Part shown: positions 1 to 64,000 of the stretch, piece after piece
How positions within the stretch are numbered: the stretch's first letter is position 1
Layout: each line of letters begins with the position of its first letter
DNA from: Lachnospiraceae bacterium
GTDB taxonomy: Bacteria; Bacillota; Clostridia; Lachnospirales; Lachnospiraceae
Reading direction: 5' to 3'
DNA length: 64,000 nucleotides
Assembly: GCA_017463225.1 (NCBI GenBank)
Contig: JAFTPO010000014.1
Location: 80,525-144,524, forward strand
Translations under genes and position numbers: made by a program
The notes under the pieces: generated by a model
What the model saw: the letters and a program-made list of their open reading frames with translations, nothing else
What the model was told of the DNA's origin: nothing
Databases searched by the model: none

Positions 1-620
1 TTGAGGAAAAGATGATAAAGGAAACTGATTCATCTATTTATGTAAAAGCACTGGTTCCTTACGTATATGATAAGTTTATAGATTATAACAGAAACTCTAA
101 GAAAAATAAGGGAATTCTCTTTGTGGGAGGATTCGCACACACTCCTAATGTAGATGCTGTAAATTGGTTCGTGGAAGAGGTTTATGGCAAGATTAAGGAC
201 AAGCAGGATATACCTTTCTATGTAGCAGGATCTAATCCACCGGAAGAGGTGCTTGCATACCATGGAAATGGTATAGACATAAAGGGCTTTGTGTCTGATG
301 AGGAGCTTGAGAATCTATACAGTAGCTGTAAGCTGGTTGTAGTACCGCTTAGATATGGAGCAGGTGTAAAGGGTAAGGTTGTAGAGGCTATATACAATGG
401 AGTGCCAATAGTAACTACAAGTGTAGGTGCTGAGGGAATACCAGAGGCTGATAAAATTCTAAATATAGAAGATGAAGCTAATGAATTCGCAGATGCAGTT
501 GTTAAACTCTATAATGATGATGCTAAATTAGATGAGATATCACGTAATATGCAGAGCTATATCAAGGATAATAACAGTATAGAGGCTGCATGGAAGGTAA
601 TAGGAGAGGACTTTAGTTAG
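1..620 (+). CDS. Glycosyltransferase family 4, C-terminal part (5' end outside window)
   Basis: The reading frame is open to the first base of the window, so the ATG at 12 is only an internal Met and the gene begins upstream. What is visible is the C-terminal Rossmann lobe of a GT-B fold glycosyltransferase. It has the segment FVGGFAHTPNVDAVNWF, a GFVSDEELENLYSSCKLVVVP stretch, and the G-A-G-V-K-G-K-VVEA..GVPIV motif in which the acidic residue of the E-x7-E nucleotide-sugar binding motif sits. The family transfers a sugar from an activated donor, in the cytoplasm, onto a growing lipid-linked glycan. The acceptor and the donor cannot be read from this fragment. The next gene starts one base after the stop, so it belongs to the same polysaccharide operon. 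Confidence 0.85.
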   Translation, partial: EEKMIKETDSSIYVKALVPYVYDKFIDYNRNSKKNKGILFVGGFAHTPNVDAVNWFVEEVYGKIKDKQDIPFYVAGSNPPEEVLAYHGNGIDIKGFVSDEELENLYSSCKLVVVPLRYGAGVKGKVVEAIYNGVPIVTTSVGAEGIPEADKILNIEDEANEFADAVVKLYNDDAKLDEISRNMQSYIKDNNSIEAAWKVIGEDFS

Positions 621-621
621 A

Positions 622-1194
622 ATGTGTAAGAAAAAAATCCTATACGCTATAATTGCATTAATGGTATTAGTGCTGTGCTATGTAATAGGACAGACAGTTG
701 TGAAGCCGAGTCGTGAGGATGGAGAGGTATCACAAACAGAGCGGGAAACAGATCCCTATTACAGCTTCTTCCATAAGGGAGATGAGCTTAAATTAGTGGG
801 CTATGCTGAAACTACGGATATGCCTGGAGGAAAGACAGTTGGAGTGGTGGAGGACGATGTCTATGATACATGGATTTTGATGACACCTCATACTTCCGTG
901 GAGGCAGGTGTGGTGTTGGATGATGCTAGTAGAACCCTAAACTTCACTTATGTAATACACAAAAATGTGTCAGAGCTATCTGATGGTATGAGTTTGTTGG
1001 TTGAGGTAGTTAATGCTGATACAAGTGATGTATGGTATAGTCAGAAATTAACAGTGGACTCAGCAGAAAAAGTGTGTGACATAGACTTGTCGGAATACAG
1101 TAATAAAAATGTTACTATTAGATTATCAGCAGTAGAACACACTGAGGACGAGACAGGAGATTGGTTGGTTATACAAAATGCTATAATTAACTAA
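622..1194 (+). CDS. Membrane-anchored extracytoplasmic protein of unknown function
   Basis: A short basic N-terminus (MCKKK) is followed by one hydrophobic helix at about residues 5-25 and then about 165 residues predicted to lie outside the membrane. The exported part is rich in beta-type sequence with no cysteine cluster or catalytic motif that I recognise, and looks like a carbohydrate-binding-like or Ig-like beta-sandwich. It could be a signal anchor or a signal peptide; no lipobox is present. The gene sits one base after the GT4 gene and 28 bases before hddA, so it is probably co-transcribed with the polysaccharide genes. A role in polymer handling outside the cell is inference from location only. 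Confidence 0.6.
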   Translation: MCKKKILYAIIALMVLVLCYVIGQTVVKPSREDGEVSQTERETDPYYSFFHKGDELKLVGYAETTDMPGGKTVGVVEDDVYDTWILMTPHTSVEAGVVLDDASRTLNFTYVIHKNVSELSDGMSLLVEVVNADTSDVWYSQKLTVDSAEKVCDIDLSEYSNKNVTIRLSAVEHTEDETGDWLVIQNAIIN

Positions 1195-1222
1195 ATGATA
1201 ATAATGTACCGGGAGGACGTAT

Positions 1223-2233
1223 ATGATTATAACAAAAACACCTTTTAGAATGTCGTTTTTTGGTGGCGGAACAGATATGCCTGAATTCTTTAACGAGCAT
1301 GGAGGAGCAGTTATTTCTACTACCTTTGATAAATATTGTTATGTAAATGTAAGACATCTTCCAAGATTCTTCGATTACAAAACGGAGCTTGCCTACTCCA
1401 AGATGGAAAGAGTTGTGGATGTTAATGAGATAGTGCATCCGGCAATCCGTGAAGCTATGAAATACTTGGATATGCATGAGATTAGATTGACTTACGAGGC
1501 AGATTTACCGGCACGTTCAGGTCTTGGTACAAGTAGTTCCTTTGCAGTTGGTATGCTTAGTGCATTCTACGCACTAAAGGGAAAATATGCAGATAAGAAA
1601 AAGCTAGCTGATGATGCCATATATTTAGAGAGAACTTTATGTAATGAGGCGGGAGGATGGCAAGATCAGATAGCTGCATCCTACGGTGGACTTAACAGAA
1701 TAAATTTCAATTCTGATGGATACACCGTTGATCCGATTATAATATCACCTGAAAGAAAAAAGTGCTTGAACGATAATCTGATGTTGTTCTTTACTGGATT
1801 TACCCATTTTTCTGCGGAGGTACAGGCATCAGTTGGCAAGGTCGATAAAACCAAAGAAAAACTAGAGATGCTTAAGCTGGTTGACGATGCTCAGAGTATA
1901 TTGACAGATAAGACCAGGGATTTAGATGATTTCGGTAGGTTGTTAGATCTGACTTGGAGATTAAAGAGACAGACCGGTGCGAAGATATCAACAGATTCCA
2001 TAGATACATTATATGATAGGGGAATAAAGGCTGGTGCCTTAGGCGGTAAGCTTCTGGGAGCAGGTGGCGGTGGATTCTTATTATTTTACGTAGAGCCTGA
2101 TAAGCAGGAGTCTGTGCGCAAAGCTATGTCAGACCTAATGTATGTTCCGTTTGAGTTTGAAAACGCAGGAACCAGAGTAATACACTTTACACCAGAGACG
2201 TATATTCCTGTAGAAGAAGAGAATTATATTTAA
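1223..2233 (+). CDS. hddA: D-glycero-alpha-D-manno-heptose 7-phosphate kinase (GHMP family)
   Basis: A 336-residue GHMP kinase. The N-terminus TPFRMSFFGGGTD and the glycine/serine-rich ATP loop ARSGLGTSSSFAVG (about residues 96-109) are diagnostic, as is the late AGALGGKLLGAGGGGFLLFY motif (about 271-290). The family member HddA phosphorylates D-glycero-D-manno-heptose 7-phosphate at C1 in the GDP-heptose route, which is known from Gram-positive S-layer glycans and Gram-negative capsules. The directly following genes encode the guanylyltransferase/phosphatase and the isomerase of the same route, which makes this call much firmer than the fold alone, since fucokinase-like GHMP enzymes look similar. 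The start is supported by a GGGAGG box seven bases upstream. Confidence 0.9.
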   Translation: MIITKTPFRMSFFGGGTDMPEFFNEHGGAVISTTFDKYCYVNVRHLPRFFDYKTELAYSKMERVVDVNEIVHPAIREAMKYLDMHEIRLTYEADLPARSGLGTSSSFAVGMLSAFYALKGKYADKKKLADDAIYLERTLCNEAGGWQDQIAASYGGLNRINFNSDGYTVDPIIISPERKKCLNDNLMLFFTGFTHFSAEVQASVGKVDKTKEKLEMLKLVDDAQSILTDKTRDLDDFGRLLDLTWRLKRQTGAKISTDSIDTLYDRGIKAGALGGKLLGAGGGGFLLFYVEPDKQESVRKAMSDLMYVPFEFENAGTRVIHFTPETYIPVEEENYI

Positions 2234-2248
2234 TTGGAGATGAAACAT

Positions 2249-3520
2249 ATGAAGATAGTAATTATGGCAGGTGGAAAGGGTACTAGAATAGCTGAGGTTA
2301 ATTCAGAGGTACCAAAGCCAATGATACCTATAATGGACAAGCCTATACTTCAGTACGAGATAGAATGTGTTAAGAAGCAGGGTTTTACAGACATCATACT
2401 TGTAGTAGGTTACCTAGGGAAGGTGGTTCAGGACTACTTTGGAGATGGTAGCCAGTTTGGCGTGTCTATAGAGTATATAGTTGAGGAAAGTCCTTTGGGT
2501 ACAGCGGGAGCACTGTATCTGTTAAAGGATAAGATAGATGATGATTTTCTTCTGCTTAATGGTGATATTATCTTCGATGTAGATTTTCATAGATTTTATG
2601 AGGCTCACAAGGCCAATGGAAGTGTAGCAACTATTCTAACACATCCAAACAATCATCCATATGATAGTGGAATTATCGTAGCGGATAAGAATGGAAGAGT
2701 CTTAAACTGGTTGCATAAGGAGGATGAGAGACTGTGGTATCAAAACCGCGTAAATGCGGGCCTTCACATGCTTTCACCGACAATATTCGATAGATTTACG
2801 GAATTGAAAAAAGTAGATTTGGATAGAGACGTACTTAAGCCGTTGATAAGTGAGGGTGAGCTATATGTGTATGATTCTCCGGAATACATCAAGGATATGG
2901 GAACCCCAGATAGATTCTATGCGGTTATAGGGGATATTAAGTCTGGCAAGGTTGAAAGCAAAAATCTTAGTAATAAGCAGAAGGCAGTGTTCCTTGATAG
3001 AGATGGTACTATAAATAAGTATGTTGGATTCTTAAGAAATATAGATGAGTTTGAGCTTATAGATGGTGTAGCCGAAGCTATCAGAAAGATTAACGAGAGT
3101 GGGTATCTGGCTATAGTAGTGACTAATCAGCCTGTAATCGCAAGAGGTGAAGTTACCTTAGAGGAACTGCAGGAGATTCACAATAAGATGGAGACATTAC
3201 TTGGTCAAGAGGGTGCTTATGTAGACGATATATATTACTGTCCTCATCATCCAGATAAGGGTTTTGAGGGAGAAAGACTAGAGTACAAGATGATATGTGA
3301 GTGTCGTAAGCCGAAGCCAGGTATGCTTGTAGAGGCGGCTAAGAAGTACAATATAGACTTAGCGGAGTCCTATATGGTAGGCGATGGTAAGAACGATGTA
3401 GAAGCTGGCAAGGCAGCAGGCTGTACAAGTGTGATAATAGGAGATGAGGTTTGTGATTGCGAAAACAGATATGAAAGCTTGCTAAGCTTTGTGGATGTTA
3501 TGATAGATGGAGGGAAATAG
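2249..3520 (+). CDS. hddC-gmhB: Fusion: heptose-1-phosphate guanylyltransferase (HddC) + heptose bisphosphate phosphatase (GmhB)
   Basis: Two enzymes in one chain of about 423 residues. Residues 1 to about 230 are a nucleotidyltransferase with MAGGKGTR at the N-terminus and the LLNGDI metal-site motif. Residues from about 245 are a HAD-IIIA phosphatase with VFLDRDGTIN (D250 and D252 the catalytic pair), VVTNQ, a CPHHP..C.C zinc loop and a late GDGKNDVEAG motif. Together they remove the 7-phosphate of D-glycero-D-manno-heptose 1,7-bisphosphate and add GMP to give GDP-heptose. The frame opens with TTG at 2234 directly after the hddA stop, but ATG 2249 has GGAG nine bases ahead and is the better start; ATG 2240 is also possible. 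The two activities are separate proteins in the reference pathways. Confidence 0.9.
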   Translation: MKIVIMAGGKGTRIAEVNSEVPKPMIPIMDKPILQYEIECVKKQGFTDIILVVGYLGKVVQDYFGDGSQFGVSIEYIVEESPLGTAGALYLLKDKIDDDFLLLNGDIIFDVDFHRFYEAHKANGSVATILTHPNNHPYDSGIIVADKNGRVLNWLHKEDERLWYQNRVNAGLHMLSPTIFDRFTELKKVDLDRDVLKPLISEGELYVYDSPEYIKDMGTPDRFYAVIGDIKSGKVESKNLSNKQKAVFLDRDGTINKYVGFLRNIDEFELIDGVAEAIRKINESGYLAIVVTNQPVIARGEVTLEELQEIHNKMETLLGQEGAYVDDIYYCPHHPDKGFEGERLEYKMICECRKPKPGMLVEAAKKYNIDLAESYMVGDGKNDVEAGKAAGCTSVIIGDEVCDCENRYESLLSFVDVMIDGGK

Positions 3521-3521
3521 C

Positions 3522-4163
3522 ATGAGTAAGGTATATGAATATCTTGATGAATTAGTTGAAAGATATCCATGCTTAAAGATATGCAAGGATGATATAAACA
3601 AAGCCTTTGAAATAATTAGAGATAGCTATAATGTAGGAGGGAAGCTTCTTGTGGCTGGAAATGGTGGAAGCGCAGCTGATTCAGAGCATATCGTTGGAGA
3701 GCTTATGAAGGGCTTTGTGAAACCAAGACAGCTAGACAAGGATATACAGGATAAGTTATCTGAGGTTGATACAGAAATGGGTAAGGTGCTTGGTGAAAAG
3801 CTTCAGGGAGCATTACCAGCCATAGCGTTAGTTGATCATGTTGCTTTATCAACGGCTTACCTTAATGATATGGATCCACTGCTAGGATTTGCCCAGCAGT
3901 TATACGGATATGGAAATAAAGAAGATGTATTTCTTGCTATATCTACTTCTGGTAATTCACAGAATATTTTATATGCTTGTACTGTTGCCAAGGCAAAGGG
4001 ACTTAAGGTAGTAGGGCTGACAGGTAAGGATGGTGGAAAGTTAAAGGATATGTGTGATGTTGCAATTGTGGTGCCAGAGGCAGAGACCTTTAAGATACAG
4101 GAGTTACATCTTCCGGTGTATCATTGCTTGTGTTTGATGTTGGAAGAGAAAATGTTTAAGTAA
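3522..4163 (+). CDS. gmhA: Sedoheptulose 7-phosphate isomerase (SIS domain)
   Basis: A single SIS-domain protein of about 213 residues. It has LLVAGNGGSAADSEHIVGEL, the phosphosugar-binding loop of GmhA, and ISTSGNSQNILYA, the second serine-rich loop. It converts sedoheptulose 7-phosphate to D-glycero-D-manno-heptose 7-phosphate, the first step of the pathway completed by the two preceding genes. It is slightly longer than the usual 190-residue enzyme because of a charged insertion at about residues 65-95. The frame is open from ATG 3507 inside the upstream gene, but ATG 3522 has GGAGGG at 3509-3514, seven bases ahead, and I take it as the start. It sits one base after the fusion gene, consistent with translational coupling. 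Confidence 0.92.
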   Translation: MSKVYEYLDELVERYPCLKICKDDINKAFEIIRDSYNVGGKLLVAGNGGSAADSEHIVGELMKGFVKPRQLDKDIQDKLSEVDTEMGKVLGEKLQGALPAIALVDHVALSTAYLNDMDPLLGFAQQLYGYGNKEDVFLAISTSGNSQNILYACTVAKAKGLKVVGLTGKDGGKLKDMCDVAIVVPEAETFKIQELHLPVYHCLCLMLEEKMFK

Positions 4164-4194
4164 ACAATATTGTTTAGCTAAAGAGGATAAAATT

Positions 4195-5910
4195 ATGGAA
4201 ACTGCACAGATGAAAAGACAAGCATGGATAGATTATTTTAAGGCTATAACAATAATACTAGTAGTGATCGGACATGCTACAGGAAAGTTTAATATATATA
4301 TATATCAATTTCATGTGGCGGCATTTTTCTTTATCTCAGGATGGGTGGCAAAACTTGATGAAGAAAATATCATTGATGCATTGGTAAAAAGAATATGTTC
4401 GTTAATCGTTCCTTTGTTTACGATGGTGTTGCTATGCGGTATATTTACAAAGCTATGTTTTTTACTAAAAATAGATAAATATATATTTGATGATAGCTAT
4501 AGTATATCTTTTGTTCAATTATGTGAGAATTTTTGGAGGAATGGAACCGTTGTGAGTTTATTAGGGGCATCATGGTTCGTAGTAGTATTGTTTTTTACAA
4601 CACTGTTTTCACATGTGTTATACAAAATCTTGCAAGGAAATACATTTGCTTATTTAATATTAACCATTTTGATATATTTGTATGGTTATTACAGAATGAA
4701 AAATGGAGCAAATAGTTTAATATATGGTGTTGATCTAATGTATGTTGCACAGGGGTATTATGGGGTGGCGTACACAATAAAAAAGAAACTGTTTGATTTC
4801 AACTATAACAGAAAGAGTACTATTTTTAATATTGTAGCATTATTATTTTCAACAAGTATACTAATGTTATTAGCAAGGTATACAAATGGTCGGCAACTGA
4901 TGGATTTGGCTACTAGAAGAATAGAAGATATTTGTTGGAGTACACTTGCTGTAACTAATGGGATAGTATGGCTTATGTCACTGTCCAAGGTATTATCGCA
5001 AATTCAAATTAAATTTCTTAACAAGCTAATGAGTTCTCTGGGGCAAAACACATTAGGAATTATGTTTTTGCATTTTGGTGCATTTAGAATAGTAACATTA
5101 ATATTATGTTTGATGGGTCAAGCGTCTAAAGAAGAACTTATGAATTTGATTCCTATGGGGAAAGTGTCTGATGATTGGTGGCTATTATATACAGTTCTAT
5201 CGATTTGTATATCATGGATAGTATGGGTAGTGTTAAAAAGAATACCAGTTTTATCTAGTGCGTTAGGAAAAGATAAGACTTTATTGAACTCAATATGTAA
5301 TACCAGAATATATAATGATATCAAAGGAGCATATTTAAAGGTATTTGAAGCTATATCCAAAGGAATTAACGAGTTTAAAGATTTAGAAACTTTAAATATG
5401 AAACAAAATGTTATCAATATAATCATACTGATATTTTGTGCGAGCTGTTGCATCGGATGTAAATTTATACCTTCGATACAAAACAATAACGTAGATGAGC
5501 AAGTGGTTATGGAAGGACCAGTAGAAATAGAATTTCCTTATAATGGAGAGGATATTATATTTGAAACTGGATGGCTACCTCAAAGCGATGGTGAAAACTA
5601 TCGTTGGGTGGAGCAAAATTCTGTGTTTAAGTCGTATTTATCAAATCAAACAAAGATTATATTAAATGGGTATGTGCCAGAAGACATAGAAGGAATGAAT
5701 AGTGTAAAATTATTCTTAAATGGTGAATTGGTTACTGAGAAGAGTATATTTTCAGGAGATGTGGTTTTCATAGAAGAAGATATTACAGATTATATATTAA
5801 TAGGCGAGAATACATTTGAAATTGTATTTGATTCGACGAGAGTACCTAGCGAGGAAGATTTAGATAAAAGAACATTTAGTGCAATGTTTAATTCCATTGT
5901 TATAGAGTAG
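4195..5910 (+). CDS. Acyltransferase family 3 membrane protein with extracytoplasmic C-terminal domain
   Basis: The first about 350 residues are an acyltransferase-3 domain with around ten hydrophobic helices. It carries the typical N-terminal signature R-x-x-WIDYFKAITIILVVIGH, whose histidine is the conserved one, and FFFISGW after helix 2. This family moves acetyl or other acyl groups onto sugars of surface glycans. A further helix at about residues 402-422 leads into an exported beta-rich domain of about 145 residues that is not part of the family core and is possibly a carbohydrate-binding or scaffolding module. Codons are strongly biased to A/T compared with gmhA upstream and rfbF downstream. 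It is the first gene of an AT-rich trio (4195-8523), suggesting separate acquisition. Confidence 0.8.
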   Translation: METAQMKRQAWIDYFKAITIILVVIGHATGKFNIYIYQFHVAAFFFISGWVAKLDEENIIDALVKRICSLIVPLFTMVLLCGIFTKLCFLLKIDKYIFDDSYSISFVQLCENFWRNGTVVSLLGASWFVVVLFFTTLFSHVLYKILQGNTFAYLILTILIYLYGYYRMKNGANSLIYGVDLMYVAQGYYGVAYTIKKKLFDFNYNRKSTIFNIVALLFSTSILMLLARYTNGRQLMDLATRRIEDICWSTLAVTNGIVWLMSLSKVLSQIQIKFLNKLMSSLGQNTLGIMFLHFGAFRIVTLILCLMGQASKEELMNLIPMGKVSDDWWLLYTVLSICISWIVWVVLKRIPVLSSALGKDKTLLNSICNTRIYNDIKGAYLKVFEAISKGINEFKDLETLNMKQNVINIIILIFCASCCIGCKFIPSIQNNNVDEQVVMEGPVEIEFPYNGEDIIFETGWLPQSDGENYRWVEQNSVFKSYLSNQTKIILNGYVPEDIEGMNSVKLFLNGELVTEKSIFSGDVVFIEEDITDYILIGENTFEIVFDSTRVPSEEDLDKRTFSAMFNSIVIE

Positions 5911-5919
5911 GAGAAAAAG

Positions 5920-6981
5920 ATGAATAGTAAACGAATTGATTGCATAGAAGGACTTCGAACAATAGGTTGGATAGGTGTATTCTTGTGTCATTTTAGAGGA
6001 GCGTTTTTTCCTAATGCCACAATATGGATGGATTCAACGCCATTAAGATTTATATATTCGGGAAATGCATATGTAAGATTGTTATTTGTAATTTCAGGAT
6101 TCGTGATTAGCTACAAATACTTTTTGAAAGATAAATATGATGATGCATTGCAAGATATTTGTAAAAGATACTTTAGGTTGATGCCACCTATTTTGGCAGC
6201 AGAGTTATTTGTCTTTGTTTTGATGAATGTAGGAGCTCTTCGAAATGCTGAGGTAGCAACGATGATAGGTTCAGAAAACTTCTTGGGGATATTCAATCAA
6301 TTTACACCTAATATAGGAACATGCTTGAAAGAGGCATTATTTTCAACGTATTTTAATGGAGCCAATGCATACATAGGGCCATTATGGACAATGATATATG
6401 AGTATTTGGGAGCTATATTCGTAATTGCGGCAGTGTCTATATTAAAGAAAAGTAATTGGAGATGGATTTTTTATGGGGTCTTTTTGTATGCTAACAGTAA
6501 TTACTATAACTATTTTGTTATAGGTATGTTGATTTGTGATTTGTACGCAAACTTTGATATTCCTTTAAAAATAAAAGAGAGAAAGCTTTCTATCATAATA
6601 GCACTAGTGGGTTATACTATGTTGAGTATGGTGAACTTAAATGATTCTGATAAATATTCCAGAATAGTATTTGGAATAGGGATAATTCTGTTTATGTTAG
6701 GAGTATTATCTAGTGATTTTTTAAATAAAATATTGGGCAATAAGCTTATGGTAAAAGGGGGAGAACTTGCATATTCTGCATATATAATTCATTGGCCGAT
6801 TGTTGAAACGATTTCGTGTGGGTTGTTGTTGCTCTTTTATGATGAGGTGAATTACAAATTATTAGTATCTATAATATGCATAATATCATTTATTTTCATT
6901 GTTATATTTGCATATCTGATGAAAAAGTATGTTGAACCATTGGGTTTGTATATATCAAGAAACTTAAAATTAATGAAGTAG
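5920..6981 (+). CDS. Acyltransferase family 3 (OafA/OatA-type O-acyltransferase)
   Basis: A 353-residue polytopic protein with the acyltransferase-3 N-terminus RIDCIEGLRTIGWIGVFLCH and the following LLFVISGFVISYKYF. Later helices alternate with short loops, and HWPIVETIS near the end matches the conserved C-terminal 'YxxHWP' feature of the family. It is expected to O-acetylate or otherwise O-acylate a residue of the polysaccharide, taking the acyl group from the cytoplasmic side. It follows the other acyltransferase by nine bases and shares its AT-rich codon use. No SGNH esterase domain is fused to it, so it is the short form of the family. Confidence 0.82.
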   Translation: MNSKRIDCIEGLRTIGWIGVFLCHFRGAFFPNATIWMDSTPLRFIYSGNAYVRLLFVISGFVISYKYFLKDKYDDALQDICKRYFRLMPPILAAELFVFVLMNVGALRNAEVATMIGSENFLGIFNQFTPNIGTCLKEALFSTYFNGANAYIGPLWTMIYEYLGAIFVIAAVSILKKSNWRWIFYGVFLYANSNYYNYFVIGMLICDLYANFDIPLKIKERKLSIIIALVGYTMLSMVNLNDSDKYSRIVFGIGIILFMLGVLSSDFLNKILGNKLMVKGGELAYSAYIIHWPIVETISCGLLLLFYDEVNYKLLVSIICIISFIFIVIFAYLMKKYVEPLGLYISRNLKLMK

Positions 6982-7017
6982 TTGATGATACGAGGAATTT
7001 AGGGAGGAGAGAAAAAA

Positions 7018-8523
7018 GTGAAGAATAAAAAGGTCATATCTATACATTTATTTGTGTTGTTTTCATTCTCTATTTTAATGTTACTGGTTTTAGAAAAGGA
7101 TCATATGTTGAGATGTGGAGTATTAGATGATTTGACATTGAATCAACATTACCTTAATAATAATTTTTTTCAGGCTACATTTGAGGGCGGATATAAATTC
7201 AGACCAGTGGCTAATGCAATAATGTGGATAATATTTACTATTACACGTGGCAATTTATATATGTATGGATATATAAATATTATATTTGCTGCTTTATGTG
7301 CTACTTTAATTTTTGCTTTTGTATTAAATTGTTTTAGATCATACTTGGTATCTGTCGTTGCTAGTATGTTATATATTTTTTCCAGGTTTTCATATTATCA
7401 GATAACACAACAACTGGGAATTATGGAAACGGTTGGTACCATATTTGGAATTTGTGTAGTTTATACATTATATGAATACGTCGAAACAAAAAATGGGAAA
7501 TATTATTATATTTCTGTGCTGATGTATCTCCTGGCAAGTTTATCACATGAGAGATATTTGACATTGTTTCCAGTCTTAGTTATTTCGTGGATAATGGTTG
7601 AGCTTAATACTATTAAAGAAAACAAAAGTATTAAAAGTTTTTTTAAACCTATTAGTGCAATTTTCGTTTTTGGAGCTGTGTTGTTGTTATTTAATATTTT
7701 TGTAAATAATATTATGACAGGAACAGGTGGCAGTGATGTAACTGAAACATCAAATATTAATTCCATATTGGTTAATTTAAAGAAGAGTATAGCATATTTA
7801 TTCTCAATAAATTTAGACTCTACGGATATGTATTTAAATATGATAAGTTGGGAGAATTATACTCCATTAATAAAAGGGGTAGTGTGCTTATCAAACATAT
7901 CTATAGTTATAATAGTTATTATGTATATTGTTGGACTATTCAGTGAGGAAAAAGAGGATAGGATTAAACATATAAAGTTTATTGTATTGTATGTTTTGAG
8001 TATAGGAGCATTACTGTTGATATCTTCAGTAACCATTAGAGTAGAATTAAGGTGGATGTATTTTCCTTATGTTGTGATGGTTTTTATGCTTTTAGATATG
8101 GTGTGCAAGAATAATTCTAAGAAATACCTAAAGTGTGTAAAATACTGTGCTATAGTAATATATGCACTGGCTACAATTTGTTTTAGTATGTATTGTAGAA
8201 ATTTTTACAATAACATATATTATTGGAGATTATATACAGTTGCTAATGATTTAATTGATGAAACATATGGAAAATATGAGGAAAGAATGTATGATAAGTC
8301 GTGGGTAATTATTTCGAGTGTTGAAGAACTTAATTCTTATGAGGATATTATAAATGTTTATGATCCTTATGATAAATATGAGTTAAAACTTGAAGTTGTT
8401 AAAAGTATTGATGAAATGAATAGTATTGAGAGAATCTATGAAAAAGAGATATTATATTTCGACTCTGACGATTTGGATTTTATTAATGTAACAGATATAT
8501 ATGCAGGATATAATACTCAGTAA
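7018..8523 (+). CDS. Polytopic membrane protein, probable GT-C-type glycosyltransferase
   Basis: A 501-residue protein with around ten or eleven hydrophobic helices and a soluble C-terminal tail of about 100 residues rich in Glu, Asp and Tyr. The first external loop (about residues 22-65) is acidic, as in lipid-phosphate-sugar-dependent GT-C enzymes where the catalytic acid is in the first loop. I see no decisive family signature, so a polymerase (Wzy-like) role is an alternative. The start is GTG with GGGAGGAG nine bases upstream. Base composition is the most A/T-biased of the locus, with many ATA, TTA and AAT codons, and it ends the AT-rich trio. Confidence 0.6.
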   Translation: MKNKKVISIHLFVLFSFSILMLLVLEKDHMLRCGVLDDLTLNQHYLNNNFFQATFEGGYKFRPVANAIMWIIFTITRGNLYMYGYINIIFAALCATLIFAFVLNCFRSYLVSVVASMLYIFSRFSYYQITQQLGIMETVGTIFGICVVYTLYEYVETKNGKYYYISVLMYLLASLSHERYLTLFPVLVISWIMVELNTIKENKSIKSFFKPISAIFVFGAVLLLFNIFVNNIMTGTGGSDVTETSNINSILVNLKKSIAYLFSINLDSTDMYLNMISWENYTPLIKGVVCLSNISIVIIVIMYIVGLFSEEKEDRIKHIKFIVLYVLSIGALLLISSVTIRVELRWMYFPYVVMVFMLLDMVCKNNSKKYLKCVKYCAIVIYALATICFSMYCRNFYNNIYYWRLYTVANDLIDETYGKYEERMYDKSWVIISSVEELNSYEDIINVYDPYDKYELKLEVVKSIDEMNSIERIYEKEILYFDSDDLDFINVTDIYAGYNTQ

Positions 8524-8563
8524 TAAATTCGTAAGATTTAATATATGAAGGGAGGAAGAAAAT

Positions 8564-9343
8564 ATGAAAGTCGTAATTTTGGCAGGAGGCTTCGGAACTA
8601 GAATCTCAGAGGAATCTGAGTATAAGCCAAAGCCTATGATAGAAATTGGTGGAAAGCCAATTCTTTGGCATATTATGAAGGAGTATTCCTATTATGGATT
8701 CAATGAATTTGTAATATGCGCAGGGTATAAGCAGCATGTAATTAAAGAATGGTTTGCAGATTACTTTCTGCATACCTCAGACATTACCTTTGATTTTACA
8801 GAGGGTAATAAGATGATAGTTCATAATCAGTATTCTGAGCCATGGAAGGTTACAGTGGTTGATACAGGACTTAACACTATGACAGGTGGGAGAATAAAGC
8901 GTATCAAGCCATATGTGGGAGATGAGCCATTCCTTATGACCTATGGTGATGGAGTGTGTGATGTTGATATATCTAAGCTAGTTGAGTATCATAAGTCTCA
9001 TGGCAAGATTGCAACACTTACTGCTGTTATGCTGGAGCAGGAAAAGGGAGTACTTGATATAGGTGGAGATAATGCAGTTCATTCCTTTAGAGAGAAGAGT
9101 GCAAGTGATGGAGCACCTATCAATGCAGGGTATATGGTATTAAACCCTGAGATATTTGATTATATCGAGGGAGATACAACAGTATTCGAGAAAGAGCCAT
9201 TGGTTAGATTAGCACAGGAAGGTCAGCTTATGTCCTATGCTCATAAGGGATACTGGCAGTGTATGGATACCAAGAGAGAAAAAGATAAATTGGAGAAGCT
9301 TTGGAATAAGGGAGTTGCTCCATGGAAGAAGTGGGAGGAATAA
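8564..9343 (+). CDS. rfbF: Glucose-1-phosphate cytidylyltransferase
   Basis: A 259-residue sugar nucleotidyltransferase close to the usual length of RfbF (257). It begins with KVVILAGGFGTRISEES, has KPMIEIGGKPILWHIMK, which is specific to the CDP-glucose enzyme, and MTYGDGVCDVDI for the metal site. It makes CDP-glucose from CTP and glucose 1-phosphate, opening the CDP-3,6-dideoxyhexose branch. rfbH follows after two bases and rfbG lies at 16064, so three of the pathway enzymes are in this locus. A GGGAGG box precedes the ATG at normal spacing. GC content returns to the locus norm here after the AT-rich trio. Confidence 0.94.
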   Translation: MKVVILAGGFGTRISEESEYKPKPMIEIGGKPILWHIMKEYSYYGFNEFVICAGYKQHVIKEWFADYFLHTSDITFDFTEGNKMIVHNQYSEPWKVTVVDTGLNTMTGGRIKRIKPYVGDEPFLMTYGDGVCDVDISKLVEYHKSHGKIATLTAVMLEQEKGVLDIGGDNAVHSFREKSASDGAPINAGYMVLNPEIFDYIEGDTTVFEKEPLVRLAQEGQLMSYAHKGYWQCMDTKREKDKLEKLWNKGVAPWKKWEE

Positions 9344-9345
9344 AA

Positions 9346-10686
9346 ATGTTTACAAATAAGACAGAGGATCAGGCAAAGAGAGAAATATTGGATATGGTAG
9401 CAAGCTATTGCGATACCTTCCATAATAAGAAGAAGGCATTTGAGCCAGGTGATAGAATAACATATGCTTCACGAGTATATGACCATGAAGAGATGTGCAA
9501 TTTGGTTGATTCTGCATTAGAGTTCTGGTTAACCTCAGGACGTTATACAGATGAGTTTGAGAAGCTTTTTGCTGACTATCTTGGAGTAAAGTATTGCTCA
9601 TTAGTTAATTCAGGTTCTTCAGCTAATTTGAATGCATTTATGGCACTTACGTCTCCGCTTCTTGGTGATAGACAGGTAAAGCCAGGTGATGAGATGATTA
9701 CTGTTGCAGCTGGATTCCCAACTACAGTTACACCAGCTATACAGTATGGTGTGGTTCCTGTATTTATAGATGTTACTATTCCACAGTATAATATGGATGT
9801 GACTCAGCTAGAGGCAGCGTTATCAGACAAGACTAAGGTGGTTATGGCAGCTCATACATTAGGAAATCCATTCGACCTTAAGGCTGTAAAGGAGTTCTGT
9901 GATAAGTATAATCTATGGCTTATAGAGGATAACTGTGATGCATTAGGAACTAAGTATACTATAGATGGTGTTGAGAAGTTCTCAGGTACTATAGGTGATA
10001 TAGGAACTTCTTCCTTCTACCCACCACACCATATGACTATGGGAGAGGGTGGTGCAGTATATACTAATAATCCACTTCTTCACAAGTGTATTCGTTCATT
10101 CCGTGATTGGGGTAGAGATTGCGTGTGTGCATCAGGTCAGGACAACCTATGTAAGCATCGTTTCGATAAGCAGTATGGTGAATTACCATTAGGTTATGAT
10201 CACAAGTATGTATATTCTCATTTTGGTTATAACCTTAAGGCTACAGATATGCAGGCTGCTATAGGCTGTGCACAGATTAAGAAATTCCCAAGCTTTGTGG
10301 AGAAGAGGAAATATAACTTTAATAGATTAAAGTCTGCTTTGGCGGGCTGTGAGGACAAGTTGATTCTTCCAGAACCATGTGAGAATTCAGCGCCAAGCTG
10401 GTTTGGATTCTTAATCACATGTAAGGAAGGCGTGGATAGAAACAAGGTTGTTCCTTATATTGAGGAGCACGGTGTTCAGACTAGAATGCTCTTTGCAGGT
10501 AATTTGACTAAGCATCCATGCTTCGATCAGATGAGAGCTTCAGGAACTGGCTATAGAGTGGTTGGAGGCTTAGCTAATACAGATAGAATTATGAATGATA
10601 CCTTCTGGGTAGGTGTATATCCAGGTATGACAGATGAGATGATAGACTATATGGCACAGGTGATTAAGGAAGCTGTAAATCAGTAG
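9346..10686 (+). CDS. rfbH: CDP-6-deoxy-D-xylo-4-hexulose-3-dehydrase (E1)
   Basis: A DegT-fold PLP enzyme of about 446 residues that also binds a [2Fe-2S] cluster. It removes the C3 hydroxyl of CDP-4-keto-6-deoxyglucose together with an E3 reductase. The diagnostic change is visible: where aminotransferases have the PLP lysine, this protein reads SFYPPHHMTMGEGG, with H228 in the lysine position. Cluster ligands fit C-V-C-x7-C (CVCASGQDNLC) plus the cysteine of EDNCDALGT. The frame opens at ATG 9322 inside rfbF, but ATG 9346 with GGGAGGAA just upstream is the proper start. No E3 (ascD/rfbI-type) reductase gene is in the window, so electrons must come from an enzyme encoded elsewhere. Confidence 0.94.
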   Translation: MFTNKTEDQAKREILDMVASYCDTFHNKKKAFEPGDRITYASRVYDHEEMCNLVDSALEFWLTSGRYTDEFEKLFADYLGVKYCSLVNSGSSANLNAFMALTSPLLGDRQVKPGDEMITVAAGFPTTVTPAIQYGVVPVFIDVTIPQYNMDVTQLEAALSDKTKVVMAAHTLGNPFDLKAVKEFCDKYNLWLIEDNCDALGTKYTIDGVEKFSGTIGDIGTSSFYPPHHMTMGEGGAVYTNNPLLHKCIRSFRDWGRDCVCASGQDNLCKHRFDKQYGELPLGYDHKYVYSHFGYNLKATDMQAAIGCAQIKKFPSFVEKRKYNFNRLKSALAGCEDKLILPEPCENSAPSWFGFLITCKEGVDRNKVVPYIEEHGVQTRMLFAGNLTKHPCFDQMRASGTGYRVVGGLANTDRIMNDTFWVGVYPGMTDEMIDYMAQVIKEAVNQ

Positions 10687-10703
10687 TTAATGGGAGGTAT
10701 ATC

Positions 10704-12533
10704 GTGAGAGTAAGATTAGCGGATTATGTTGCGGATTTTTTAGTTAAACATGGAGTAACAGATTGTTTCAGCGTCGTAGGTGGTGGTGCTATGCACTTAA
10801 ATGATGCATTGGGACATAAGGATGGTTTAAAGGTAACATATAACCATCATGAGCAGGCTTGTGCTATAGCAGCAGAGGCTTATGCAAGACTGGATAACCG
10901 TATAGCGGCCGTGTGCGTTACAACAGGTCCTGGTGGAACTAACGCCATAACAGGAGTTGTAGGTGGATGGTTGGATTCTATACCTATGTTCATTATCAGT
11001 GGACAGGTTCGTTATGATACTACTGCAAGATATGCTTTACAGTTTACAGAGACTCCACTTAGAGCAATGGGTGATCAGGAGTATGACATAGTTAAGTCAG
11101 TGGAGCACATGACTAAGTATGCTACTATGATAGAGGATCCTATGCAGATAAGATATGCCCTTGAGAAGGCTTGGCACCTAGCTACAACTGGAAGACCAGG
11201 CCCAGTATGGGTAGATATACCTGTTAACTTCCAGGGAGGATATATCGAAACAGATGACCTAAATGGTTATGATCCAGCTGAGGATGATGCTCTTTTACCA
11301 CCACAGGTGGAGCTTAGCACCATCGATGCAGTTATAGAAAAGCTTAAGAACGCTAAAAGACCTGTATTTCATGCAGGATACGGTATTCGTCTGTCAGGAG
11401 CATATGCTCAGTTTAGAGAGGTGGCAGAAAAGCTTAATATTCCAATAGTAACATATTGGAATGCGGTGGATTTGATAGAGGACGAGCATCCTTTATACTG
11501 TGGTAGAGCAGGAAATATGGGAGATAGACCAGGTAACTGGGCTATACAGAATGCAGATGTAATTTTAGCTATAGGTACTCGTATATCCATTAGACAGGTT
11601 GGTTACAATTGGAAGACTTGGGCTAGAGAGGCTGAGGTTATTATGGTAGACGTGGATAAGGCGGAGCTTAAGAAGCCGACCCTTCACGTAGAGATGCCTG
11701 TGTGGGCAGATGCCAAGGATTTCTTGACCAAGATGAATGGCAGACTTGAAGGTGAGTTACGCTCACAGGATGAATGGGTTAAGACCTGTCAGAGATGGAA
11801 GCAGGATTACCCTGCAGTACTCCCAAGACAGTGGGAGGAGAATGGCAAGACTGCAAATGTTTATGCATTTGTTCGTTATATGAGTAGTAAGTTACCAGAG
11901 AACAGCTTAACAGCTGTGTCTAATGGTGCATGCTGCGTAGTTGGTAATCAGGCATATGTTATCCAGAAGGGAAGCCGTATGGCTAATAATAGTGCTGTTG
12001 CTAGTATGGGATATGGACTTCCTGCGGCTATTGGTACTTGTATAGGCGGTGGTAGAAAGAATACTATCTGTCTGGAGGGTGACGGAAGTATTATGATGAA
12101 CCTTCAGGAGCTACAGACCATACTTACTAACAAATTACCTATTAAGATATTCCTTATTAATAATAGTGGATATCATTCAATCAGAATTACTCAGACTAAT
12201 CTGTTTAGCGAGCATACAAAGGTTGGTATAGGAGAGGAGTCGGGAGACTTATCATTCCCTGAGTACGAGAAGCTTGCTAAGGCATTTGGATATCCATACT
12301 TCAGTGCTTGTAGCAATGAAGAGATGAAGAAGGTAGTAGATGAGGTTCTTAGTATGGAAGGACCTGTGTTCTGTGAAATATTTACAGATACAGCTCAGGT
12401 ATGGGAGCCAAAGAGTAGTACAAAGAGATTAGAGGACGGTACACTTGTAAGTCCTCCGTTAGAGGATTTGGCGCCATTCTTACCTAGAGAAGAGCTTGAA
12501 AAGCAGATGTTTATTCCTATGATTGAAGAATAA
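10704..12533 (+). CDS. Thiamine-diphosphate enzyme, acetolactate-synthase-like (YerE-like candidate)
   Basis: A 609-residue protein with the three-domain layout of acetohydroxyacid-synthase-type enzymes. The N-terminal Pyr domain has the catalytic glutamate in NHHEQACAIAAEAYAR. A central FAD/nucleotide-type domain follows, then a C-terminal PP domain with LEGDGSIMMNLQELQT and the NN after about 28 residues that hold Mg-ThDP. Its place between rfbH and a sugar reductase, not in a branched-chain amino acid operon, argues that it acts on a sugar. In Yersinia the related flavoenzyme YerE transfers an acetyl unit from pyruvate to C4 of CDP-3,6-dideoxy-4-keto-glucose to build yersiniose. That substrate is inference here. 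The start is GTG with GGGAGGT eight bases ahead. Confidence 0.8.
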   Translation: MRVRLADYVADFLVKHGVTDCFSVVGGGAMHLNDALGHKDGLKVTYNHHEQACAIAAEAYARLDNRIAAVCVTTGPGGTNAITGVVGGWLDSIPMFIISGQVRYDTTARYALQFTETPLRAMGDQEYDIVKSVEHMTKYATMIEDPMQIRYALEKAWHLATTGRPGPVWVDIPVNFQGGYIETDDLNGYDPAEDDALLPPQVELSTIDAVIEKLKNAKRPVFHAGYGIRLSGAYAQFREVAEKLNIPIVTYWNAVDLIEDEHPLYCGRAGNMGDRPGNWAIQNADVILAIGTRISIRQVGYNWKTWAREAEVIMVDVDKAELKKPTLHVEMPVWADAKDFLTKMNGRLEGELRSQDEWVKTCQRWKQDYPAVLPRQWEENGKTANVYAFVRYMSSKLPENSLTAVSNGACCVVGNQAYVIQKGSRMANNSAVASMGYGLPAAIGTCIGGGRKNTICLEGDGSIMMNLQELQTILTNKLPIKIFLINNSGYHSIRITQTNLFSEHTKVGIGEESGDLSFPEYEKLAKAFGYPYFSACSNEEMKKVVDEVLSMEGPVFCEIFTDTAQVWEPKSSTKRLEDGTLVSPPLEDLAPFLPREELEKQMFIPMIEE

Positions 12534-12556
12534 GAGGAAAAGAGAGGATAGAAACC

Positions 12557-14152
12557 TTGAGACGAATTTATTTACTGGATTGTACATTGAGAGATGGTGG
12601 ATATGTTAATGATTGGCGATTTGGAAGTGATACCATAAAGGGATTTTGCAAAAAAATTGCCAAGACAGGTATTGAGATGTTAGAGGTGGGCTTCTTGAAG
12701 GGAGATACCTTTGATGAGGATAGAGCAGTATTTCCTGATTTGGATTCATTTAGAACTATGATTGAGCCTAAGCAGGAGAACCTATTATATGTTGGTATGA
12801 TTGATATGAGTGCTCCCCTGCCACTAGATAGAATACCACCTTATGACGGCACATCGGTAGATATGTTCAGAGTAATATTTAAGAAAGACAAGCTGGAGGA
12901 GGCATATAGCTACTGCGAGAAGCTTAAGAAATTGGGATATATTCTGTCTATTAATTTTGTTGGTACAGATGCTTACTCAGATGTGGAATTCGTGAAAGGT
13001 ATAGAGAGATTTAATGAGCTACATCCTTATGCTATGGCTATAGTTGATAGCTTTGGATTGATTAAGAGAAAACATTTCCTAAGACTGGTTCATCTGGCAG
13101 ATAACAATATGCTGCCTGACATAGTGCTTTCTTACCATGCTCATAATAATTTACAGCAGGCATTCGGTAATGCCGAAGCGTTAGTTGAGATGAATTTAAA
13201 GAGAGATATTAGTATAGATGCATGTGTATTCGGTATGGGTAGAGGTGCAGGAAATCTGAATCTGGAGCTTTTTGCCGAATATATGAATGAAAACTATGGA
13301 ACCAAGTATAGAATTGAGCCTATGCTGGAAATTATGGATGAATATCTTAATGATATATATCAGGAGAGATTCTGGGGATATTCGTTGCCATATTATCTAT
13401 CTGCAAGTACGGGATGTCATCCTAACTATGCTATATACTTAGCCGAGAAGGATACGCTATCAGTAAAGGCATTCAATGAGCTGTTAAGTAGTATTCCTAA
13501 GGAGCATAAGGCAAGCTTCACTAAGGAGAAGGCAGAACAGTTTTACATGCAGTATCAGGAAAATTTTATAGATGATAAGGCTACTGTGATAGAGTTGGCT
13601 AAGGAATTTACAGATAGAGCTGTGCTAATATTAGCTCCTGGTAATTCCCTTAGGGAATACAAAGATGAGATACAAGAGGTTATAGACAGAACAAATCCTA
13701 TAATTGTGGCACTGAATTTTATTTGCTCTGAGTATAATGTGGACTATATATTCAGTAGCAATATGAGGAGATTCTGCAAGATTCAGGGCAATACAGATAT
13801 AAGGTGTATAATTACATCTAATATGAAGGATTGTAAGTATGCAAGCTATGTTATAAATTATGATAGCTATACAACTAAAATACCAGAAATTATTGATAAT
13901 TCGTGCTTGATGCTACTTAAACTTCTGACAGAATTGGGTTGTAAAGAAGTGTATCTGGCTGGTATGGATGGTTATTCTGTGCAACAGGGAAATAATTACT
14001 ATGATAGTGAGTTAGAATATGATTTCTCTAGCGTGGCTGATTTAAGAAATGAGCTGATATCACGTGAGTTATGCAAGTATAACAAGCTTATGAAGCTACA
14101 TATGATTACCCCATCAGTTTACAATCTAGAATTACATAAGGGAAACCATTAA
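12557..14152 (+). CDS. DRE-TIM aldolase fused to a DUF115/MptE-like domain
   Basis: Residues 1 to about 275 form an HMGL/4-hydroxy-2-oxovalerate-aldolase-type TIM barrel. It has LLDCTLRDGGYVNDW at the N-terminus, the metal site SYHAHNN (H-x-H) at about residues 194-200 and GMGRGAGN at about 226-233. Such enzymes cleave or form C-C bonds next to a keto-acid using a divalent metal. From about residue 350 a second domain begins with LILAPGNSLREYKDEIQEVI and continues to VYLAGMDGYSV, resembling the DUF115/MptE-like fold found with some glycan genes. The barrel is next to the ThDP enzyme, so it may supply or use the same keto-acid; this is inference. The start is TTG, preceded by an AGAGGAT box. 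Confidence 0.7.
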   Translation: MRRIYLLDCTLRDGGYVNDWRFGSDTIKGFCKKIAKTGIEMLEVGFLKGDTFDEDRAVFPDLDSFRTMIEPKQENLLYVGMIDMSAPLPLDRIPPYDGTSVDMFRVIFKKDKLEEAYSYCEKLKKLGYILSINFVGTDAYSDVEFVKGIERFNELHPYAMAIVDSFGLIKRKHFLRLVHLADNNMLPDIVLSYHAHNNLQQAFGNAEALVEMNLKRDISIDACVFGMGRGAGNLNLELFAEYMNENYGTKYRIEPMLEIMDEYLNDIYQERFWGYSLPYYLSASTGCHPNYAIYLAEKDTLSVKAFNELLSSIPKEHKASFTKEKAEQFYMQYQENFIDDKATVIELAKEFTDRAVLILAPGNSLREYKDEIQEVIDRTNPIIVALNFICSEYNVDYIFSSNMRRFCKIQGNTDIRCIITSNMKDCKYASYVINYDSYTTKIPEIIDNSCLMLLKLLTELGCKEVYLAGMDGYSVQQGNNYYDSELEYDFSSVADLRNELISRELCKYNKLMKLHMITPSVYNLELHKGNH

Positions 14153-14192
14153 TTTACGTGTAGTAATATCTAATATACAAAGGTAGAGGATT

Positions 14193-15125
14193 ATGAAAAG
14201 AATAGTTATCACCGGACCAACAGGTGCCATAGGTACCGCCATAATAAATCGTTGTGTAGCTGAAGAAATTGAAGTCTACGCTATTATGAGAAAAAATTCT
14301 AATAGAAGAGATAGAATCAAGGAAGGTCAAAAGGTTCATATCATAGAATGCGACTTGAGCGAATTGAAGGATTTACCTGTAGACAACATACCAAGCTGTG
14401 ATGTATTTTATCATCTGGGATGGGGTGCAACTATAGGAGATGGCCGTAATGATATGAAGCTTCAGACTGAAAATATTCAGTACACTATTGATGCGGTGCA
14501 GTTAGCTAAGAGATTAGGATGTCATACCTTTGTAGGTGCTGGCTCTCAAGCGGAATATGGAAGATTCGAAGGTAAGCTTAATGAGTATGTACCAACCTTT
14601 CCTGAAAATGGTTATGGTATAGCTAAGCTATGTGCAGGAAGGATGACTGCCATAGAGTGTGATAAGCTAGGAATAAGACATATATGGGTTAGAATCCTAA
14701 GTATATATGGTCCTGGTGACAGTGATAAAACCATGGTAACTACCACCATAAAGAAGCTACTTAACAAGGAGAGGGCATCCTTTACTAAGGGTGAGCAGAT
14801 GTGGGATTATCTGTACTCGGAGGATGCGGCACGAGCTCTTATATTGATGGGAAAGTGCCAGGAAGCAAATGGTATATACTGCCTAGGTGGTGGGACTGCA
14901 AGGCCCCTTAGAGAGTATATAGAGGAGATTGCAAGTAATGTATCATCGGATGCTGAGCTTGGCTTTGGTGATGTGGAATATGGACCAAAGCAGGTTATGT
15001 ACCTTTGTGCTGATATAGAAAGATTAACTAAGGATACAGGGTTTGTGCCAGAGGTTACATTTGAAGAGGGAATAAAGAAAACCATAGAATGGATGAAGCA
15101 GAGGATAAGCTATGAAGAAAATTAG
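14193..15125 (+). CDS. NAD(P)-dependent sugar epimerase/reductase (extended SDR)
   Basis: A 310-residue extended short-chain dehydrogenase. The Rossmann motif GPTGAIG is at residues 8-14, the catalytic tyrosine and lysine are in NGYGIAKLCAGR (YxxxK), and the upstream serine is in GAGSQAEYG. These enzymes reduce, epimerise or dehydrate nucleotide-activated sugars. Its position directly after the ThDP enzyme and aldolase makes it a candidate for the final reductase of the CDP-sugar branch (the role of YerF in yersiniose synthesis or of Abe/Prt in dideoxyhexose routes), but the sequence alone does not fix the substrate. It overlaps the next gene by 14 bases. Confidence 0.8.
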   Translation: MKRIVITGPTGAIGTAIINRCVAEEIEVYAIMRKNSNRRDRIKEGQKVHIIECDLSELKDLPVDNIPSCDVFYHLGWGATIGDGRNDMKLQTENIQYTIDAVQLAKRLGCHTFVGAGSQAEYGRFEGKLNEYVPTFPENGYGIAKLCAGRMTAIECDKLGIRHIWVRILSIYGPGDSDKTMVTTTIKKLLNKERASFTKGEQMWDYLYSEDAARALILMGKCQEANGIYCLGGGTARPLREYIEEIASNVSSDAELGFGDVEYGPKQVMYLCADIERLTKDTGFVPEVTFEEGIKKTIEWMKQRISYEEN

Positions 15126-16062
15126 TATCATGATTCCTTGCTACAATGAGCAGGAAAACGTAAGAGAAATATGTGCGGCAGTTATAGATGTGCTGAATAA
15201 GGATTTACCTAACTATGATTATGAGATACTGTTTATAGATAATGATTCAAAGGATTTAACCAGAACATATCTGAGAGAATTATGCGCAAAGAATAAGAAG
15301 GTAAGAGCAATATTCAATGCTAAGAATTTTGGACAGTTTAATTCACCTTATTATGGTATATGCCAGACCACAGGTGATTGTACTGTCTGTTTGTGTTGTG
15401 ATTTTCAGGATCCTGTGGAGATGATTCCAAGACTTGTTAAGGAGTGGGAGGATGGTGCTAAGATAGTTTGTGCGATTAAGACCTCTAGCAAGGAAAATAA
15501 GATAATGAGGTTCCTTAGAACCTGTTATTACAAGATGATTAAGAAGATGTCAGATGTTGAGCAGATAGAACACTTTACAGGCTTTGGATTATATGATAAA
15601 GGATTCGTGGACGTATTAAGAGATTTAGGTGATTCAACACCGTTCCTTAGAGGTATAGTTGCCGAGCTTGGATACAAAAGGGTTGATGTTCCTTACGAGC
15701 AGGCGAAGAGAAAGGCAGGAAAGACTCACAATAACTGGTATTCCTTATATGATGCAGCAATGTTAAGCTTTACTTCATATACAAAGGTTGGTTTGAGATT
15801 AGCTACGTTCCTTGGTATAGGGATCGGTGGTTTGAGTTTTGTTATCGCTATCATCTATTTAGTGATGAAGTTGATGTACTGGGATAACTTTTCAGCAGGT
15901 ATGGCACCGGTGCTTATAGGAATGTTTTTCTTAGGAGGAGTTCAACTGTTCTTCTTAGGATTTTTAGGTGAATACATTCTTAGTATGAATAGACGTGTTA
16001 TGAATAGACCTCTAGTTATAGAGGAGGAGAGACTTAATTTTGATGATGAGGGAGAAGAATAA
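15112..16062 (+). CDS. Polyprenyl-phosphate glycosyltransferase, GT2 (DPM1/GtrB-like)
   Basis: A 316-residue GT2 enzyme with the catalytic domain first and two transmembrane helices at about residues 230-255 and 263-290. Motifs are ISIMIPCYNEQENV, DNDSKDLT, and CDFQDP, which replaces the commoner DADLQDP. The form is that of enzymes that move a sugar from a nucleotide donor to undecaprenyl phosphate on the inner leaflet, so that it can be flipped and used by GT-C enzymes outside. A GtrA-like flippase candidate follows at 17193, which supports this. It is one of three such GT2 enzymes in the locus (with 20900 and 29640), implying several lipid-phosphate sugars. Confidence 0.85.
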   Translation: MKKISIMIPCYNEQENVREICAAVIDVLNKDLPNYDYEILFIDNDSKDLTRTYLRELCAKNKKVRAIFNAKNFGQFNSPYYGICQTTGDCTVCLCCDFQDPVEMIPRLVKEWEDGAKIVCAIKTSSKENKIMRFLRTCYYKMIKKMSDVEQIEHFTGFGLYDKGFVDVLRDLGDSTPFLRGIVAELGYKRVDVPYEQAKRKAGKTHNNWYSLYDAAMLSFTSYTKVGLRLATFLGIGIGGLSFVIAIIYLVMKLMYWDNFSAGMAPVLIGMFFLGGVQLFFLGFLGEYILSMNRRVMNRPLVIEEERLNFDDEGEE

Positions 16063-16063
16063 T

Positions 16064-17125
16064 ATGCTTGATATATCATTTTTTAAGGATAAAAAGATAC
16101 TAGTTACAGGTCATACAGGCTTTAAGGGAACATGGATGTGTCAGTTGCTAGTTATGGCAGGTGCTAATGTTACAGGCTATGCCCTTAATCCACCTACTGA
16201 GCCAAGCTTATTTGATATGTGCAAAGTTAAGGAGCATATTAATTCTATAGTAGGTGATATAAGAGATTTAGATAAGCTTATGGGAGTGTTTCAAGAGACA
16301 CAACCAGAGATAGTTATTCATATGGCAGCTCAGCCTATAGTAAGAGAGTCCTACAAGAATCCAGTATACACATACGAAACTAATGTTATGGGAACTGTAA
16401 ATATACTTGAATGTGTAAGACAGACACCATCTGTAAAGTCCTTTGTGAATGTTACTACAGATAAGGTGTATCTAAATAAAGAGTGGGAGTGGGGGTATCG
16501 AGAGAACGAGGAATTAAATGGATATGACCCATATTCCAACTCAAAGTCCTGTTCTGAGTTAGTTACAAGTAGCTACATCAATTCATTTTTCAATGATATG
16601 GAGGTAGCAATATCCACAGCTAGAGCAGGTAACGTTATAGGTGGTGGTGATTTTGCTACAGACAGAATCATCCCCGATTGTATAAGGGCAGCAGAGAAAA
16701 AGGAGGATATAGTAGTAAGAAATCCATTTTCAACCAGACCTTATGAGCATGTATTAGAGCCAGTAGTGGCATATCTTATGATTGCTAAGGCCCAGTATGA
16801 GGATAAATCATATGCAGGTAGCTATAACGTGGGACCAGATGATAGTGATTGTTGGACTACAGGAGAGTTGGTGACTTTGTTCTGCGATAAGTGGAATGCA
16901 GCTACTAATGATGGAATTAAGTGGGTTAATAAGTATGATGGAGGTCCTCACGAGGCAAACTTCTTGAAATTAGACTGTTCAAAGCTTAAGAAAACCTTTG
17001 GATGGAATCCAAGATGGCATGTAGAGGAGACTATGAAGAAGATTGTTGAATGGTCAGTGGAATACCTGAATGGTGGAGATGTTGCTGAGTGTATGAGGAA
17101 ACAGATTACAGAATTTCTTGGATAA
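16064..17125 (+). CDS. rfbG: CDP-glucose 4,6-dehydratase
   Basis: An extended SDR of about 353 residues. It has KILVTGHTGFKGTWM for NAD binding, the catalytic TTDKVY triad region typical of RfbG, and the PYSNSKSCSELV segment with the YxxxK-like active site. RARGNVIGGGDFATDR (here TARAGNVIGGGDFA) and NPFSTRPYEHVLEP are RfbG signatures. It converts CDP-glucose to CDP-4-keto-6-deoxyglucose, the substrate of RfbH. The frame opens at ATG 16040 within the GT2 gene, but the alignment with the family and a GGGAGAAG box place the start at ATG 16064, two bases after the preceding stop. Unlike the usual rfbF-rfbG-rfbH order, it is separated from rfbF/rfbH by four genes. Confidence 0.93.
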   Translation: MLDISFFKDKKILVTGHTGFKGTWMCQLLVMAGANVTGYALNPPTEPSLFDMCKVKEHINSIVGDIRDLDKLMGVFQETQPEIVIHMAAQPIVRESYKNPVYTYETNVMGTVNILECVRQTPSVKSFVNVTTDKVYLNKEWEWGYRENEELNGYDPYSNSKSCSELVTSSYINSFFNDMEVAISTARAGNVIGGGDFATDRIIPDCIRAAEKKEDIVVRNPFSTRPYEHVLEPVVAYLMIAKAQYEDKSYAGSYNVGPDDSDCWTTGELVTLFCDKWNAATNDGIKWVNKYDGGPHEANFLKLDCSKLKKTFGWNPRWHVEETMKKIVEWSVEYLNGGDVAECMRKQITEFLG

Positions 17126-17192
17126 TAGAGATATGGTATAGATATGTGCATATGACAATTATTTTACAAGGAAAGCAAGGAGCTATATTACA

Positions 17193-17714
17193 ATGAATAT
17201 AGGACAAAAAATATATAGTTTAATTGAGATAATTGTAAGAGGAATTCTTAATTGGTTAAGTAAGATAACAAAAAAAGATATATCGGAAGAAAAAATTCAA
17301 ATTGTAATGCAGTTTGTTCGTTTTGGAATAGTAGGCGTTAGTAATACTCTTATATCTTACGTTTTGTACTCAGGCAGTTTGATATTGTTTCAAAAACTTG
17401 AAATATTTGCCAAATTTGATTATCTAATATCCCAGATAATAGCATTTGTTTTAAGTGTGCTTTGGTCGTTTTATTGGAATAATAAGCTGGTATTCACAAA
17501 AAAGGATGATGAAAAAAGAAATCTTTTTAAATCGTTGATTAAAACTTATATTTCGTACTCGTTTACGGGCCTGTTTTTAAATACTGTATTGCTTATTTTG
17601 TGGGTTGATATACTTCACATATCTGAGTTTATAGCACCTCTTATTAACTATATGATTGGTGTACCATTGAATTTTATAATAAACAAATTGTGGGCATTTA
17701 AAACTGAGACATAA
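17193..17714 (+). CDS. GtrA-like membrane protein (lipid-linked sugar flippase candidate)
   Basis: A 173-residue protein with four hydrophobic helices in the GtrA order. It has the family's FVRFGIVGVSNTLISY in helix 1, WSFYWNNKLVF at the end of helix 2 and the closing NFIINKLWAFK. GtrA proteins are thought to flip undecaprenyl-phosphate-linked sugars to the outer face for periplasmic or extracellular glycosylation. The partner GT2 enzyme of the DPM1/GtrB type is two genes upstream. About 45 residues of soluble N-terminus precede helix 1, more than usual. The gene is more A/T-rich than its neighbours rfbG and the large GT2. Confidence 0.85.
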   Translation: MNIGQKIYSLIEIIVRGILNWLSKITKKDISEEKIQIVMQFVRFGIVGVSNTLISYVLYSGSLILFQKLEIFAKFDYLISQIIAFVLSVLWSFYWNNKLVFTKKDDEKRNLFKSLIKTYISYSFTGLFLNTVLLILWVDILHISEFIAPLINYMIGVPLNFIINKLWAFKTET

Positions 17715-17778
17715 AATCATTGTGAAATGAACTATAGATTAAATAGTTGTTATTTTATTTATATATGGAGAAGGAAAT

Positions 17779-19716
17779 ATGAATTTCACCTATCCTCCCC
17801 AGCTAGAGGAATTTATGCAATTAAATAAATTTGGTTCATACAAGGATGCCGATGACCAGCTTGCTGGTGGGACATCCTTTTTGGAGCGTATGAAAAAGTC
17901 ATGGGTATGGCCTATATTGAAACCTCTTAGATGGTTGTACTGTGTATTTATTACATACTACCGTCGTGCTAGAGATTTTGGATTCTTTAAGGCATTGAGA
18001 AGGAAGAAGCTTATCCATGATGCCAGTGAGGCATATATAAAAAGTCTTATGCCAGATGAGGAGACTATCAAGAAACATAAAGAGACGAGCTTCGAACATA
18101 ATGTGAAGTTTAGTATACTTGCTCCACTTTACAACACACCTAAGAAGTATCTTAGAGATATGATAGAATCATGTATAGCTCAGACCTACGAGAACTGGGA
18201 GCTTTGTTTGGCAGACGGCAGTGACAATGAACATAGTTTTGTGGGCGATATAGTGAAAGAGTATCAGGCTAAGGATAATCGTATCGTTTATCAGAAGTTG
18301 GAGAAAAACTTAGGCATATCTAAAAATACGAATATCTGTATAGATATGGCTACAGGAGACTATATAGCCTTGTTCGACCATGATGACATACTTATGCCTA
18401 CCGCATTATATGAGAATGCACTTGCGATACAGGAACATAACGCAGATTTTATATATACAGATGAAGCCACGTTTGAAGAGAATGATATATATGACATAGT
18501 TACGTGGCATTTCAAACCGGATTTTGCTATAGATAATCTTAGAGCCAATAACTATATATGTCATTTTAGTGTTTTCAAAAAAACATTGATAGATAAGGTT
18601 GGGAAGTTTTCAACTGAATATGATGGAAGCCAGGATCATGATATGATTTTGAGGCTTACGTCAGCAGCAAAGAAGGTATGGCATATACCGAAGATATTGT
18701 ACTTGTGGAGATCGCATGGTAATTCAGTGTCAAAGGATATTAATTCAAAGACATATGCTATAGATGCGGGAAAGCGAGCTGTTAGAGATAGTCTGGCTAG
18801 AGAGGGCATGAATGCTACGTTGGAAAGCTCTCCAGTATTTCCGTCTATATATAAGATAAATTACGAGATTATTGGAACTCCTAAAATATCCATTATTATC
18901 CCCAACAAGGATAGTATGGCTATGTTGGCTAACTGCATAGATTCTATTGTTAAAAAATCCACATACCAAAATTATGAGATTATAATAATGGAGAACAACT
19001 CAGAGACCAAGGAAGTATTTGAGTATTACAAGCTGGTTGATGAGTTGGATAATGTCAAAGTTATCATATATGGGGATAAGTTTAATTATTCACGAATTAA
19101 CAATGAGGCAGTAAAGGTATCGACTGGTGATTATGTTCTGTTTTTAAATAATGATATTGAGATAATCGAACCTGCATGGATGGAGGAAATGCTCATGTAT
19201 GCCCAGCGTCAAGATGTTGGTGCAGTTGGAGCAAAGCTTTATTTTAGTAATGATACAGTTCAGCACGCTGGTGTAATCCTTGGCGCAGGAGAGGACAAGA
19301 TTGCAATTCACAGCTTTGTAGGAGCAAAGAGAGAGGAAACTGGCTACATGGGCCGCCTTTTCTTCGCCCAAAATGTCAGTGCAGTAACTGCGGCCTGCAT
19401 GCTTGTTGAAAAGTCAAAGTTTGAGCAGGTTGGTGGATTTGATGAGAAACTGGCAGTCGCATATAACGACGTAGACTTATGCTTAAAGCTAAGAGAAGCA
19501 GGATATTTGAACGTGCTTAATCCATTTGCGGATGCATATCATTATGAGTCCATTACCAGAGGCTACGATAATGAGGGAGAGAGCAGGGTCCGCTTTAAGT
19601 CCGAAGTATCCTACATGAAGTCCAAATGGAAGGACGTCCTAGAAGCAGAGGACCCATTTTATAATCCAAACGTATCTAAGTCTCAGGGCTGGAAGTTTGG
19701 GATTATACCGTCGTAG
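17779..19716 (+). CDS. Double-domain GT2 glycosyltransferase
   Basis: A 645-residue cytoplasmic protein with two GT2 domains. The first starts at about residue 110 (FSILAPLYNTPKKYLRDMI) and has the DHDD metal site in ALFDHDDILMP. The second starts at about residue 372 (ISIIIPNKDSMAMLANC) and has FLNNDIEII, followed by the family feature QHAGVILG and GGFDEKLAVAYNDVDLCLKLREAG. Proteins of this layout add two sugars, or alternate sugars, to a rhamnan or similar polymer backbone. No membrane helix is evident, but a basic, aromatic segment at about residues 35-65 could lie on the membrane. Donors are not predictable from sequence. Confidence 0.86.
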   Translation: MNFTYPPQLEEFMQLNKFGSYKDADDQLAGGTSFLERMKKSWVWPILKPLRWLYCVFITYYRRARDFGFFKALRRKKLIHDASEAYIKSLMPDEETIKKHKETSFEHNVKFSILAPLYNTPKKYLRDMIESCIAQTYENWELCLADGSDNEHSFVGDIVKEYQAKDNRIVYQKLEKNLGISKNTNICIDMATGDYIALFDHDDILMPTALYENALAIQEHNADFIYTDEATFEENDIYDIVTWHFKPDFAIDNLRANNYICHFSVFKKTLIDKVGKFSTEYDGSQDHDMILRLTSAAKKVWHIPKILYLWRSHGNSVSKDINSKTYAIDAGKRAVRDSLAREGMNATLESSPVFPSIYKINYEIIGTPKISIIIPNKDSMAMLANCIDSIVKKSTYQNYEIIIMENNSETKEVFEYYKLVDELDNVKVIIYGDKFNYSRINNEAVKVSTGDYVLFLNNDIEIIEPAWMEEMLMYAQRQDVGAVGAKLYFSNDTVQHAGVILGAGEDKIAIHSFVGAKREETGYMGRLFFAQNVSAVTAACMLVEKSKFEQVGGFDEKLAVAYNDVDLCLKLREAGYLNVLNPFADAYHYESITRGYDNEGESRVRFKSEVSYMKSKWKDVLEAEDPFYNPNVSKSQGWKFGIIPS

Positions 19717-19739
19717 GAGTTAACTTACAGGGAGAAAAT

Positions 19740-20873
19740 ATGATTAATTTTAACGAACCTATTTTAATTGAAAAAGCATTCGACCACTTAAGAAATGCTA
19801 TAAATAATAAGAAGTTAAGTGGAGATGGAGAGTATACAAAAAAGTGTAATGCTTGGCTGGAAAATTGGTGTGGCGCAAGCAAGGTGCTTTTGACAACATC
19901 TTGTACCCATGCAACTGAAATGGCGGCAATTTTGGCGGATATTAAGCCGGGTGATGAGGTAATTGTACCTTCCTATACATTTGTGTCTACAGCAGATGCT
20001 TTTGTATTAAGAGGGGCTAAGGTTAAGTTTGTGGATATTAGACCGGACACTATGAATATAGATGAGAATCTAATTGAAGCGGCTTTGACTGATAAAACTA
20101 AAGCTATAGTTCCGGTTCACTATGCAGGAGTGGGCTGCGAGATGGATCAGATTATGGAGATTGCCAAAGACAATAATCTTGTGGTGATAGAGGATGCTGC
20201 TCAGGGTGTTATGAGCTCATATAAGGGAAAACCATTGGGTGCCATAGGAGACTATGGATGCTATAGCTTCCATGAGACTAAAAACTATAGTATGGGCGAA
20301 GGTGGAGCTATAGTTATCAATGATGAGTCAAATGTGGAAATGGCCGAGATTATCCGTGAGAAGGGTACTAACCGTAGCAAGTTCTTTAGAGGACAAATTG
20401 ATAAGTATACATGGGTAGAGGCTGGTTCATCCTATCTACCAAGCGAATTAAATGCGGCATATCTTTGGGCACAGCTAGAAGTTGCGGATGAAATATTTGA
20501 AAATAGAATGAATACATGGAATATGTATAATGATGCTTTTCAGGCATTAAAGCAGGCTGGTAAGATAGAGCTTCCGTTTATACCTGAGCACTGCCAGCAT
20601 AATGCTCATATGTATTACATTAAGACCAAAGATTTAGAAGAGAGAAGTAAGCTTATAGCATATTTGAAGGATGAGGATGTAAATGCGGTATTTCACTATG
20701 TTCCTTTGCACTCTGCGCCGGCAGGAATAAAGTATGGCGAATTTGTTGGAGAGGATAGATATACCACAAAGGAAAGTGAGAGATTGGTTAGACTTCCTTT
20801 ATACTATGATATTGCTAAGGGTGATGTTGAAAAGGTAGTAGACAGGGTATATAAATTTTATAAGAATACTTAG
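19740..20873 (+). CDS. rffA: dTDP-4-keto-6-deoxy-sugar transaminase (RffA/WecE type)
   Basis: A 377-residue DegT/DnrJ/EryC1 aminotransferase. The PLP lysine is K181 in SFHETKNYSMGEGG, which matches the RffA/WecE subgroup, as do FNEPILIEKAFDHL at the N-terminus and SYTFVSTADAFVLRGA. WecE makes dTDP-4-amino-4,6-dideoxy-D-galactose from the 4-keto sugar with glutamate as donor. This implies a second sugar branch in the locus beside the CDP and GDP routes, but the dTDP-glucose synthesis genes rmlA and rmlB are not in the window and must be elsewhere. A CDP-linked keto sugar as substrate is a less likely alternative. GGGAG precedes the ATG at normal spacing. Confidence 0.86.
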   Translation: MINFNEPILIEKAFDHLRNAINNKKLSGDGEYTKKCNAWLENWCGASKVLLTTSCTHATEMAAILADIKPGDEVIVPSYTFVSTADAFVLRGAKVKFVDIRPDTMNIDENLIEAALTDKTKAIVPVHYAGVGCEMDQIMEIAKDNNLVVIEDAAQGVMSSYKGKPLGAIGDYGCYSFHETKNYSMGEGGAIVINDESNVEMAEIIREKGTNRSKFFRGQIDKYTWVEAGSSYLPSELNAAYLWAQLEVADEIFENRMNTWNMYNDAFQALKQAGKIELPFIPEHCQHNAHMYYIKTKDLEERSKLIAYLKDEDVNAVFHYVPLHSAPAGIKYGEFVGEDRYTTKESERLVRLPLYYDIAKGDVEKVVDRVYKFYKNT

Positions 20874-20899
20874 GATGGAGGAAGATAACCTAGTTATCA

Positions 20900-21835
20900 G
20901 TGAAAACTATGGATATATCAGTTGTTGTACCAGTATATGGATGCAGAGCGGCTTTGCCTGAATTACATAAGCGATTAACAGATACATTATCAAAGCTAAC
21001 TAATGAGTATGAGATAATACTCGTCAATGATCAGTGTCCTCAGAACTCGTGGGAGGTAATTGAAGAGCTTTGCGCTAAGGATTTTCATGTGAAGGGTATC
21101 GAACTTTCCAGAAATTTTGGGCAGATGAAGGCGATTTTGGCAGGACTTGATTACTCAACCGGCAGTTGGGTTGTGGTTATGGATTGTGATTTGCAGGACA
21201 GACCTGAAGAGATTATTAAGCTATATGAGAAGGCTCAGGAGGGATATGATGCAGTTTTTGCCAGAAGAAGCCATAGGCAGGATAAGAAACTAAAGAAATT
21301 CCTTGCAGCTCAGTTTTACAAGGTGTATAGATTTGCTACTGATGGTAACTATGATGGTGCGGTATGTAATTTCAGCATTATAAGCAGAGCTGTTGTAGAG
21401 GCATATTGCAGTATGAGAGAGCAGCACAGAGGATATGTAATGTATATCAATTGGCTAGGCTTTAGGAGAACCACCGTAGATGTAGAGCATAACGAGAGAT
21501 TTGAGGGAGAATCCTCGTATAGTTTAAAAAAGAGAATAAGTATGGCGGTTGATTTGCTTACATCTCAATCGGATAAAGTGTTAAGACTGGCAGTAGGACT
21601 TGGATTTTGTATGTCCATAGTGTCTTTTTTAGTTATAATTGGTTTAGTAATTTATAAGCTTGTAGCTGATGTATCTGTGGGTTGGACAAGTCTTATAGCT
21701 TCTAATTTCCTTATAGGCGGACTTGTAATAATGGTAGTAGGTGTAGTTGGTGTTTATGTGGGAAATGTCTTTATGCAAACCAAGGGAAGACCATTATATA
21801 TTATTAGACAGATTTTAAACAAAGAAGACAAATAA
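20900..21835 (+). CDS. Polyprenyl-phosphate glycosyltransferase, GT2 (DPM1/GtrB-like)
   Basis: A 311-residue GT2 enzyme with VVVPVYGCRAALPELH, ELSRNFGQMKAILAGLDYS and MDCDLQDRPEE in the catalytic part and two C-terminal helices (about 232-255 and 268-292). It should load a sugar onto undecaprenyl phosphate, plausibly the amino sugar of the preceding transaminase. The start is uncertain. GTG 20900 gives MKTMDISV and ATG 20909 gives MDISV, and the GGAGGAA box at 20877-20883 is 17 or 26 bases away. The gap contains a perfect small inverted repeat (GATAAC-CTA-GTTATC, 20884-20898) which, if folded in the mRNA, would bring the box within reach of either codon. Confidence 0.83.
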   Translation: MKTMDISVVVPVYGCRAALPELHKRLTDTLSKLTNEYEIILVNDQCPQNSWEVIEELCAKDFHVKGIELSRNFGQMKAILAGLDYSTGSWVVVMDCDLQDRPEEIIKLYEKAQEGYDAVFARRSHRQDKKLKKFLAAQFYKVYRFATDGNYDGAVCNFSIISRAVVEAYCSMREQHRGYVMYINWLGFRRTTVDVEHNERFEGESSYSLKKRISMAVDLLTSQSDKVLRLAVGLGFCMSIVSFLVIIGLVIYKLVADVSVGWTSLIASNFLIGGLVIMVVGVVGVYVGNVFMQTKGRPLYIIRQILNKEDK

Positions 21836-21883
21836 ACTATTAATCTAGAATGTAATTGTGTAAAGTAGGGAAAGGGACGTAAC

Positions 21884-22876
21884 GTGAGAAAGATTATAGT
21901 ATTTGGAGCAACAGGAAATATTGGTGCATATTTAGTTGATTATATAAATGAGAAGATCAACAAGGATGAATATGAGGTAATTGCTGTAGGAAGAAAGGCC
22001 ACCGATTTCTTTGACAAGCAGGGTATAAGATATATTCGTGTGAATTTAAATAATAGCTCGGATTTTGAAAAGCTACCAAAGGAAGATATTTACGCTGTTG
22101 TGAATCTGGCAGGTTTACTTCCTGCATATTTGAAGGAATATGATCCCTTTGCTTATGTGGAAACAAATATCAATGGAGCTTTAAGAATATTAGAGTATGC
22201 AAGAATAAATGGTGCAGACAGAGTTCTTTATACTCAAACCTGGTCTGTCCAGGGAGGTTTTTGGGGAAAGGAGACGACTTTGTCACCTAAGATGCCTAAG
22301 AGTCTAATATACACAGGAGATCATGCGTTTTATTGCATCACAAAGAATATGATAGAGGAGACTATGGAGCATTATAAACAGGAGTTCGGATTAAAGAACT
22401 TTGTGTTTAGATTACCGAATGTGTACCTGTATCATCCTGACAATTATTATTATGTTGATTGTGTAAAGAAGGTAGTAGCCTATAGATATATGATTGACAG
22501 AGCATCAAAGGGTGAACCTATTGAGATGTGGGGAAATCCGGATGCTTTTAAAGACATATTATACATAAAGGATTTGTGTCAGATGATGTATAAGGCATTG
22601 TTTGCCAATGTTAACGGAGGTACATATAATGCGGGTACAGGAATTAAGACAACCCTTAGGGAACAAATTCAGGGAATGGTGGATGTATTCTCTCCAGAGG
22701 GAAAAAGGTCAGAAATAATTGAGAAGCCGGAAGGCGCCGGATTCACCAGCTTTGTGATGGATATTGAAAATGCTAAAGAAGAGCTGGGATATCAGCCTGA
22801 ATTTACGTATAGAAAGTATTTGGAAGATTATAAGAAGGAACAGGAACTGAAAAGATTTGACAATCTTTGGGAGTAG
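21884..22876 (+). CDS. NAD(P)-dependent sugar epimerase/dehydratase (extended SDR)
   Basis: A 330-residue extended SDR beginning RKIIVFGATGNIGAYLVDYI with the GxxGxxG nucleotide loop. The expected tyrosine-lysine pair can be placed in the AFYCITKNMIEE segment (Y-x-x-x-K). It is clearly different from the SDR at 14193. The substrate is unknown; a 4-epimerase or 4-reductase acting on an activated sugar of this locus is likely. The start is GTG with a GGAAAGGGA box upstream. It is followed after three bases by the large YfhO-like gene and so is in the same operon. Confidence 0.75.
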   Translation: MRKIIVFGATGNIGAYLVDYINEKINKDEYEVIAVGRKATDFFDKQGIRYIRVNLNNSSDFEKLPKEDIYAVVNLAGLLPAYLKEYDPFAYVETNINGALRILEYARINGADRVLYTQTWSVQGGFWGKETTLSPKMPKSLIYTGDHAFYCITKNMIEETMEHYKQEFGLKNFVFRLPNVYLYHPDNYYYVDCVKKVVAYRYMIDRASKGEPIEMWGNPDAFKDILYIKDLCQMMYKALFANVNGGTYNAGTGIKTTLREQIQGMVDVFSPEGKRSEIIEKPEGAGFTSFVMDIENAKEELGYQPEFTYRKYLEDYKKEQELKRFDNLWE

Positions 22877-22879
22877 AAG

Positions 22880-25759
22880 ATGAAACAGAGTGTAAGAATC
22901 GATTGTAAATTAATATGTATGAGCTTTTTGAGATTGATAGCTTCTTTTGTATTAATTTTATCAATCGGTTTTTGCTTGCATATTGGTATAGCAGACCTGA
23001 TTCACAATGGTATTGGTACTAATGTTGGTATTATGGGTATTCAGGGGATAGATGACACCCAGGAAATTTGGATTACCACCAACGATGACCCTAGTATTAT
23101 GATTGATTATAGACCTGGTGACGAGGTAATTCTGGATATAGAATTCCTAGGCTCTAATGAAGAATTAGGAATGATATATTTTGCTGATAAGATGAATGAT
23201 TTTTCCCAGGATAATGCTATAACATATGTTTTCAAAAATGGAAAAAATGTTATAAAGCTGGATAATTACCGTGCAGAGTACCTTCGACTTGATATAGCTA
23301 GCAGGGGAAATGTCAGCTTTAGGTTGAATTCTATAAGCAAGGAATCGGCCATAGAATCATTTGCAGATGAAATAAACATCCTCCTGCTTATTGTGTCAGC
23401 AGTTGCTTTAGCTGCCTTATATGAGCTTATAAAATGCGCTAAAACAAGAGAAGATAAGATTTCAAGAATCTTTTGGGGAATATTGGGGCTCTCTATATTT
23501 TGCATATTCGGAGAATTCATTCTAGGTGAATCCTATTATATGTACACCGGAGTGGGAGCAGATACCATAAACCAGTATTATCCTTACTATATCGGTGAAG
23601 TCAATGCAATTAGAGAAGGAAACTTTTCTATATGGAACTGGGATTATGGATTGGGTACCAGTCTACTTAACAATGTGGCTTGGACTTTTGATCCCTTTGG
23701 AATACTGATAGTAGCACTAGGAGTTATATTTGGCCCGGGAAGTGTGCAGCACCTTTTGGTCTGGATGCAGATAGTCAAACTGGTGGTATTGTATGCGCTG
23801 GGGAAAAAGTATTTTTCATACTTTTTAAATGATGAGTTCTCAAAATGTATAAGTGCTTATTTGCTTACCTTCAACGGATATATGATGCTGTGGGGACAGC
23901 ATTATTTCTTGGGAACATCCTGTGTCTTTGCCATGCTCTTACTAGGGGCATTAGAAAACTTCTTAGAAAAGGATTGTAAAAAAGGTGGATGGTTCGTGGC
24001 ACTTGTTGTGGCATGGATATTGCTGTTTAGCTATTACGTAGGATATATGATACTGCTGGTGTGTGCAGTATATTTTCTGTTTAGATATTTTACCACTAGA
24101 AGCATTAAAGGGATTAAAGAAATGCTTTGTGACTTGGGGCATTGCTTATGGGCAGTATTCTCAGGCTTATTTGCGGCAGGTATAATTTTCATTCCAGCCT
24201 GCTATTATGTAATGACCAATTCGACCAGACTTGACAGCTCAGATGCCGATGCATTGGAGAAGTTATTTGAGGAATTGACTCAGTTTAGTTTTTCTGATGT
24301 GGGGGAGAGACTCAGCAGATTGGTGTCAAATAATCTTTTGTGTATTGAGAATGCCGATGGATTACATTTTGAGAATTATTATGAGGCACCTCAGCTATTT
24401 TGCACTATATTCATGTTCTTCTTCTTTGGACAATGGATAGTGTATGAGATAAAAAACACAAAGGGAAAAGGTCCTTGGACTGCACTGGTGATTAAGCTGG
24501 TGTTGGTTTTCTTGATGATATTTAACTCTGCCACAGGTCTGGTGTTAAATGCATTTGCGTATGCCTCATATAGATACACATACCTTTTGTTTCCATTTAT
24601 GGGGTTATGTGTAGGTATAGTATTCCAGGAAGTGATACATAAAAAAGAGATTAGTCTAGTTGGCGTAGTGATAGGTTGTTTGTTAACAGTGGTCTCATGG
24701 GGATATTCCTATCTAAACTGTACCAACGAAGTTATAGATTATGTAGCTTTAATAGGTGTGATATTACTGATTGGAGCTATACTCTTCCTGATTATGTGGA
24801 AGAAAAATAAAATATATGATAGGGCTTGCGTAATCCTTGTGTGTCTGTTAATAGTGACAACAGCTTTGGATGGATGGTATACAAATTGTAATCGAAGAAC
24901 AGTGACAGAGGATGATTTTACATTAAGCTGGGATAGTAAAGGTTTGGCAGGAGAAACTGCTGAGGCTATTGCTTGGGTAGAGAATCAGGATGATTCCTTC
25001 TATCGTATGGGAAAGACATATAATAACTGGAATAGTTTAGGAGAGCCTTTGATAGAGGGATATTCCGGTATTGTATGGTATAACTCTACTTTAAATTCAA
25101 ACATAACTGATTATTATGAGAAGATATATGAAAGCTCTAATACAGATATTTTTGCCATAAAGCTTTTTAGATTAGATAGCCAGTTGGATTATCGGGCAAA
25201 TGACATTGTCAATACAAAGTATTTGCTGGCAAGGTCTGAGCAGCAGAATAATAACTGGAAACTAATACACACCATAGGTAATGTGTACATTCATATAAGT
25301 AATAATTCAGCTTCAGCGGCGAAATGGTATACTAATACTATTCCTAAGGAAGAATTTGAGAGGCTAGGAGCGGAAGAAAAGGCTGAAGTGCTTTTGGATA
25401 CTGTGGTTGTGGAGAGTGAACATTCTATAATTTATGAATCTTCAGATGCGGCAGTTAATAAGTTCTACTTAAAAAAACCAACTGTCCTAGAGGGAGAGGT
25501 TGATTGCAGTGGAGAAGGAATATTAATGATAGCTGTTCCTGATGAGAATGGTTGGGAATTATATGTAGATGGTGAACTGACAGAATCCATAAATTGTAAT
25601 TATGGATTCAAGGGAGTTATGCTGGGACAGGGGCATCACAATATAAGATTACAGTATTCATTTCCATATGGAACAGAGGGCCTCATTATGAGTGTTATCG
25701 GTATAATTATGATATTATCTATGGCTTTGATGGAGAAAAGATATAAAGCTGTGGAGTAA
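22880..25759 (+). CDS. YfhO-like large membrane protein (GT-C-fold glycosyltransferase candidate)
   Basis: A 959-residue protein. After one N-terminal helix there is an external domain of about 120 residues, then about a dozen helices (about residues 170-670) and a C-terminal external beta domain (about 690-930) ending in a last helix. The block around GADTINQYYPYYIGEVNAIREGNFSIW and the C-terminal ENGWELYVDGELTESINCNYGFKGVML..GHHNIRLQY are the features I associate with YfhO proteins. In Gram-positives these are linked to glycosylation of lipoteichoic acid or surface polymers from lipid-phosphate sugars. The target here is unknown. It lies between two sugar enzymes and an ATP-grasp gene. Confidence 0.78.
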   Translation: MKQSVRIDCKLICMSFLRLIASFVLILSIGFCLHIGIADLIHNGIGTNVGIMGIQGIDDTQEIWITTNDDPSIMIDYRPGDEVILDIEFLGSNEELGMIYFADKMNDFSQDNAITYVFKNGKNVIKLDNYRAEYLRLDIASRGNVSFRLNSISKESAIESFADEINILLLIVSAVALAALYELIKCAKTREDKISRIFWGILGLSIFCIFGEFILGESYYMYTGVGADTINQYYPYYIGEVNAIREGNFSIWNWDYGLGTSLLNNVAWTFDPFGILIVALGVIFGPGSVQHLLVWMQIVKLVVLYALGKKYFSYFLNDEFSKCISAYLLTFNGYMMLWGQHYFLGTSCVFAMLLLGALENFLEKDCKKGGWFVALVVAWILLFSYYVGYMILLVCAVYFLFRYFTTRSIKGIKEMLCDLGHCLWAVFSGLFAAGIIFIPACYYVMTNSTRLDSSDADALEKLFEELTQFSFSDVGERLSRLVSNNLLCIENADGLHFENYYEAPQLFCTIFMFFFFGQWIVYEIKNTKGKGPWTALVIKLVLVFLMIFNSATGLVLNAFAYASYRYTYLLFPFMGLCVGIVFQEVIHKKEISLVGVVIGCLLTVVSWGYSYLNCTNEVIDYVALIGVILLIGAILFLIMWKKNKIYDRACVILVCLLIVTTALDGWYTNCNRRTVTEDDFTLSWDSKGLAGETAEAIAWVENQDDSFYRMGKTYNNWNSLGEPLIEGYSGIVWYNSTLNSNITDYYEKIYESSNTDIFAIKLFRLDSQLDYRANDIVNTKYLLARSEQQNNNWKLIHTIGNVYIHISNNSASAAKWYTNTIPKEEFERLGAEEKAEVLLDTVVVESEHSIIYESSDAAVNKFYLKKPTVLEGEVDCSGEGILMIAVPDENGWELYVDGELTESINCNYGFKGVMLGQGHHNIRLQYSFPYGTEGLIMSVIGIIMILSMALMEKRYKAVE

Positions 25760-25777
25760 ATAAAAAGAAGGCGTGTT

Positions 25778-26926
25778 ATGAAGAAATTGGCAATAATTGG
25801 AGCTTCCTATTTGCAGGAGCCCTTAATACAGAAGGCTATAGATATGGGTATAGAAACCCACGTTTTTGCTTGGCAGTGTGGAGATGTGGGAGAAAACCTG
25901 GCAGATTATTTCTATCCCATCAGTATAGTGGAAAAGGATGAGATATTGAATAAATGCAGGGAAATAGGTATAGATGGAATATGTACCATAGCATCAGACC
26001 TTGCTGCAATTACTGTAAATTACGTGGCTAATGCCATGGGTCTGGTTGCCAACTCCTTAGAATGTACAGAGGTTTCAACAAATAAGCACCTTATGCGAGA
26101 AAGATTCAGTAAAAATGGAAATCCTTCACCTAAAAGTATTATGGTGGAAGGAGTACAAGACCTAGCTGATGTTAATTTGGAGTATCCTGTCATAGTCAAA
26201 CCCCTAGATAGGTCAGGAAGCAGAGGGATAACCAAACTCGGTGATGCAAATGGTTTAGAAGAGGCTATAGAGCATGCAAGGGCAGAGGGCTTTGTTAAGA
26301 AAGCCTTGGTGGAGGAATTTGCAGAGGGTCAGGAGTATAGTGTTGAGTGTATATCCTGGAAGGGAGAGCATAGCTTTTTGGCACTGACACACAAATACAC
26401 TACAGGAGCTCCAAAGTTTATAGAAACAGGACACTTAGAGCCTGCCCCTGTAGAAGAAGCATTGTTGCAACGGATTAAGACAGTTGTTTTTGAGGCTTTA
26501 GATAGCTTGGGTATTACATACGGCGCCTCCCATTCAGAGTTAAAAGTATCAAAGAATGGCGTGATAAAGATAATCGAAATCGGTGGACGTATGGGTGGCG
26601 ATTTCATAGGGAGTAATCTGGTGGAGTTATCCACGGGAATAGATTTTGTTCAGGCCGTAATACAGGTGGCTTTGGGTGAAGAACCGTCATTGGCTAAAAA
26701 GCATAGTGGTGGAGTTGCGGCGGTACGGTTTATATTCTCGGAGGAGGATATAAAGGTGTTTGAAAGAATAATGGAAGAAAGACCAGAGATTGTAATTCAG
26801 GCAGATGTTCCTCAAGAAATATCAGGAGAGGTGACAGATAGCTCAACTAGATTTGGGTATTACCTGATGATGGCAGATAGTATAGATATTCTGAAACAAT
26901 ACCTTCCAAAGGAGGACGAAATATAA
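25778..26926 (+). CDS. ATP-grasp ligase of unknown substrate
   Basis: A 382-residue ATP-grasp protein of the carboxylate-amine ligase superfamily (as in PurK/PurT/carbamoyl-phosphate synthase-like enzymes). An N-terminal Rossmann-like domain starts KKLAIIGASYLQEPLI. The grasp fold has PVIVKPLDRSGSRGITKL for the nucleotide and EFAEGQEYSVECISWKG. Metal ligands are in IKIIEIGGRMGGDFIGSNL. Such enzymes join an acyl-phosphate to an amine, so this one could attach an amino acid or organic acid to the amino sugar made by the transaminase at 19740. That link is inference; no substrate motif is known to me. The next gene's ATG overlaps its stop by one base. Confidence 0.75.
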   Translation: MKKLAIIGASYLQEPLIQKAIDMGIETHVFAWQCGDVGENLADYFYPISIVEKDEILNKCREIGIDGICTIASDLAAITVNYVANAMGLVANSLECTEVSTNKHLMRERFSKNGNPSPKSIMVEGVQDLADVNLEYPVIVKPLDRSGSRGITKLGDANGLEEAIEHARAEGFVKKALVEEFAEGQEYSVECISWKGEHSFLALTHKYTTGAPKFIETGHLEPAPVEEALLQRIKTVVFEALDSLGITYGASHSELKVSKNGVIKIIEIGGRMGGDFIGSNLVELSTGIDFVQAVIQVALGEEPSLAKKHSGGVAAVRFIFSEEDIKVFERIMEERPEIVIQADVPQEISGEVTDSSTRFGYYLMMADSIDILKQYLPKEDEI

Positions 26927-27288
26927 TGGAAAAGTCAAAGCTTAAAACCTTGATACTTTTGCATAGTATGTTGATGATATATTCCATGAGTGGAATCTGT
27001 AGTAAGCTGGCGGCAGGAGAAAGCTTTCTAAGCTTTAGATTTTGTTTGTTTTACGGGATAATAATTTTGTTATTGGGCTTCTATGCTATAGGATGGCAAC
27101 AGATAATAAAGAGGATGCCTCTTTCAACAGCCTTTGCCAATAAGGCAGTGACCATAATATGGGGATTGGTATGGGGAGTTTTGTTCTTTGATGAAAGAAT
27201 TACTGTAAAGAAAATCATAGGAATACTATTGGTTGTAATTGGTATAGTGATTTTTGCAAAAGCGGACGAGGTGACAGAAGATGAATAA
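26926..27288 (+). CDS. Half-size EamA/SMR-type transporter subunit 1
   Basis: A 120-residue protein with four hydrophobic helices, the size and layout of small multidrug resistance proteins or of ArnE/ArnF, which together flip lipid-linked aminoarabinose. The late segment FDERITVKKIIGILLVVIGIVIF is the typical last-helix signature of EamA/SMR proteins. It is coupled to the ATP-grasp gene (TAATG overlap) and overlaps the second half-size subunit by eight bases, so the two probably form a heterodimer. In a locus without a Wzx gene in view, transport of a lipid-linked sugar is the natural guess. Confidence 0.72.
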   Translation: MEKSKLKTLILLHSMLMIYSMSGICSKLAAGESFLSFRFCLFYGIIILLLGFYAIGWQQIIKRMPLSTAFANKAVTIIWGLVWGVLFFDERITVKKIIGILLVVIGIVIFAKADEVTEDE

Positions 27289-27628
27289 AACAACAATATT
27301 ATATTCTTGTGTATTGCTGATAGGAGTATTTATAAGTGCCATCTCACAGGTGCTTTTAAAGAAAGCTTCTATGAAGGAGTATGAATCGAGAATTAAAGAG
27401 TATTTAAATCCCCTTGTTATCATAGCTTATACGATGTTTGTAGGCACTACATTTTTATCCATTATAGCCTACAAAGGAATACCCCTTTCTATGGGACCGG
27501 TGCTTGAGGCTACAAGCTATATATATGTTACATTTTTTGGAGTGAAGATATTTCATGAGAAGCTTAATGCAAAAAAGATTTTCGCATTAATATTGATAAT
27601 TGGTGGAATAATAGTATATTCTATCTAA
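27281..27628 (+). CDS. Half-size EamA/SMR-type transporter subunit 2
   Basis: A 115-residue four-helix protein related to the preceding one. It shows ISQVLLKKASMKEYE in helix 1, where many SMR/EamA proteins have a 'K-x-A' stretch, then GPVLEATSYIYVTFFGVKIFHEKLNAKKI with a glutamate inside the third helix region. The eight-base overlap with subunit 1 indicates coupled translation and fixed stoichiometry, as in ArnE/ArnF or EbrA/EbrB pairs. The substrate is not readable from the sequence; a lipid-phosphate-linked sugar is most consistent with the neighbours. Confidence 0.72.
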   Translation: MNKTTILYSCVLLIGVFISAISQVLLKKASMKEYESRIKEYLNPLVIIAYTMFVGTTFLSIIAYKGIPLSMGPVLEATSYIYVTFFGVKIFHEKLNAKKIFALILIIGGIIVYSI

Positions 27629-27705
27629 AATATGAATTTGTTTACCGTATCACATTTTGATAAATATGTTTTGATAGTAGCAGAGTTGAGAGGAGTCTTT
27701 ACAAA

Positions 27706-29610
27706 ATGAAGAATATTATACTCAATAATTATAAAAAAATTATAATAATACTAATTGTGGCCATAGCTGTAGGCTTAATGGGTGAAGTTGTTTTTAATTT
27801 AAAAAGCTTAACAGCTCCCGAAGGTGAAAAGGGAAGATTTTCCGTAGAGTTTGATGATTTGCAGACTGTTGGTTTTGAAATGGTAGACGGGAAGCTGGTT
27901 TTAACCGAAGATGTTGGGTTGATAACATATCGTCACAGTATTAGTCATGTATCCAGATTTGAGTATACATTTGATTTTGAAAATGATTTCCATTCGATAG
28001 TGAGAGTCTATCCTAGTCAGCAGAATTTGGATAACGGAGAATACTATGATTTATACGATGGGAATAACAGAGCTATTATAACATCTGAAACAAATATAGA
28101 CTCATCTATAGCTCAGATAGAGATATTCTTTTCAGAGGATGCAAAGGGTATTGTCATAGAGGATATAAGTATCGATAATACTTTTAACTTCAGTCATAGA
28201 AGAATGTTGGCGATTTCACTTTTTGCAGTAATAATAATGTTGGCAATTCTTTATCGTGACTTAATTGGAAGAAAGATAGAGTATGGCTTCTTAGCTGTAG
28301 CTTTTTGTAGTTGTATAGCTCTTGTATTCACTTTTCCTGCACAAAAGGTATCATGGGATGAGGCATACCACTTTAATATGGCCTATAATATGGGTATAGG
28401 TGGAGATAGAATAATTACACCTGAGACTGCTTATTATGGAAATGATTCGGCGGTTGCAACTCTGATGTATCCTCTTGCGGAGGTTGAGTTTGACAGCATA
28501 GAGGATTATATGGATAGTAGTAACCTGTATGATAAAGCTGATGAGAATAATCAGGTGGTTAAAGCAGAATTTGGACGATTAAGCAATGTAGGTCACCTAC
28601 CAAGCTCTGTTGGTATATCTATCGGAAGGCTATTTAAGCTTCCGTTGTCAGATTTATTCTATTTAGGTAAGTTGTTTAATGCGTTGACATATATAGCCAT
28701 AACTTTTTTTGCAATACGAAGGATTACCGTTGGAAAGAGAATATTAACAGCTATAGCATTAATGCCTACAACCTTATTTTTAGCATCTGCGTATTCTTAC
28801 GATGCTCTTTTAAATGCATCAGTATTTTTAGGGCTGGCATATTTCTTTTCTGAGCTTACCGACAAGGAAAAGGTTATGTCTTGGAAAAGCTTTATAATAT
28901 TTGTGGTGTCTATAGGTGTAGCCAGTGCTATAAAGATGGTATATGCGCCATTATTCTTATTGCTTCTTGCATTGCCTAAGGAGAAGTTCAAGGATACAAA
29001 GAGTAAGATAATTATGAAGTATGGCTTGTTTATAATATGTATCGCCGTAGTAGCTATAATGATAGTTCCGATGCTTTTGGATCCATCTACCAGAGGAGAC
29101 GACAGAGGAGGGGCTGTAAATGCAGGGGGTCAGTTATCCTTTATATTGGGAACGCCTGTATATTATGCTAAGATATTGCTGAGCAATGTACTATCTACGG
29201 GAAGTAGCTATCTTATAGGTGATGGTATATTTGGAGCTATGGGGCATTATTCCAATATAAAATACGGTGGATATATAGCGTTATTCTTAGTTTTTGTAAT
29301 TTTAACGGACACTTCAGAATACAAGCTGTCACTTAAGCTTAAGGCATTTATGTCCATAGTGGTTCTTGTTATTATATGCTTTGTATGGACAGCCTTATAT
29401 ATTAGCTTTAATCCTGTGGGGAATTTGGTTATTAATGGAGTACAGGGCAGATATTTCATGCCGGTTACCCTTTTGTTATATCTGTTATTTAATACAGATA
29501 AGATTAAAAATGAAATTAACACCAAATTATATCATGCAATGGTAATTGGTATACCGGCATTGCTTACTTTTAGTATTGTAATATATAAGGTGATTAATTA
29601 TTGCGCATAA
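27706..29610 (+). CDS. DUF2142-like polytopic membrane protein
   Basis: A 634-residue protein with one N-terminal helix, an external domain of about 130 residues and then about eleven helices. FPAQKVSWDEAYHFNMAYNM after the second helix, with an acidic pair at the start of the first large loop, is the feature I associate with DUF2142 proteins and other GT-C glycosyltransferases (W-D-E-x-x-H-F). Such proteins take sugars from lipid carriers at the outer face of the membrane. It overlaps the reading frame of the next gene only upstream of that gene's true start. With the YfhO-like and the 501-residue proteins it makes three candidate GT-C enzymes in the locus. Confidence 0.75.
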   Translation: MKNIILNNYKKIIIILIVAIAVGLMGEVVFNLKSLTAPEGEKGRFSVEFDDLQTVGFEMVDGKLVLTEDVGLITYRHSISHVSRFEYTFDFENDFHSIVRVYPSQQNLDNGEYYDLYDGNNRAIITSETNIDSSIAQIEIFFSEDAKGIVIEDISIDNTFNFSHRRMLAISLFAVIIMLAILYRDLIGRKIEYGFLAVAFCSCIALVFTFPAQKVSWDEAYHFNMAYNMGIGGDRIITPETAYYGNDSAVATLMYPLAEVEFDSIEDYMDSSNLYDKADENNQVVKAEFGRLSNVGHLPSSVGISIGRLFKLPLSDLFYLGKLFNALTYIAITFFAIRRITVGKRILTAIALMPTTLFLASAYSYDALLNASVFLGLAYFFSELTDKEKVMSWKSFIIFVVSIGVASAIKMVYAPLFLLLLALPKEKFKDTKSKIIMKYGLFIICIAVVAIMIVPMLLDPSTRGDDRGGAVNAGGQLSFILGTPVYYAKILLSNVLSTGSSYLIGDGIFGAMGHYSNIKYGGYIALFLVFVILTDTSEYKLSLKLKAFMSIVVLVIICFVWTALYISFNPVGNLVINGVQGRYFMPVTLLLYLLFNTDKIKNEINTKLYHAMVIGIPALLTFSIVIYKVINYCA

Positions 29611-29639
29611 GTAGGATAAATGTGTTAGGAGGGGAACAA

Positions 29640-30587
29640 ATGAGTTTAGTGTTATATATAGTTGTTCCTTGTTACAACGAGGAAGAGGTATTGGCAGAGA
29701 CAACTAAAAGGCTTACAGCCAAGCTGGACAGTCTGTGCCAGTCAGGGGTTATAGCAGATACCAGTAGGATTATGTACGTAAATGATGGCTCTAAAGACAG
29801 AACCTGGGAGATGATAGAGGAGTACTTTGAGTCTAACAAGTATGTTACCGGCATAAGTCTCTCACGTAACAGAGGACACCAGAATGCACTTTTGGCAGGT
29901 CTTATGACAGCCAAGGAATATGCAGATGTAGTTATCTCTATGGATGCTGATTTGCAGGATGATATAGATGCCATAGATAAATTTGTAGAAGAGTATAATA
30001 ATGGGGCAGAGATAGTATATGGTGTGAGAAGCTCTCGTAAGAAGGATAGCTTTTTTAAGAGACACACTGCTCTGGCTTTCTATAGGTTGATGGCTAGGAT
30101 GGGAGTGGATTTGGTATACAACCACGCAGACTACCGTCTAATGTCTAAACGTGCCATAGAAGAGTTGTCAGGCTTTAGAGAGGTGAATCTTTTCTTAAGA
30201 GGTTTGATTCCTATGCTGGGCTTTAAAACTGCAACTGTGGAATATGAGAGAGATAAGCGTTTTGCGGGAGAGTCCAAGTATCCACTTAAGAAGATGATTT
30301 ATTTTGCCATAGATGGAATTACATCATGTAGTATCAGACCTATCAGATTGATTACGTTGTTTGGATTTATCATATTTTTGATAAGTATTGTAATGTTGAT
30401 TTACATTATACGAGGTCATTTGCTTGGAGGAACCATTCAAGGCTGGACCACTCAGGTGGTGCTTACCTGTTTCTTTGGAGGCTTCCAGATTATGAGTATT
30501 GGTGTAGTGGGAGAATATGTTGGTAAGATATATTTGGAGACCAAAGACAGACCGAGGTTTATCATATCTGAAACTAAGGTAAAGTAA
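29640..30587 (+). CDS. Polyprenyl-phosphate glycosyltransferase, GT2 (DPM1/GtrB-like)
   Basis: A GT2 enzyme of about 315 residues with YIVVPCYNEEEVL, NDGSKDRTW, LSRNRGHQNALLAGL and SMDADLQDD, plus the GESKYPLKKM motif and two C-terminal helices. This is the full consensus of the bactoprenol glucosyltransferase GtrB/YkcC type. A longer frame opens at TTG 29601 within the preceding gene, but ATG 29640 has GGAGGGG eight bases ahead and is preferred. It should prepare a lipid-phosphate sugar for one of the GT-C proteins; the adjacent DUF2142-like gene is the obvious partner. Confidence 0.88.
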   Translation: MSLVLYIVVPCYNEEEVLAETTKRLTAKLDSLCQSGVIADTSRIMYVNDGSKDRTWEMIEEYFESNKYVTGISLSRNRGHQNALLAGLMTAKEYADVVISMDADLQDDIDAIDKFVEEYNNGAEIVYGVRSSRKKDSFFKRHTALAFYRLMARMGVDLVYNHADYRLMSKRAIEELSGFREVNLFLRGLIPMLGFKTATVEYERDKRFAGESKYPLKKMIYFAIDGITSCSIRPIRLITLFGFIIFLISIVMLIYIIRGHLLGGTIQGWTTQVVLTCFFGGFQIMSIGVVGEYVGKIYLETKDRPRFIISETKVK

Positions 30588-30610
30588 TATTGATTAGACA
30601 GGGATAATTC

Positions 30611-31396
30611 ATGAAAGACAAACACACCTTTGCCATATGTGCCTACAAGGAATCTCCCTATCTGGAGAGAGTGATAGAGGCGCTTATGAAGCAGACTGTA
30701 CAATCTAATATTATAATGTGTACATCTACGCCTTGCGATTACATTTCAAATATGGCAGAAAAGTATAACATTCCTCTGTATGTGAGAGATGGGGCCAGTG
30801 ATATCAGGGATGATTGGAATTTTGCCTATGATCAGGCGAAGACTCAGTTTGTGACTATAGCTCATCAGGATGATGAATATCATGAGGAGTATGCTAGTAA
30901 TCTTAAAGCTATGATAGAGAAGTATAATGGCGATTTCCTTATGTTTTATACAGGATATAAGCCTATTAAGGATGGGCAGGTTGTGACTGATATTAATTGT
31001 CGCATTAGACGTTTCTTAAGATGTCCTATGAAGGTAAAGGCATTTAACAGGGTTAGGTGGATTAAGAAGCTTACATTAAGTATGGGAAATAGTATATGTT
31101 GTCCTGCTGCTACATATAATAAGGAGCAGTTAGGGAACAGTATGTTTACTTCTGATATGAAATTCAACATAGATTGGGATACCTTCTACAAGCTGGCAGG
31201 TTTAAAGGGACGTTTTGCTTATGTGGACAAGACCTTGACCTACTACAGAGTTCATGACGGAGCAACCAGTAAAGAATTTATAGATAATTCCGGCAGGGTG
31301 GTTGAGGATACTGCCATGTTCGAGAAATTTTGGCCTGGATGGGTGGCAAGACTGATTATGGTTTTTTATAAAAAGGCGTACAATACCTATAAATAA
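30611..31396 (+). CDS. Glycosyltransferase family 2
   Basis: A 261-residue cytoplasmic GT2 protein with FAICAYKESPYLERVIEALMK at the N-terminus and TIAHQDDEYHEEY, which carries the DxD-type metal site as QDDEY. A C-terminal part YVDKTLTYYRVHDGATSKEF resembles the acceptor region of GT2 enzymes acting on surface glycans. It is the last gene of the polysaccharide locus: a structured terminator-like element starts two bases after its stop and the next gene is on the opposite strand. Donor and acceptor are unknown. Confidence 0.82.
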   Translation: MKDKHTFAICAYKESPYLERVIEALMKQTVQSNIIMCTSTPCDYISNMAEKYNIPLYVRDGASDIRDDWNFAYDQAKTQFVTIAHQDDEYHEEYASNLKAMIEKYNGDFLMFYTGYKPIKDGQVVTDINCRIRRFLRCPMKVKAFNRVRWIKKLTLSMGNSICCPAATYNKEQLGNSMFTSDMKFNIDWDTFYKLAGLKGRFAYVDKTLTYYRVHDGATSKEFIDNSGRVVEDTAMFEKFWPGWVARLIMVFYKKAYNTYK

Positions 31397-31397
31397 G

Positions 31398-31530
31398 AAT
31401 ACAAGGGAATCTAAACACTTTCCTTCCGGCCGCGACAGTGGTCGGGACTAAGCTGACCGTTTTAGTGTCAGCGTGGACCGACCCTAGGCAGGCCGTCCAA
31501 GAAAGTATATGGATTCCCTTGTATTTTTTT
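31398..31530. repeat. Long structured intergenic element, bidirectional-terminator-like (copy 1)
   Basis: A single nested fold can be drawn by eye. A perfect 14-bp outer stem AATACAAGGGAATC (31398-31411) pairs with 31512-31525. It is followed inwards by ACTTTC/GAAAGT (31417-31422 with 31501-31506), CGGCC/GGCCG (31427-31431 with 31491-31495), GGTCGG/CCGACC (31440-31445 with 31478-31483) and GCTGAC/GTCAGC (31452-31457 with 31467-31472), which closes a nine-base loop. A T-tract follows at 31524-31530. The element lies between convergent genes and can end transcription from either side. It is far longer than an ordinary terminator, and its GC-rich core recurs at 46572-46653. Confidence 0.75.
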
Positions 31531-31541
31531 ACTTCCGCAAC

Positions 31542-32600
31542 CTAATCCTTTAGTAGCTCAAGTATGGTATTAACCAACAAATCATTCTGGCTAGGCTTCA
31601 TAAAGCAGAAGCGTATGTACTTATCACTTAAGCCTCTGATGTCCTCACAATTTCTAATCATAATTCCCTTAAGCTTGCAGTGATCTGTTATCTGGTTAGC
31701 ACTTACGTCATCCTTTAGTATCTTAACCAGCATAAAGTTGGCTGATGGTCTAAACAGCTTAACGTTTTTGTTGGTGGACATTGCAGAGTAGATAAGATTT
31801 CTCTCTGTGAATATCTGAGACTGTGATGATTCTATGTACTTTCTGTCCTTAAACATTTCTGTGCACACTGCAGCAGTTATGCTTGATACAGGGTTAGGAG
31901 CTGATATAAGCTTTGACTTGTCAAGATACTCTTGATTGCTCATAATTGCGTAAGCAAGTCTTAAGCCTGGAACAGCGAAGAACTTAGAGCAGCTTCGAAG
32001 AACTGCTATATTGTCGTAATCTTTAACTAAAGGAACGCTTGTAATGTCCTGGTATTTGTCTACGAACTCTACATACATCTCATCTATAATCAGGAAGGTC
32101 TCTAACGCTGTACAAATCTCAGCCATAGTTTCCATATCATCTCTGGATATAATCTGAGAGGTAGGGTTATTTGGGTTTCCGAGTATGATAAGGTCTATGG
32201 ATGAATCTATGTGTCCCACAAAGTCGGATATGTCAAACTGGAAATTGCTCTCTTCAGAAAGGTTATAATATACGATTTCACAGCCAAAGGTTTTAAGAAC
32301 CTTTTCATATTCCGAAAAGCATGGAACTAAGAGCATAGCTTTCTTAGGCGCCAAAAGCTGTACATACTGCCTAAGTAAATCTGAGGAACCGCTTCCAAGT
32401 ATAATGTGCTCCTCCTTGCAGCGAGCGTAGGTTGCTATAGCACTCTTAAGTGCCGGATAGTAGCTGTCCGGATATCTTATAACTGCATTTGCGTAGTCAG
32501 CCATAGCCTTAGTAACTGACTGAGGCACCCCCATAGGATTAAGATTCGAATTATATAGTACGGTATCGTACTGCTCGATTCGTAGTTGATTGTTGTTCAT
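31542..32600 (-). CDS. PLP-dependent aminotransferase class I/II (HisC/CobD-like)
   Basis: A fold-type I aminotransferase of about 352 residues. Motifs are LGSGSSDLLRQYVQLL, ILGNPNNPTS (the asparagine contacting PLP), LIIDEMYVEF (aspartate for the pyridine nitrogen) and VLRSCSKFFAVPGLRLAYA with the Schiff-base lysine. It most resembles histidinol-phosphate aminotransferase and L-threonine-O-3-phosphate decarboxylase, and no his or cob gene is nearby. In some Lachnospiraceae-type loci a homologue is fused or linked to a sugar nucleotidyltransferase. The reading frame extends to TTG 32615, but ATG at 32600 with GGAGGG seven bases ahead is preferred. It is convergent with the polysaccharide locus and divergent from the next operon. 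Confidence 0.8.
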   Translation of the reverse strand: MNNNQLRIEQYDTVLYNSNLNPMGVPQSVTKAMADYANAVIRYPDSYYPALKSAIATYARCKEEHIILGSGSSDLLRQYVQLLAPKKAMLLVPCFSEYEKVLKTFGCEIVYYNLSEESNFQFDISDFVGHIDSSIDLIILGNPNNPTSQIISRDDMETMAEICTALETFLIIDEMYVEFVDKYQDITSVPLVKDYDNIAVLRSCSKFFAVPGLRLAYAIMSNQEYLDKSKLISAPNPVSSITAAVCTEMFKDRKYIESSQSQIFTERNLIYSAMSTNKNVKLFRPSANFMLVKILKDDVSANQITDHCKLKGIMIRNCEDIRGLSDKYIRFCFMKPSQNDLLVNTILELLKD

Positions 32601-32644
32601 AGTCACCCTCCCCAAATATATTTTAAATAAATAGTCGTATAGAC

Positions 32645-32673
32645 TTTCAAAATTCAGAATCTTTTGCTATAAT
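32645..32673 (+). promoter_or_regulatory. Probable sigma-A promoter of the solenoid/Hsp70-like operon
   Basis: TTTCAA (32645-32650), a 17-base spacer and TATAAT (32668-32673) with an extended TGC in front of the -10 box. It lies about 110 bases ahead of the start codon at 32783 and in the divergent gap after the aminotransferase gene. The -35 box read on the other strand is TTGAAA, so the same site could also serve a minus-strand promoter. Confidence 0.6.
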
Positions 32674-32782
32674 GTACTTTGTGATAAAAGACACATAGTG
32701 CACCATTGCGCAAAAATATACTATAATTATAACATTGCAGGTTATAATTACAAGAAGAAAATTGTGCTTTACTGGAGGAAAA

Positions 32783-35700
32783 ATGAAGGGAATTGTAGAA
32801 CACTACGCCAAGGGAGAATTTCAGATAGACAGACCTAAGCTAGAAATCTCTGAGGAGTTCTTAAAATTAAATATAGAATCCGGAACTATGTACGAGGGCA
32901 GCTTTCATGTAAGCAGCACAAATGATCATATAATCAAGGCCATGGTTTATGATAGCAGATATATGCTCAGGTTTGAGAATCATACATTTATCGCCAGACA
33001 TTTTGACGTTAACTATTCCTTTGATGCTACCTGTCTTGAGCCGGGTAAGAATTACAAGGGACATATTAGTATTATTACTGACGGTGGCGAGTTTAAGATT
33101 ATGTATGATATCGATGTTATCACTCCTTGTGTAAAGGTTGGTGAGGAGCGCATCGATGATTTGTTTAAATTTGCGTCATTAGCAGAGAGTAATTGGAACG
33201 AGGCTGCAAGAGTATTCGTAAGAGATGATTTCAAGAGAACCTTTATAGATAAGGATAATACCATCAAGCAGATATACGGAAGTCTTATGGAGAGTCATTC
33301 TGTAAATCAGGCATTGGAGGAGTTTTTGGTGTACGTTCACAAGAAGCGTGCCCTGACTTTATCTGTTGCTAAGGCGAAGATTAACGTGGAGATGCCAACA
33401 GAGCTTTCTAAGATTTCTATTAATATAAGTAAGAATACATGGGGCTATACCAACTCCATAGTTAAGTCACTGTCGGATTTTATTATACCGGCCAGAAAGA
33501 ATATTACCAACGCAGATTTCTGTGGAAATCTGTTTACTCTTGATGCCCTGATCTCACCGGAGAATATTCCTGAGGGAGTTACATCAGGCAAGATTGTTAT
33601 AGAGAATATTTACCAGACTATAGAGATAGAGATTAATCTGTCTAAGCCAAACGACAGCAGGATTGTAGCAAAGAATCCTAAGCAGAGCAATCGTATGGCT
33701 TTGATTAAGAAGAATCAGATTAGACTTGTTAAGGCTTATCTTGATTACCGTATGGACAAGATTCTTCTGAGAGAGTATGTGTCCAGCTCATTATTTGCCT
33801 TTGACAATCTGGCAAGATATGTTCCGGAGGATGCTATGTATCGTCTTGGAACTATGCATATGAACATTATGCAGGGTGAGATTGAGAAGGTTAAGCAGGA
33901 GTTCATGCGTATCGAGGCAGACGTGGACAACTCTGTTATGAACAATATGGAAACCAGCTATTATGCATACCTTAAGGCATTGGTTTCTAAGGATGCGGAG
34001 TCTATTTCTAAGGCTAGGAACCTTATCAAACGTCACTTTAGAACAGAGGAGGACAAGATGTTCTACTTCTGGCTGCTTATGTTTGTGGATGATTCCTATG
34101 GCGATGAGCAGGCGCTTCTTTACAAGGAGATTACTAATCTTTTTGAGGCAGGCTACAACAGCCCTATTATGTATCTTGAGCTTTGTGAGATGCTTAACAA
34201 TAATCCAATATTGTTCAAGAAGATTGGAAGACTTGAGACCACAACCATCCGCTGGGGACTTCGCCATAAGTTTATATCTGATGAGGTTATAGACGAATTC
34301 ATTAGATTGGCACGTTCCTTTAAGGATTTTGATATTAAGATATTTAGCATTATGGAGGCTATATACGACAAGACCAAGAGCGTGGAGGTATTAAAGAGTA
34401 TTTGCTCTATGCTTATTGGCGCCGGAAAGCTTGACAACAAGTATCATCGCTTCTATAGAGATGCTGTAAATAAGAGCTTAAAGTTCATCGGACTTAATGA
34501 GTGCTTTGTTAAGAGTATGAACTTTAGTCGCTATGACCTTATACCACAGTCAGTTCTTATGTACTTGAACTATAAGAACACATTGACTGAGAATGAGCTG
34601 GCTTACCTGTATGCAAACGTTATTTACAACCAGGCTCAGCACAAGAAGGTTTATCATGAGTACTGCACAACTATGCAGGATTTCATGGAGAATATGATTA
34701 TTAAGGGTAGGGTTAGTGATGACCTTACTGTAATATATGATGAGTTCCTTGATCCGGAGACAGTTAGCCCTCTTTACGCAGGCAAGCTTATAAACATTAT
34801 ATTTAGACGTAAGCTGGTTTGCTTCAACAAGGGTGTTAGAGCTGTTATCGTAACTCATAAGGAGTTGGAGAAGGAGCAGATAGTACCTATAGTAAATGGA
34901 GAGGCATACGTTGAGATTTTATCAAACACTGCTTCTATCATATTTGAGGATGGAGATGGAAATAGATATGCAGGCTCTATCCCATACAGATTAGAGAGAA
35001 TAGTTGATGAGAAGGCCTACATGGATATCTGCTGTAAGTACAGTCCTAGAGATTACAGAGTTCTTCTTCACAACTATGAGAAGCTGGGTGATTTCACCTA
35101 TAAGAATGCCGCAGAGGTTAATGCTGCCAGAGATATAGTAAACTGTGAGCAGATTTCCTATGATTACAAGCAGCAGGCATACTTAAATATTATCGAGTAT
35201 TATCACGAGAACTTAGATGCAGATGTTCTTACCAAGTATCTCGGAAAGCTTGATATCGAATACCTTAATCATGCCAATGCCAGAACCCTAATCGCATATA
35301 TGGTTGATATGAATCTCTATGACAAGGCCTTCCAGGCAGTTAAGCTTTATGGCTTCGATGAGATTGATTCTGACGAGCTATTCAGTCTGGCAGACTATGG
35401 TGTGGCTGATTCAGGTGGATTCTTAAATGAGGACCTTATGGCTATCTGTGTACATCTTTACAAGATGGGTAAGGTCAATGAGAGAATATTAGTTTATATT
35501 ATGAATAACTTCAAGGGAGACCTTGAGGAGCTGGCTTCACTTTTCAAGACAGCTCGTAACAGAGTTAAGGATGTATCCTTCCTTGCGGAGAATACCCTGG
35601 CTCAGATGATGTTTGCCATGGGCAATGTAGAGTATATTTATGATATTTTCACTGCTTACTATGGTGGACGAAGCAGAGGACTTGTTGTTAAGGCATTCCT

Positions 35701-36355
35701 TAGATATGCCGCTAACAACTACCTTATAAAGGATGTTCAGACTCCGGGAAGTATATTTGATTGTCTCTATCTGGAGCTTATGAAGGGTAATCTGGATGAC
35801 GAGATTTCTAAGATGGCGTTGCTGTCACATTTTAGCAAGCTGGACAGATATACTGAGGACCAAAGAACTTGGATAAGTGATACTGTGGGCAAGTTTATGG
35901 ATGCAGGTAAGCTATTACCATTCTACAAGAGCTTTAAGACTTTTGTTAAGCTTCCACAGGATGTATTCCTTAAGACCTATCTCATATATAAGAGCGAGCC
36001 GTCTAAGCAGGTGTCCGTAAAGTATGCCTTCGATACCGGCTCCAGACAGAATCTGTCATATAAGACTGAGCGTATAGACGAGATGATACCTGGTATGTAT
36101 GTTAAGGAATTCGTTATATTCCACGGAGAGCGACTTGTGTATGACATAGAGGATGATGTGGAGGGCGCATCCTACGTTATTGAAAGTGAGTCACTTAAGA
36201 CTAAGTCCTTCAACAAAAAGGATAGAAGCCGATTCGAGATTATCAACAGCATGCTGGTTAACCAGGAGATGCGTGAGGATAATCAGCTTCTTGAGACTCT
36301 TGATGTATATCTTAATACAGTACATCTCTTTGAGGAGAGTCTTAAGATACTGTAG
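32783..36355 (+). CDS. Giant alpha-solenoid protein with beta-sandwich ends (DUF5717-like), unknown function
   Basis: About 1,190 residues, no membrane helix and no signal peptide. Residues 1 to about 120 are beta-rich (repeated Y-x-G-x-F/I patterns such as MYEGSFHV, NYKGHISI) and look like one or two Ig-like sandwiches. About 130 to 1,000 are helical, with TPR-like spacing of aromatic and alanine residues. A beta domain with VKYAFDTGSRQNLSYKTE closes the chain. I recall this as the Lachnospiraceae family named DUF5717, found with an Hsp70-like partner, which is the next gene here. No catalytic motif is seen; a scaffold is likely. A frame opens at TTG 32735, but ATG 32783 directly after GGAGGAAAA is the better start. 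It heads a four-gene operon. Confidence 0.72.
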   Translation: MKGIVEHYAKGEFQIDRPKLEISEEFLKLNIESGTMYEGSFHVSSTNDHIIKAMVYDSRYMLRFENHTFIARHFDVNYSFDATCLEPGKNYKGHISIITDGGEFKIMYDIDVITPCVKVGEERIDDLFKFASLAESNWNEAARVFVRDDFKRTFIDKDNTIKQIYGSLMESHSVNQALEEFLVYVHKKRALTLSVAKAKINVEMPTELSKISINISKNTWGYTNSIVKSLSDFIIPARKNITNADFCGNLFTLDALISPENIPEGVTSGKIVIENIYQTIEIEINLSKPNDSRIVAKNPKQSNRMALIKKNQIRLVKAYLDYRMDKILLREYVSSSLFAFDNLARYVPEDAMYRLGTMHMNIMQGEIEKVKQEFMRIEADVDNSVMNNMETSYYAYLKALVSKDAESISKARNLIKRHFRTEEDKMFYFWLLMFVDDSYGDEQALLYKEITNLFEAGYNSPIMYLELCEMLNNNPILFKKIGRLETTTIRWGLRHKFISDEVIDEFIRLARSFKDFDIKIFSIMEAIYDKTKSVEVLKSICSMLIGAGKLDNKYHRFYRDAVNKSLKFIGLNECFVKSMNFSRYDLIPQSVLMYLNYKNTLTENELAYLYANVIYNQAQHKKVYHEYCTTMQDFMENMIIKGRVSDDLTVIYDEFLDPETVSPLYAGKLINIIFRRKLVCFNKGVRAVIVTHKELEKEQIVPIVNGEAYVEILSNTASIIFEDGDGNRYAGSIPYRLERIVDEKAYMDICCKYSPRDYRVLLHNYEKLGDFTYKNAAEVNAARDIVNCEQISYDYKQQAYLNIIEYYHENLDADVLTKYLGKLDIEYLNHANARTLIAYMVDMNLYDKAFQAVKLYGFDEIDSDELFSLADYGVADSGGFLNEDLMAICVHLYKMGKVNERILVYIMNNFKGDLEELASLFKTARNRVKDVSFLAENTLAQMMFAMGNVEYIYDIFTAYYGGRSRGLVVKAFLRYAANNYLIKDVQTPGSIFDCLYLELMKGNLDDEISKMALLSHFSKLDRYTEDQRTWISDTVGKFMDAGKLLPFYKSFKTFVKLPQDVFLKTYLIYKSEPSKQVSVKYAFDTGSRQNLSYKTERIDEMIPGMYVKEFVIFHGERLVYDIEDDVEGASYVIESESLKTKSFNKKDRSRFEIINSMLVNQEMREDNQLLETLDVYLNTVHLFEESLKIL

Positions 36356-36374
36356 TTTTAAATAGGAGGTTGCT

Positions 36375-37628
36375 ATGGCAGAAGCGTATTATATAGGCAT
36401 GGATCTATGTTCAGATTCCACACAGATAAGCTTTTATAATGATATAAAGCGTGAGCCTGAGACAGTTAACCAATTAAATAACAAGGAAACCTATATGATG
36501 CCTAATATCCTGTTCTTTAGTGAGGAGACAGGAGATTGGTATGTGGGCTCTGAGGCATCCGAGGCCAGATTCAAGGAGAAGGGAAGAATCCTTGACGAGC
36601 TGTATAAGAATGCAGGAAGCGAGGAGGTTGTTGAGGTTGCAGGTATGAAATATACCTACAGACAGCTTTTCCTTAAGATGTTAAAGATGCACGTAGATTC
36701 CTTCCTGTACAGATATGAGGGAGCTACTGTAAAGAAGCTGGTCATTACCATTCCTGAGTACAACAAGGATTTGTTCAGGGTTGTGGCTCATTTCTACAAG
36801 GAGCTTAATGTTCCTAAGGAGTGTGTGGAGATTACCAGTCATTTGGACAGTGGTCTTTACTACATCTTTAATCAGAGCAGTGAGTTAAGAACCAACAGCG
36901 TTGCATTGTTTGACTATAGCGCTGATGGATTAAATTATTATCGTATAGATATAAGCAAGGGAAAGAATCCTGAGACAATAACAGTTATCCATGAAGATTA
37001 CACAGAGAACTTTAATATGGCTCTCTTTGGCAATGATAATCTGTTTATGGATACAACCTTTGCTAAGATAGTTGACCAGGAGATGAAGAAGACCTATATA
37101 TCTGCAGTGTTCCTAACCGGTTTAGGATTCTCAGAGAAGTGGATGAATAAGTCAAGAAATATCCTGTGTCAGGGAAGAAGAGTTTTCGCAGGTCAGAATA
37201 TTTACACCAAGGGAGCCTGCTACAAGGCTGTTGGTGGAGAGTACGAGGAGTTCTACAAGAAGTATTTTGTGGAAACCAAGGAGAATGTTATCTTTGACGT
37301 TGGTATTAGCAGCGCCGAGGAGGATGGAGAGTTTATTCCTATAGCCTACGGCGGACGCCAGTGGTATAACATTCACGGTATGATTAAGGTAATACTTGAT
37401 GATACCGACAGTATTACTCTGGTTTATAAGAGTAGAAAAAGTGAGACAGAAATCAGGGAGACAGTTAAGCTTCACGGTATACCAAAGAGGCCTAACAAGA
37501 CATCCAGATTTTCTATTGAAGTTGAGTTTGAAAACCCTAATAGAGGAGCAGTAATCATTAAGGATATTGGTTTTGGAAAGCTATTCCCAACTACCAATAA
37601 GGTTTATCGTAAGGAGTTTGAGGTTTAA
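36375..37628 (+). CDS. Hsp70/actin-fold ATPase-like protein (DUF5716-like)
   Basis: A 417-residue protein with an Hsp70-type plan. Residues 1 to about 310 hold degenerate forms of the actin-fold motifs: YIGMDLCSDSTQISFY for phosphate 1, VALFDYSADGLNYYRI for phosphate 2 and AVFLTGLGFSEKWM for the adenosine loop. The last about 100 residues are beta-rich with TSRFSIEVEFENPNRGAVIIKD, like a substrate-binding beta domain. The helical lid of DnaK is absent. It is 19 bases after the solenoid gene, with an AGGAGGT box. The weak glycine content of the phosphate loops leaves open whether it hydrolyses ATP. A client-holding or filament-like role with the solenoid partner is inference. Confidence 0.75.
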   Translation: MAEAYYIGMDLCSDSTQISFYNDIKREPETVNQLNNKETYMMPNILFFSEETGDWYVGSEASEARFKEKGRILDELYKNAGSEEVVEVAGMKYTYRQLFLKMLKMHVDSFLYRYEGATVKKLVITIPEYNKDLFRVVAHFYKELNVPKECVEITSHLDSGLYYIFNQSSELRTNSVALFDYSADGLNYYRIDISKGKNPETITVIHEDYTENFNMALFGNDNLFMDTTFAKIVDQEMKKTYISAVFLTGLGFSEKWMNKSRNILCQGRRVFAGQNIYTKGACYKAVGGEYEEFYKKYFVETKENVIFDVGISSAEEDGEFIPIAYGGRQWYNIHGMIKVILDDTDSITLVYKSRKSETEIRETVKLHGIPKRPNKTSRFSIEVEFENPNRGAVIIKDIGFGKLFPTTNKVYRKEFEV

Positions 37629-38461
37629 TGTCAAAGGTTATATTATGTACAACTAAAGAGGCATCTCATCCCTTCATATTTCTTAACACCAAGATGGAGG
37701 TTAATAATTATGAGGAGCTGTGTTTTTACATCTACAATAACACTGTGCTCATAAGTAAGTCCTCTCTGTCAGACAAGCTTTTTGACTGGATAAGAGATGA
37801 GATTGGTATGCCGGAGCTTGCAGCTAAGCTTACAGCCTTGTCAAATAAGACTCTTTTTGCTCAGGACCTTCTGGTGGAGATACTTAACGCCGGAGATTAC
37901 TACGAGCCGGAGGAGATAAAGACCTATGTAGAGGCATGGCAGAAGTATAGAAAGCTTTCAGCCAGTCAGCGTAAGAAGCTTAAGGCAGATGGATATCTTG
38001 GCTATAGAAGATATATTAAGGCAGCTTCAATATATGATGATATTATCGAGAACAGAAGCGAGCTTTTAGACAGAAACTTTATGGGCAATGTTTACCATAA
38101 TAGAGCAGTTGCAGCCGCAAATAATTTGGATGTGGAGGATGCTAAGGCGTATTTCTTAAAGGCCTACGAGCTTAACAATAACGATGAGTCCCTGAAGGGC
38201 TATCTTATGGTTTTTGCCTCCCAGAATGACTCTATCTCCATAAAGCAGGAGATGAGAAAATATGATTTGGGCGACGATAATTTCGAGAATCTTATGCTTG
38301 AAATCGGCGATGCCAATGACGATGTTAGAGAGATGACAATATACTCTATGCTTCAGAGAGCTATCTATAATCGTATGAACAAGGATATGATAGATTACGA
38401 CAAGCGTATGGATATAATCTTAGGACAGCTGAAGGATGAGTTTAGAGAGCAGGCGATTTAA
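37628..38461 (+). CDS. Helical-repeat (TPR-like) protein of unknown function
   Basis: 277 residues without membrane helices. The first about 60 residues are mixed alpha/beta (MSKVILCTTKEASHPFIFL), the middle is helical, and about 155-215 contain a recognisable TPR-like pair (NFMGNVYHNRAVAAANNLDVEDAKAYFLKAYELNN, given here in outline). Its ATG overlaps the stop of the Hsp70-like gene by one base and its own stop overlaps the next ATG by one base (TAATG both times), so the operon is translationally coupled. It resembles a co-chaperone or adaptor by context. I do not recognise the family. Confidence 0.65.
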   Translation: MSKVILCTTKEASHPFIFLNTKMEVNNYEELCFYIYNNTVLISKSSLSDKLFDWIRDEIGMPELAAKLTALSNKTLFAQDLLVEILNAGDYYEPEEIKTYVEAWQKYRKLSASQRKKLKADGYLGYRRYIKAASIYDDIIENRSELLDRNFMGNVYHNRAVAAANNLDVEDAKAYFLKAYELNNNDESLKGYLMVFASQNDSISIKQEMRKYDLGDDNFENLMLEIGDANDDVREMTIYSMLQRAIYNRMNKDMIDYDKRMDIILGQLKDEFREQAI

Positions 38462-39825
38462 TGGGATTATTAGATAAGTTTAAGGCTTACCTTAACGAGG
38501 AGGATCCGGGGGACTACCAGGAGGTAGAGGAAGGGTTAGCTTCGCCCCAGTCTGAGGAGGAGTCTGTAGAATCTGATGAGGATATGGATTTATCCCTAGA
38601 GGATGATATGGATGAGGAATCAGAGCAGGATGGGAAGCCGGTTAAGAAGTTCACTTGGGGCGCGAAGCTAAAGAATGCTTTAGCTGCAATGTCCAAGAAG
38701 AAGTCAAAGCTGAATATGGATGACCAGGATGTTATAGAAGAGGTTCGCCAGACCAAAACTGTTAACGCCGAGATTAAAGCTGTTCAGGATTTCTGTGAAC
38801 AGCTTGTTGATGTGTCCTACCATATGGAGGATCTCAAAAGAGAGTATCAGGTGGTTACCAGCTACCTTACAGACATACAGAGAATCGAGGAGCTGCCTAT
38901 TGAGATGGCTAACGATTTGATAGACAATGCCAAGCACATTGAGATGCTTGACAAAAGCAGAAACACCTACCTACAGTCAGAGAATCTCCTTTCCATGGAG
39001 CAGTACAAAACTATTGCAAGACTTGAGGATGAGGTGGTGGATACCATCAAAACTCTAAATGAGATGGAAGTAAGAGATGGTATGTTGAAAAGTGATATGA
39101 GTCACTTAGAGGGTGAGAAGGAATCCCTTAAATATCGGAGAAAAGATTGCGCTGTAGGTGTAGAGAGGCTGAGAGGAGTGCTTGGAACAGTACTGATACT
39201 GTTCTTCATAACAGCGTTGGCTATGATATGGTTTGCACTTACCACCCAGACCAATGTCACTATGTATGCCCTAATACTAGGTGCGGTGGTAATGGTTATA
39301 TTTGCAGCCTGCTATGCCAAGTATGTAGATTATAAAAGAGAGATAAAGGAAGCCGATGCCAAATACAAAAGAGCTGTGTCTCTTCTGAATAAGGTCAAGG
39401 CTAAATATATAAATAACACGAGCACCTTGGATTATATTTATGAAAAGTATGGAGTTCATTCCTCTAAGGAATTGGAGTATATGTGGGCTCAGTATGATAC
39501 TATGAACAAGGATGCTATGAGATATTCACAGGCAAATAATGACTTCCGAGTCTACTGTGACCAGCTGGTTAAAAAGCTGACAAGCATTGGTGTAAAGGAT
39601 CCACTGGTGTGGCCTAAGCAGACCAATGCTCTTATAGACAGACGTGAGATGGTAGAGATTAAACACAGCTTAAATCTTCGTCGTCAGAGTATAAGAGAAA
39701 AGCTAGCAACCTGCGAGAAGATTAGGGATAATGCCAAGATAGCCATAAAGGCATCTGTGGAGCTTAATCCTGCCCTTGAGAGCTTCGTCAAGGAGGTTCT
39801 CACACCATTTAAGGTTAGTATATAA
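38461..39825 (+). CDS. Acidic coiled-coil membrane protein of the Hsp70-like operon
   Basis: 454 residues. Residues 10-60 are very acidic (runs such as SDEDMDLSLEDDMDEESE), 85-235 are predicted coiled coil, two adjacent helices span the membrane at about 238-260 and 268-288, and a second coiled coil follows to about 340. Both ends would be cytoplasmic, giving a hairpin anchor with long cytoplasmic arms. As the last gene of the coupled quartet it could tether the solenoid and Hsp70-like proteins to the membrane; that is inference. No enzymatic motif is seen. valS follows after 30 bases, so read-through into valS is possible. Confidence 0.68.
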   Translation: MGLLDKFKAYLNEEDPGDYQEVEEGLASPQSEEESVESDEDMDLSLEDDMDEESEQDGKPVKKFTWGAKLKNALAAMSKKKSKLNMDDQDVIEEVRQTKTVNAEIKAVQDFCEQLVDVSYHMEDLKREYQVVTSYLTDIQRIEELPIEMANDLIDNAKHIEMLDKSRNTYLQSENLLSMEQYKTIARLEDEVVDTIKTLNEMEVRDGMLKSDMSHLEGEKESLKYRRKDCAVGVERLRGVLGTVLILFFITALAMIWFALTTQTNVTMYALILGAVVMVIFAACYAKYVDYKREIKEADAKYKRAVSLLNKVKAKYINNTSTLDYIYEKYGVHSSKELEYMWAQYDTMNKDAMRYSQANNDFRVYCDQLVKKLTSIGVKDPLVWPKQTNALIDRREMVEIKHSLNLRRQSIREKLATCEKIRDNAKIAIKASVELNPALESFVKEVLTPFKVSI

Positions 39826-39855
39826 ATTAATATATATTTGGAGGATTTAAATATC

Positions 39856-42495
39856 ATGACTAAAGAATTAGAGAAAACCTATGACCCTTCTGCCATAGAG
39901 GGAAGATTATATGACAAATGGGTTGCTAACAAGTATTTCCACGCAGAGGTAGATAGAAGTAAGAAGCCTTTTACTATCGTTATGCCACCACCAAATATCA
40001 CAGGACAGCTCCACATGGGACATGCCCTTGATAATACTATGCAGGATATACTTATAAGATTTAAGAGAATGCAGGGCTACAATGCTCTTTGGCAGCCAGG
40101 TACTGACCATGCAGCTATTGCTACAGAGGTTAAGATTATCGAGCACTTAAGAGAGCAGGGAATCGAGAAGGACGACCTTGGAAGAGATGGTTTCCTTAAG
40201 AGAGCCTGGGAGTGGAAGGACGAGTACGGCGGACGTATCGTTAACCAGCTTAAGAAGCTGGGTTCATCAGCTGACTGGGATAGAGAGAGATTTACCATGG
40301 ATGAGGGCAACAATGCTGCCGTTACCGAGGTATTTACTAAGTTATATGAGAAGGGCTATATATACAAGGGCTCACGTATAGGAAACTGGTGTCCTGTATG
40401 TCAGACCTCTATATCTGATGCAGAGGTTATTCATGAGGAGCAGGACGGCTTCTTCTGGCACATCAACTATCCTGTAGCAGGTGAGGAAGGTAGATTTGTA
40501 GAGATAGCTACTACAAGACCTGAGACATTACTTGGAGATACTGCTGTAGCAGTTAATCCAGAGGATGACAGATATAAGGATATAGTGGGCAAGACTCTTA
40601 TCCTCCCACTTGTAAATCGTGAGATTCCTGTTATTGCAGATTCTTACGTAGATAAGGAGTTTGGAACAGGTGCAGTTAAGATTACACCAGCTCACGACCC
40701 TAACGACTTCGAGGTTGGTAAGAGACATAACCTTGCAGAGATTAATATTATGAATGATGATGCCACTATTAACGCTCTTGGTGGCAAGTATGAGGGTATG
40801 GATCGCTATGAGGCGCGTAAGGCTATGGTTAAGGACCTTGAGGACCTTGGTCTTTTAGTTAAGGTTGAGCCACATAAGCATATGGTTGGTACTCATGATA
40901 GATGTAAGACTACAGTTGAGCCACTTGTTAAGCCACAGTGGTATGTAAAGATGGCTGAGATGGCTAAGCCTGCTAAGGAGGCTGTAGAGAAGGGTGAGCT
41001 TAAGCTTATTCCTGAGCGTATGAATAAGACGTACTATAACTGGCTTGATAACATCAGAGATTGGTGTATATCAAGACAGCTTTGGTGGGGACATAGAATC
41101 CCAGCTTGGTACTGTCAGGATTGTGGTGAGATTATCGTATCTAAGGACACTCCTTGCACTTGTACAAAGTGTAACTCTGCAAACTTAAAGCAGGACGAGG
41201 ATACTCTAGATACTTGGTTTTCATCAGCTCTTTGGCCATTCTCAACCTTAGGCTGGCCAAATGTGGGAGAGGATTACGACTACTTCTTCCCAACAGATGT
41301 GCTTGTAACAGGATATGATATTATCTTCTTCTGGGTAATCAGAATGGTATTCTCATCTATAGAGCAGACTGGAAGATTGCCTTTCCACACTGTTTTATTC
41401 CATGGTCTTGTAAGAGATGACCAGGGTAGAAAGATGAGTAAGTCCCTTGGCAATGGTATCGACCCACTTGAGGTTATTGATAAGTATGGTGCAGATGCAC
41501 TTAGACTTACTCTCATCACAGGAAATGCACCTGGTAATGATATGCGTTTCTACTGGGAGAGAATTGAGGCAAGCCGTAACTTTGCTAATAAGATTTGGAA
41601 TGCTTCAAGATTTATTATGATGAATATTGAAAAGGCTGACATTAAGGATGTTAAGCTTGCTGACTTAACACTTGCAGACAAGTGGATTATGTCTAAGATG
41701 AACGAGCTTGTTAAGGATGTTACTGAGAACATGGAGAAGTATGAGCTTGGTATTGCAGCAGATAAGATTCACAACTTCCTTTGGGAGGAGTTCTGTGACT
41801 GGTACATCGAGATGGTTAAGCCTAGACTTTGGAATGATGATGATGCTACTAAGGCAGCAGCTCTTTACACATTAAAGACTGTTCTTGTTAATGGATTAAA
41901 GCTTCTTCATCCATATATGCCATTTGTTACTGAGGAGATATTCTGTACTCTTACAGACGAAGAGTCTATTATGGTTTCAGATTGGCCTGTATATAATGAG
42001 GAATTAAAGTTTGCAGCTGATGAGAATGCTGTTGATATCATCAAGAACGCAGTTCGTGCTATCCGTAACATCAGAACTGAGATGAATGTTCCACCTAGCA
42101 AGAAGGCTACAGTTTACATGGTATCAGCTAAGAGTGACATTAGGGATATATTCAATGAAAGTAAGAGCTTCTTCGGAACCCTTGCATATGCTGAAAATGT
42201 AATCGTACAGGAGGATAAGACCGGTATTGCAGATGATGCAGTTTCAGTAGTTCTTCATGATGCAGTAGTTTACATGCCATTTGCAGAGCTTGTAGATGTG
42301 GCTAAGGAGATAGAGAGACTTAAGAAGGAAGAGGCAAGACTTGAGGGAGAGATTAAGAGAGCTTCAGGTATGCTTTCAAATCCTAAGTTTGTAGACAAGG
42401 CTCCTGCAGCAAAGGTTGAGGAGGAGAAGGCTAAGCTTCAGAAATACACTGAGACCTTAGAGCAGGTTAAGGAGAGATTAGCACAGTTAGGTTAG
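39856..42495 (+). CDS. valS: Valyl-tRNA synthetase
   Basis: A class Ia aminoacyl-tRNA synthetase of about 879 residues, the normal bacterial length. The HIGH-type motif is in [16 protein letters not shown] and the KMSKS loop in [14 protein letters not shown]. The editing domain ([14 protein letters not shown]), the zinc-like cysteine set CQDCGEI..CTCTKC and the C-terminal coiled-coil arm that touches the tRNA are all present. The frame extends to TTG 39838, but ATG 39856 with TTGGAGG ahead is the proper start. No T-box leader fits in the 30 bases upstream, which is notable because Firmicute valS genes often have one. It is probably expressed from the upstream operon or a promoter inside it. 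Confidence 0.97.
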
Positions 42496-42504
42496 GAGAT
42501 AATC

Positions 42505-44550
42505 ATGAACAATGAGAAGATTCTAAAAAAGAAGATAGACTTTTATCTTATAACACCTATATTTGTTTCTATGTTTTTACTGCTTGTCTGCGGAGCGTTG
42601 TACTTCGTGGACAGGAGAAGCGCTGTTATAGCAACTGTTGCAGTTGCTCTGGTAATACTTGTGGAGCTTTTAGTCTACGTTGTGACTAAGAGAGCAGTTA
42701 TGCCAACCCTTATATCATTTTCCTTTGAGCAGGGACAGATACAGAAGGAGCTTCTGAAGGAGCTGGCCATACCTTATGCCTTGCTGGATACGGATGGAAA
42801 GATATTGTGGGGCAATACACTTTTCGTAGAAAAGGTTGGAGGTGGTTCTAAAAAGCGTATTCGTAAGAATATATCAACCTTCTTCCCACAGATTGGCACA
42901 GAAGTGTTCAATGCGGAGGGTGTTGTCAATATGGAGCTTGAGTACGAGGGAATTCAGTATATGGCTGAGCTCAAGAAGATACATTTTGACGAGGTTTTCC
43001 AGGATGACGGTGATATAGTGGACCCTAAGGGAGAGGCTATCATAGCATTTTATCTTCACGATGTAACAGAGCTTAAGAAATATAAGCAGGAAAACTACGA
43101 CCAAAAATTAGTTGCAGGACTTATATATATCGATAACTATGATGAGGTTATGGAGAACACAGAGGAGGTTAGACACTCTCTGGTTGAGGCTCTTGTGGAC
43201 AGAAGAATCAACATGTATTTAGCTTCCATAGATGCCATAGGAAAGAAGACAGATAATGATAAGTATCTCTTCGTATGTCAGCAGAAGTATCTTCCTCAGC
43301 TTAAGGATACAAAGTTTGCTATCCTTAGCGAAGTTAAGAGTATAAATGTTGGAAATGAGATTCCTATAACCTTAAGTATTGGTATAGGCTCAGAGACTGA
43401 TAATTTTGCACAGGCCTACGAGTATGCCAGAGTTGCAATAGGTCTTGCTTTAGGACGTGGCGGCGACCAGGCAGTTATTAAGTACGGAGATAAAATATCC
43501 TACTTTGGTGGACAGAGCGCTGGTACAGAGAAGTCTACCCGTGTTAAAGCCAGAGTTAAGGCGCAGGCGTTCAAGGAAATTCTTGAGAGCAAGGAAACTG
43601 TTCTTATTATGGGTCACAAGCGTCCGGATGCAGATGCATTTGGTGCAGCCATAGGAGTATATAGATTTGTTAAGACCTTAGGAAAGAATGCTCACATAGT
43701 GTTAAATGAGGTGACATCAGCTACCAGACCGCTGGTTAACGGTTTTATGGGTAACAGTCTCTATGGAGATGATTTTATCTTAAACAATGAGTATGCTATA
43801 AGTAAGGTTAATTCTACAACTTTGGTAGTTGTAGTTGATGTAAATAAGCCAAGTATGACAGAGTGCGAGGAGTTATTAAGCTTAGCAAGCTCTGTGGTTG
43901 TATTTGACCATCACAGACAGACTAATGAGATCATTGAGAACGCAACCCTTTCATATATTGAGCCATATGCATCATCAGCCTGCGAGATGGTAGCTGAGAT
44001 GCTTCAGTATATTGATGAGAAGGTTAAGATTCGTCAGCAGGAGGCTGATGCCATGTATGCGGGAATTATGATAGACACAGATAATTTCCTTACAAAGACA
44101 GGTGTCAGAACCTTTGAGGCAGCATCATATCTAAGACGTAATGGTGCGGATACGGTAAGAGTTCGTAAGATGTTTAGAAGTGATATAGCTGAGACTAAGC
44201 AGCTGGCTGAGGGTATTATGAATGCAGAGATATTTAAGAATGCATTTGCCCTGTCTACTGTTAAGCCAGATGGTTCAGATGCCCCTACAGTTGTAGCTGC
44301 AAAGGTGGCTAATGAGCTTCTTGATGTGGAAGGAATAAGAGCTTCATTTGTCGTTACAGATAAGGATGGCACAACCTATGTCAGCGCCCGTTCAGTGGAC
44401 GATATAAATGTTCAGGTTATTATGGAGAAGCTTGGCGGAGGCGGACATGCCAATGTGGCAGGTGCTCAGCTTAAGGGCAGTACAGATCAGTTAGCTCTTA
44501 TCCAGATAAAGGAGCTTCTCACTGAGATGTATGAGCAGGGAGATATATAA
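42505..44550 (+). CDS. gdpP: Cyclic-di-AMP phosphodiesterase
   Basis: 681 residues in the full GdpP order. There are two N-terminal helices (about 13-55), a PAS domain (about 75-190), a degenerate GGDEF domain (about 200-345), then DHH (from about 365) and DHHA1 domains. Catalytic motifs are MGHKRPDADAFGAAIG, VVVDVNKP, VVFDHHRQTNE and IDTDNF, and GGGGHANVAGAQL closes the DHHA1 part. It cleaves c-di-AMP to pApA and so affects potassium and osmotic balance and cell-wall stress. It lies in front of rplI and dnaB, the standard order in Firmicutes. ATG is ten bases after the valS stop. Confidence 0.95.
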   Translation: MNNEKILKKKIDFYLITPIFVSMFLLLVCGALYFVDRRSAVIATVAVALVILVELLVYVVTKRAVMPTLISFSFEQGQIQKELLKELAIPYALLDTDGKILWGNTLFVEKVGGGSKKRIRKNISTFFPQIGTEVFNAEGVVNMELEYEGIQYMAELKKIHFDEVFQDDGDIVDPKGEAIIAFYLHDVTELKKYKQENYDQKLVAGLIYIDNYDEVMENTEEVRHSLVEALVDRRINMYLASIDAIGKKTDNDKYLFVCQQKYLPQLKDTKFAILSEVKSINVGNEIPITLSIGIGSETDNFAQAYEYARVAIGLALGRGGDQAVIKYGDKISYFGGQSAGTEKSTRVKARVKAQAFKEILESKETVLIMGHKRPDADAFGAAIGVYRFVKTLGKNAHIVLNEVTSATRPLVNGFMGNSLYGDDFILNNEYAISKVNSTTLVVVVDVNKPSMTECEELLSLASSVVVFDHHRQTNEIIENATLSYIEPYASSACEMVAEMLQYIDEKVKIRQQEADAMYAGIMIDTDNFLTKTGVRTFEAASYLRRNGADTVRVRKMFRSDIAETKQLAEGIMNAEIFKNAFALSTVKPDGSDAPTVVAAKVANELLDVEGIRASFVVTDKDGTTYVSARSVDDINVQVIMEKLGGGGHANVAGAQLKGSTDQLALIQIKELLTEMYEQGDI

Positions 44551-44644
44551 ATTAGGTTGTCATTATGATAGTAAGATTTTAAACTGTCAGGTTATAGATA
44601 TTTAGATAATATTGATGTATTATTTGTTCCAGGAGGTAAGATTG

Positions 44645-45094
44645 ATGAAGGTTATATTATTACAGGATGTAAAAAGCCTTGGAAAAAAGGATGATATAGT
44701 TGATGTTTCAGATGGATATGCAAGAAACTTTGTGCTTCCTAAGAAGCTTGGTTTAGAGGCTACTCCTAAGAACTTAAATGAGCTTAAACTTAAGAAGGCT
44801 CACGAGGATAAGGTAGCTGCTGAGAAGCTTGCGGCTGCTAAGGAGTTGGCAGAGAAGATGAAGGATGAAAGCGTAACTCTTTCTATAAAGGTGGGAGAGG
44901 GCGGAAGAACCTTTGGCGCAGTATCCTCAAAGGAGATTGCTGAGGCTATGAAGAAGGAGCTTGGCTACGACATAGACAAGAAGAAGATAGCTGTAAAGGA
45001 GCCTATTAAGAGCTTAGGAACACATATAGTAGACATTAAGCTTCATACACAGGTAACTGCAAAGTTTAATGTAAAGGTAGTTGAGGGAAAGTAA
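44645..45094 (+). CDS. rplI: 50S ribosomal protein bL9
   Basis: 149 residues, the usual length. The N-terminal domain begins [35 protein letters not shown], the bL9 signature, followed by the long connecting helix (rich in Lys, Ala, Glu) and the C-terminal domain with [14 protein letters not shown]. It binds 23S rRNA domain V at the base of the L1 stalk. A longer frame starts at ATG 44612, but family alignment and an AGGAGGT box fix ATG 44645. The gdpP-rplI-dnaB order is conserved in Firmicutes. Confidence 0.97.
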
Positions 45095-45105
45095 AACACT
45101 GACAG

Positions 45106-45134
45106 ATGCTGTATCCATATAGGATGCAGCATTT
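45106..45134 (+). terminator. Hairpin between rplI and dnaB (weak terminator or processing site)
   Basis: ATGCTGTATCC (45106-45116) pairs with GGATGCAGCAT (45122-45132) around a five-base loop, with one G-U pair. Only three T residues follow, so termination would be partial and would let dnaB be transcribed at a lower level than rplI. Confidence 0.5.
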
Positions 45135-45156
45135 CCCAGCTAGGGAGGTTATATAA

Positions 45157-46515
45157 ATGGACGAGAATAATATAAAGCGAATACAACCTCACAATGTAAA
45201 GGCTGAGAAATCCGTAATAGGTGCTATGCTTATGAAACCGGATGCCATATCTCAGGTAGAGCCATTGCTTGTGAAGGACGATTTCTATATTAAGAAGTAT
45301 GGTATTCTCTATGAGAATATTATTGAGATGTACAACGAGAATATTCCTGTAGATGTTATAACTCTGCCGGAAAGATTAAAGAGCAAGGGTATACCTGAGG
45401 AGGTTGCAGGAAGTGCCACTATAATTGAGATTATTAATGAGGTTCCAACCTCGGTTCACGCCAGGGATTATGCTGTTATAGTTAGAAATAATTCTACACT
45501 GAGAAAGACCATCCAGGTATGTGAGAACACAGCAAAGGATTGTTATATTGGTGGAGACAACGTTGAAACAGTTTTAGAGGATGTGGAGAAGAAAATCTTC
45601 AAGCTGGTTCAAAGTCATGTAAGTGGAACCAAGGAAGAGACTATCAAGGACGTAGTCTTAAAGATAGTAAAGGAGATGGACAAGAATGCGGAGAACAAGG
45701 GTAATGTAACCGGAGTTCCAACAGGCTTTGTTGATCTTGATAACATGCTTACAGGTATGCATGGAGGAGAGTTGCTTTTGGTGGCCGCCCGTCCTGCCAT
45801 GGGAAAGACTGCATTTGTTCTTAATATAGTTCATCATCTGGCCATAAAGAAAAATGTGCCATGCCTCATATATAGTTTGGAGATGAGTAAGGAGCAGCTT
45901 GGAATGCGTATGATGGCCATAGATGCTATGGTCGATTCTAAGGCTATGAAGCTCAGTCATATGCTTACAATGGATGACTGGGATAAGCTTAGTGAGACCA
46001 TGGATGTTATGTCCAATGCTCCTATACATATGGTAGATAATTCATCCATATCTATAGCAGAGCTTAGAACTACAGCCAGAATGTATAAGCAGAATTACGG
46101 TATAGGACTTATTGTTATCGATTACCTTCAGCTTATGAGTAGTTCAAGACCGGTAGAGTCCAGACAGCAGTTTATCTCTGACGTTTCCCGTTCTTTAAAG
46201 AACCTGGCCAGAGAGCTGGAGATTCCTATTATTGCACTGTCACAGTTAAGCCGTGCCGTTGACTCAAGAACTGACCACAAGCCTGTTTTGTCAGACTTAA
46301 GAGAGTCAGGAGCCATCGAGCAGGATGCGGACGTTGTTATGTTCATATACAGGGATGAGTATTATAATCCTGATACTACAACTAAGCCACAGACAGCAGA
46401 GATTATAGTTGCCAAAAACCGTAGTGGAGAGACCGGAAGTGTAGATTTAAGATGGATAGGAAAGTATACTAAGTTTGCTAATCCGGAGAAATTCTATAAG
46501 CCGGAAGGAAAGTAG
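45157..46515 (+). CDS. dnaB: Replicative DNA helicase
   Basis: 452 residues in DnaB order: the N-terminal primase-binding domain starts with PHNVKAEKSVIGAMLM, then comes a linker and a RecA-like motor. Walker A is ARPAMGKTAF (about residues 211-220), Walker B is IGLIVIDYLQLM, and the late LSQLSRAVDSR..SDLRESGAIEQDADVVMFI is strongly conserved. It unwinds the chromosome fork as a hexamer. No intein is present. GGGAGG precedes ATG at normal spacing, and a clear terminator follows the stop. Confidence 0.97.
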   Translation: MDENNIKRIQPHNVKAEKSVIGAMLMKPDAISQVEPLLVKDDFYIKKYGILYENIIEMYNENIPVDVITLPERLKSKGIPEEVAGSATIIEIINEVPTSVHARDYAVIVRNNSTLRKTIQVCENTAKDCYIGGDNVETVLEDVEKKIFKLVQSHVSGTKEETIKDVVLKIVKEMDKNAENKGNVTGVPTGFVDLDNMLTGMHGGELLLVAARPAMGKTAFVLNIVHHLAIKKNVPCLIYSLEMSKEQLGMRMMAIDAMVDSKAMKLSHMLTMDDWDKLSETMDVMSNAPIHMVDNSSISIAELRTTARMYKQNYGIGLIVIDYLQLMSSSRPVESRQQFISDVSRSLKNLARELEIPIIALSQLSRAVDSRTDHKPVLSDLRESGAIEQDADVVMFIYRDEYYNPDTTTKPQTAEIIVAKNRSGETGSVDLRWIGKYTKFANPEKFYKPEGK

Positions 46516-46529
46516 AGCAAAAATTGTCA

Positions 46530-46562
46530 AACCGGTACCTAGTCTTAGGTGCCGGTTTTTTA
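46530..46562 (+). terminator. Rho-independent terminator after dnaB
   Basis: AACCGGTACCTA (46530-46541) pairs with TAGGTGCCGGTT (46546-46557), a 12-bp stem with one wobble pair and a four-base loop, followed directly by a T-tract. Confidence 0.9.
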
Positions 46563-46571
46563 TGCTTACGA

Positions 46572-46653
46572 TTATGCAAGGGGAGTCATGTTAGTTTACT
46601 GGCCGGCCTGCCTAGGGTTGGAATATAATTTATGTGCGTAATGCCCTTGTTAA
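46572..46653. repeat. Shortened copy of the structured intergenic element (copy 2)
   Basis: This stretch lies between two ordinary terminators. It begins with CAAGGG (46577-46582), ends with CCCTTG (46644-46649), and carries GGCCTGCCTAGGGT at 46605-46618. Read on the minus strand, copy 1 has the same CAAGGG end, a spacer of 21 bases (22 here) with clear similarity, and the same 14-base core followed by YGG. After the core the inner hairpins of copy 1 are missing, so this copy looks internally deleted. Confidence 0.6.
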
Positions 46654-46661
46654 TCGTCTCT

Positions 46662-46698
46662 CAAAAAAACACTGGCACATAAGGTTATGTACCAGTGT
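46662..46698 (-). terminator. Rho-independent terminator of the minus-strand membrane-protein gene
   Basis: Bases 46685-46698 pair with 46669-46682 (14 bp, one wobble pair, two-base loop as drawn). On the minus strand the stem is followed by a run of seven T residues (A at 46663-46669). Confidence 0.85.
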
Positions 46699-46724
46699 AA
46701 AACTTTCACTCAACTTCTTATAAT

Positions 46725-48050
46725 TTAGTTTCCGCCATTCATAGATGCAAATAGTGCAGCAATCTCATCAGGACTAAGTGGTTTATTTGGATCAAATTCT
46801 TCTGCAATAGATGCTGCTTCAGACTCCGCAGGTACTTCTTCAGCTACAGGGAAAGGAATTATCTTATCCTCCTCCATCTTTGCTTCAGGCTCAGCAATAG
46901 GCTCTGGTGCTGCAGGAGCGCTTGCTGCGAATAAAGCTGCAATTTCCTCAGGAGAAAGAGGTCTGTTAGGATCCTCATTAACCTCAGGAGCTGCTTCAAC
47001 AACAGGTTCCGGTTCAACAACAGGCTCTGGTTCAACAACAGGCTCTGGTGCTGCAGGAGCGCTTGCTGCGAATAAAGCTGCAATTTCCTCAGGAGAAAGA
47101 GGTCTGTTAGGATCCTCATTAACCTCAGGAGCTGTTTCAACAACAGGCTCTAGCTCAGCTATAGGATCTGGCTCAGCAACTGCCTCGGCAGGCATAGCTG
47201 CTTTAAAGAGTGCTTCTATATCATCCTGAGAAAGCATCTGATTACCATCTGATTCTTCTACCTTCTCTACGTCGTCCTGCTCCTTAGCTTCGAATTCCTC
47301 AAAGAAAGAATTAACCGCTGCATCTTCTTCCACTTCTGTAATATCAGGTGTACTGTCCTTAGGGGTTTCCTCTGTAGTTATGGATAAAACATCTATACCG
47401 TCTGGAAGTTGGTCGTCCATAACAGAGTCCTCAAGGACTGTTTTAACGTGTGGCTGAGCCACAATGTTTATATTATCTATTCTTGTGTAGATATCCTCAA
47501 GTGCCTGAGTGATACCCTCCATCTTAGCTGTAAGCTCACTTAAAGCCTCTAATATCTGCTGATTATCTGTCTTGTTGTACTTTATTATAACCTTGGCTGT
47601 GTTGGCCACAGTATCTGCTATGGTCTCCTTAAGTGAGAGGGTAAGAGCAGTATAATTATCTATGCTCTTTACTGAATTGTAGCTGTTTGCCTCAGCTAAG
47701 GTGTTCAGGTTTGTATTTACCTTTCTAAGCTGTACATAGGTTGCCTTGGCTAAGCGCTCTGCCTCTATAGCTCGGTCTCTATCGGCCTGTAACTGCTCCG
47801 GATTAGGCATCATAGTGGCTAGTGTAGCATTGACAGTATCAGAAATGTATTTCTTAAGATCCTCCTGCTTGGTTAGATGCAAGCTAATTATTGAGTTAAG
47901 CAATGCATAAAGTGAAATAACCAAAACCATTGACAGAACAACAACGTATGTAACCTTATCCCTGTATGCCAGGATGCAGTATATCCAGGCAAGTGCTGCG
48001 GAAAAGCTTATCATACCCATGGTTACAATTCTTCGATAAAGATTGTTCAT
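46725..48050 (-). CDS. Membrane protein with four C-terminal FliM-like LSxxEIxALF motifs
   Basis: About 441 residues. Two helices near the N-terminus (about 10-30 and 36-56) anchor a long cytoplasmic part. Residues about 85-215 are helical/coiled coil, and the rest is an acidic, Pro/Ala/Val/Glu-rich tail. The tail holds four copies of a short motif: LSQDDIEALFKAA, LSPEEIAALFAAS twice, and LSPDEIAALFASM at the very end. The motif strongly resembles the N-terminal peptide LSQxEIDALL of the flagellar switch proteins FliM/FliN, which in FliM binds CheY-P. The middle two copies lie in an exact 94-bp duplication. ATG 48050 with a GGAGGT box is chosen over upstream TTG 48152. Function unknown; a docking platform is inference. 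Confidence 0.7.
   Translation of the reverse strand: MNNLYRRIVTMGMISFSAALAWIYCILAYRDKVTYVVVLSMVLVISLYALLNSIISLHLTKQEDLKKYISDTVNATLATMMPNPEQLQADRDRAIEAERLAKATYVQLRKVNTNLNTLAEANSYNSVKSIDNYTALTLSLKETIADTVANTAKVIIKYNKTDNQQILEALSELTAKMEGITQALEDIYTRIDNINIVAQPHVKTVLEDSVMDDQLPDGIDVLSITTEETPKDSTPDITEVEEDAAVNSFFEEFEAKEQDDVEKVEESDGNQMLSQDDIEALFKAAMPAEAVAEPDPIAELEPVVETAPEVNEDPNRPLSPEEIAALFAASAPAAPEPVVEPEPVVEPEPVVEAAPEVNEDPNRPLSPEEIAALFAASAPAAPEPIAEPEAKMEEDKIIPFPVAEEVPAESEAASIAEEFDPNKPLSPDEIAALFASMNGGN
46900..47134. repeat. Exact 94-bp direct duplication within a coding region
   Basis: Bases 46900-46993 and 47041-47134 are identical by eye, at a period of 141 bases (47 codons). Each encodes one LSPEEIAALF motif and its flanks. 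The spacer holds a smaller GTT-GAA-CC-type repeat of the Pro-Val-Val-Glu units. The identity at silent positions points to a recent duplication, and copy number may vary between strains. Confidence 0.85.
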
Positions 48051-48193
48051 GAGGCACCTCCAAAAATCTATAATAACGTACATAAATTGACAAAATAATC
48101 CATTACCTATTTTATCACAATATGTGGCTTTTTGCCAGCTAAAATACAACAAATTATTGAATCAGTTATGAACAAACTTCAACTATAAGCTAC

Positions 48194-48222
48194 TTGCTAT
48201 ATGAAGCAAATATAAGTATAAT
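48194..48222 (+). promoter_or_regulatory. Probable sigma-A promoter of the CARF-nuclease gene with overlapping inverted repeat
   Basis: TTGCTA (48194-48199), 17-base spacer, TATAAT (48217-48222), 54 bases ahead of ATG 48276. TTGCT-ATATGA-AGCAA (48194-48209) is a perfect 5-bp inverted repeat that covers the -35 box, a plausible operator position. Confidence 0.65.
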
Positions 48223-48275
48223 TTACATATAAGGTTACATAGCAGGATATAGGTATACTAGTTAGGGGGTAGCAT

Positions 48276-49466
48276 ATGGCTGAGAGAACTAAGGTTATGG
48301 TAGAATTCTATGCCGAGGAGCCCTTGGAGAATATTATGGCGATGATGAAGTATCGCCCTGAGAAGATTATTTTCCTGGGTCATAAGGATAATATGATAAC
48401 CAAGCGAATTAACGACATCAAACAGTTTAGGGACAGAAAGTGCCCTGATACTGAGCTGGATTTTATCGAGGTGCCTAAGGATGATTTAAATGGAGCCATC
48501 GATATATTGACAAATATTATAAGAGAGAATCCGGGAGTTAGGTTTGAGCTGACCGGAGGCAGTGAACTTATTCTCATTGCTTTAGGCTGTATCGCTGCCA
48601 GAATGAACATAAGCAAGCTTAGAATAGACCCCTTTACAGGTAAGGAAATTGATATAAGAGGAGATCAGGTGGTAACCTCAGATTACCATTTTAATATTAC
48701 CATAGAGGACGATATTATTCTTCACGGTGGTATGCTGACCAGTCAGACAGGAAGCTTCTCAGAGTGGAAGTTTACTGATGAGTTTAGGGAAGACATCAGA
48801 ATTATGTGGGATATATGTAAATCCTACAGAGGAAGCTGGAACAAGTACTGTGCCACTATTGATGAGCTAAGGAAGAATACTCCAAACCAAAATGAGGGCT
48901 GGGTGGAGATATATAAGAATCCTTTGGGAGATGCTATTAATCTGTTAAGAGACCTTAATGAGGAAGGGCTGATAAAGGATTACAGTGAAAGTGGAAAGAA
49001 GGTATCCTTTAAGTTCAAGAACAATATGATTAGAAAGGTCATAGGTAAGGCTGGAAATATCTTGGAGCTACATGTCTACGAGGTTGCAACCAGAGACAGC
49101 TATGTGTTTACCGATGCAGTCATAGGGGCTCATATAGATTGGGATGGAGAAATTCACGATTATTCACACCCTGGCTATGACACTATGAATGAGATAGATG
49201 TTATCCTTATGAAAAATGTATGTCCTATATTTATATCCTGTAAGAGTGGTAAGGCAGGAGGTCACGCCCTTCACGAGCTTGAGACGGTAACCAGAAAGTT
49301 CGGAGGCAAGTATGCCAGAAAGGCACTTATTCTTGCTAAGGCCTGTGATAACACTACTGGTACCATGTATTTTAAGCAGAGAGCAAAGGATATGAAGATT
49401 TGGATAATCGATGATGTATTTAGATTAAGTGATGAGCAGCTTTTTAATAAGCTAAAGAGAATATAG
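48276..49466 (+). CDS. Card1/Can2-like CARF-domain nuclease (DUF1887 family)
   Basis: 396 residues. About 1-140 form a CARF domain, with the ligand-loop feature ELTGGSELILIALG (TGGSE at residues 93-97) that binds cyclic oligoadenylate in this family. About 165-250 look like a winged-helix linker. About 255-396 are a PD-(D/E)xK nuclease with NEIDVILMKN (D308) and PIFISCKSGK (K323). Card1 and Can2 are ancillary nucleases of type III CRISPR systems. Here no array, cas10 or other cas gene is within the window. Where characterised relatives have Glu in E-x-K, this protein reads S-C-K (S321), so activity may be altered. It has its own promoter and terminator, so it is a stand-alone unit. Confidence 0.85.
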   Translation: MAERTKVMVEFYAEEPLENIMAMMKYRPEKIIFLGHKDNMITKRINDIKQFRDRKCPDTELDFIEVPKDDLNGAIDILTNIIRENPGVRFELTGGSELILIALGCIAARMNISKLRIDPFTGKEIDIRGDQVVTSDYHFNITIEDDIILHGGMLTSQTGSFSEWKFTDEFREDIRIMWDICKSYRGSWNKYCATIDELRKNTPNQNEGWVEIYKNPLGDAINLLRDLNEEGLIKDYSESGKKVSFKFKNNMIRKVIGKAGNILELHVYEVATRDSYVFTDAVIGAHIDWDGEIHDYSHPGYDTMNEIDVILMKNVCPIFISCKSGKAGGHALHELETVTRKFGGKYARKALILAKACDNTTGTMYFKQRAKDMKIWIIDDVFRLSDEQLFNKLKRI

Positions 49467-49478
49467 TAAATTGTTATG

Positions 49479-49508
49479 CAGCCTGGCTAAACAGTCAGGC
49501 TGTTTTTA
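49479..49508 (+). terminator. Rho-independent terminator after the CARF-nuclease gene
   Basis: CAGCCTG (49479-49485) pairs with CAGGCTG (49496-49502) and is followed by a run of T (49503-49507). Confidence 0.85.
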
Positions 49509-49601
49509 TTTGTTGATGAATCCGGCGGGAGTTGGTCTACTTAAGTGAATTATAAACTGTTCTTTCACATATATTAGCATAAAGAAAGGCGTGGGTGATA
49601 T

Positions 49602-51365
49602 ATGGATGAGAGTAGTTTGAACTTAACATCAGACTGTGGTAGGTATATATATTCTGATGATTACATAGGTTATTTGATTAAGTACGACAATGATTTAAAT
49701 GGGCTGGAGGAGATAATGCAGCCTGATTGTGTTCAGATAATAAATAATAGATTTCTGGTAGCTTACAAGGAGTCACCGGGCACAGCTTCCCGGGAGGAGC
49801 TGTCTGGTTTCTTTAATTATGGTTATCACAATCTCCCTAAGCTATATACACTTATGGATGTGCCTGCGGTAGAGGATATAGGAGCTGCTGCTATTAAGAG
49901 TATACCGGGCCTTAATCTGGATGGCTCTGATGTGTTGATTGGTTTTGTTGATACCGGTATAGATTATGCTAATCCGGCATTTTGGGATGCCACTGGAAAA
50001 AGCAGAATTGAATACATTTGGGATCAAAACCAGACATCTTATATGGTTGGTGAGCCTGTGTATGGCTTTGGAGGAGAGTTTTCTAGGGAGGATATAGAAG
50101 CTACTGCTGATATAACTGTGCCCGGGGATGAGATTGGACATGGAACCTTCTTAGCATCTATAGCAGCGGGAAATGAAAACCTGGAGGAGAATTTTGCTGG
50201 TGTGGCGCCGGCGGCCTCTATGGTAATGGTAAAGCTTAGGCAGGCACCGAGGCCCCTGAAGGAATTTTATAAGTTTGCACCGGAGGATATTTGCTACAGC
50301 GAAGCGGACATAGCTTTAGGCATAAGCTACCTTATACAGAAGGCTGTTCAGCTGTCAAAGCCTATGGTTATATGTCTTGGAGTGGGAAGTACCTTAGGAG
50401 ACCATAACGGTAGCTCAAATCTAGAGCTTTATATAGAGAATTTATCAGGCTTAAGAGGAATTTGTTTTGTAGCACCTGTCGGCAATGAGCTGGGAACCTT
50501 GAGACATTTTGCCGGGAATTCTCCTGTGGGAAATGTGCCTGTAAATGATATTTTGAGAAGTGAAGCTATGGAGATTAATGTGGAGTCAGGGGTAGATGGA
50601 TTTGTCTTAGAGATATGGGGCAATGCACCGGGACTTCTAAAAATTATTCTGGAATCTCCTTCCGGTCAAGTGTTTGACAGTATTCCACCAAGGAATTCAG
50701 GTGCATATTTTGACAGCTTTTTGTTTGAGGGAAGCTGGGTTTTCGTGGAAAATGTGGTGGTAGACAGCTTATCCGGGGATCAGGTTTATTTTCTGCGCTT
50801 TGAGAATCCGGCCCAGGGCATCTGGCGTATATATGTGCAGGAGACTATTAATCAGCTGGGGGCCGGGTTTAATGCATGGATAACTGTAGGACAGAGCAAA
50901 CAGGGTAGGGTTAGCTTTATAAGGTCTTCTCCTGATATAACTCTTACTGCCCCGGGAAGCTGTCAGGGTGTAATTACCGTAGCAGCATATAATAACGACA
51001 ACAATTCCATATACGTAAATTCTAGCCGGGGTTATACCAGAAAGGGCAGAGTTAAGCCGGATATCACTGCTCCCGGTGTTGATATAGTAGGTGTATTTGC
51101 CACAGGTGGAGCATCGGTAGGTAGAGCAAATCCCCTTTACTCTACAAGAAGTGGAACCAGCGTTGCAGCAGCCTTTGCTGCGGGGGCGGCAGCCCTTATG
51201 CTTCAGTGGGGAATTGTGGAGAGAAACAATCTGGGAATAAATACTGAGATAATAAAGCAGATGCTTGTTCGAGGAGCAAATCGTCAGAGTGGTGTCGTAT
51301 TTCCAAATAATATTTGGGGATGGGGAAAACTTGACGTATTAGGTGCCTATGAAGTTAGTCGCTAA
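49602..51365 (+). CDS. S8 family serine peptidase, Csp-like subtilisin
   Basis: 587 residues with a complete catalytic triad: D117 in GFVDTGIDY, H180 in DEIGHGTFLAS and S520 in RSGTSVAAAFAAG. A jellyroll-like beta insertion of about 130 residues (about 310-440) lies between His and Ser, and NPAFWDATGKSRIEYIWDQ follows the Asp. This layout is that of the Clostridial Csp proteases that process the spore cortex hydrolase SleC, and of related Lachnospiraceae subtilisins. There is no signal peptide; the about 90-residue N-terminus would be a prodomain. spoIIID at 57172 agrees with a spore-former, but the role here is not shown. The ribosome binding site is weak. Confidence 0.85.
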   Translation: MDESSLNLTSDCGRYIYSDDYIGYLIKYDNDLNGLEEIMQPDCVQIINNRFLVAYKESPGTASREELSGFFNYGYHNLPKLYTLMDVPAVEDIGAAAIKSIPGLNLDGSDVLIGFVDTGIDYANPAFWDATGKSRIEYIWDQNQTSYMVGEPVYGFGGEFSREDIEATADITVPGDEIGHGTFLASIAAGNENLEENFAGVAPAASMVMVKLRQAPRPLKEFYKFAPEDICYSEADIALGISYLIQKAVQLSKPMVICLGVGSTLGDHNGSSNLELYIENLSGLRGICFVAPVGNELGTLRHFAGNSPVGNVPVNDILRSEAMEINVESGVDGFVLEIWGNAPGLLKIILESPSGQVFDSIPPRNSGAYFDSFLFEGSWVFVENVVVDSLSGDQVYFLRFENPAQGIWRIYVQETINQLGAGFNAWITVGQSKQGRVSFIRSSPDITLTAPGSCQGVITVAAYNNDNNSIYVNSSRGYTRKGRVKPDITAPGVDIVGVFATGGASVGRANPLYSTRSGTSVAAAFAAGAAALMLQWGIVERNNLGINTEIIKQMLVRGANRQSGVVFPNNIWGWGKLDVLGAYEVSR

Positions 51366-51390
51366 TATAAGGCATAAATAATTGACATAA

Positions 51391-51431
51391 GTTACAAAAA
51401 TTATACAAATTTTACAAAAAAGTTACAAAAA
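51391..51431 (+). repeat. Three TTACAAAAA direct repeats upstream of the zinc-ribbon gene
   Basis: The 9-mer TTACAAAAA occurs at 51392-51400, 51412-51420 and 51423-51431 within an AT-only stretch just upstream of the promoter at 51444. It may be an UP-like element or operator array; it could also be simple A/T bias. Confidence 0.4.
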
Positions 51432-51443
51432 AATTGATTTTAC

Positions 51444-51471
51444 TTGACATAATCCGAAAATAAAGTATCAT
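51444..51471 (+). promoter_or_regulatory. Strong sigma-A-type promoter of the zinc-ribbon membrane protein
   Basis: Consensus TTGACA (51444-51449), 16-base spacer, TATCAT (51466-51471; one mismatch to consensus), about 48 bases before ATG 51519. The perfect -35 box and A/T-rich upstream DNA suggest high expression. Confidence 0.75.
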
Positions 51472-51518
51472 ATTAAGTAGCTATGTAAAACTATATGTTT
51501 TAACGGAGGTAAATAATA

Positions 51519-52826
51519 ATGATTTGTGAATCATGTAAATTTGAGAATAGAGAGGGCGCTTTGTTCTGTGCAGAGTGTGGAAAGCCTCTTACTCAGGAAG
51601 ACAAACCGGAAGATAAGGAGAAGACAGTAATCCTTGATGAGGTTGTTACTAACAGTAAGGAATCAGTAGAAAATAGCGACGACAGTGAGGCTAATACAAC
51701 AGTGCTTACCAGTGATATGCTTAAGCCGGCAGGACAGCCGGTAGCTCCACAGGGATTTGCTGCAGGTCCTGCACCAGTGAAGCCTATGGCACCAGCGGGA
51801 GCACCGATAGCACCGGGAGCTATGAATCCACAGGCAGTGAAGCCTATGGCACCGGCAGGACAGCCGGCACCAATGCCAGCAGCACCAGCTATGAACCCAC
51901 AGATGGCAAAGCCACAGGCACCGGCAGGACAGCCGGCACCAATGCCAGCAGCGCCAGCTATGAACCCACAGATGGCAAAGCCACAGGCACCAGCAGGCCA
52001 GCCGGCACCAATGCCAGCAGCGCCAGCTATGAACCCACAGGTGGCAAAGCCACAGGCACCAGCAGGCCAGCCGGCACCAATGCCACAAGCACCAGCTATG
52101 AACCCACAGGTAGCTCCACAGACTCAGGATGCTCCAAAGGAAGAGAAGCCGGCTAAGATGGATAAGAAGGCTGCGAAGAAGGCAGCTAAGGCAGAGAAGA
52201 AGGCTAACAAGGGCAAGATGGGAACCGGAACAAAGGTTTACATTGTGTTATCAATTATCCTTATGATTGCTATGGCAGGAGCTTTGGTTTGGGGATATTT
52301 CTATCATACAGATAAGATGGAGACAGCTAAGACTGAGAAGGAAACTCTCATCGCAGATTATGATGCAAAGTTAAGTGCTAAGGAGACTGAGTTAGCAAAT
52401 CTTGGTGCATCACAGACAGAGCTTCAGGCCAATGTTACAAGCCTTGAGACACAGCTTGCTGACGCTCAGATTGCTCAGGCAGAGGCACAAGCATTAGCAG
52501 ATTCATATATTGCATATGACCCACTTATTGATTTTGCAGAGTCACACAGTGCTGACTCAAGCACAGATATGATGGTAAGTGATACAGTAGTATCTACTAC
52601 AGTAGGTTCAACAGTTGAAGTATATGTTTACTTCCCAAGTCAGGAGGGACAGCTTAGCTACACCTCATCAGATGCAGCAAAGGTTGATTGTAACTGGGGA
52701 GAGGAATGGGTAAACGGTAACGTGCTTCCTATCGAGATTAACGCTTTAGAGGCAGGAGATGTTACTATAGAGGTTACCAACGATCAGAATGATGTTAAGG
52801 AAGTAATCTTTGTACACATTAAGTAA
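51519..52826 (+). CDS. Zinc-ribbon membrane protein with Pro/Ala repeat region
   Basis: 435 residues. The N-terminal zinc ribbon has CESCKFENREGALFCAECGKPL (two CxxC knuckles). An acidic linker is followed by about 110 residues of Pro/Ala/Met/Gln-rich tandem repeats (23-residue period), a basic Lys/Ala stretch, one membrane helix at about residues 242-264, a coiled coil (about 270-330) and an exported C-terminal beta domain (about 340-435). The topology puts the zinc ribbon and repeats inside and the beta domain outside. Such double-zinc-ribbon membrane proteins are common in Lachnospiraceae, but I know no function. It has its own strong promoter and a shared terminator downstream. Confidence 0.72.
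   Translation: MICESCKFENREGALFCAECGKPLTQEDKPEDKEKTVILDEVVTNSKESVENSDDSEANTTVLTSDMLKPAGQPVAPQGFAAGPAPVKPMAPAGAPIAPGAMNPQAVKPMAPAGQPAPMPAAPAMNPQMAKPQAPAGQPAPMPAAPAMNPQMAKPQAPAGQPAPMPAAPAMNPQVAKPQAPAGQPAPMPQAPAMNPQVAPQTQDAPKEEKPAKMDKKAAKKAAKAEKKANKGKMGTGTKVYIVLSIILMIAMAGALVWGYFYHTDKMETAKTEKETLIADYDAKLSAKETELANLGASQTELQANVTSLETQLADAQIAQAEAQALADSYIAYDPLIDFAESHSADSSTDMMVSDTVVSTTVGSTVEVYVYFPSQEGQLSYTSSDAAKVDCNWGEEWVNGNVLPIEINALEAGDVTIEVTNDQNDVKEVIFVHIK
51820..52095 (+). repeat. 69-bp in-frame tandem repeat, four units
   Basis: Four consecutive 69-base units start at 51820, 51889, 51958 and 52027, with a partial fifth at 52096. Units 2 and 3 differ at only a few positions, unit 1 is the most diverged, and unit 4 shares changes with unit 3. 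The gradient suggests stepwise slippage. Each unit encodes 23 Pro/Ala/Gln-rich residues. Confidence 0.92.
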
Positions 52827-52840
52827 TAATAGATAAACTA

Positions 52841-52874
52841 AAAGAAGCAATCCACATAAGGATTGCTTCTTTTT
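52841..52874. terminator. Bidirectional terminator between convergent genes
   Basis: AAAGAAGCAATCC (52841-52853) pairs perfectly with 52860-52872 around a six-base loop. T-rich flanks on both strands let it serve the zinc-ribbon gene and the convergent peptidase gene. Confidence 0.9.
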
Positions 52875-52894
52875 ATGTACTAATTTAAGTAAGT

Positions 52895-53692
52895 CTAGTG
52901 AGTAGGCTTGATTATAATAGCCATCTCATACATAGCTTCGTATGTAAACTGGAATTCTTCCAAGTCTCTGGTCATAACACCCTCCATTGGGTCGTAGATT
53001 GTAACAGTACCAGCATCAAGGTCATAACCGGCTAATACAACACAGTGCTCCATATTTTCCCACTGGTATGCATTTCCATCCTTGTCATACTGAGTGTAGC
53101 CCTTGTCCGGATAAGCCATATTAATGGTGGTCCAAACCATAACCGGGTCTCCGGCAGCTACATACTCTAAAAGCTCATTAAAGTCAGTTCCTGATATCTC
53201 TTCCGCATAGTGGTGCTTACCGTTAGCCTTGAAGAAATCATTGGCTGTTGTAATCATACCCGGTGCGTAGCATCCGCCACCGGTTGTAGCAGAATATGGG
53301 TCTCCGGTATATCCGTAGATAAAGTTGCTGTCATATATCAGATAATTGTCTGCGATTTCAAATTTGTCTAAGTCGTAGCCGTAATAGTTTAGTATCATTG
53401 TCAGAGAAATTGATTCACAGCCTGCAGGAAGCTCAGGGAACTGAGACATATACTCAAGCTCTATATCGTACGCTGTTGGGGCTTCTGTTGTAGCCTCAGT
53501 AGTAGCTTCTGTGGTTGCCTCAGTAGTGACTTCAGTAGTGGCCTCAGTAGTGGCTTCTGTTGTAGCCTCTGTAGTAACTTCAGTGGAAGGCTCCTGTCTA
53601 TCCTTCTTATCATTGTAATGTGAAATGAAGGTAAATGCATAGATTGCAATAACTGCAATTATTACAAATAGAATATATATTTTGATTTTCAT
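52895..53692 (-). CDS. Secreted C39-like cysteine peptidase with Thr/Glu repeat stalk (paralogue A)
   Basis: 265 residues. A membrane-anchoring or signal helix (about 4-24) is followed by a low-complexity stalk at about 36-71 made of T-T-E-A/V units, then a Peptidase_C39_2-type domain. The likely nucleophile is C92 in LPAGCESISLTMILNYYGYD, and the histidine is in MEHCVVLAGYD near residue 216, with an aspartate in TVTIYDPMEG. The family includes papain-like proteins that cleave peptides or bind surface substrates. A homologue lies immediately upstream on the same strand (53811). The stalk encodes a perfect-looking ACT/GAA-type trinucleotide-rich repeat that may vary in length. Confidence 0.78.
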   Translation of the reverse strand: MKIKIYILFVIIAVIAIYAFTFISHYNDKKDRQEPSTEVTTEATTEATTEATTEVTTEATTEATTEATTEAPTAYDIELEYMSQFPELPAGCESISLTMILNYYGYDLDKFEIADNYLIYDSNFIYGYTGDPYSATTGGGCYAPGMITTANDFFKANGKHHYAEEISGTDFNELLEYVAAGDPVMVWTTINMAYPDKGYTQYDKDGNAYQWENMEHCVVLAGYDLDAGTVTIYDPMEGVMTRDLEEFQFTYEAMYEMAIIIKPTH

Positions 53693-53741
53693 AAAGACTC
53701 CTTTATTCAGGTTATTAACTCGTATTTATTCATCCTTATCG

Positions 53742-53770
53742 AGTATACCCATAGGAAAGTCTAAAGTCAA
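53742..53770 (-). promoter_or_regulatory. Sigma-A promoter of peptidase paralogue A
   Basis: Minus strand: TTGACT (53765-53770), exact 17-base spacer, TATACT (53742-53747) with a G-rich extended -10. It lies about 50 bases before the start at 53692, so this gene is transcribed separately from paralogue B. Confidence 0.75.
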
Positions 53771-53810
53771 GGCAATACTAGGCTTAAATTGTAAAATTAA
53801 CCATTTTAGG

Positions 53811-54626
53811 CTAGCTTTCTCTAATGATTATGGCCATCTGGTGCATGTCATTATAGATTGCCTCAAAGTCATCCATATCCCTATATACCACACCGTCGAT
53901 AGGGTCATAGACGGTTATACAATTTGCCTTGTAATCATAGCCGGAGATAACTACACAGTGTTCGTTATAGTCCCAGCCGTAAGGATTGCCCTCCTCATCG
54001 TAGTGGTAGTAGCCCTTGTTACATGGGCCCATATGGATGGTGGACCAAACCAGAACAGGATAGCCCTGAGAAATATATTCTAAAAGCTCATCAAAGGATG
54101 CACCGGTAATATTTTCAGCATAGTGCTTTCCACCATTATCCTGGAGAAAATTATTTGCAGTGATGGTCAGACCTGGTGCGTAAATCCCTCCGCCCACTGA
54201 TGATGAGTATGGATTTCCGTTGTAGCCCATAACAAAGTTACCGGAATAGATTAGGTAGTTGTCCACAATGTAGGTTTTGTCTAAATCATATCCGTAATAG
54301 TTTAAAAGCATGGTAAGGGAAACCGACTCGCAGCCTGCAGGAAGCTCCGGATACTGATATATAATTTCAAGCTGAAGGTCCAATTGATTTTCCGTTGGAT
54401 CCTCTGTGGCCAGATGTTCTTCCCTTGCTTCAAACTCCTCCAGAAGATGTGTTCCTACACCGGTTATCTCATTCTCTATAGGAGAGTGGATGAGGGAAGT
54501 AGTTGTGGCTTCTTCGAAAGATGTAGATTCGGAAACCACATTTTTCTCATTATGATTTAAAGCAAATATAAATATGGTCACTATTAATATTCCAATTATA
54601 AAGATTATTATTCCTTTTTTATTCAT
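53811..54626 (-). CDS. Secreted C39-like cysteine peptidase (paralogue B)
   Basis: 271 residues: an N-terminal helix (about 4-22), a Ser/Thr/Glu-rich linker without the strict repeat of paralogue A, then the same C39-like domain. The core matches paralogue A closely: LPAGCESVSLTMLLNYYGYDLDK around the putative nucleophile, GGGIYAPGLTITANNF, and EHCVVISGYD for the histidine. The two genes are 118 bases apart and clearly arose by tandem duplication. One has gained or kept a Thr/Glu stalk, so they may act at different depths of the cell wall. Substrates are unknown. Confidence 0.78.
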   Translation of the reverse strand: MNKKGIIIFIIGILIVTIFIFALNHNEKNVVSESTSFEEATTTSLIHSPIENEITGVGTHLLEEFEAREEHLATEDPTENQLDLQLEIIYQYPELPAGCESVSLTMLLNYYGYDLDKTYIVDNYLIYSGNFVMGYNGNPYSSSVGGGIYAPGLTITANNFLQDNGGKHYAENITGASFDELLEYISQGYPVLVWSTIHMGPCNKGYYHYDEEGNPYGWDYNEHCVVISGYDYKANCITVYDPIDGVVYRDMDDFEAIYNDMHQMAIIIRES

Positions 54627-54832
54627 ATAAAACAGTCCTTTCTCATTTAAGGCTTCTCTTTTATTAGGTTAGACTATAAATGTGATAAAAAAGTGACAGC
54701 TCAATATATTATAATAATTAAATTCCTACATAATTATACGAAAAATTTGCATCAAGTACAGTAAAATGATATTATTTTTATGTTAGATTTATGAAAGCTG
54801 GAAAGGGATATATAAAAAAGATGGAAGCAACT

Positions 54833-56206
54833 ATGGAAAAAAGAGAGAATCCGTTGAGAACTCAGCCTATAAATAAGCTATTGTTACAATTTGCGGTGCC
54901 TAGTATGGTGGCAATGATAGTGAGTGCACTATACAATATGGTTGATCAGTTCTTTATAGGAAGGTATGTGGGTGAGCTTGGTAATGCAGCCACAAATATT
55001 GCGTTTCCATTGTCTACTATATGTACAGCCATTGCTTTGTTATGCGGTATCGGAGGTGCGTCAGCCTTTAATCTTGCTATGGGTGCAGGAAAAAAGGATG
55101 AGGCTGGGTATTACATGGGCAATGCAATCACAACCATGGTGGGAGCAGGAGTGGTTCTTTGCATTATAGTTCAAATTTTCCTTACACCTATACTTACTCT
55201 GTTTGGCGCACCTGTTAAGGTCTTGCCATTTGCCCAGGAATATGCAGGAATTACAGCTTTTGGATTTCCATTTCTTATAATAGGTACCGGCGGAGGTCAT
55301 CTTATGAGAGCAGATGGAAGCCCAAGGATGACCATGATATGTAATATGACAGGAGCAATTATAAATACAGTTCTTGATTATATGTTTGTGGCAGTTATGG
55401 ATTGGGGTATGAAGGGAGCTGCATGGGCCACTGTTATAGGACAGGTGGTAGCGGCAATTCTGGTATTTGGATATTTTACCAGATGTAAAACAGTTAAGCT
55501 TACTATCCGTCATCTTATGCTGAGAGCACGATTCATAGGTAAGGTGTTATCTCTTGGAATGGCTCCCTGTACTAATCAGCTGGCTATGATGGTCGTGCAG
55601 ATTGTGCTTAATAACTCGTTAAAGTATTATGGAGGACTATCCTCCTTTGGAGAGTCAATACCTATCGCCTGCGTGGGAATTATATCAAAGGTAAGTATGG
55701 TGGTGTTCTCCTTTGTAATAGGTATCTCACAGGGATTACAGCCTATAGTAAGCTTCAACTATGGAGCGGAGAATTACGGCAGGGTAAAGAAGGCCTATAA
55801 GATGGCAATAGGTGCAAGCTTTGTCATATCCATAATAGCGTTTTTTGTATTTCAGGTATTCCCTAGACAGATTATATCCCTGTTTGGAGAGGGCTCTGAG
55901 GAGTATTACAATTTCGCTGTAAGATATTTTAGAGTGTATATGTTCTTTATATGTATAACATTTATACAGCCTATAACCTCTAATTTCTTCACAGCTATAG
56001 GAAAGCCTATAAAGGGTGTATTTTTATCCTTGACCAGACAGATACTATTTTTGTTGCCACTTATAATTATTATGCCAAGAATCTTTGGCTTAGATGGTAT
56101 ACTATATGCGGGACCTATAGCGGATTTTCTATCCGTTACAACTGCTGTTGTTATGATTTTGTTGGAGCTTAGGAAACCTGAATATAAGGAGGTAAAAAAT
56201 GTTTGA
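54833..56206 (+). CDS. MATE family efflux transporter
   Basis: About 457 residues with twelve hydrophobic helices in two homologous halves. NPLRTQPINKLLLQFAVPSMVAMIVSALYNMVDQFFIG at the start (quoted in outline) is the usual MATE N-terminus, and QGLQPIVSFNYGAENY in the second half is strongly conserved. It exports organic cations or drugs using H+ or Na+. The start is uncertain. ATG 54791 and 54821 are in frame but lack a convincing ribosome binding site; ATG 54833 has GGAAG five bases upstream and fits the family N-terminus. It overlaps trxB by eight bases. Confidence 0.88.
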   Translation: MEKRENPLRTQPINKLLLQFAVPSMVAMIVSALYNMVDQFFIGRYVGELGNAATNIAFPLSTICTAIALLCGIGGASAFNLAMGAGKKDEAGYYMGNAITTMVGAGVVLCIIVQIFLTPILTLFGAPVKVLPFAQEYAGITAFGFPFLIIGTGGGHLMRADGSPRMTMICNMTGAIINTVLDYMFVAVMDWGMKGAAWATVIGQVVAAILVFGYFTRCKTVKLTIRHLMLRARFIGKVLSLGMAPCTNQLAMMVVQIVLNNSLKYYGGLSSFGESIPIACVGIISKVSMVVFSFVIGISQGLQPIVSFNYGAENYGRVKKAYKMAIGASFVISIIAFFVFQVFPRQIISLFGEGSEEYYNFAVRYFRVYMFFICITFIQPITSNFFTAIGKPIKGVFLSLTRQILFLLPLIIIMPRIFGLDGILYAGPIADFLSVTTAVVMILLELRKPEYKEVKNV

Positions 56207-57110
56207 TGTAATAATAGTAGGTGCGGGAACAGCCGGCCTTTCAGCAGCAATTTACGCTGTTAGAGCAGGAAAGACTGCTTTGGTGCTGGAGCGTAAAACC
56301 TATGGTGGACAGATTGTAAATAGTCCCGAGGTGGAGAATTATCCCGGAATCCCTAAGATATCAGGCTTTGAGTTTGCAACTAACCTTTGCAATCAGGCTA
56401 AGAATTTAGGGGCGGAGGTGCTCTATGAGGTAGTTGTAGATATTAAGAGAGATGAAGCCGGAGTATTTAAGATAACTACTGAAAATAATGAATATGAATG
56501 TAAGACTGTAATTCTGGCCACAGGTGCAAAAAACAGACCCCTTGGTGTGGCAGGCGAGGAGGCTCTTATAGGTGCAGGAATATCCTACTGTGCAACCTGT
56601 GACGGTATGTTTTTCAGAGGCAGGGATGTGGCAGTTGTAGGTGGTGGAAATACTGCCTTAGAGGATACATTATTCTTATCTAATTACTGCAATAAGGTTT
56701 ATCTTATACACAGGCGAGATGAGTTTAGAGGAGAGGAAAAGCAGGTAGCCAAGATAAGAGAAAGGGATAATGTAGAGCTGGTGCTGTCTGCTAAGGTAGT
56801 AGAGCTAAAGCATGATGATGTCATAACAGGAGTGGTTGTGGAATCAACCAAGGACGGCTCAGTCAAAGAGCTTAATGTTCAGGGCGTATTTGTGGCTATA
56901 GGACAGATGCCGGACAACCAGGCCTTTGCTAAGCTGGTAGACCTTGATGACAAGGGTTATATAATAGCAGGAGAGGATTGTAGGACAGACTGTGAGGGTG
57001 TGTTCGTTGCAGGAGACTGCAGAACCAAGAAGGTGAGACAGCTCGCCACAGCGGCAGCTGACGGTGCAGTGGCAGCCCTTGCTGCATGTGAATATATTGA
57101 TGCACAATAA
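56199..57110 (+). CDS. trxB: Thioredoxin reductase
   Basis: 303 residues, typical for the low-molecular-weight enzyme. It has FAD-binding GAGTAGLSAAIYAVRAG, the redox-active pair C131/C134 in SYCATCDGMFF, NADPH-binding GGGNTALEDTLFL and the closing GVFVAGDCRTKKVRQLATAAADGAVAA (in outline). It passes electrons from NADPH to thioredoxin. The short overlap with the MATE gene suggests co-expression, although the two functions have no obvious link. A hairpin with T-tract follows the stop. Confidence 0.95.
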   Translation: MFDVIIVGAGTAGLSAAIYAVRAGKTALVLERKTYGGQIVNSPEVENYPGIPKISGFEFATNLCNQAKNLGAEVLYEVVVDIKRDEAGVFKITTENNEYECKTVILATGAKNRPLGVAGEEALIGAGISYCATCDGMFFRGRDVAVVGGGNTALEDTLFLSNYCNKVYLIHRRDEFRGEEKQVAKIRERDNVELVLSAKVVELKHDDVITGVVVESTKDGSVKELNVQGVFVAIGQMPDNQAFAKLVDLDDKGYIIAGEDCRTDCEGVFVAGDCRTKKVRQLATAAADGAVAALAACEYIDAQ

Positions 57111-57131
57111 TAGTATAAAATGAAAATTATC

Positions 57132-57171
57132 AGCATACCTTGTAAAAAGAACTTACGGGGTATGCTTTTTT
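57132..57171 (+). terminator. Terminator hairpin after trxB that abuts the spoIIID start codon
   Basis: AGCATACC (57132-57139) pairs with GGTATGCT (57159-57166), with an inner GTAA/TTAC, and a T-run follows at 57166-57171. The next base is the A of the spoIIID ATG, so the T-tract occupies the place of the normal spacer. The only SD-like bases (GGGG, 57157-57160) are partly in the stem. Confidence 0.75.
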
Positions 57172-57423
57172 ATGAGAACCTATATTGAAGAACGAGCTAT
57201 GGCTATAGCATCATATATAATTGATGAGGAGGCGACAGTCAGGCAGGCTGCTAAGAAATTTGGCGTCAGCAAGTCCACAGTGCACAAGGATGTATCTGAG
57301 AGACTAATGTACATAAATAAGAATCTGGCCAGGGAGGTCAGAAAGGTTTTAGACGTGAACAAGGCAGAGAGACATATCAGGGGAGGACTGGCAACCAAGG
57401 AGAAATATTCCAGGGAAATATAA
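57172..57423 (+). CDS. spoIIID: Sporulation transcriptional regulator SpoIIID
   Basis: 83 residues, the usual size. It has the helix-turn-helix AAKKFGVSKSTVHKDVSERL, practically the SpoIIID consensus, and the basic C-terminal tail RHIRGGLATKEKYSRE. In spore-formers it acts in the mother cell after engulfment, switching sigma-E genes on or off and helping sigK. The N-terminus MRTYIEERAMAIASYI aligns with known SpoIIID starts, which fixes ATG 57172 although no proper ribosome binding site precedes it. Its presence suggests the organism sporulates or descends from a spore-former. Confidence 0.93.
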   Translation: MRTYIEERAMAIASYIIDEEATVRQAAKKFGVSKSTVHKDVSERLMYINKNLAREVRKVLDVNKAERHIRGGLATKEKYSREI

Positions 57424-57438
57424 GAAATATCTTAAAGA

Positions 57439-57467
57439 TTGCACTTGAAAAGATTTCGTATTATAAT
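57439..57467 (+). promoter_or_regulatory. Sigma-A promoter of the SbcD-like gene
   Basis: TTGCAC (57439-57444), 17-base spacer, TATAAT (57462-57467), 35 bases ahead of ATG 57502. Confidence 0.7.
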
Positions 57468-57501
57468 GTATGGAGATTAACTTTGCCAAGAGGTGCTAAG
57501 G

Positions 57502-58569
57502 ATGAAATTTTTACATTTGGCTGATGTACATATCGGTGCTACTCCGGATAAGGGAAAGCCTTGGGGCGGCAGAAGATCCGATGAGATATATGACAGCTTT
57601 AAAAATATAATAAAGGTTTGCGAAGAACAGCAGGTGGATTTGCTTCTTATAGCAGGTGATTTGTTTGATGCACCTCCTACTATCCAGCAGCTTAGAGAGC
57701 TGGATTATCAGCTGAGACTTATGCAGGGAACTAAGACAGTTCTCATAGCCGGTAACCATGATTATATCGAGGAGGGGTCACCTTGGGAGACCTATAAATT
57801 CCAGTCAGACCTGTTTATTATGCCTAGGGATAAGGCGACTAATGTTTACATAGAGGAGCTTAATGTGTGTATAACAGGCTACAGCTATGGTAGGCAGGAG
57901 TACACTGAGAGGATATTAGAAAGACTTAAACCTGGAAGAGAGGGTGCATATAACATTCTCTTAGGTCACGGTGGAGATACCACACATATGCCATTTTCTA
58001 AGGAAAAGCTTGCCGGCTTAGGCTTTGATTATGTGGCCTTGGGACACATTCATAAGCCTGCCCACATCATAAAGAATAAGATGGCATTTCCAGGCTCCTT
58101 AGAGCCACTTGACCACACTGAGACAGGAAGAAGAGGCTACATTATGGGTGAGCTTAGTGGCAGTGGTAACACTGTGATTCAGTGGATACCATGTAACAAG
58201 CGTAGCTACGTGAATATGACCCTGGAGCTTAATCCGGACATAGTCAACTCAGAGATTATGGACAATGTGGAGGATGAGATAAGAAGAATCGGTAAGGACA
58301 ATATCTATAAGATTAATCTTACAGGCTGCGTGGACAGTAATCTGCAGATAAACTTAAGTGGACTTACACGAGAATACTTTATATATGAGATAAATGATAA
58401 TACCCATCCTAATTATGATATAGAGGAGCTTCTCATGGTAAATGAGAATAACCTTTTGGGTAGATTTATAAAGGCTATGTCAGATAATGAAAGCCTGGAG
58501 AAACCGGAGATAAGAGAGCGAGCCTTAAAGTATGGTGTTGAGGCCTTGCTTGGAGTTGGAGATAATTAA
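57502..58569 (+). CDS. SbcD/YhaO-like metallophosphoesterase (DNA repair exonuclease)
   Basis: About 355 residues of the Mre11/SbcD family. The metal-binding motifs are all present: LADVHIG (D-x-H), LLIAGDLFD (GD), VLIAGNHDY (GNHD), ILLGHGGDT and ALGHIHKP (GHxH). The size and partner fit YhaO of Bacillus better than SbcD. It should cut DNA ends together with the ATPase of the next gene, with which it shares a TAATG stop-start overlap. GTG 57493 is an alternative start, but ATG 57502 gives the family N-terminus KFLHLADVHIG and is well spaced from GAGGTG. Confidence 0.88.
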   Translation: MKFLHLADVHIGATPDKGKPWGGRRSDEIYDSFKNIIKVCEEQQVDLLLIAGDLFDAPPTIQQLRELDYQLRLMQGTKTVLIAGNHDYIEEGSPWETYKFQSDLFIMPRDKATNVYIEELNVCITGYSYGRQEYTERILERLKPGREGAYNILLGHGGDTTHMPFSKEKLAGLGFDYVALGHIHKPAHIIKNKMAFPGSLEPLDHTETGRRGYIMGELSGSGNTVIQWIPCNKRSYVNMTLELNPDIVNSEIMDNVEDEIRRIGKDNIYKINLTGCVDSNLQINLSGLTREYFIYEINDNTHPNYDIEELLMVNENNLLGRFIKAMSDNESLEKPEIRERALKYGVEALLGVGDN

Positions 58570-60401
58570 TGTTTCTGAATAAGTTATTACTTAAGGATTT
58601 CGGAAAATTTAATAATAAGGAGATAGAGCTTAAGCCAGGTCTAAATCTTATATATGGTGGCAATGAAGCTGGTAAGACCACTATAAAGGATTTTATAGTA
58701 GGTATGTTTTATGGCATAGAAAAGGCCAGAGGACTTAAGGCAAGATTTGATGATTATGAGCTTAGAAAGCCACTTAGTGGAAGAGGCTTTTCCGGAAAGG
58801 CTTATATAAAAAAGGATGACAAGTCATACTTTATCGAGAGAAGCTTCTTGAGACATAGTAGAAAGGTTACTATGATGGATGTAGCCTCCGGTAGGGAGGT
58901 TAAGCTTAATAATTTCAACAATTTGCAGGGAACCTTATTTGAGTTGGACAAGAACACCTATGAGAATACACTTTGTATAGGTGAGGAGGGTGCTGCTCCG
59001 GGACAGAGCTTAGCTTCGGAGATGAGCAATTACCTGTCCAATCTGTCTACCTCTGGTTCAGTGGATATTGATAAGGATAAGGCTATAGCGAGGCTTAAGG
59101 AAGAGAAGAAAAAATTCGATACCAGAGCTATGAAGCACAGGGTTGATGTCATCGCTCAGGATATATTAGAGTATAAGGGCTTGGATGAGGAGCTTAAGGA
59201 CATAAGAGAGCAGATATCTAAGGTGGAGCAGGAATTTGCTATGGAGACTGCCCGTAGAAAGAGAGAGGCTCGTAAGCTTATAGAAAGTCAGAGCATCAAG
59301 GATGAGGATTCTGAGGAGATTAAGACTGAGGAGACGGTTGAGGGCACTGTTGATAGCAGTGAGAAAGCTGAAGCTCAGAGTGAAGTAGTGGAGGCAGCGG
59401 ATAAGAATGTAAAAGATGTTGCCACAGATAAAACAGATGCTCAGCCGGAAGAAGAGTCAGAAGACAAGAAGGAACAGCTTAGAAAGAAAGCACTGTTCTT
59501 AGATGCGGACTTGGTAAAGGATTATAAGCGAGAGGTACCATTTTGCGATAGGCTGTGGGTAATCCTCTTAACAGGATTATTTGTTGTGGCAGTAATAGCT
59601 GCTATGGTTTATATACTTCCATTTGAGAAGAGTGTAAGACAGCTTTTCATTATATGTACTATAATGTTTGTAATTATAACCATAGTGGAGGGTATGTACT
59701 CCAAGGGTATGCTAAGTGGTGAGATATATACGCCTACGGAAGAGGAATTCGAGCGTATGATATATGACCTTGAGCGTAAGCAGGAGACCTATGAAGAGGT
59801 TGAGATAGATATGTCCTTCGCACAGGAATATTTAGATAAGAAGGCAGAGCTTTTGGCTCAGGAGAAGGAGCTTTTCGCTAAGCAGGAGAAGGTTAGAGAG
59901 CTTGAAGAGGAGCTTAAGGTTATGAATGGCAGATTAGATGAGCTTGAAAGAGAGATTCACATAATCAACCTTGCCATAAATACCATCAATGAGGTATCCT
60001 CTGAGATTCACGGTGACCTGGGCTTCCTGATAAATGATAACATATCAGATATAGTATCTAAGATAACAGATGGTAAGTATAAGGATGTCCGTATGGATGA
60101 GAAGCTTCATATAACAGTTAAGGACGAGGATTCCTATGTGGGCATAGAGTATTTAAGCGCAGGTACCATGGAGCAGATATATCTTGCAGTGAGATTAAGC
60201 GTAGCAAGACTTTTGTGCAGGGACAAGATGCCACTTATTATAGATGATATCTTTACTGCCTATGATGAGACAAGGCTGGTAAATACCCTGGACTGTCTTA
60301 AGACCATAGACACAGAGCAGATTATACTTATGACCAGCAATCCACACATTGGAGATATGCTGGACGACTTAGATATGGATTACAACTATGTAGAGCTTTA
60401 A
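58569..60401 (+). CDS. YhaN/SbcC-like ATPase with internal membrane helices
   Basis: 610 residues. The N-terminal half of an ABC-type head has Walker A GGNEAGKTT (about residues 32-40). Then come a coiled coil, an acidic Glu/Lys linker (about 235-305), two hydrophobic helices (about 327-350 and 357-378), a second coiled coil, and the C-terminal half-head with the signature EYLSAGTMEQIYLAVRLS and Walker B PLIIDDIFTAYDE. This is the YhaN plan, in which the coiled-coil arm is interrupted by a membrane hairpin instead of a zinc hook. With the SbcD-like partner it probably forms a membrane-tethered end-processing complex. Confidence 0.88.
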   Translation: MFLNKLLLKDFGKFNNKEIELKPGLNLIYGGNEAGKTTIKDFIVGMFYGIEKARGLKARFDDYELRKPLSGRGFSGKAYIKKDDKSYFIERSFLRHSRKVTMMDVASGREVKLNNFNNLQGTLFELDKNTYENTLCIGEEGAAPGQSLASEMSNYLSNLSTSGSVDIDKDKAIARLKEEKKKFDTRAMKHRVDVIAQDILEYKGLDEELKDIREQISKVEQEFAMETARRKREARKLIESQSIKDEDSEEIKTEETVEGTVDSSEKAEAQSEVVEAADKNVKDVATDKTDAQPEEESEDKKEQLRKKALFLDADLVKDYKREVPFCDRLWVILLTGLFVVAVIAAMVYILPFEKSVRQLFIICTIMFVIITIVEGMYSKGMLSGEIYTPTEEEFERMIYDLERKQETYEEVEIDMSFAQEYLDKKAELLAQEKELFAKQEKVRELEEELKVMNGRLDELEREIHIINLAINTINEVSSEIHGDLGFLINDNISDIVSKITDGKYKDVRMDEKLHITVKDEDSYVGIEYLSAGTMEQIYLAVRLSVARLLCRDKMPLIIDDIFTAYDETRLVNTLDCLKTIDTEQIILMTSNPHIGDMLDDLDMDYNYVEL

Positions 60402-60440
60402 AGATATAGCATATGATAATTAAATAATTTGTGAGACGGA

Positions 60441-60487
60441 TTTTTCCACTCGTAGTTTAAATTTGAGACTACGGGTGGATTTTTTTG
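60441..60487 (+). terminator. Rho-independent terminator after the YhaN-like gene
   Basis: CCACTCGTAGT (60446-60456) pairs with ACTACGGGTGG (60468-60478), 11 bp with one wobble pair, followed by seven T residues. A T-run also precedes the stem. Confidence 0.9.
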
Positions 60488-60533
60488 TTTTCGTTTTCTA
60501 TATATAACCTAAGGCGGAAATTCGCAAAAAATA

Positions 60534-60558
60534 CTTATATGAAATATAGGGGAAAATT
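60534..60558 (+). promoter_or_regulatory. Repeated 25-bp element, copy 1
   Basis: Reads CTTATATGAAATATAGGGG followed by AAAATT. The core TATAT-GAA-ATATA is a perfect inverted repeat. It is 58 bases ahead of the ATG at 60617 and directly followed by a second palindrome TTGACT-G-AGTCAA (60560-60572). Here the left flank is not complementary to the right GGGGAAAATT, so conservation is not only for hairpin formation. Confidence 0.85.
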
Positions 60559-60616
60559 TTTGACTGAGTCAATAAGAATCCCATGAACAAATATTAAATT
60601 TTAGGAGGTAATTAAC

Positions 60617-61207
60617 ATGCAGAGCTTTAATGATACCGTAGTAACAAGATACATAGTAGAGGAAAAGGAGGACAGCTGTCAGATTATAGAGGGTGATGCT
60701 AGTAGTCTTCTAAAGCAGGGCTACAAGCCTAGAGATATGTATAGCTCTAAGCAAGAGGCTGTTGCAAGATATGAGCAGCATATGCGCTATGTTCTAAAAG
60801 GGCAGGAAATGCGAAGCGAATCATTTCGAGAGAAAATGATTAACAAATGCTTAAAAATGGAGGAGCGTAAACGTAAGAATGTGAAGGGCTATTCACGATT
60901 ATATATAGTTCCAAACCTAGAGGCCTTAGTAAGACTGGATGAAAACTGGCTTAAGGCATATAGCCGGATATTGGACTATTTAGGTGAAGAGGAAGGCATA
61001 TTCCCGGAATGTGGCTGGAGGCACTATGAGGGCTATAGCTTTAACTGTGGGTTTCCTTTGATGAGCAGATACATTATAAAGGCTGAGGCCAAAAAGGAGA
61101 TTATCAGAAAGCTTAAAGAGCGATTTGGTGCAGATATGTTTATAGAGATTAGATTTGTAGATAAGAAAGGAGATTACGATGATGAAGGATATCACTACTT
61201 TATGTAA
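60617..61207 (+). CDS. Unknown protein, first of a paralogous pair
   Basis: 196 residues, soluble, rich in charged residues and tyrosine, with no signal peptide or membrane helix. The N-terminal part has GDASSLLKQGYKPRDMYSS, which matches GHANDLLRRGFNELYSN in the next gene. The C-terminal part has EAKKEIIRKLKERFGADMFIEIRFV, matching KEEIIQQIYHIAGGEKYIESISF there, so the two are diverged paralogues in tandem. Cysteines are few and no catalytic motif is visible. AGGAGGT precedes the ATG, and copy 1 of the 25-bp element lies upstream. I do not recognise the family. Confidence 0.7.
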   Translation: MQSFNDTVVTRYIVEEKEDSCQIIEGDASSLLKQGYKPRDMYSSKQEAVARYEQHMRYVLKGQEMRSESFREKMINKCLKMEERKRKNVKGYSRLYIVPNLEALVRLDENWLKAYSRILDYLGEEEGIFPECGWRHYEGYSFNCGFPLMSRYIIKAEAKKEIIRKLKERFGADMFIEIRFVDKKGDYDDEGYHYFM

Positions 61208-61880
61208 TAAGGATACAGATGACAAGAGAGATATGGTGTGGGGAGTTAAGGTTGAGCCTAACTTTGCTGTAAAGATTGACAGGGGACATGCCAATGATCT
61301 GTTAAGAAGAGGCTTTAATGAGCTTTATAGTAACTGTTATTTGGCTGAGACACATGCCAGAGAGGTTAGGTCTAAGGTTATGGAGAGCAGGTTCTTTAGT
61401 CTTGACCCTGAAAAGGACAGAGCAAGATGCGAAAAGCTGGATGAGGCTTACTGGGTGAAGATACGTAGATACATACCTGGAGAGGGCATACAGCTTCTTC
61501 AGCGCAAATGCTGGATTGAGAGGCAGCAGTGTTTAACCGGCATTTACTATAAGCCAGACTTCAAGGCTATGGCGGCAGATAAGCTGGATTGGCAGCTAAT
61601 TCATATAGAAATCTGCCATATGCTTGAGAATGAACGTTTCCACAGGGAGGGAAGACAAAATAAGCATGAGGATGCCCTCTATGAGAAGGACTATTTTGAG
61701 GTATGCCTGAAGCAGCCTAGTATAGGCATGTTTTGCTTCGGAGTTCTAGATTCTGATACTAAGGAGGAGATTATACAACAAATATACCATATAGCCGGTG
61801 GTGAGAAGTACATAGAGTCAATTTCCTTTACCCTAGAGGAAAATCCAGCCTACGTGCCGGAGAGTCATGTACGATATTAG
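61179..61880 (+). CDS. Unknown protein, second of a paralogous pair
   Basis: 233 residues, soluble. It shares the [A]-x-x-LL-basic-basic-G-aromatic...Y-S block and the C-terminal E-I-I-x-x-I...I-E-x-I/R-F block with the preceding protein, with an extra central region (YWVKIRRYIPGEGIQLLQRKCWIE, in outline). The start ATG 61179 lies 29 bases inside the preceding gene and a second ATG follows at once; GGAG is upstream. The long overlap indicates coupled expression and suggests the two products act together. Function unknown. Confidence 0.7.
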   Translation: MMKDITTLCNKDTDDKRDMVWGVKVEPNFAVKIDRGHANDLLRRGFNELYSNCYLAETHAREVRSKVMESRFFSLDPEKDRARCEKLDEAYWVKIRRYIPGEGIQLLQRKCWIERQQCLTGIYYKPDFKAMAADKLDWQLIHIEICHMLENERFHREGRQNKHEDALYEKDYFEVCLKQPSIGMFCFGVLDSDTKEEIIQQIYHIAGGEKYIESISFTLEENPAYVPESHVRY

Positions 61881-61883
61881 TTT

Positions 61884-61922
61884 ATTGCACCTGTTCGCCT
61901 ATGTGTGAATGGGTGCAATTCC
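61884..61922 (+). terminator. Hairpin after the paralogous pair, touching element copy 2
   Basis: ATTGCACC (61884-61891) pairs with GGTGCAAT (61912-61919), and inside it TTCGC can pair with GTGAA. No real T-tract follows; copy 2 of the 25-bp element starts at 61922. It is a weak terminator at best. Confidence 0.45.
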
Positions 61923-61946
61923 TTATATGAAATATAGGGGAAAATT
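61922..61946 (+). promoter_or_regulatory. Repeated 25-bp element, copy 2
   Basis: Identical over the 25 bases to copy 1. It is one of two copies in front of the XRE regulator gene, with 37 bases between the starts of copies 2 and 3, about three and a half helical turns. Confidence 0.87.
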
Positions 61947-61958
61947 TACAATCATTTC

Positions 61959-61983
61959 CTTATATGAAATATAGGGGAAAATT
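61959..61983 (+). promoter_or_regulatory. Repeated 25-bp element, copy 3
   Basis: Identical over the 25 bases to the other copies and preceded by TTTC. It ends 80 bases before the ATG of the XRE gene. The doubled site here is the arrangement expected for autoregulation by the neighbouring regulator. Confidence 0.87.
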
Positions 61984-62063
61984 TTCCCCCGAGTGATTAT
62001 ATAGCTGCAGCAAAAATCACAATTAACATACAATATTTAATTTAAGTAAAGGAGAACAATACT

Positions 62064-62300
62064 ATGAATAATAATGTTTATTTAGACCCTGTTGCTATGA
62101 GCAACAACATTAAGAACCTCTGCGAGAGCAGAAACATCACAGCAACCAAGCTTCACAACGCCTTAGGTGATGTGTCAGTTCAGGGCTGCCACAAGTGGCT
62201 TAGAGGTGATGGCAGTATACCATCACTTGATAACCTGGTGAGAATCGCTCACTACTTGGATGTGAGCTTAGATGAGCTTGTTGCTATAACCAGGTATTAG
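62064..62300 (+). CDS. XRE/Cro-CI-type helix-turn-helix regulator
   Basis: 78 residues, essentially one HTH_XRE domain. Helices correspond to AMSNNIKNLCESRN, TATKLHNALG, VSVQGCHKWLRGD and SLDNLVRIAHYLDVSLDELVAI; the P-S-L-D-N-L and V-S-L-D-E-L blocks are typical. It binds DNA as a dimer, and the twin 25-bp elements directly upstream make it the prime candidate to recognise them. No second domain for ligand sensing is fused to it. The start has AAAGGAG upstream. The stop lies inside a perfect hairpin. Confidence 0.85.
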   Translation: MNNNVYLDPVAMSNNIKNLCESRNITATKLHNALGDVSVQGCHKWLRGDGSIPSLDNLVRIAHYLDVSLDELVAITRY

Positions 62301-62333
62301 AGCTAATTGCTCTAATACCTGCCCTTAGGGGCA
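62293..62333 (+). terminator. Double hairpin overlapping the end of the XRE gene
   Basis: GGTATTAGAGC (62293-62303) pairs perfectly with 62309-62319 and includes the TAG stop codon; TGCCC-TTA-GGGGCA follows at 62320-62333. No T-tract is present, so it may protect the 3' end or attenuate rather than terminate. Confidence 0.55.
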
Positions 62334-62384
62334 GATAAAATAACAATTAACAAAAATTATAAAAGAATAAAGGAGATAAAAACT

Positions 62385-63461
62385 ATGACAAATTATATTA
62401 CAACAAATTCAAACAATTACAGTAACTATAACGATTTAATGGAGGATAGATTTATGAATAACAGAGTACAGGAGATTAAGAATTCACTTACTGCATTTAG
62501 TCAGGATAAGTATAGAAAGAAGGATATGAAGGACGAGTACATTAAGCTTCAGCGTCAGGTGGTAGGTCTTGTTATGGGCCAGGAGGCAGCGCAGGATAAC
62601 AGCATCAATGTAAGAAAAGTTTCAGAGGTAATCAAGGAGACTTGCGCCCACAATGACAAGGTAGATCCAAAGCTTATGTACAAGACCTTACATCATCTAA
62701 AGAAGCTTTCTAATGCTATAGCAGGAGAGATACGTGGACTTCATGGAGAGACTATTGTAACAGCCTTTATAGACAATATAGATTGCAACAAGCTTATGCT
62801 TAAGGGTATTGAGCTTGAAAGTGAGGGTATCAGAACCGAGATAGACAATCTGGTAATTACCAAGCGAGGAGCTTTCATCGTAGAGGTGAAGAACGTATCC
62901 GGCGAGGTAATTATAGATGAGGATGGAAGTCTGAGAAAGAAGAGTGCCGTGGATGGTACATTTGTTGGTGAGGGCAATATCTATGAGAAGATGGTTGTGA
63001 AGGAGGCTTTAGTGAAGAAGGCTATAAAGGCAGCTTTAAGCAAGGAGGTAAGAGTATCTCATATAGTTGTGTTCACAGACCACAGTGTCCAGATTACAAA
63101 TAACTGTGAGTACATAAATGTCCGCGACTTATCTGAGCTTCAGGAGATCATAATGGATACCACTGTTAAGAAGATATACACCGAGCATGACATGGAAAAG
63201 ATAGTGGATAGTGTAAAGTCTATGGAGAATTACGGCTATTATGCCCCAAACATAGAGGCGTCTAAGCTTAAGAATAATTTGGCTACCCTTATGGTGACAC
63301 TTGCGCAGGATCAGATTGAAGAAGAGGACAACAAAAGCTTCGGTATGGCAGAGCCTGTAGTTGTAGGCAATCAGAACAAGAAAGTAAAGATGAAGTACAA
63401 AATCATCATGGGTGTAGCTAATTGGCTTATGGATATGGTGCCGGATGATATGGCATCGTAG
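62385..63461 (+). CDS. NERD-domain protein (nuclease-related)
   Basis: 358 residues. The central part (about 108-230) is a NERD domain with LHGETIVTAFID, IRTEIDNLVITKRGAFIVEVKNVSG (the D...E-V-K core of a PD-(D/E)xK nuclease fold) and a later SHIVVFTD. NERD proteins are suspected nucleases, some linked to plasmids or defence. The first about 23 residues are Asn/Tyr/Thr-rich (MTNYITTNSNNYSNYNDL). An in-frame ATG at 62454 has ATGGAGGAT just ahead, so a shorter product MNNRVQEI... is possible. A C-terminal hydrophobic segment (IIMGVANWLMDMV) may be amphipathic. The gene sits between the XRE gene and element copy 4. Confidence 0.82.
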   Translation: MTNYITTNSNNYSNYNDLMEDRFMNNRVQEIKNSLTAFSQDKYRKKDMKDEYIKLQRQVVGLVMGQEAAQDNSINVRKVSEVIKETCAHNDKVDPKLMYKTLHHLKKLSNAIAGEIRGLHGETIVTAFIDNIDCNKLMLKGIELESEGIRTEIDNLVITKRGAFIVEVKNVSGEVIIDEDGSLRKKSAVDGTFVGEGNIYEKMVVKEALVKKAIKAALSKEVRVSHIVVFTDHSVQITNNCEYINVRDLSELQEIIMDTTVKKIYTEHDMEKIVDSVKSMENYGYYAPNIEASKLKNNLATLMVTLAQDQIEEEDNKSFGMAEPVVVGNQNKKVKMKYKIIMGVANWLMDMVPDDMAS

Positions 63462-63476
63462 ATTCTAATATAGATG

Positions 63477-63515
63477 AGGAATTTCCCTTATATGAAATAT
63501 AGGGGAAAATTCCTT
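63477..63515 (+). promoter_or_regulatory. Repeated 25-bp element, copy 4, inside an 18-bp near-perfect inverted repeat
   Basis: The 25-base element is at 63488-63512. Flanks extend its symmetry: 63477-63494 pairs with 63498-63515 around the GAA loop, with one mismatch and one wobble in 18 pairs. As RNA it would be a stable hairpin just ahead of AAGGAGGTG. As DNA it is a long operator-like palindrome. Confidence 0.87.
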
Positions 63516-63529
63516 AAGGAGGTGATTTA

Positions 63530-63544
63530 TGACTAAGAGATAAG
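63530..63544 (+). CDS. Possible four-codon leader ORF (MTKR)
   Basis: ATG ACT AAG AGA TAA preceded by AAGGAGGTG five bases upstream, an almost ideal ribosome binding site, and lying right after copy 4 of the 25-bp element. It is too short to be a functional protein by itself. It might be a translated leader controlling the membrane-protein gene 56 bases downstream, or the remnant of a gene whose start survives. Confidence 0.35.
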
Positions 63545-63599
63545 ACCAATATAATCTATGACAATATAACTAATTTTTATAATATAGGAGGATATAAAT

Positions 63600-64000
63600 A
63601 TGAGTAACAATACAATTAATAATAACAATATTTTAAATAATAAGGAGGACAAGAATATGAATAAGAATAACAAGTCAGGATTTTATGGTGTGGTAGCACT
63701 GGTTGCCATGTGCCTTATGGCATTTGTAGCAGGTGCTGTGGTTGGAAACTGGAGAGACTCCCGCAGGGAGGATAAGAAGGATGTAGCCCAGAATGGAGAC
63801 AATATGGGACACATAGAGACCAAGCTTACATACGTGGACAGCCAGGGTAACGATTACGGCTTAGACGCAGATATCGTGATGCAGGACGGAAAGGAGTGTG
63901 TAGTAGTAGGTGGTGAGTACATACCTGTAGCCAAGAAGCAAATCGCAGTATTTGTGGAAGGTACACCTGAGAACAGTGAGTATGCTGATTCTGACCAGGA
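63600..64000 (+). CDS. Membrane-anchored protein, N-terminal part (3' end outside window)
   Basis: Open from ATG 63600 to the last base of the window (133 complete codons). The first 19 residues are Asn-rich (MSNNTINNNNILNN). AAGGAGG then occurs inside the frame, seven bases before a second ATG at 63657, giving MNKNNKSGFYG; this may be the real start. One membrane helix (about residues 28-49, GVVALVAMCLMAFVAGAVVG) is followed by an exported or cytoplasmic region with YVDSQGNDYGLDADIVMQDG. The Asn-rich prefix followed by an internal ribosome binding site parallels the NERD gene. No family recognised. Confidence 0.7.
   Translation, partial: MSNNTINNNNILNNKEDKNMNKNNKSGFYGVVALVAMCLMAFVAGAVVGNWRDSRREDKKDVAQNGDNMGHIETKLTYVDSQGNDYGLDADIVMQDGKECVVVGGEYIPVAKKQIAVFVEGTPENSEYADSDQ

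Follow-up and report, generated by a model that had tools for sequence, protein, structure and literature searches.

The window, that is, the whole 64,000-nt stretch of DNA that was analysed, carries four exact copies of the 25-mer CTTATATGAAATATAGGGGAAAATT, all on the + strand, at 60534-60558, 61922-61946, 61959-61983, and 63487-63511. The features of this region are as follows:

58569..60401, + strand, SbcC-like AAA ATPase (PF13514/PF13476; named by eye), the left chromosomal border of the island described below
60445..60479, + strand, terminator-like hairpin 3' of the SbcC-like gene, followed by element copy 1
60534..60558, + strand, element copy 1, exact match, 64 nt (counted from GGGG) upstream of P1
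60617..61207, + strand, P1, 196 aa, no assigned function (no NCBIfam, PHROG or PADLOC family; a Pfam match with E 0.12 is below cut-off)
61179..61880, + strand, P2, 233 aa, no assigned function (no family in Pfam, NCBIfam, PHROG or PADLOC)
61922..61946, + strand, element copy 2, the first of a tandem pair upstream of the XRE gene, with a start-to-start spacing of 37 bp
61959..61983, + strand, element copy 3, exact match, 86 nt upstream of the XRE gene
62064..62300, + strand, XRE-type regulator, 78 aa (HTH_3, E 4.6e-10)
62385..63461, + strand, NERD-domain protein, 358 aa (PF08378, E 4.8e-13)
63487..63511, + strand, element copy 4, 24 nt upstream of a 4-codon ORF and 94 nt upstream of the membrane-protein ORF
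63600..64000, + strand, membrane protein (membrane nature judged by eye), truncated at the end of the window

The preliminary description had reported four unchanged copies, each intergenic and ahead of a gene, with no others in the window. This description stands, with the fourth copy starting at 63487 rather than 63488: all four copies are intergenic and upstream of + strand genes, and no further match was observed in the window at up to three mismatches. None of 100 dinucleotide shuffles of the window matched the 25-mer, so the four matches are not due to chance. The core does form the symmetric TATAT-GAA-ATATA dyad described earlier, while the conserved part as a whole is asymmetric, with a single C on the left and GGGG-AAA on the right. 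BLAST gives no support for the paralogy of P1 and P2 proposed previously, their alignment covering only 25 aa with E 0.74; P2 gave no tblastn match in phages. The NERD protein was found at E 1e-10 in this genome alone among the 37 of the genus, and had no relatives in plasmids or viral contigs.

Analysis of the whole genome revealed nine exact 19-mers of the element, four in the window, four on contig C69 and one on contig C77. Since the first 4449 nt of C69 coincide with the end of the contig that holds the window (99.98% identity, one mismatch), these correspond to five distinct sites; C69 also supplies the complete membrane protein, which has 196 aa and an internal repeat of ~177 nt. A genome-wide mismatch search, suggested in the preliminary description, added only two 3-mismatch matches, which are at chance level because the reversed control pattern gave four. 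The cluster at 60.6-64 kb is not the complete set, as the fifth copy, on C77, lies 57 nt upstream of a sigma-70-family gene. Scatter without regard to gene starts was looked for and was not found: the five distinct copies belong to one island, all stand ahead of genes, and the distance to a same-direction ATG is 24-123 nt at every island copy. The proposal that the 25-mer marks a small dedicated regulon is thus well supported.

By synteny, all five copies fall within a single island, ~13 kb in length not counting an IS, that is inserted between the SbcC-like gene and prs. The SbcC-like gene is present in 35 of the 37 genomes of the genus, and prs directly follows it in seven of the eight relatives examined. 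The island consists of P1-P2, XRE-NERD, the membrane protein, an antisense YonO/RdRP-like polymerase with its partner, an IS copy (labelled IS3-type by eye), and sigma-S570-S335, with one element copy upstream of each + strand unit and two upstream of XRE. S570 occurs in one of 391 genomes of the class, which is its own genome, and no relatives were found in plasmids, phages or viral contigs. No integrase, packaging or helper-hijack genes were recognised among the island proteins, many of them orphans (ten scanned in Pfam, NCBIfam, and PADLOC, nine in PHROGs), nor was any recombinase apart from the IS copy among the ten scanned. In the reading favoured below, the island was acquired horizontally. 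None of the titles and abstracts examined in literature searches mentions such an island, although such text searches are blind to the element sequence and offer no proof of novelty.

Beyond the island, the element was found on IMGVR_UViG_3300032167_003270, a viral-classified mobile element of 290 kb that carries two exact copies and one with a single change, standing upstream of three genes, and on a second contig of the same lineage with one exact copy. Exact-pattern scans of 2.9 million viral contigs revealed no copies outside these two contigs, and a 22-letter pattern matched none of the 84,980 species genomes scanned, among which the own genome may be absent. Comparison of the eight distinct sites showed that seven are identical over 22 nt and six over all 25, the sole natural variant of the 19-mer being a change of one position from G to A. 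Variants in relatives are at chance level, since 10 of 98 other genomes matched, all at two mismatches, against 15 of 98 for the reversed control. A looser 16-mer matched 57 stretches of viral contigs; apart from those on the two known contigs there are 54, many of them sharing one flanking sequence, and as GGGG follows the match in none of these they were rejected as copies of the element. A right-half pattern gave one more contig, where the match lies inside an ORF, and this too was set aside. The 290-kb element encodes a split RNA polymerase and two sigma factors, and has a second promoter-like motif lacking a -35, with 46 matches at up to two mismatches, 41 of them on the gene strand. Beyond the two known contigs, its Thg1 gene has one relative, 56% identical, with no element seen just upstream. 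Another of its genes appears Hint-like by eye; Pfam found nothing in it.

Taken together, we infer that the 25-mer serves as core promoter for a dedicated set of autoregulated units, read by the island sigma factor with the host RNA polymerase, with a probability of about 0.5. The sigma-70-family protein on C77 has 322 aa and matches Pfam regions 2, 3, and 4, region 3 below its cut-off, with regions 2 and 4 encoded in the same island as the regulon. Its gene is itself preceded by the element, which fits autoregulation. In the proposed mechanism, the island sigma would direct host RNA polymerase to the 25-mer and recognise it as an extended -10 element, TTATA-TG-A-[AATATA]-GGGG, in which TGn is followed by a hexamer of altered sequence and a discriminator rich in G, while no -35 is conserved, and transcription would start a few bases 3' of GGGG. 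The sigma would activate its own gene with S570 and S335, as well as P1-P2, XRE-NERD, and the membrane protein, and XRE, with two copies upstream, would more probably be a target or feedback regulator than the master. The GGGG lies 26 and 29 nt from the ATG at two mobile-element sites, with a Shine-Dalgarno sequence in between, and the copy at 63487 lies 24 nt from the 4-codon ORF, making a far-downstream start unlikely at these three sites. Terminator-like hairpins precede the copy at 60534 and the third mobile-element site (the latter by eye). Comparison with SigA revealed that region 2.4 departs from it (YANLIIRRRVTD vs YATWWIRQAITR in SigA), while region 4.2 retains SRERVRQIE, which, by the general roles of these residues, fits a factor with an altered -10. 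Peptide patterns found no relatives of the island sigma in viral contigs, and phages and plasmids gave distant matches only. Several points count against the sigma reading. The island sigma scores higher against SigA (78 bits) than against the two sigmas of the giant element (60 and 51 bits), to which it is only distantly similar (24-28%). The -35 is not conserved across the eight sites (TTTACA stands at a fitting distance in two of the eight, by eye), even though region 4.2 seems capable of recognising one. The site invariance, with seven of eight identical over 22 nt, is stricter than is usual for promoters of sigma factors and would be equally compatible with a specific repressor or with a polymerase of phage type.

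That the 25-mer occurs on the giant element as well as on the island suggests cross-talk between the two or an infection-sensing island. The element may be native to the giant mobile element and read by its sigma or split RNA polymerase, with the island as an infection-responsive satellite or defence island that would be activated upon entry of the giant element. The confinement of exact and one-change copies beyond the island to this lineage points in this direction, as do the lineage's own polymerase, two sigmas and second -35-less motif. Just three copies in 290 kb, an only putative infection of this host, and an island sigma gene behind the element that would suffice by itself weigh on the other side, and we consider this origin unlikely. 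A tentative proposal, to which we give a low probability, is that the island responds specifically to the arrival of a giant element: as it would bear the rare promoter proper to that element, the invader's transcription machinery, or the island sigma acting on both, would fire a NERD-bearing, sigma-amplified chromosomal response, serving as a sequence-specific infection alarm or as a transcription-hijacking satellite.

The XRE protein, named the obvious binder in the preliminary description, is possible in that role but not favoured. XRE proteins commonly autoregulate, and the core of the 25-mer is a dyad that is doubled upstream of the XRE gene itself, consistent with an operator through which XRE would repress its own gene and the other units. 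The position of the fifth copy ahead of the sigma gene weakens this proposal. Furthermore, the tandem copies are 37 bp, or ~3.5 turns, apart and hence unphased for side-by-side binding, the conservation extends beyond the dyad on one side only, and no XRE relative was detected on the 290-kb contig by single-sequence searches (tblastn E 0.1, phmmer E 0.01), where an unrelated HTH protein may be present. An XRE operator is therefore quite unlikely.

We consider it very unlikely that the element works at the RNA level, by forming a hairpin (with a U.G pair allowed) in the 5' leader to which a protein or nuclease binds. Of the six copies folded, five adopt the core hairpin as their minimum-energy structure, with long stems at 63487 and C77 (-12.7 and -13.6 kcal/mol), and the C77 copy also scores as terminator-like; however, 60534 and the mobile-element site that was folded give only a weak structure (-3.2 kcal/mol), 61959 folds differently, and covariation is uninformative since the copies are nearly identical. 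Rfam gave no match at the gathering threshold on the three stretches scanned (L001-L003), and sub-threshold matches to leader RNA were dismissed as weak.

The polymerase gene adjoins the element cluster, and a promoter read by this YonO/RdRP-like single-chain enzyme was also considered. The protein has 1193 aa and matches PF05183 RdRP (E 7e-12) and PHROG 8308 (function not assigned), with no sequence-profile match to a solved structure; its DFDGD (DxDGD motif) is invariant in five aligned relatives, and its partner is weakly conserved at 328-384 aa. Whole-genome search found the RdRP-like protein in 15 other genomes among 397 at E 1e-10, and short peptide patterns found none in genome contigs. 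According to a 2017 paper, the promoter read by YonO was not known at that time (PMC5467207). In favour of the sigma reading, the antisense polymerase gene lacks the element and has the match TTGATA-17-TGaTATAAT instead; on the other side, this is a consensus match only, since promoter-like matches in the C69 stretch number 26 against 26.4 in shuffles. The stretches that surround the polymerase relatives (L091-L095 and L106-L110, from five genomes of the family, each at most 19 kb) contain no element at up to three mismatches and one 4-mismatch match, at a single place in G307 that two of the loci cover, and no polymerase homologue was detected on the giant element, rendering this assignment highly improbable. 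That the element is a dispersed repeat, such as a MITE, or a recombination site has a negligible chance: its exact, singly oriented copies do lie at gene-module borders, but they number five in a single island, all at the short distance before a same-direction ATG given above, with no scatter in the genome and no recombinase but the IS copy among ten island proteins.

If the promoter reading by the island sigma is true, one rare class of promoter serves both a chromosomal island and a giant extrachromosomal element, which would provide a direct handle on which of them controls the other. It would also reveal a sigma factor with an unusual, readily assayed promoter, and would join the NERD protein, the YonO-like polymerase, and several orphan proteins in one testable system.

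A possible defence role is hinted at by the NERD domain, by PglW/MAD6 matches of its protein that are short and weak, and by matches of the sigma to MzaA that stay below cut-off. In the MZA anti-phage system, the sigma-like component is MzaA, whose models align with the island sigma across the sigma regions (94.7 bits in NCBIfam, E 5.8e-17 in PADLOC); NCBIfam sets its cut-off at 800 bits, which this score misses by a wide margin, other sigma models give better scores, and PADLOC found no MZA partner genes among ten island proteins, so membership was rejected, and the matches may reflect general sigma similarity. T7-type phage promoters are compact and invariant with TATA directly before GGG, as is the element; neither the genome nor the two contigs gave a match for a PF00940 (T7-type) polymerase, a negative that is uninformative because the control likewise matched nowhere. 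The island polymerase resembles YonO-like single-chain RNA polymerases as an RdRP-family relative with DFDGD, and differs in its weakly conserved partner, its reading of the element being only putative. In the satellite P4 and its helper P2, the activators delta (of P4) and ogr (of P2) are homologous, and each of them promotes late genes of P4 as well as of P2 (PMC8628076). The island would be similar in having transcription control common to two mobile elements, the shared signal being the element also found on the 290-kb element, whose helper role is putative. It differs in that the candidate factor is of the sigma-70 family, that the integrase and the packaging, helper- or capsid-hijack genes of P4-like or PICI-type satellites were not recognised, and that the infection link is putative. 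Alternative sigma regulons with an autoregulated sigma gene comprise this gene and a handful of targets under one promoter element. The island likewise has a sigma gene and few targets under one element, and is set apart by its confinement to one island, a -35-less element near-invariant over 22-25 nt, and the sharing of this element with a 290-kb mobile element.

Four exact copies of the 25-mer element were confirmed in the window at 60534, 61922, 61959 and 63487, the last of which the preliminary description had placed one base off, at 63488. No further copy was found in the window at up to three mismatches, and 100 shuffles gave 0 matches. As described, all four copies are intergenic and oriented toward the gene behind each. 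The proposed full-genome search was run with a 19-mer taken from the element on the assembly (2.77 Mb, 95 contigs, with the window at the end of contig C89), and it returned nine exact matches. Four of these are the window copies, four on contig C69 belong to DNA that C69 shares with the window end (C69:1-4449 equals window 59552-64000 save one mismatch), and the remaining match is at position 587 of contig C77. Because the four C69 matches repeat the window-end DNA, the genome contains five distinct copies, including the one on C77. The single mismatch between C89 and C69 (63481, A/T) is 6 nt upstream of the fourth copy. Two further genomic matches at three mismatches represent no excess over a reversed control pattern (4). 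Among 98 related genomes, no match was closer than two mismatches, with matches in 10 genomes versus 15 for the control pattern. CTTATATNAAATATAGGGGAAA was absent from the 84,980 species genomes scanned, a collection that is without short contigs and may omit this genome itself.

The SbcC-like gene at the left border of the island was found in 35 of 37 congeneric genomes. The DNA downstream of it was compared in 10 genomes, 2 of which were left out with less than 500 nt to the contig end. In 7 of the 8 informative relatives it is followed by prs, DnaI-like, DnaD-like and murC genes (names with Pfam support), and nadB and nadC come next in 6 of these 7; one relative (G024) differs. In the window's genome the cluster takes the place behind the SbcC-like gene, and prs to nadC are located on C77, after the sigma gene and two companions. 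C69 breaks off inside an IS3-type copy (judged by eye), of which it holds the left part, and the right part of such a copy opens C77. The 18-nt repeats at the two ends match at 17 positions and are bordered on both sides by ACC, as a 3-bp target duplication would produce. From the synteny with relatives, the split IS3-type copy, the matching end repeats and the ACC flanks, we conclude that C89/C69, the IS and C77 make up a single insertion, about 13 kb long without the IS, arranged as follows.

First part, + strand: P1, P2, XRE, NERD protein, membrane protein
Middle, other strand: 384-aa protein, 1193-aa RdRP/YonO-like polymerase
End: IS, then sigma, S570, S335

The element lies ahead of each + strand unit of the island, with two copies ahead of XRE. 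The antisense polymerase gene is without the element and carries a TTGATA-17-TGaTATAAT match, such matches there being at shuffle level in number. Only this genome gave a match to the NERD protein (E 1e-10) or the sigma factor (E 1e-30) among 37 of the genus, to the sigma factor among 397 of the family (E 1e-35), and to S570 among 391 of the class (E 1e-4); with these proteins lacking relatives in the other genomes searched, the island looks foreign and orphan-rich.

Several other features of this DNA were observed. The YonO/RdRP-like polymerase and its 384-aa partner (start MLNE) occupy 4708-9436 (minus strand) of the C69 stretch L002, and such a pair also occurs in four other aligned family genomes, with partners of 328-374 aa that are 16-23% identical. 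Within the membrane protein gene there is an internal repeat that has diverged (about 177 nt, 84.7%; window 63786-63960, L002 4454-4628), located where C89 and C69 part. Asn-rich gene starts, with at least six Asn among residues 1-22, occur in 4 of 8 island genes (window 62064-62300, 62385-63461 and 63600-64000; C77 stretch L003 663-1631), versus 1 of 46 window ORFs of at least 100 aa; in the NERD, membrane protein and sigma genes, an in-frame second Shine-Dalgarno sequence and ATG lie behind the Asn-rich stretch (by eye). A SpoIIID gene at window 57172-57423 (PF12116, E 1.3e-40) makes it probable that the host forms spores or descends from a spore former.

In the viral collection, the 19-mer was confined to two contigs of one lineage, one of 290,311 bp (IMGVR_UViG_3300032167_003270) that has it twice in exact form and one of 38,850 bp. 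A looser pattern revealed one more copy with a single G to A change, and scanning both contigs at up to three mismatches gave no additional copies. All three sites on the 290-kb contig precede genes, in gene orientation.

Site 1: ahead of the tRNA-His guanylyltransferase gene (Thg1)
Site 2: ahead of a Hint-like gene (label by eye)
Site 3: ahead of a set of small ORFs

The 290-kb contig has a G+C content of 27% and at least 33 tRNA genes, and one strand holds 97.6% of the crudely called gene length. A scan of 28 of its approximately 398 called ORFs identified split RNA polymerase subunits, gyrase/topoisomerase IV subunit A, DnaB, a UvsX/RecA-like protein, SecY, an FtsH-like protease, a flotillin-like protein, NrdD, a VirB11-type ATPase (PF00437, E 5.4e-35) and a sub-cut-off VirB4-type match; no capsid, portal or tail families were found among these 28 ORFs, and two ATPases gave terminase-type PHROG matches (E 1.2e-9 and 1.8e-4). 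The contig is classified as viral and may represent either a huge phage or a giant element of conjugative type. It carries two sigma genes, and the ten island proteins, sigma excepted, showed no relatives on it (tblastn, phmmer). A promoter-like motif, ACTATTTAATTATAA, has 46 matches there at up to two mismatches to a 16-mer (some may fall within ORFs), 41 of the 46 on the gene strand and 12 of the 46 within 30 nt of an ATG, GTG or TTG with a crude Shine-Dalgarno sequence; the third 25-mer copy lies 20 nt upstream of one match.

Comparison of the eight distinct sites defined the constant part as CTTATATRAAATATAGGGG, behind which stand three to five A and at least two T, with nothing constant left of the C. 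The symmetric core put forward in the preliminary description is real as a dyad, TATAT-GAA-ATATA, but the conservation itself is one-sided. Read as a promoter, TG-A-AATATA-GGGG would represent an extended -10 with a G-rich discriminator. At the Thg1 and Hint-like sites the ATG follows at 26 and 29 nt, with a Shine-Dalgarno sequence in between; a transcription start much further downstream is unlikely at these two sites, because the start codon lies 26-29 nt behind GGGG. In the C77 sigma factor, the paired tryptophans of region 2.4 are gone and the neighbouring glutamine is changed, while the region 4.2 recognition helix is kept. We favour the explanation that this sigma factor is the predicted reader of the element and would thereby read its own gene, with a probability of about one half. 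Three points count against this reading and hold the probability at that level: the conservation is very strict, a -35 is missing, and the sigma factors of the giant element are only distant relatives. The two copies preceding its gene and the dyad in the core keep XRE a candidate repressor acting at the element; however, a single-sequence search found no relative of this protein on the giant element, and the tandem copies ahead of XRE are 37 bp apart, about 3.5 turns.

Upstream of the sigma gene (L003 168-398), a perfect TTGACA-17-TATAAT match precedes a structured RNA (about 198 nt, z -4.48) that has a terminator-like hairpin at its end (362-391). Behind it come an ORF of 25 codons (by eye), then the element, then the sigma gene. 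This RNA matched no Rfam family at threshold and is a candidate sRNA or attenuated leader of the sigma gene.

A defence role for the island is a guess. The NERD domain occurs in known defence systems. Matches of the NERD protein to PglW and MAD6 were short and weak, the C77 sigma factor scored 94.7 bits against MzaA, far below the cut-off of 800, and XRE matched the candidate family PDC-M69A (E 3e-6); no complete PADLOC system was found among the 10 island proteins. The most interesting reading, a speculative one to which we give rather low odds, is that of an infection-responsive or satellite-like island, as the element links it to a giant mobile element. As described in PMC8628076, P4 delta and P2 ogr each serve both partners, and the island and the giant element would resemble that pair in sharing transcription control.
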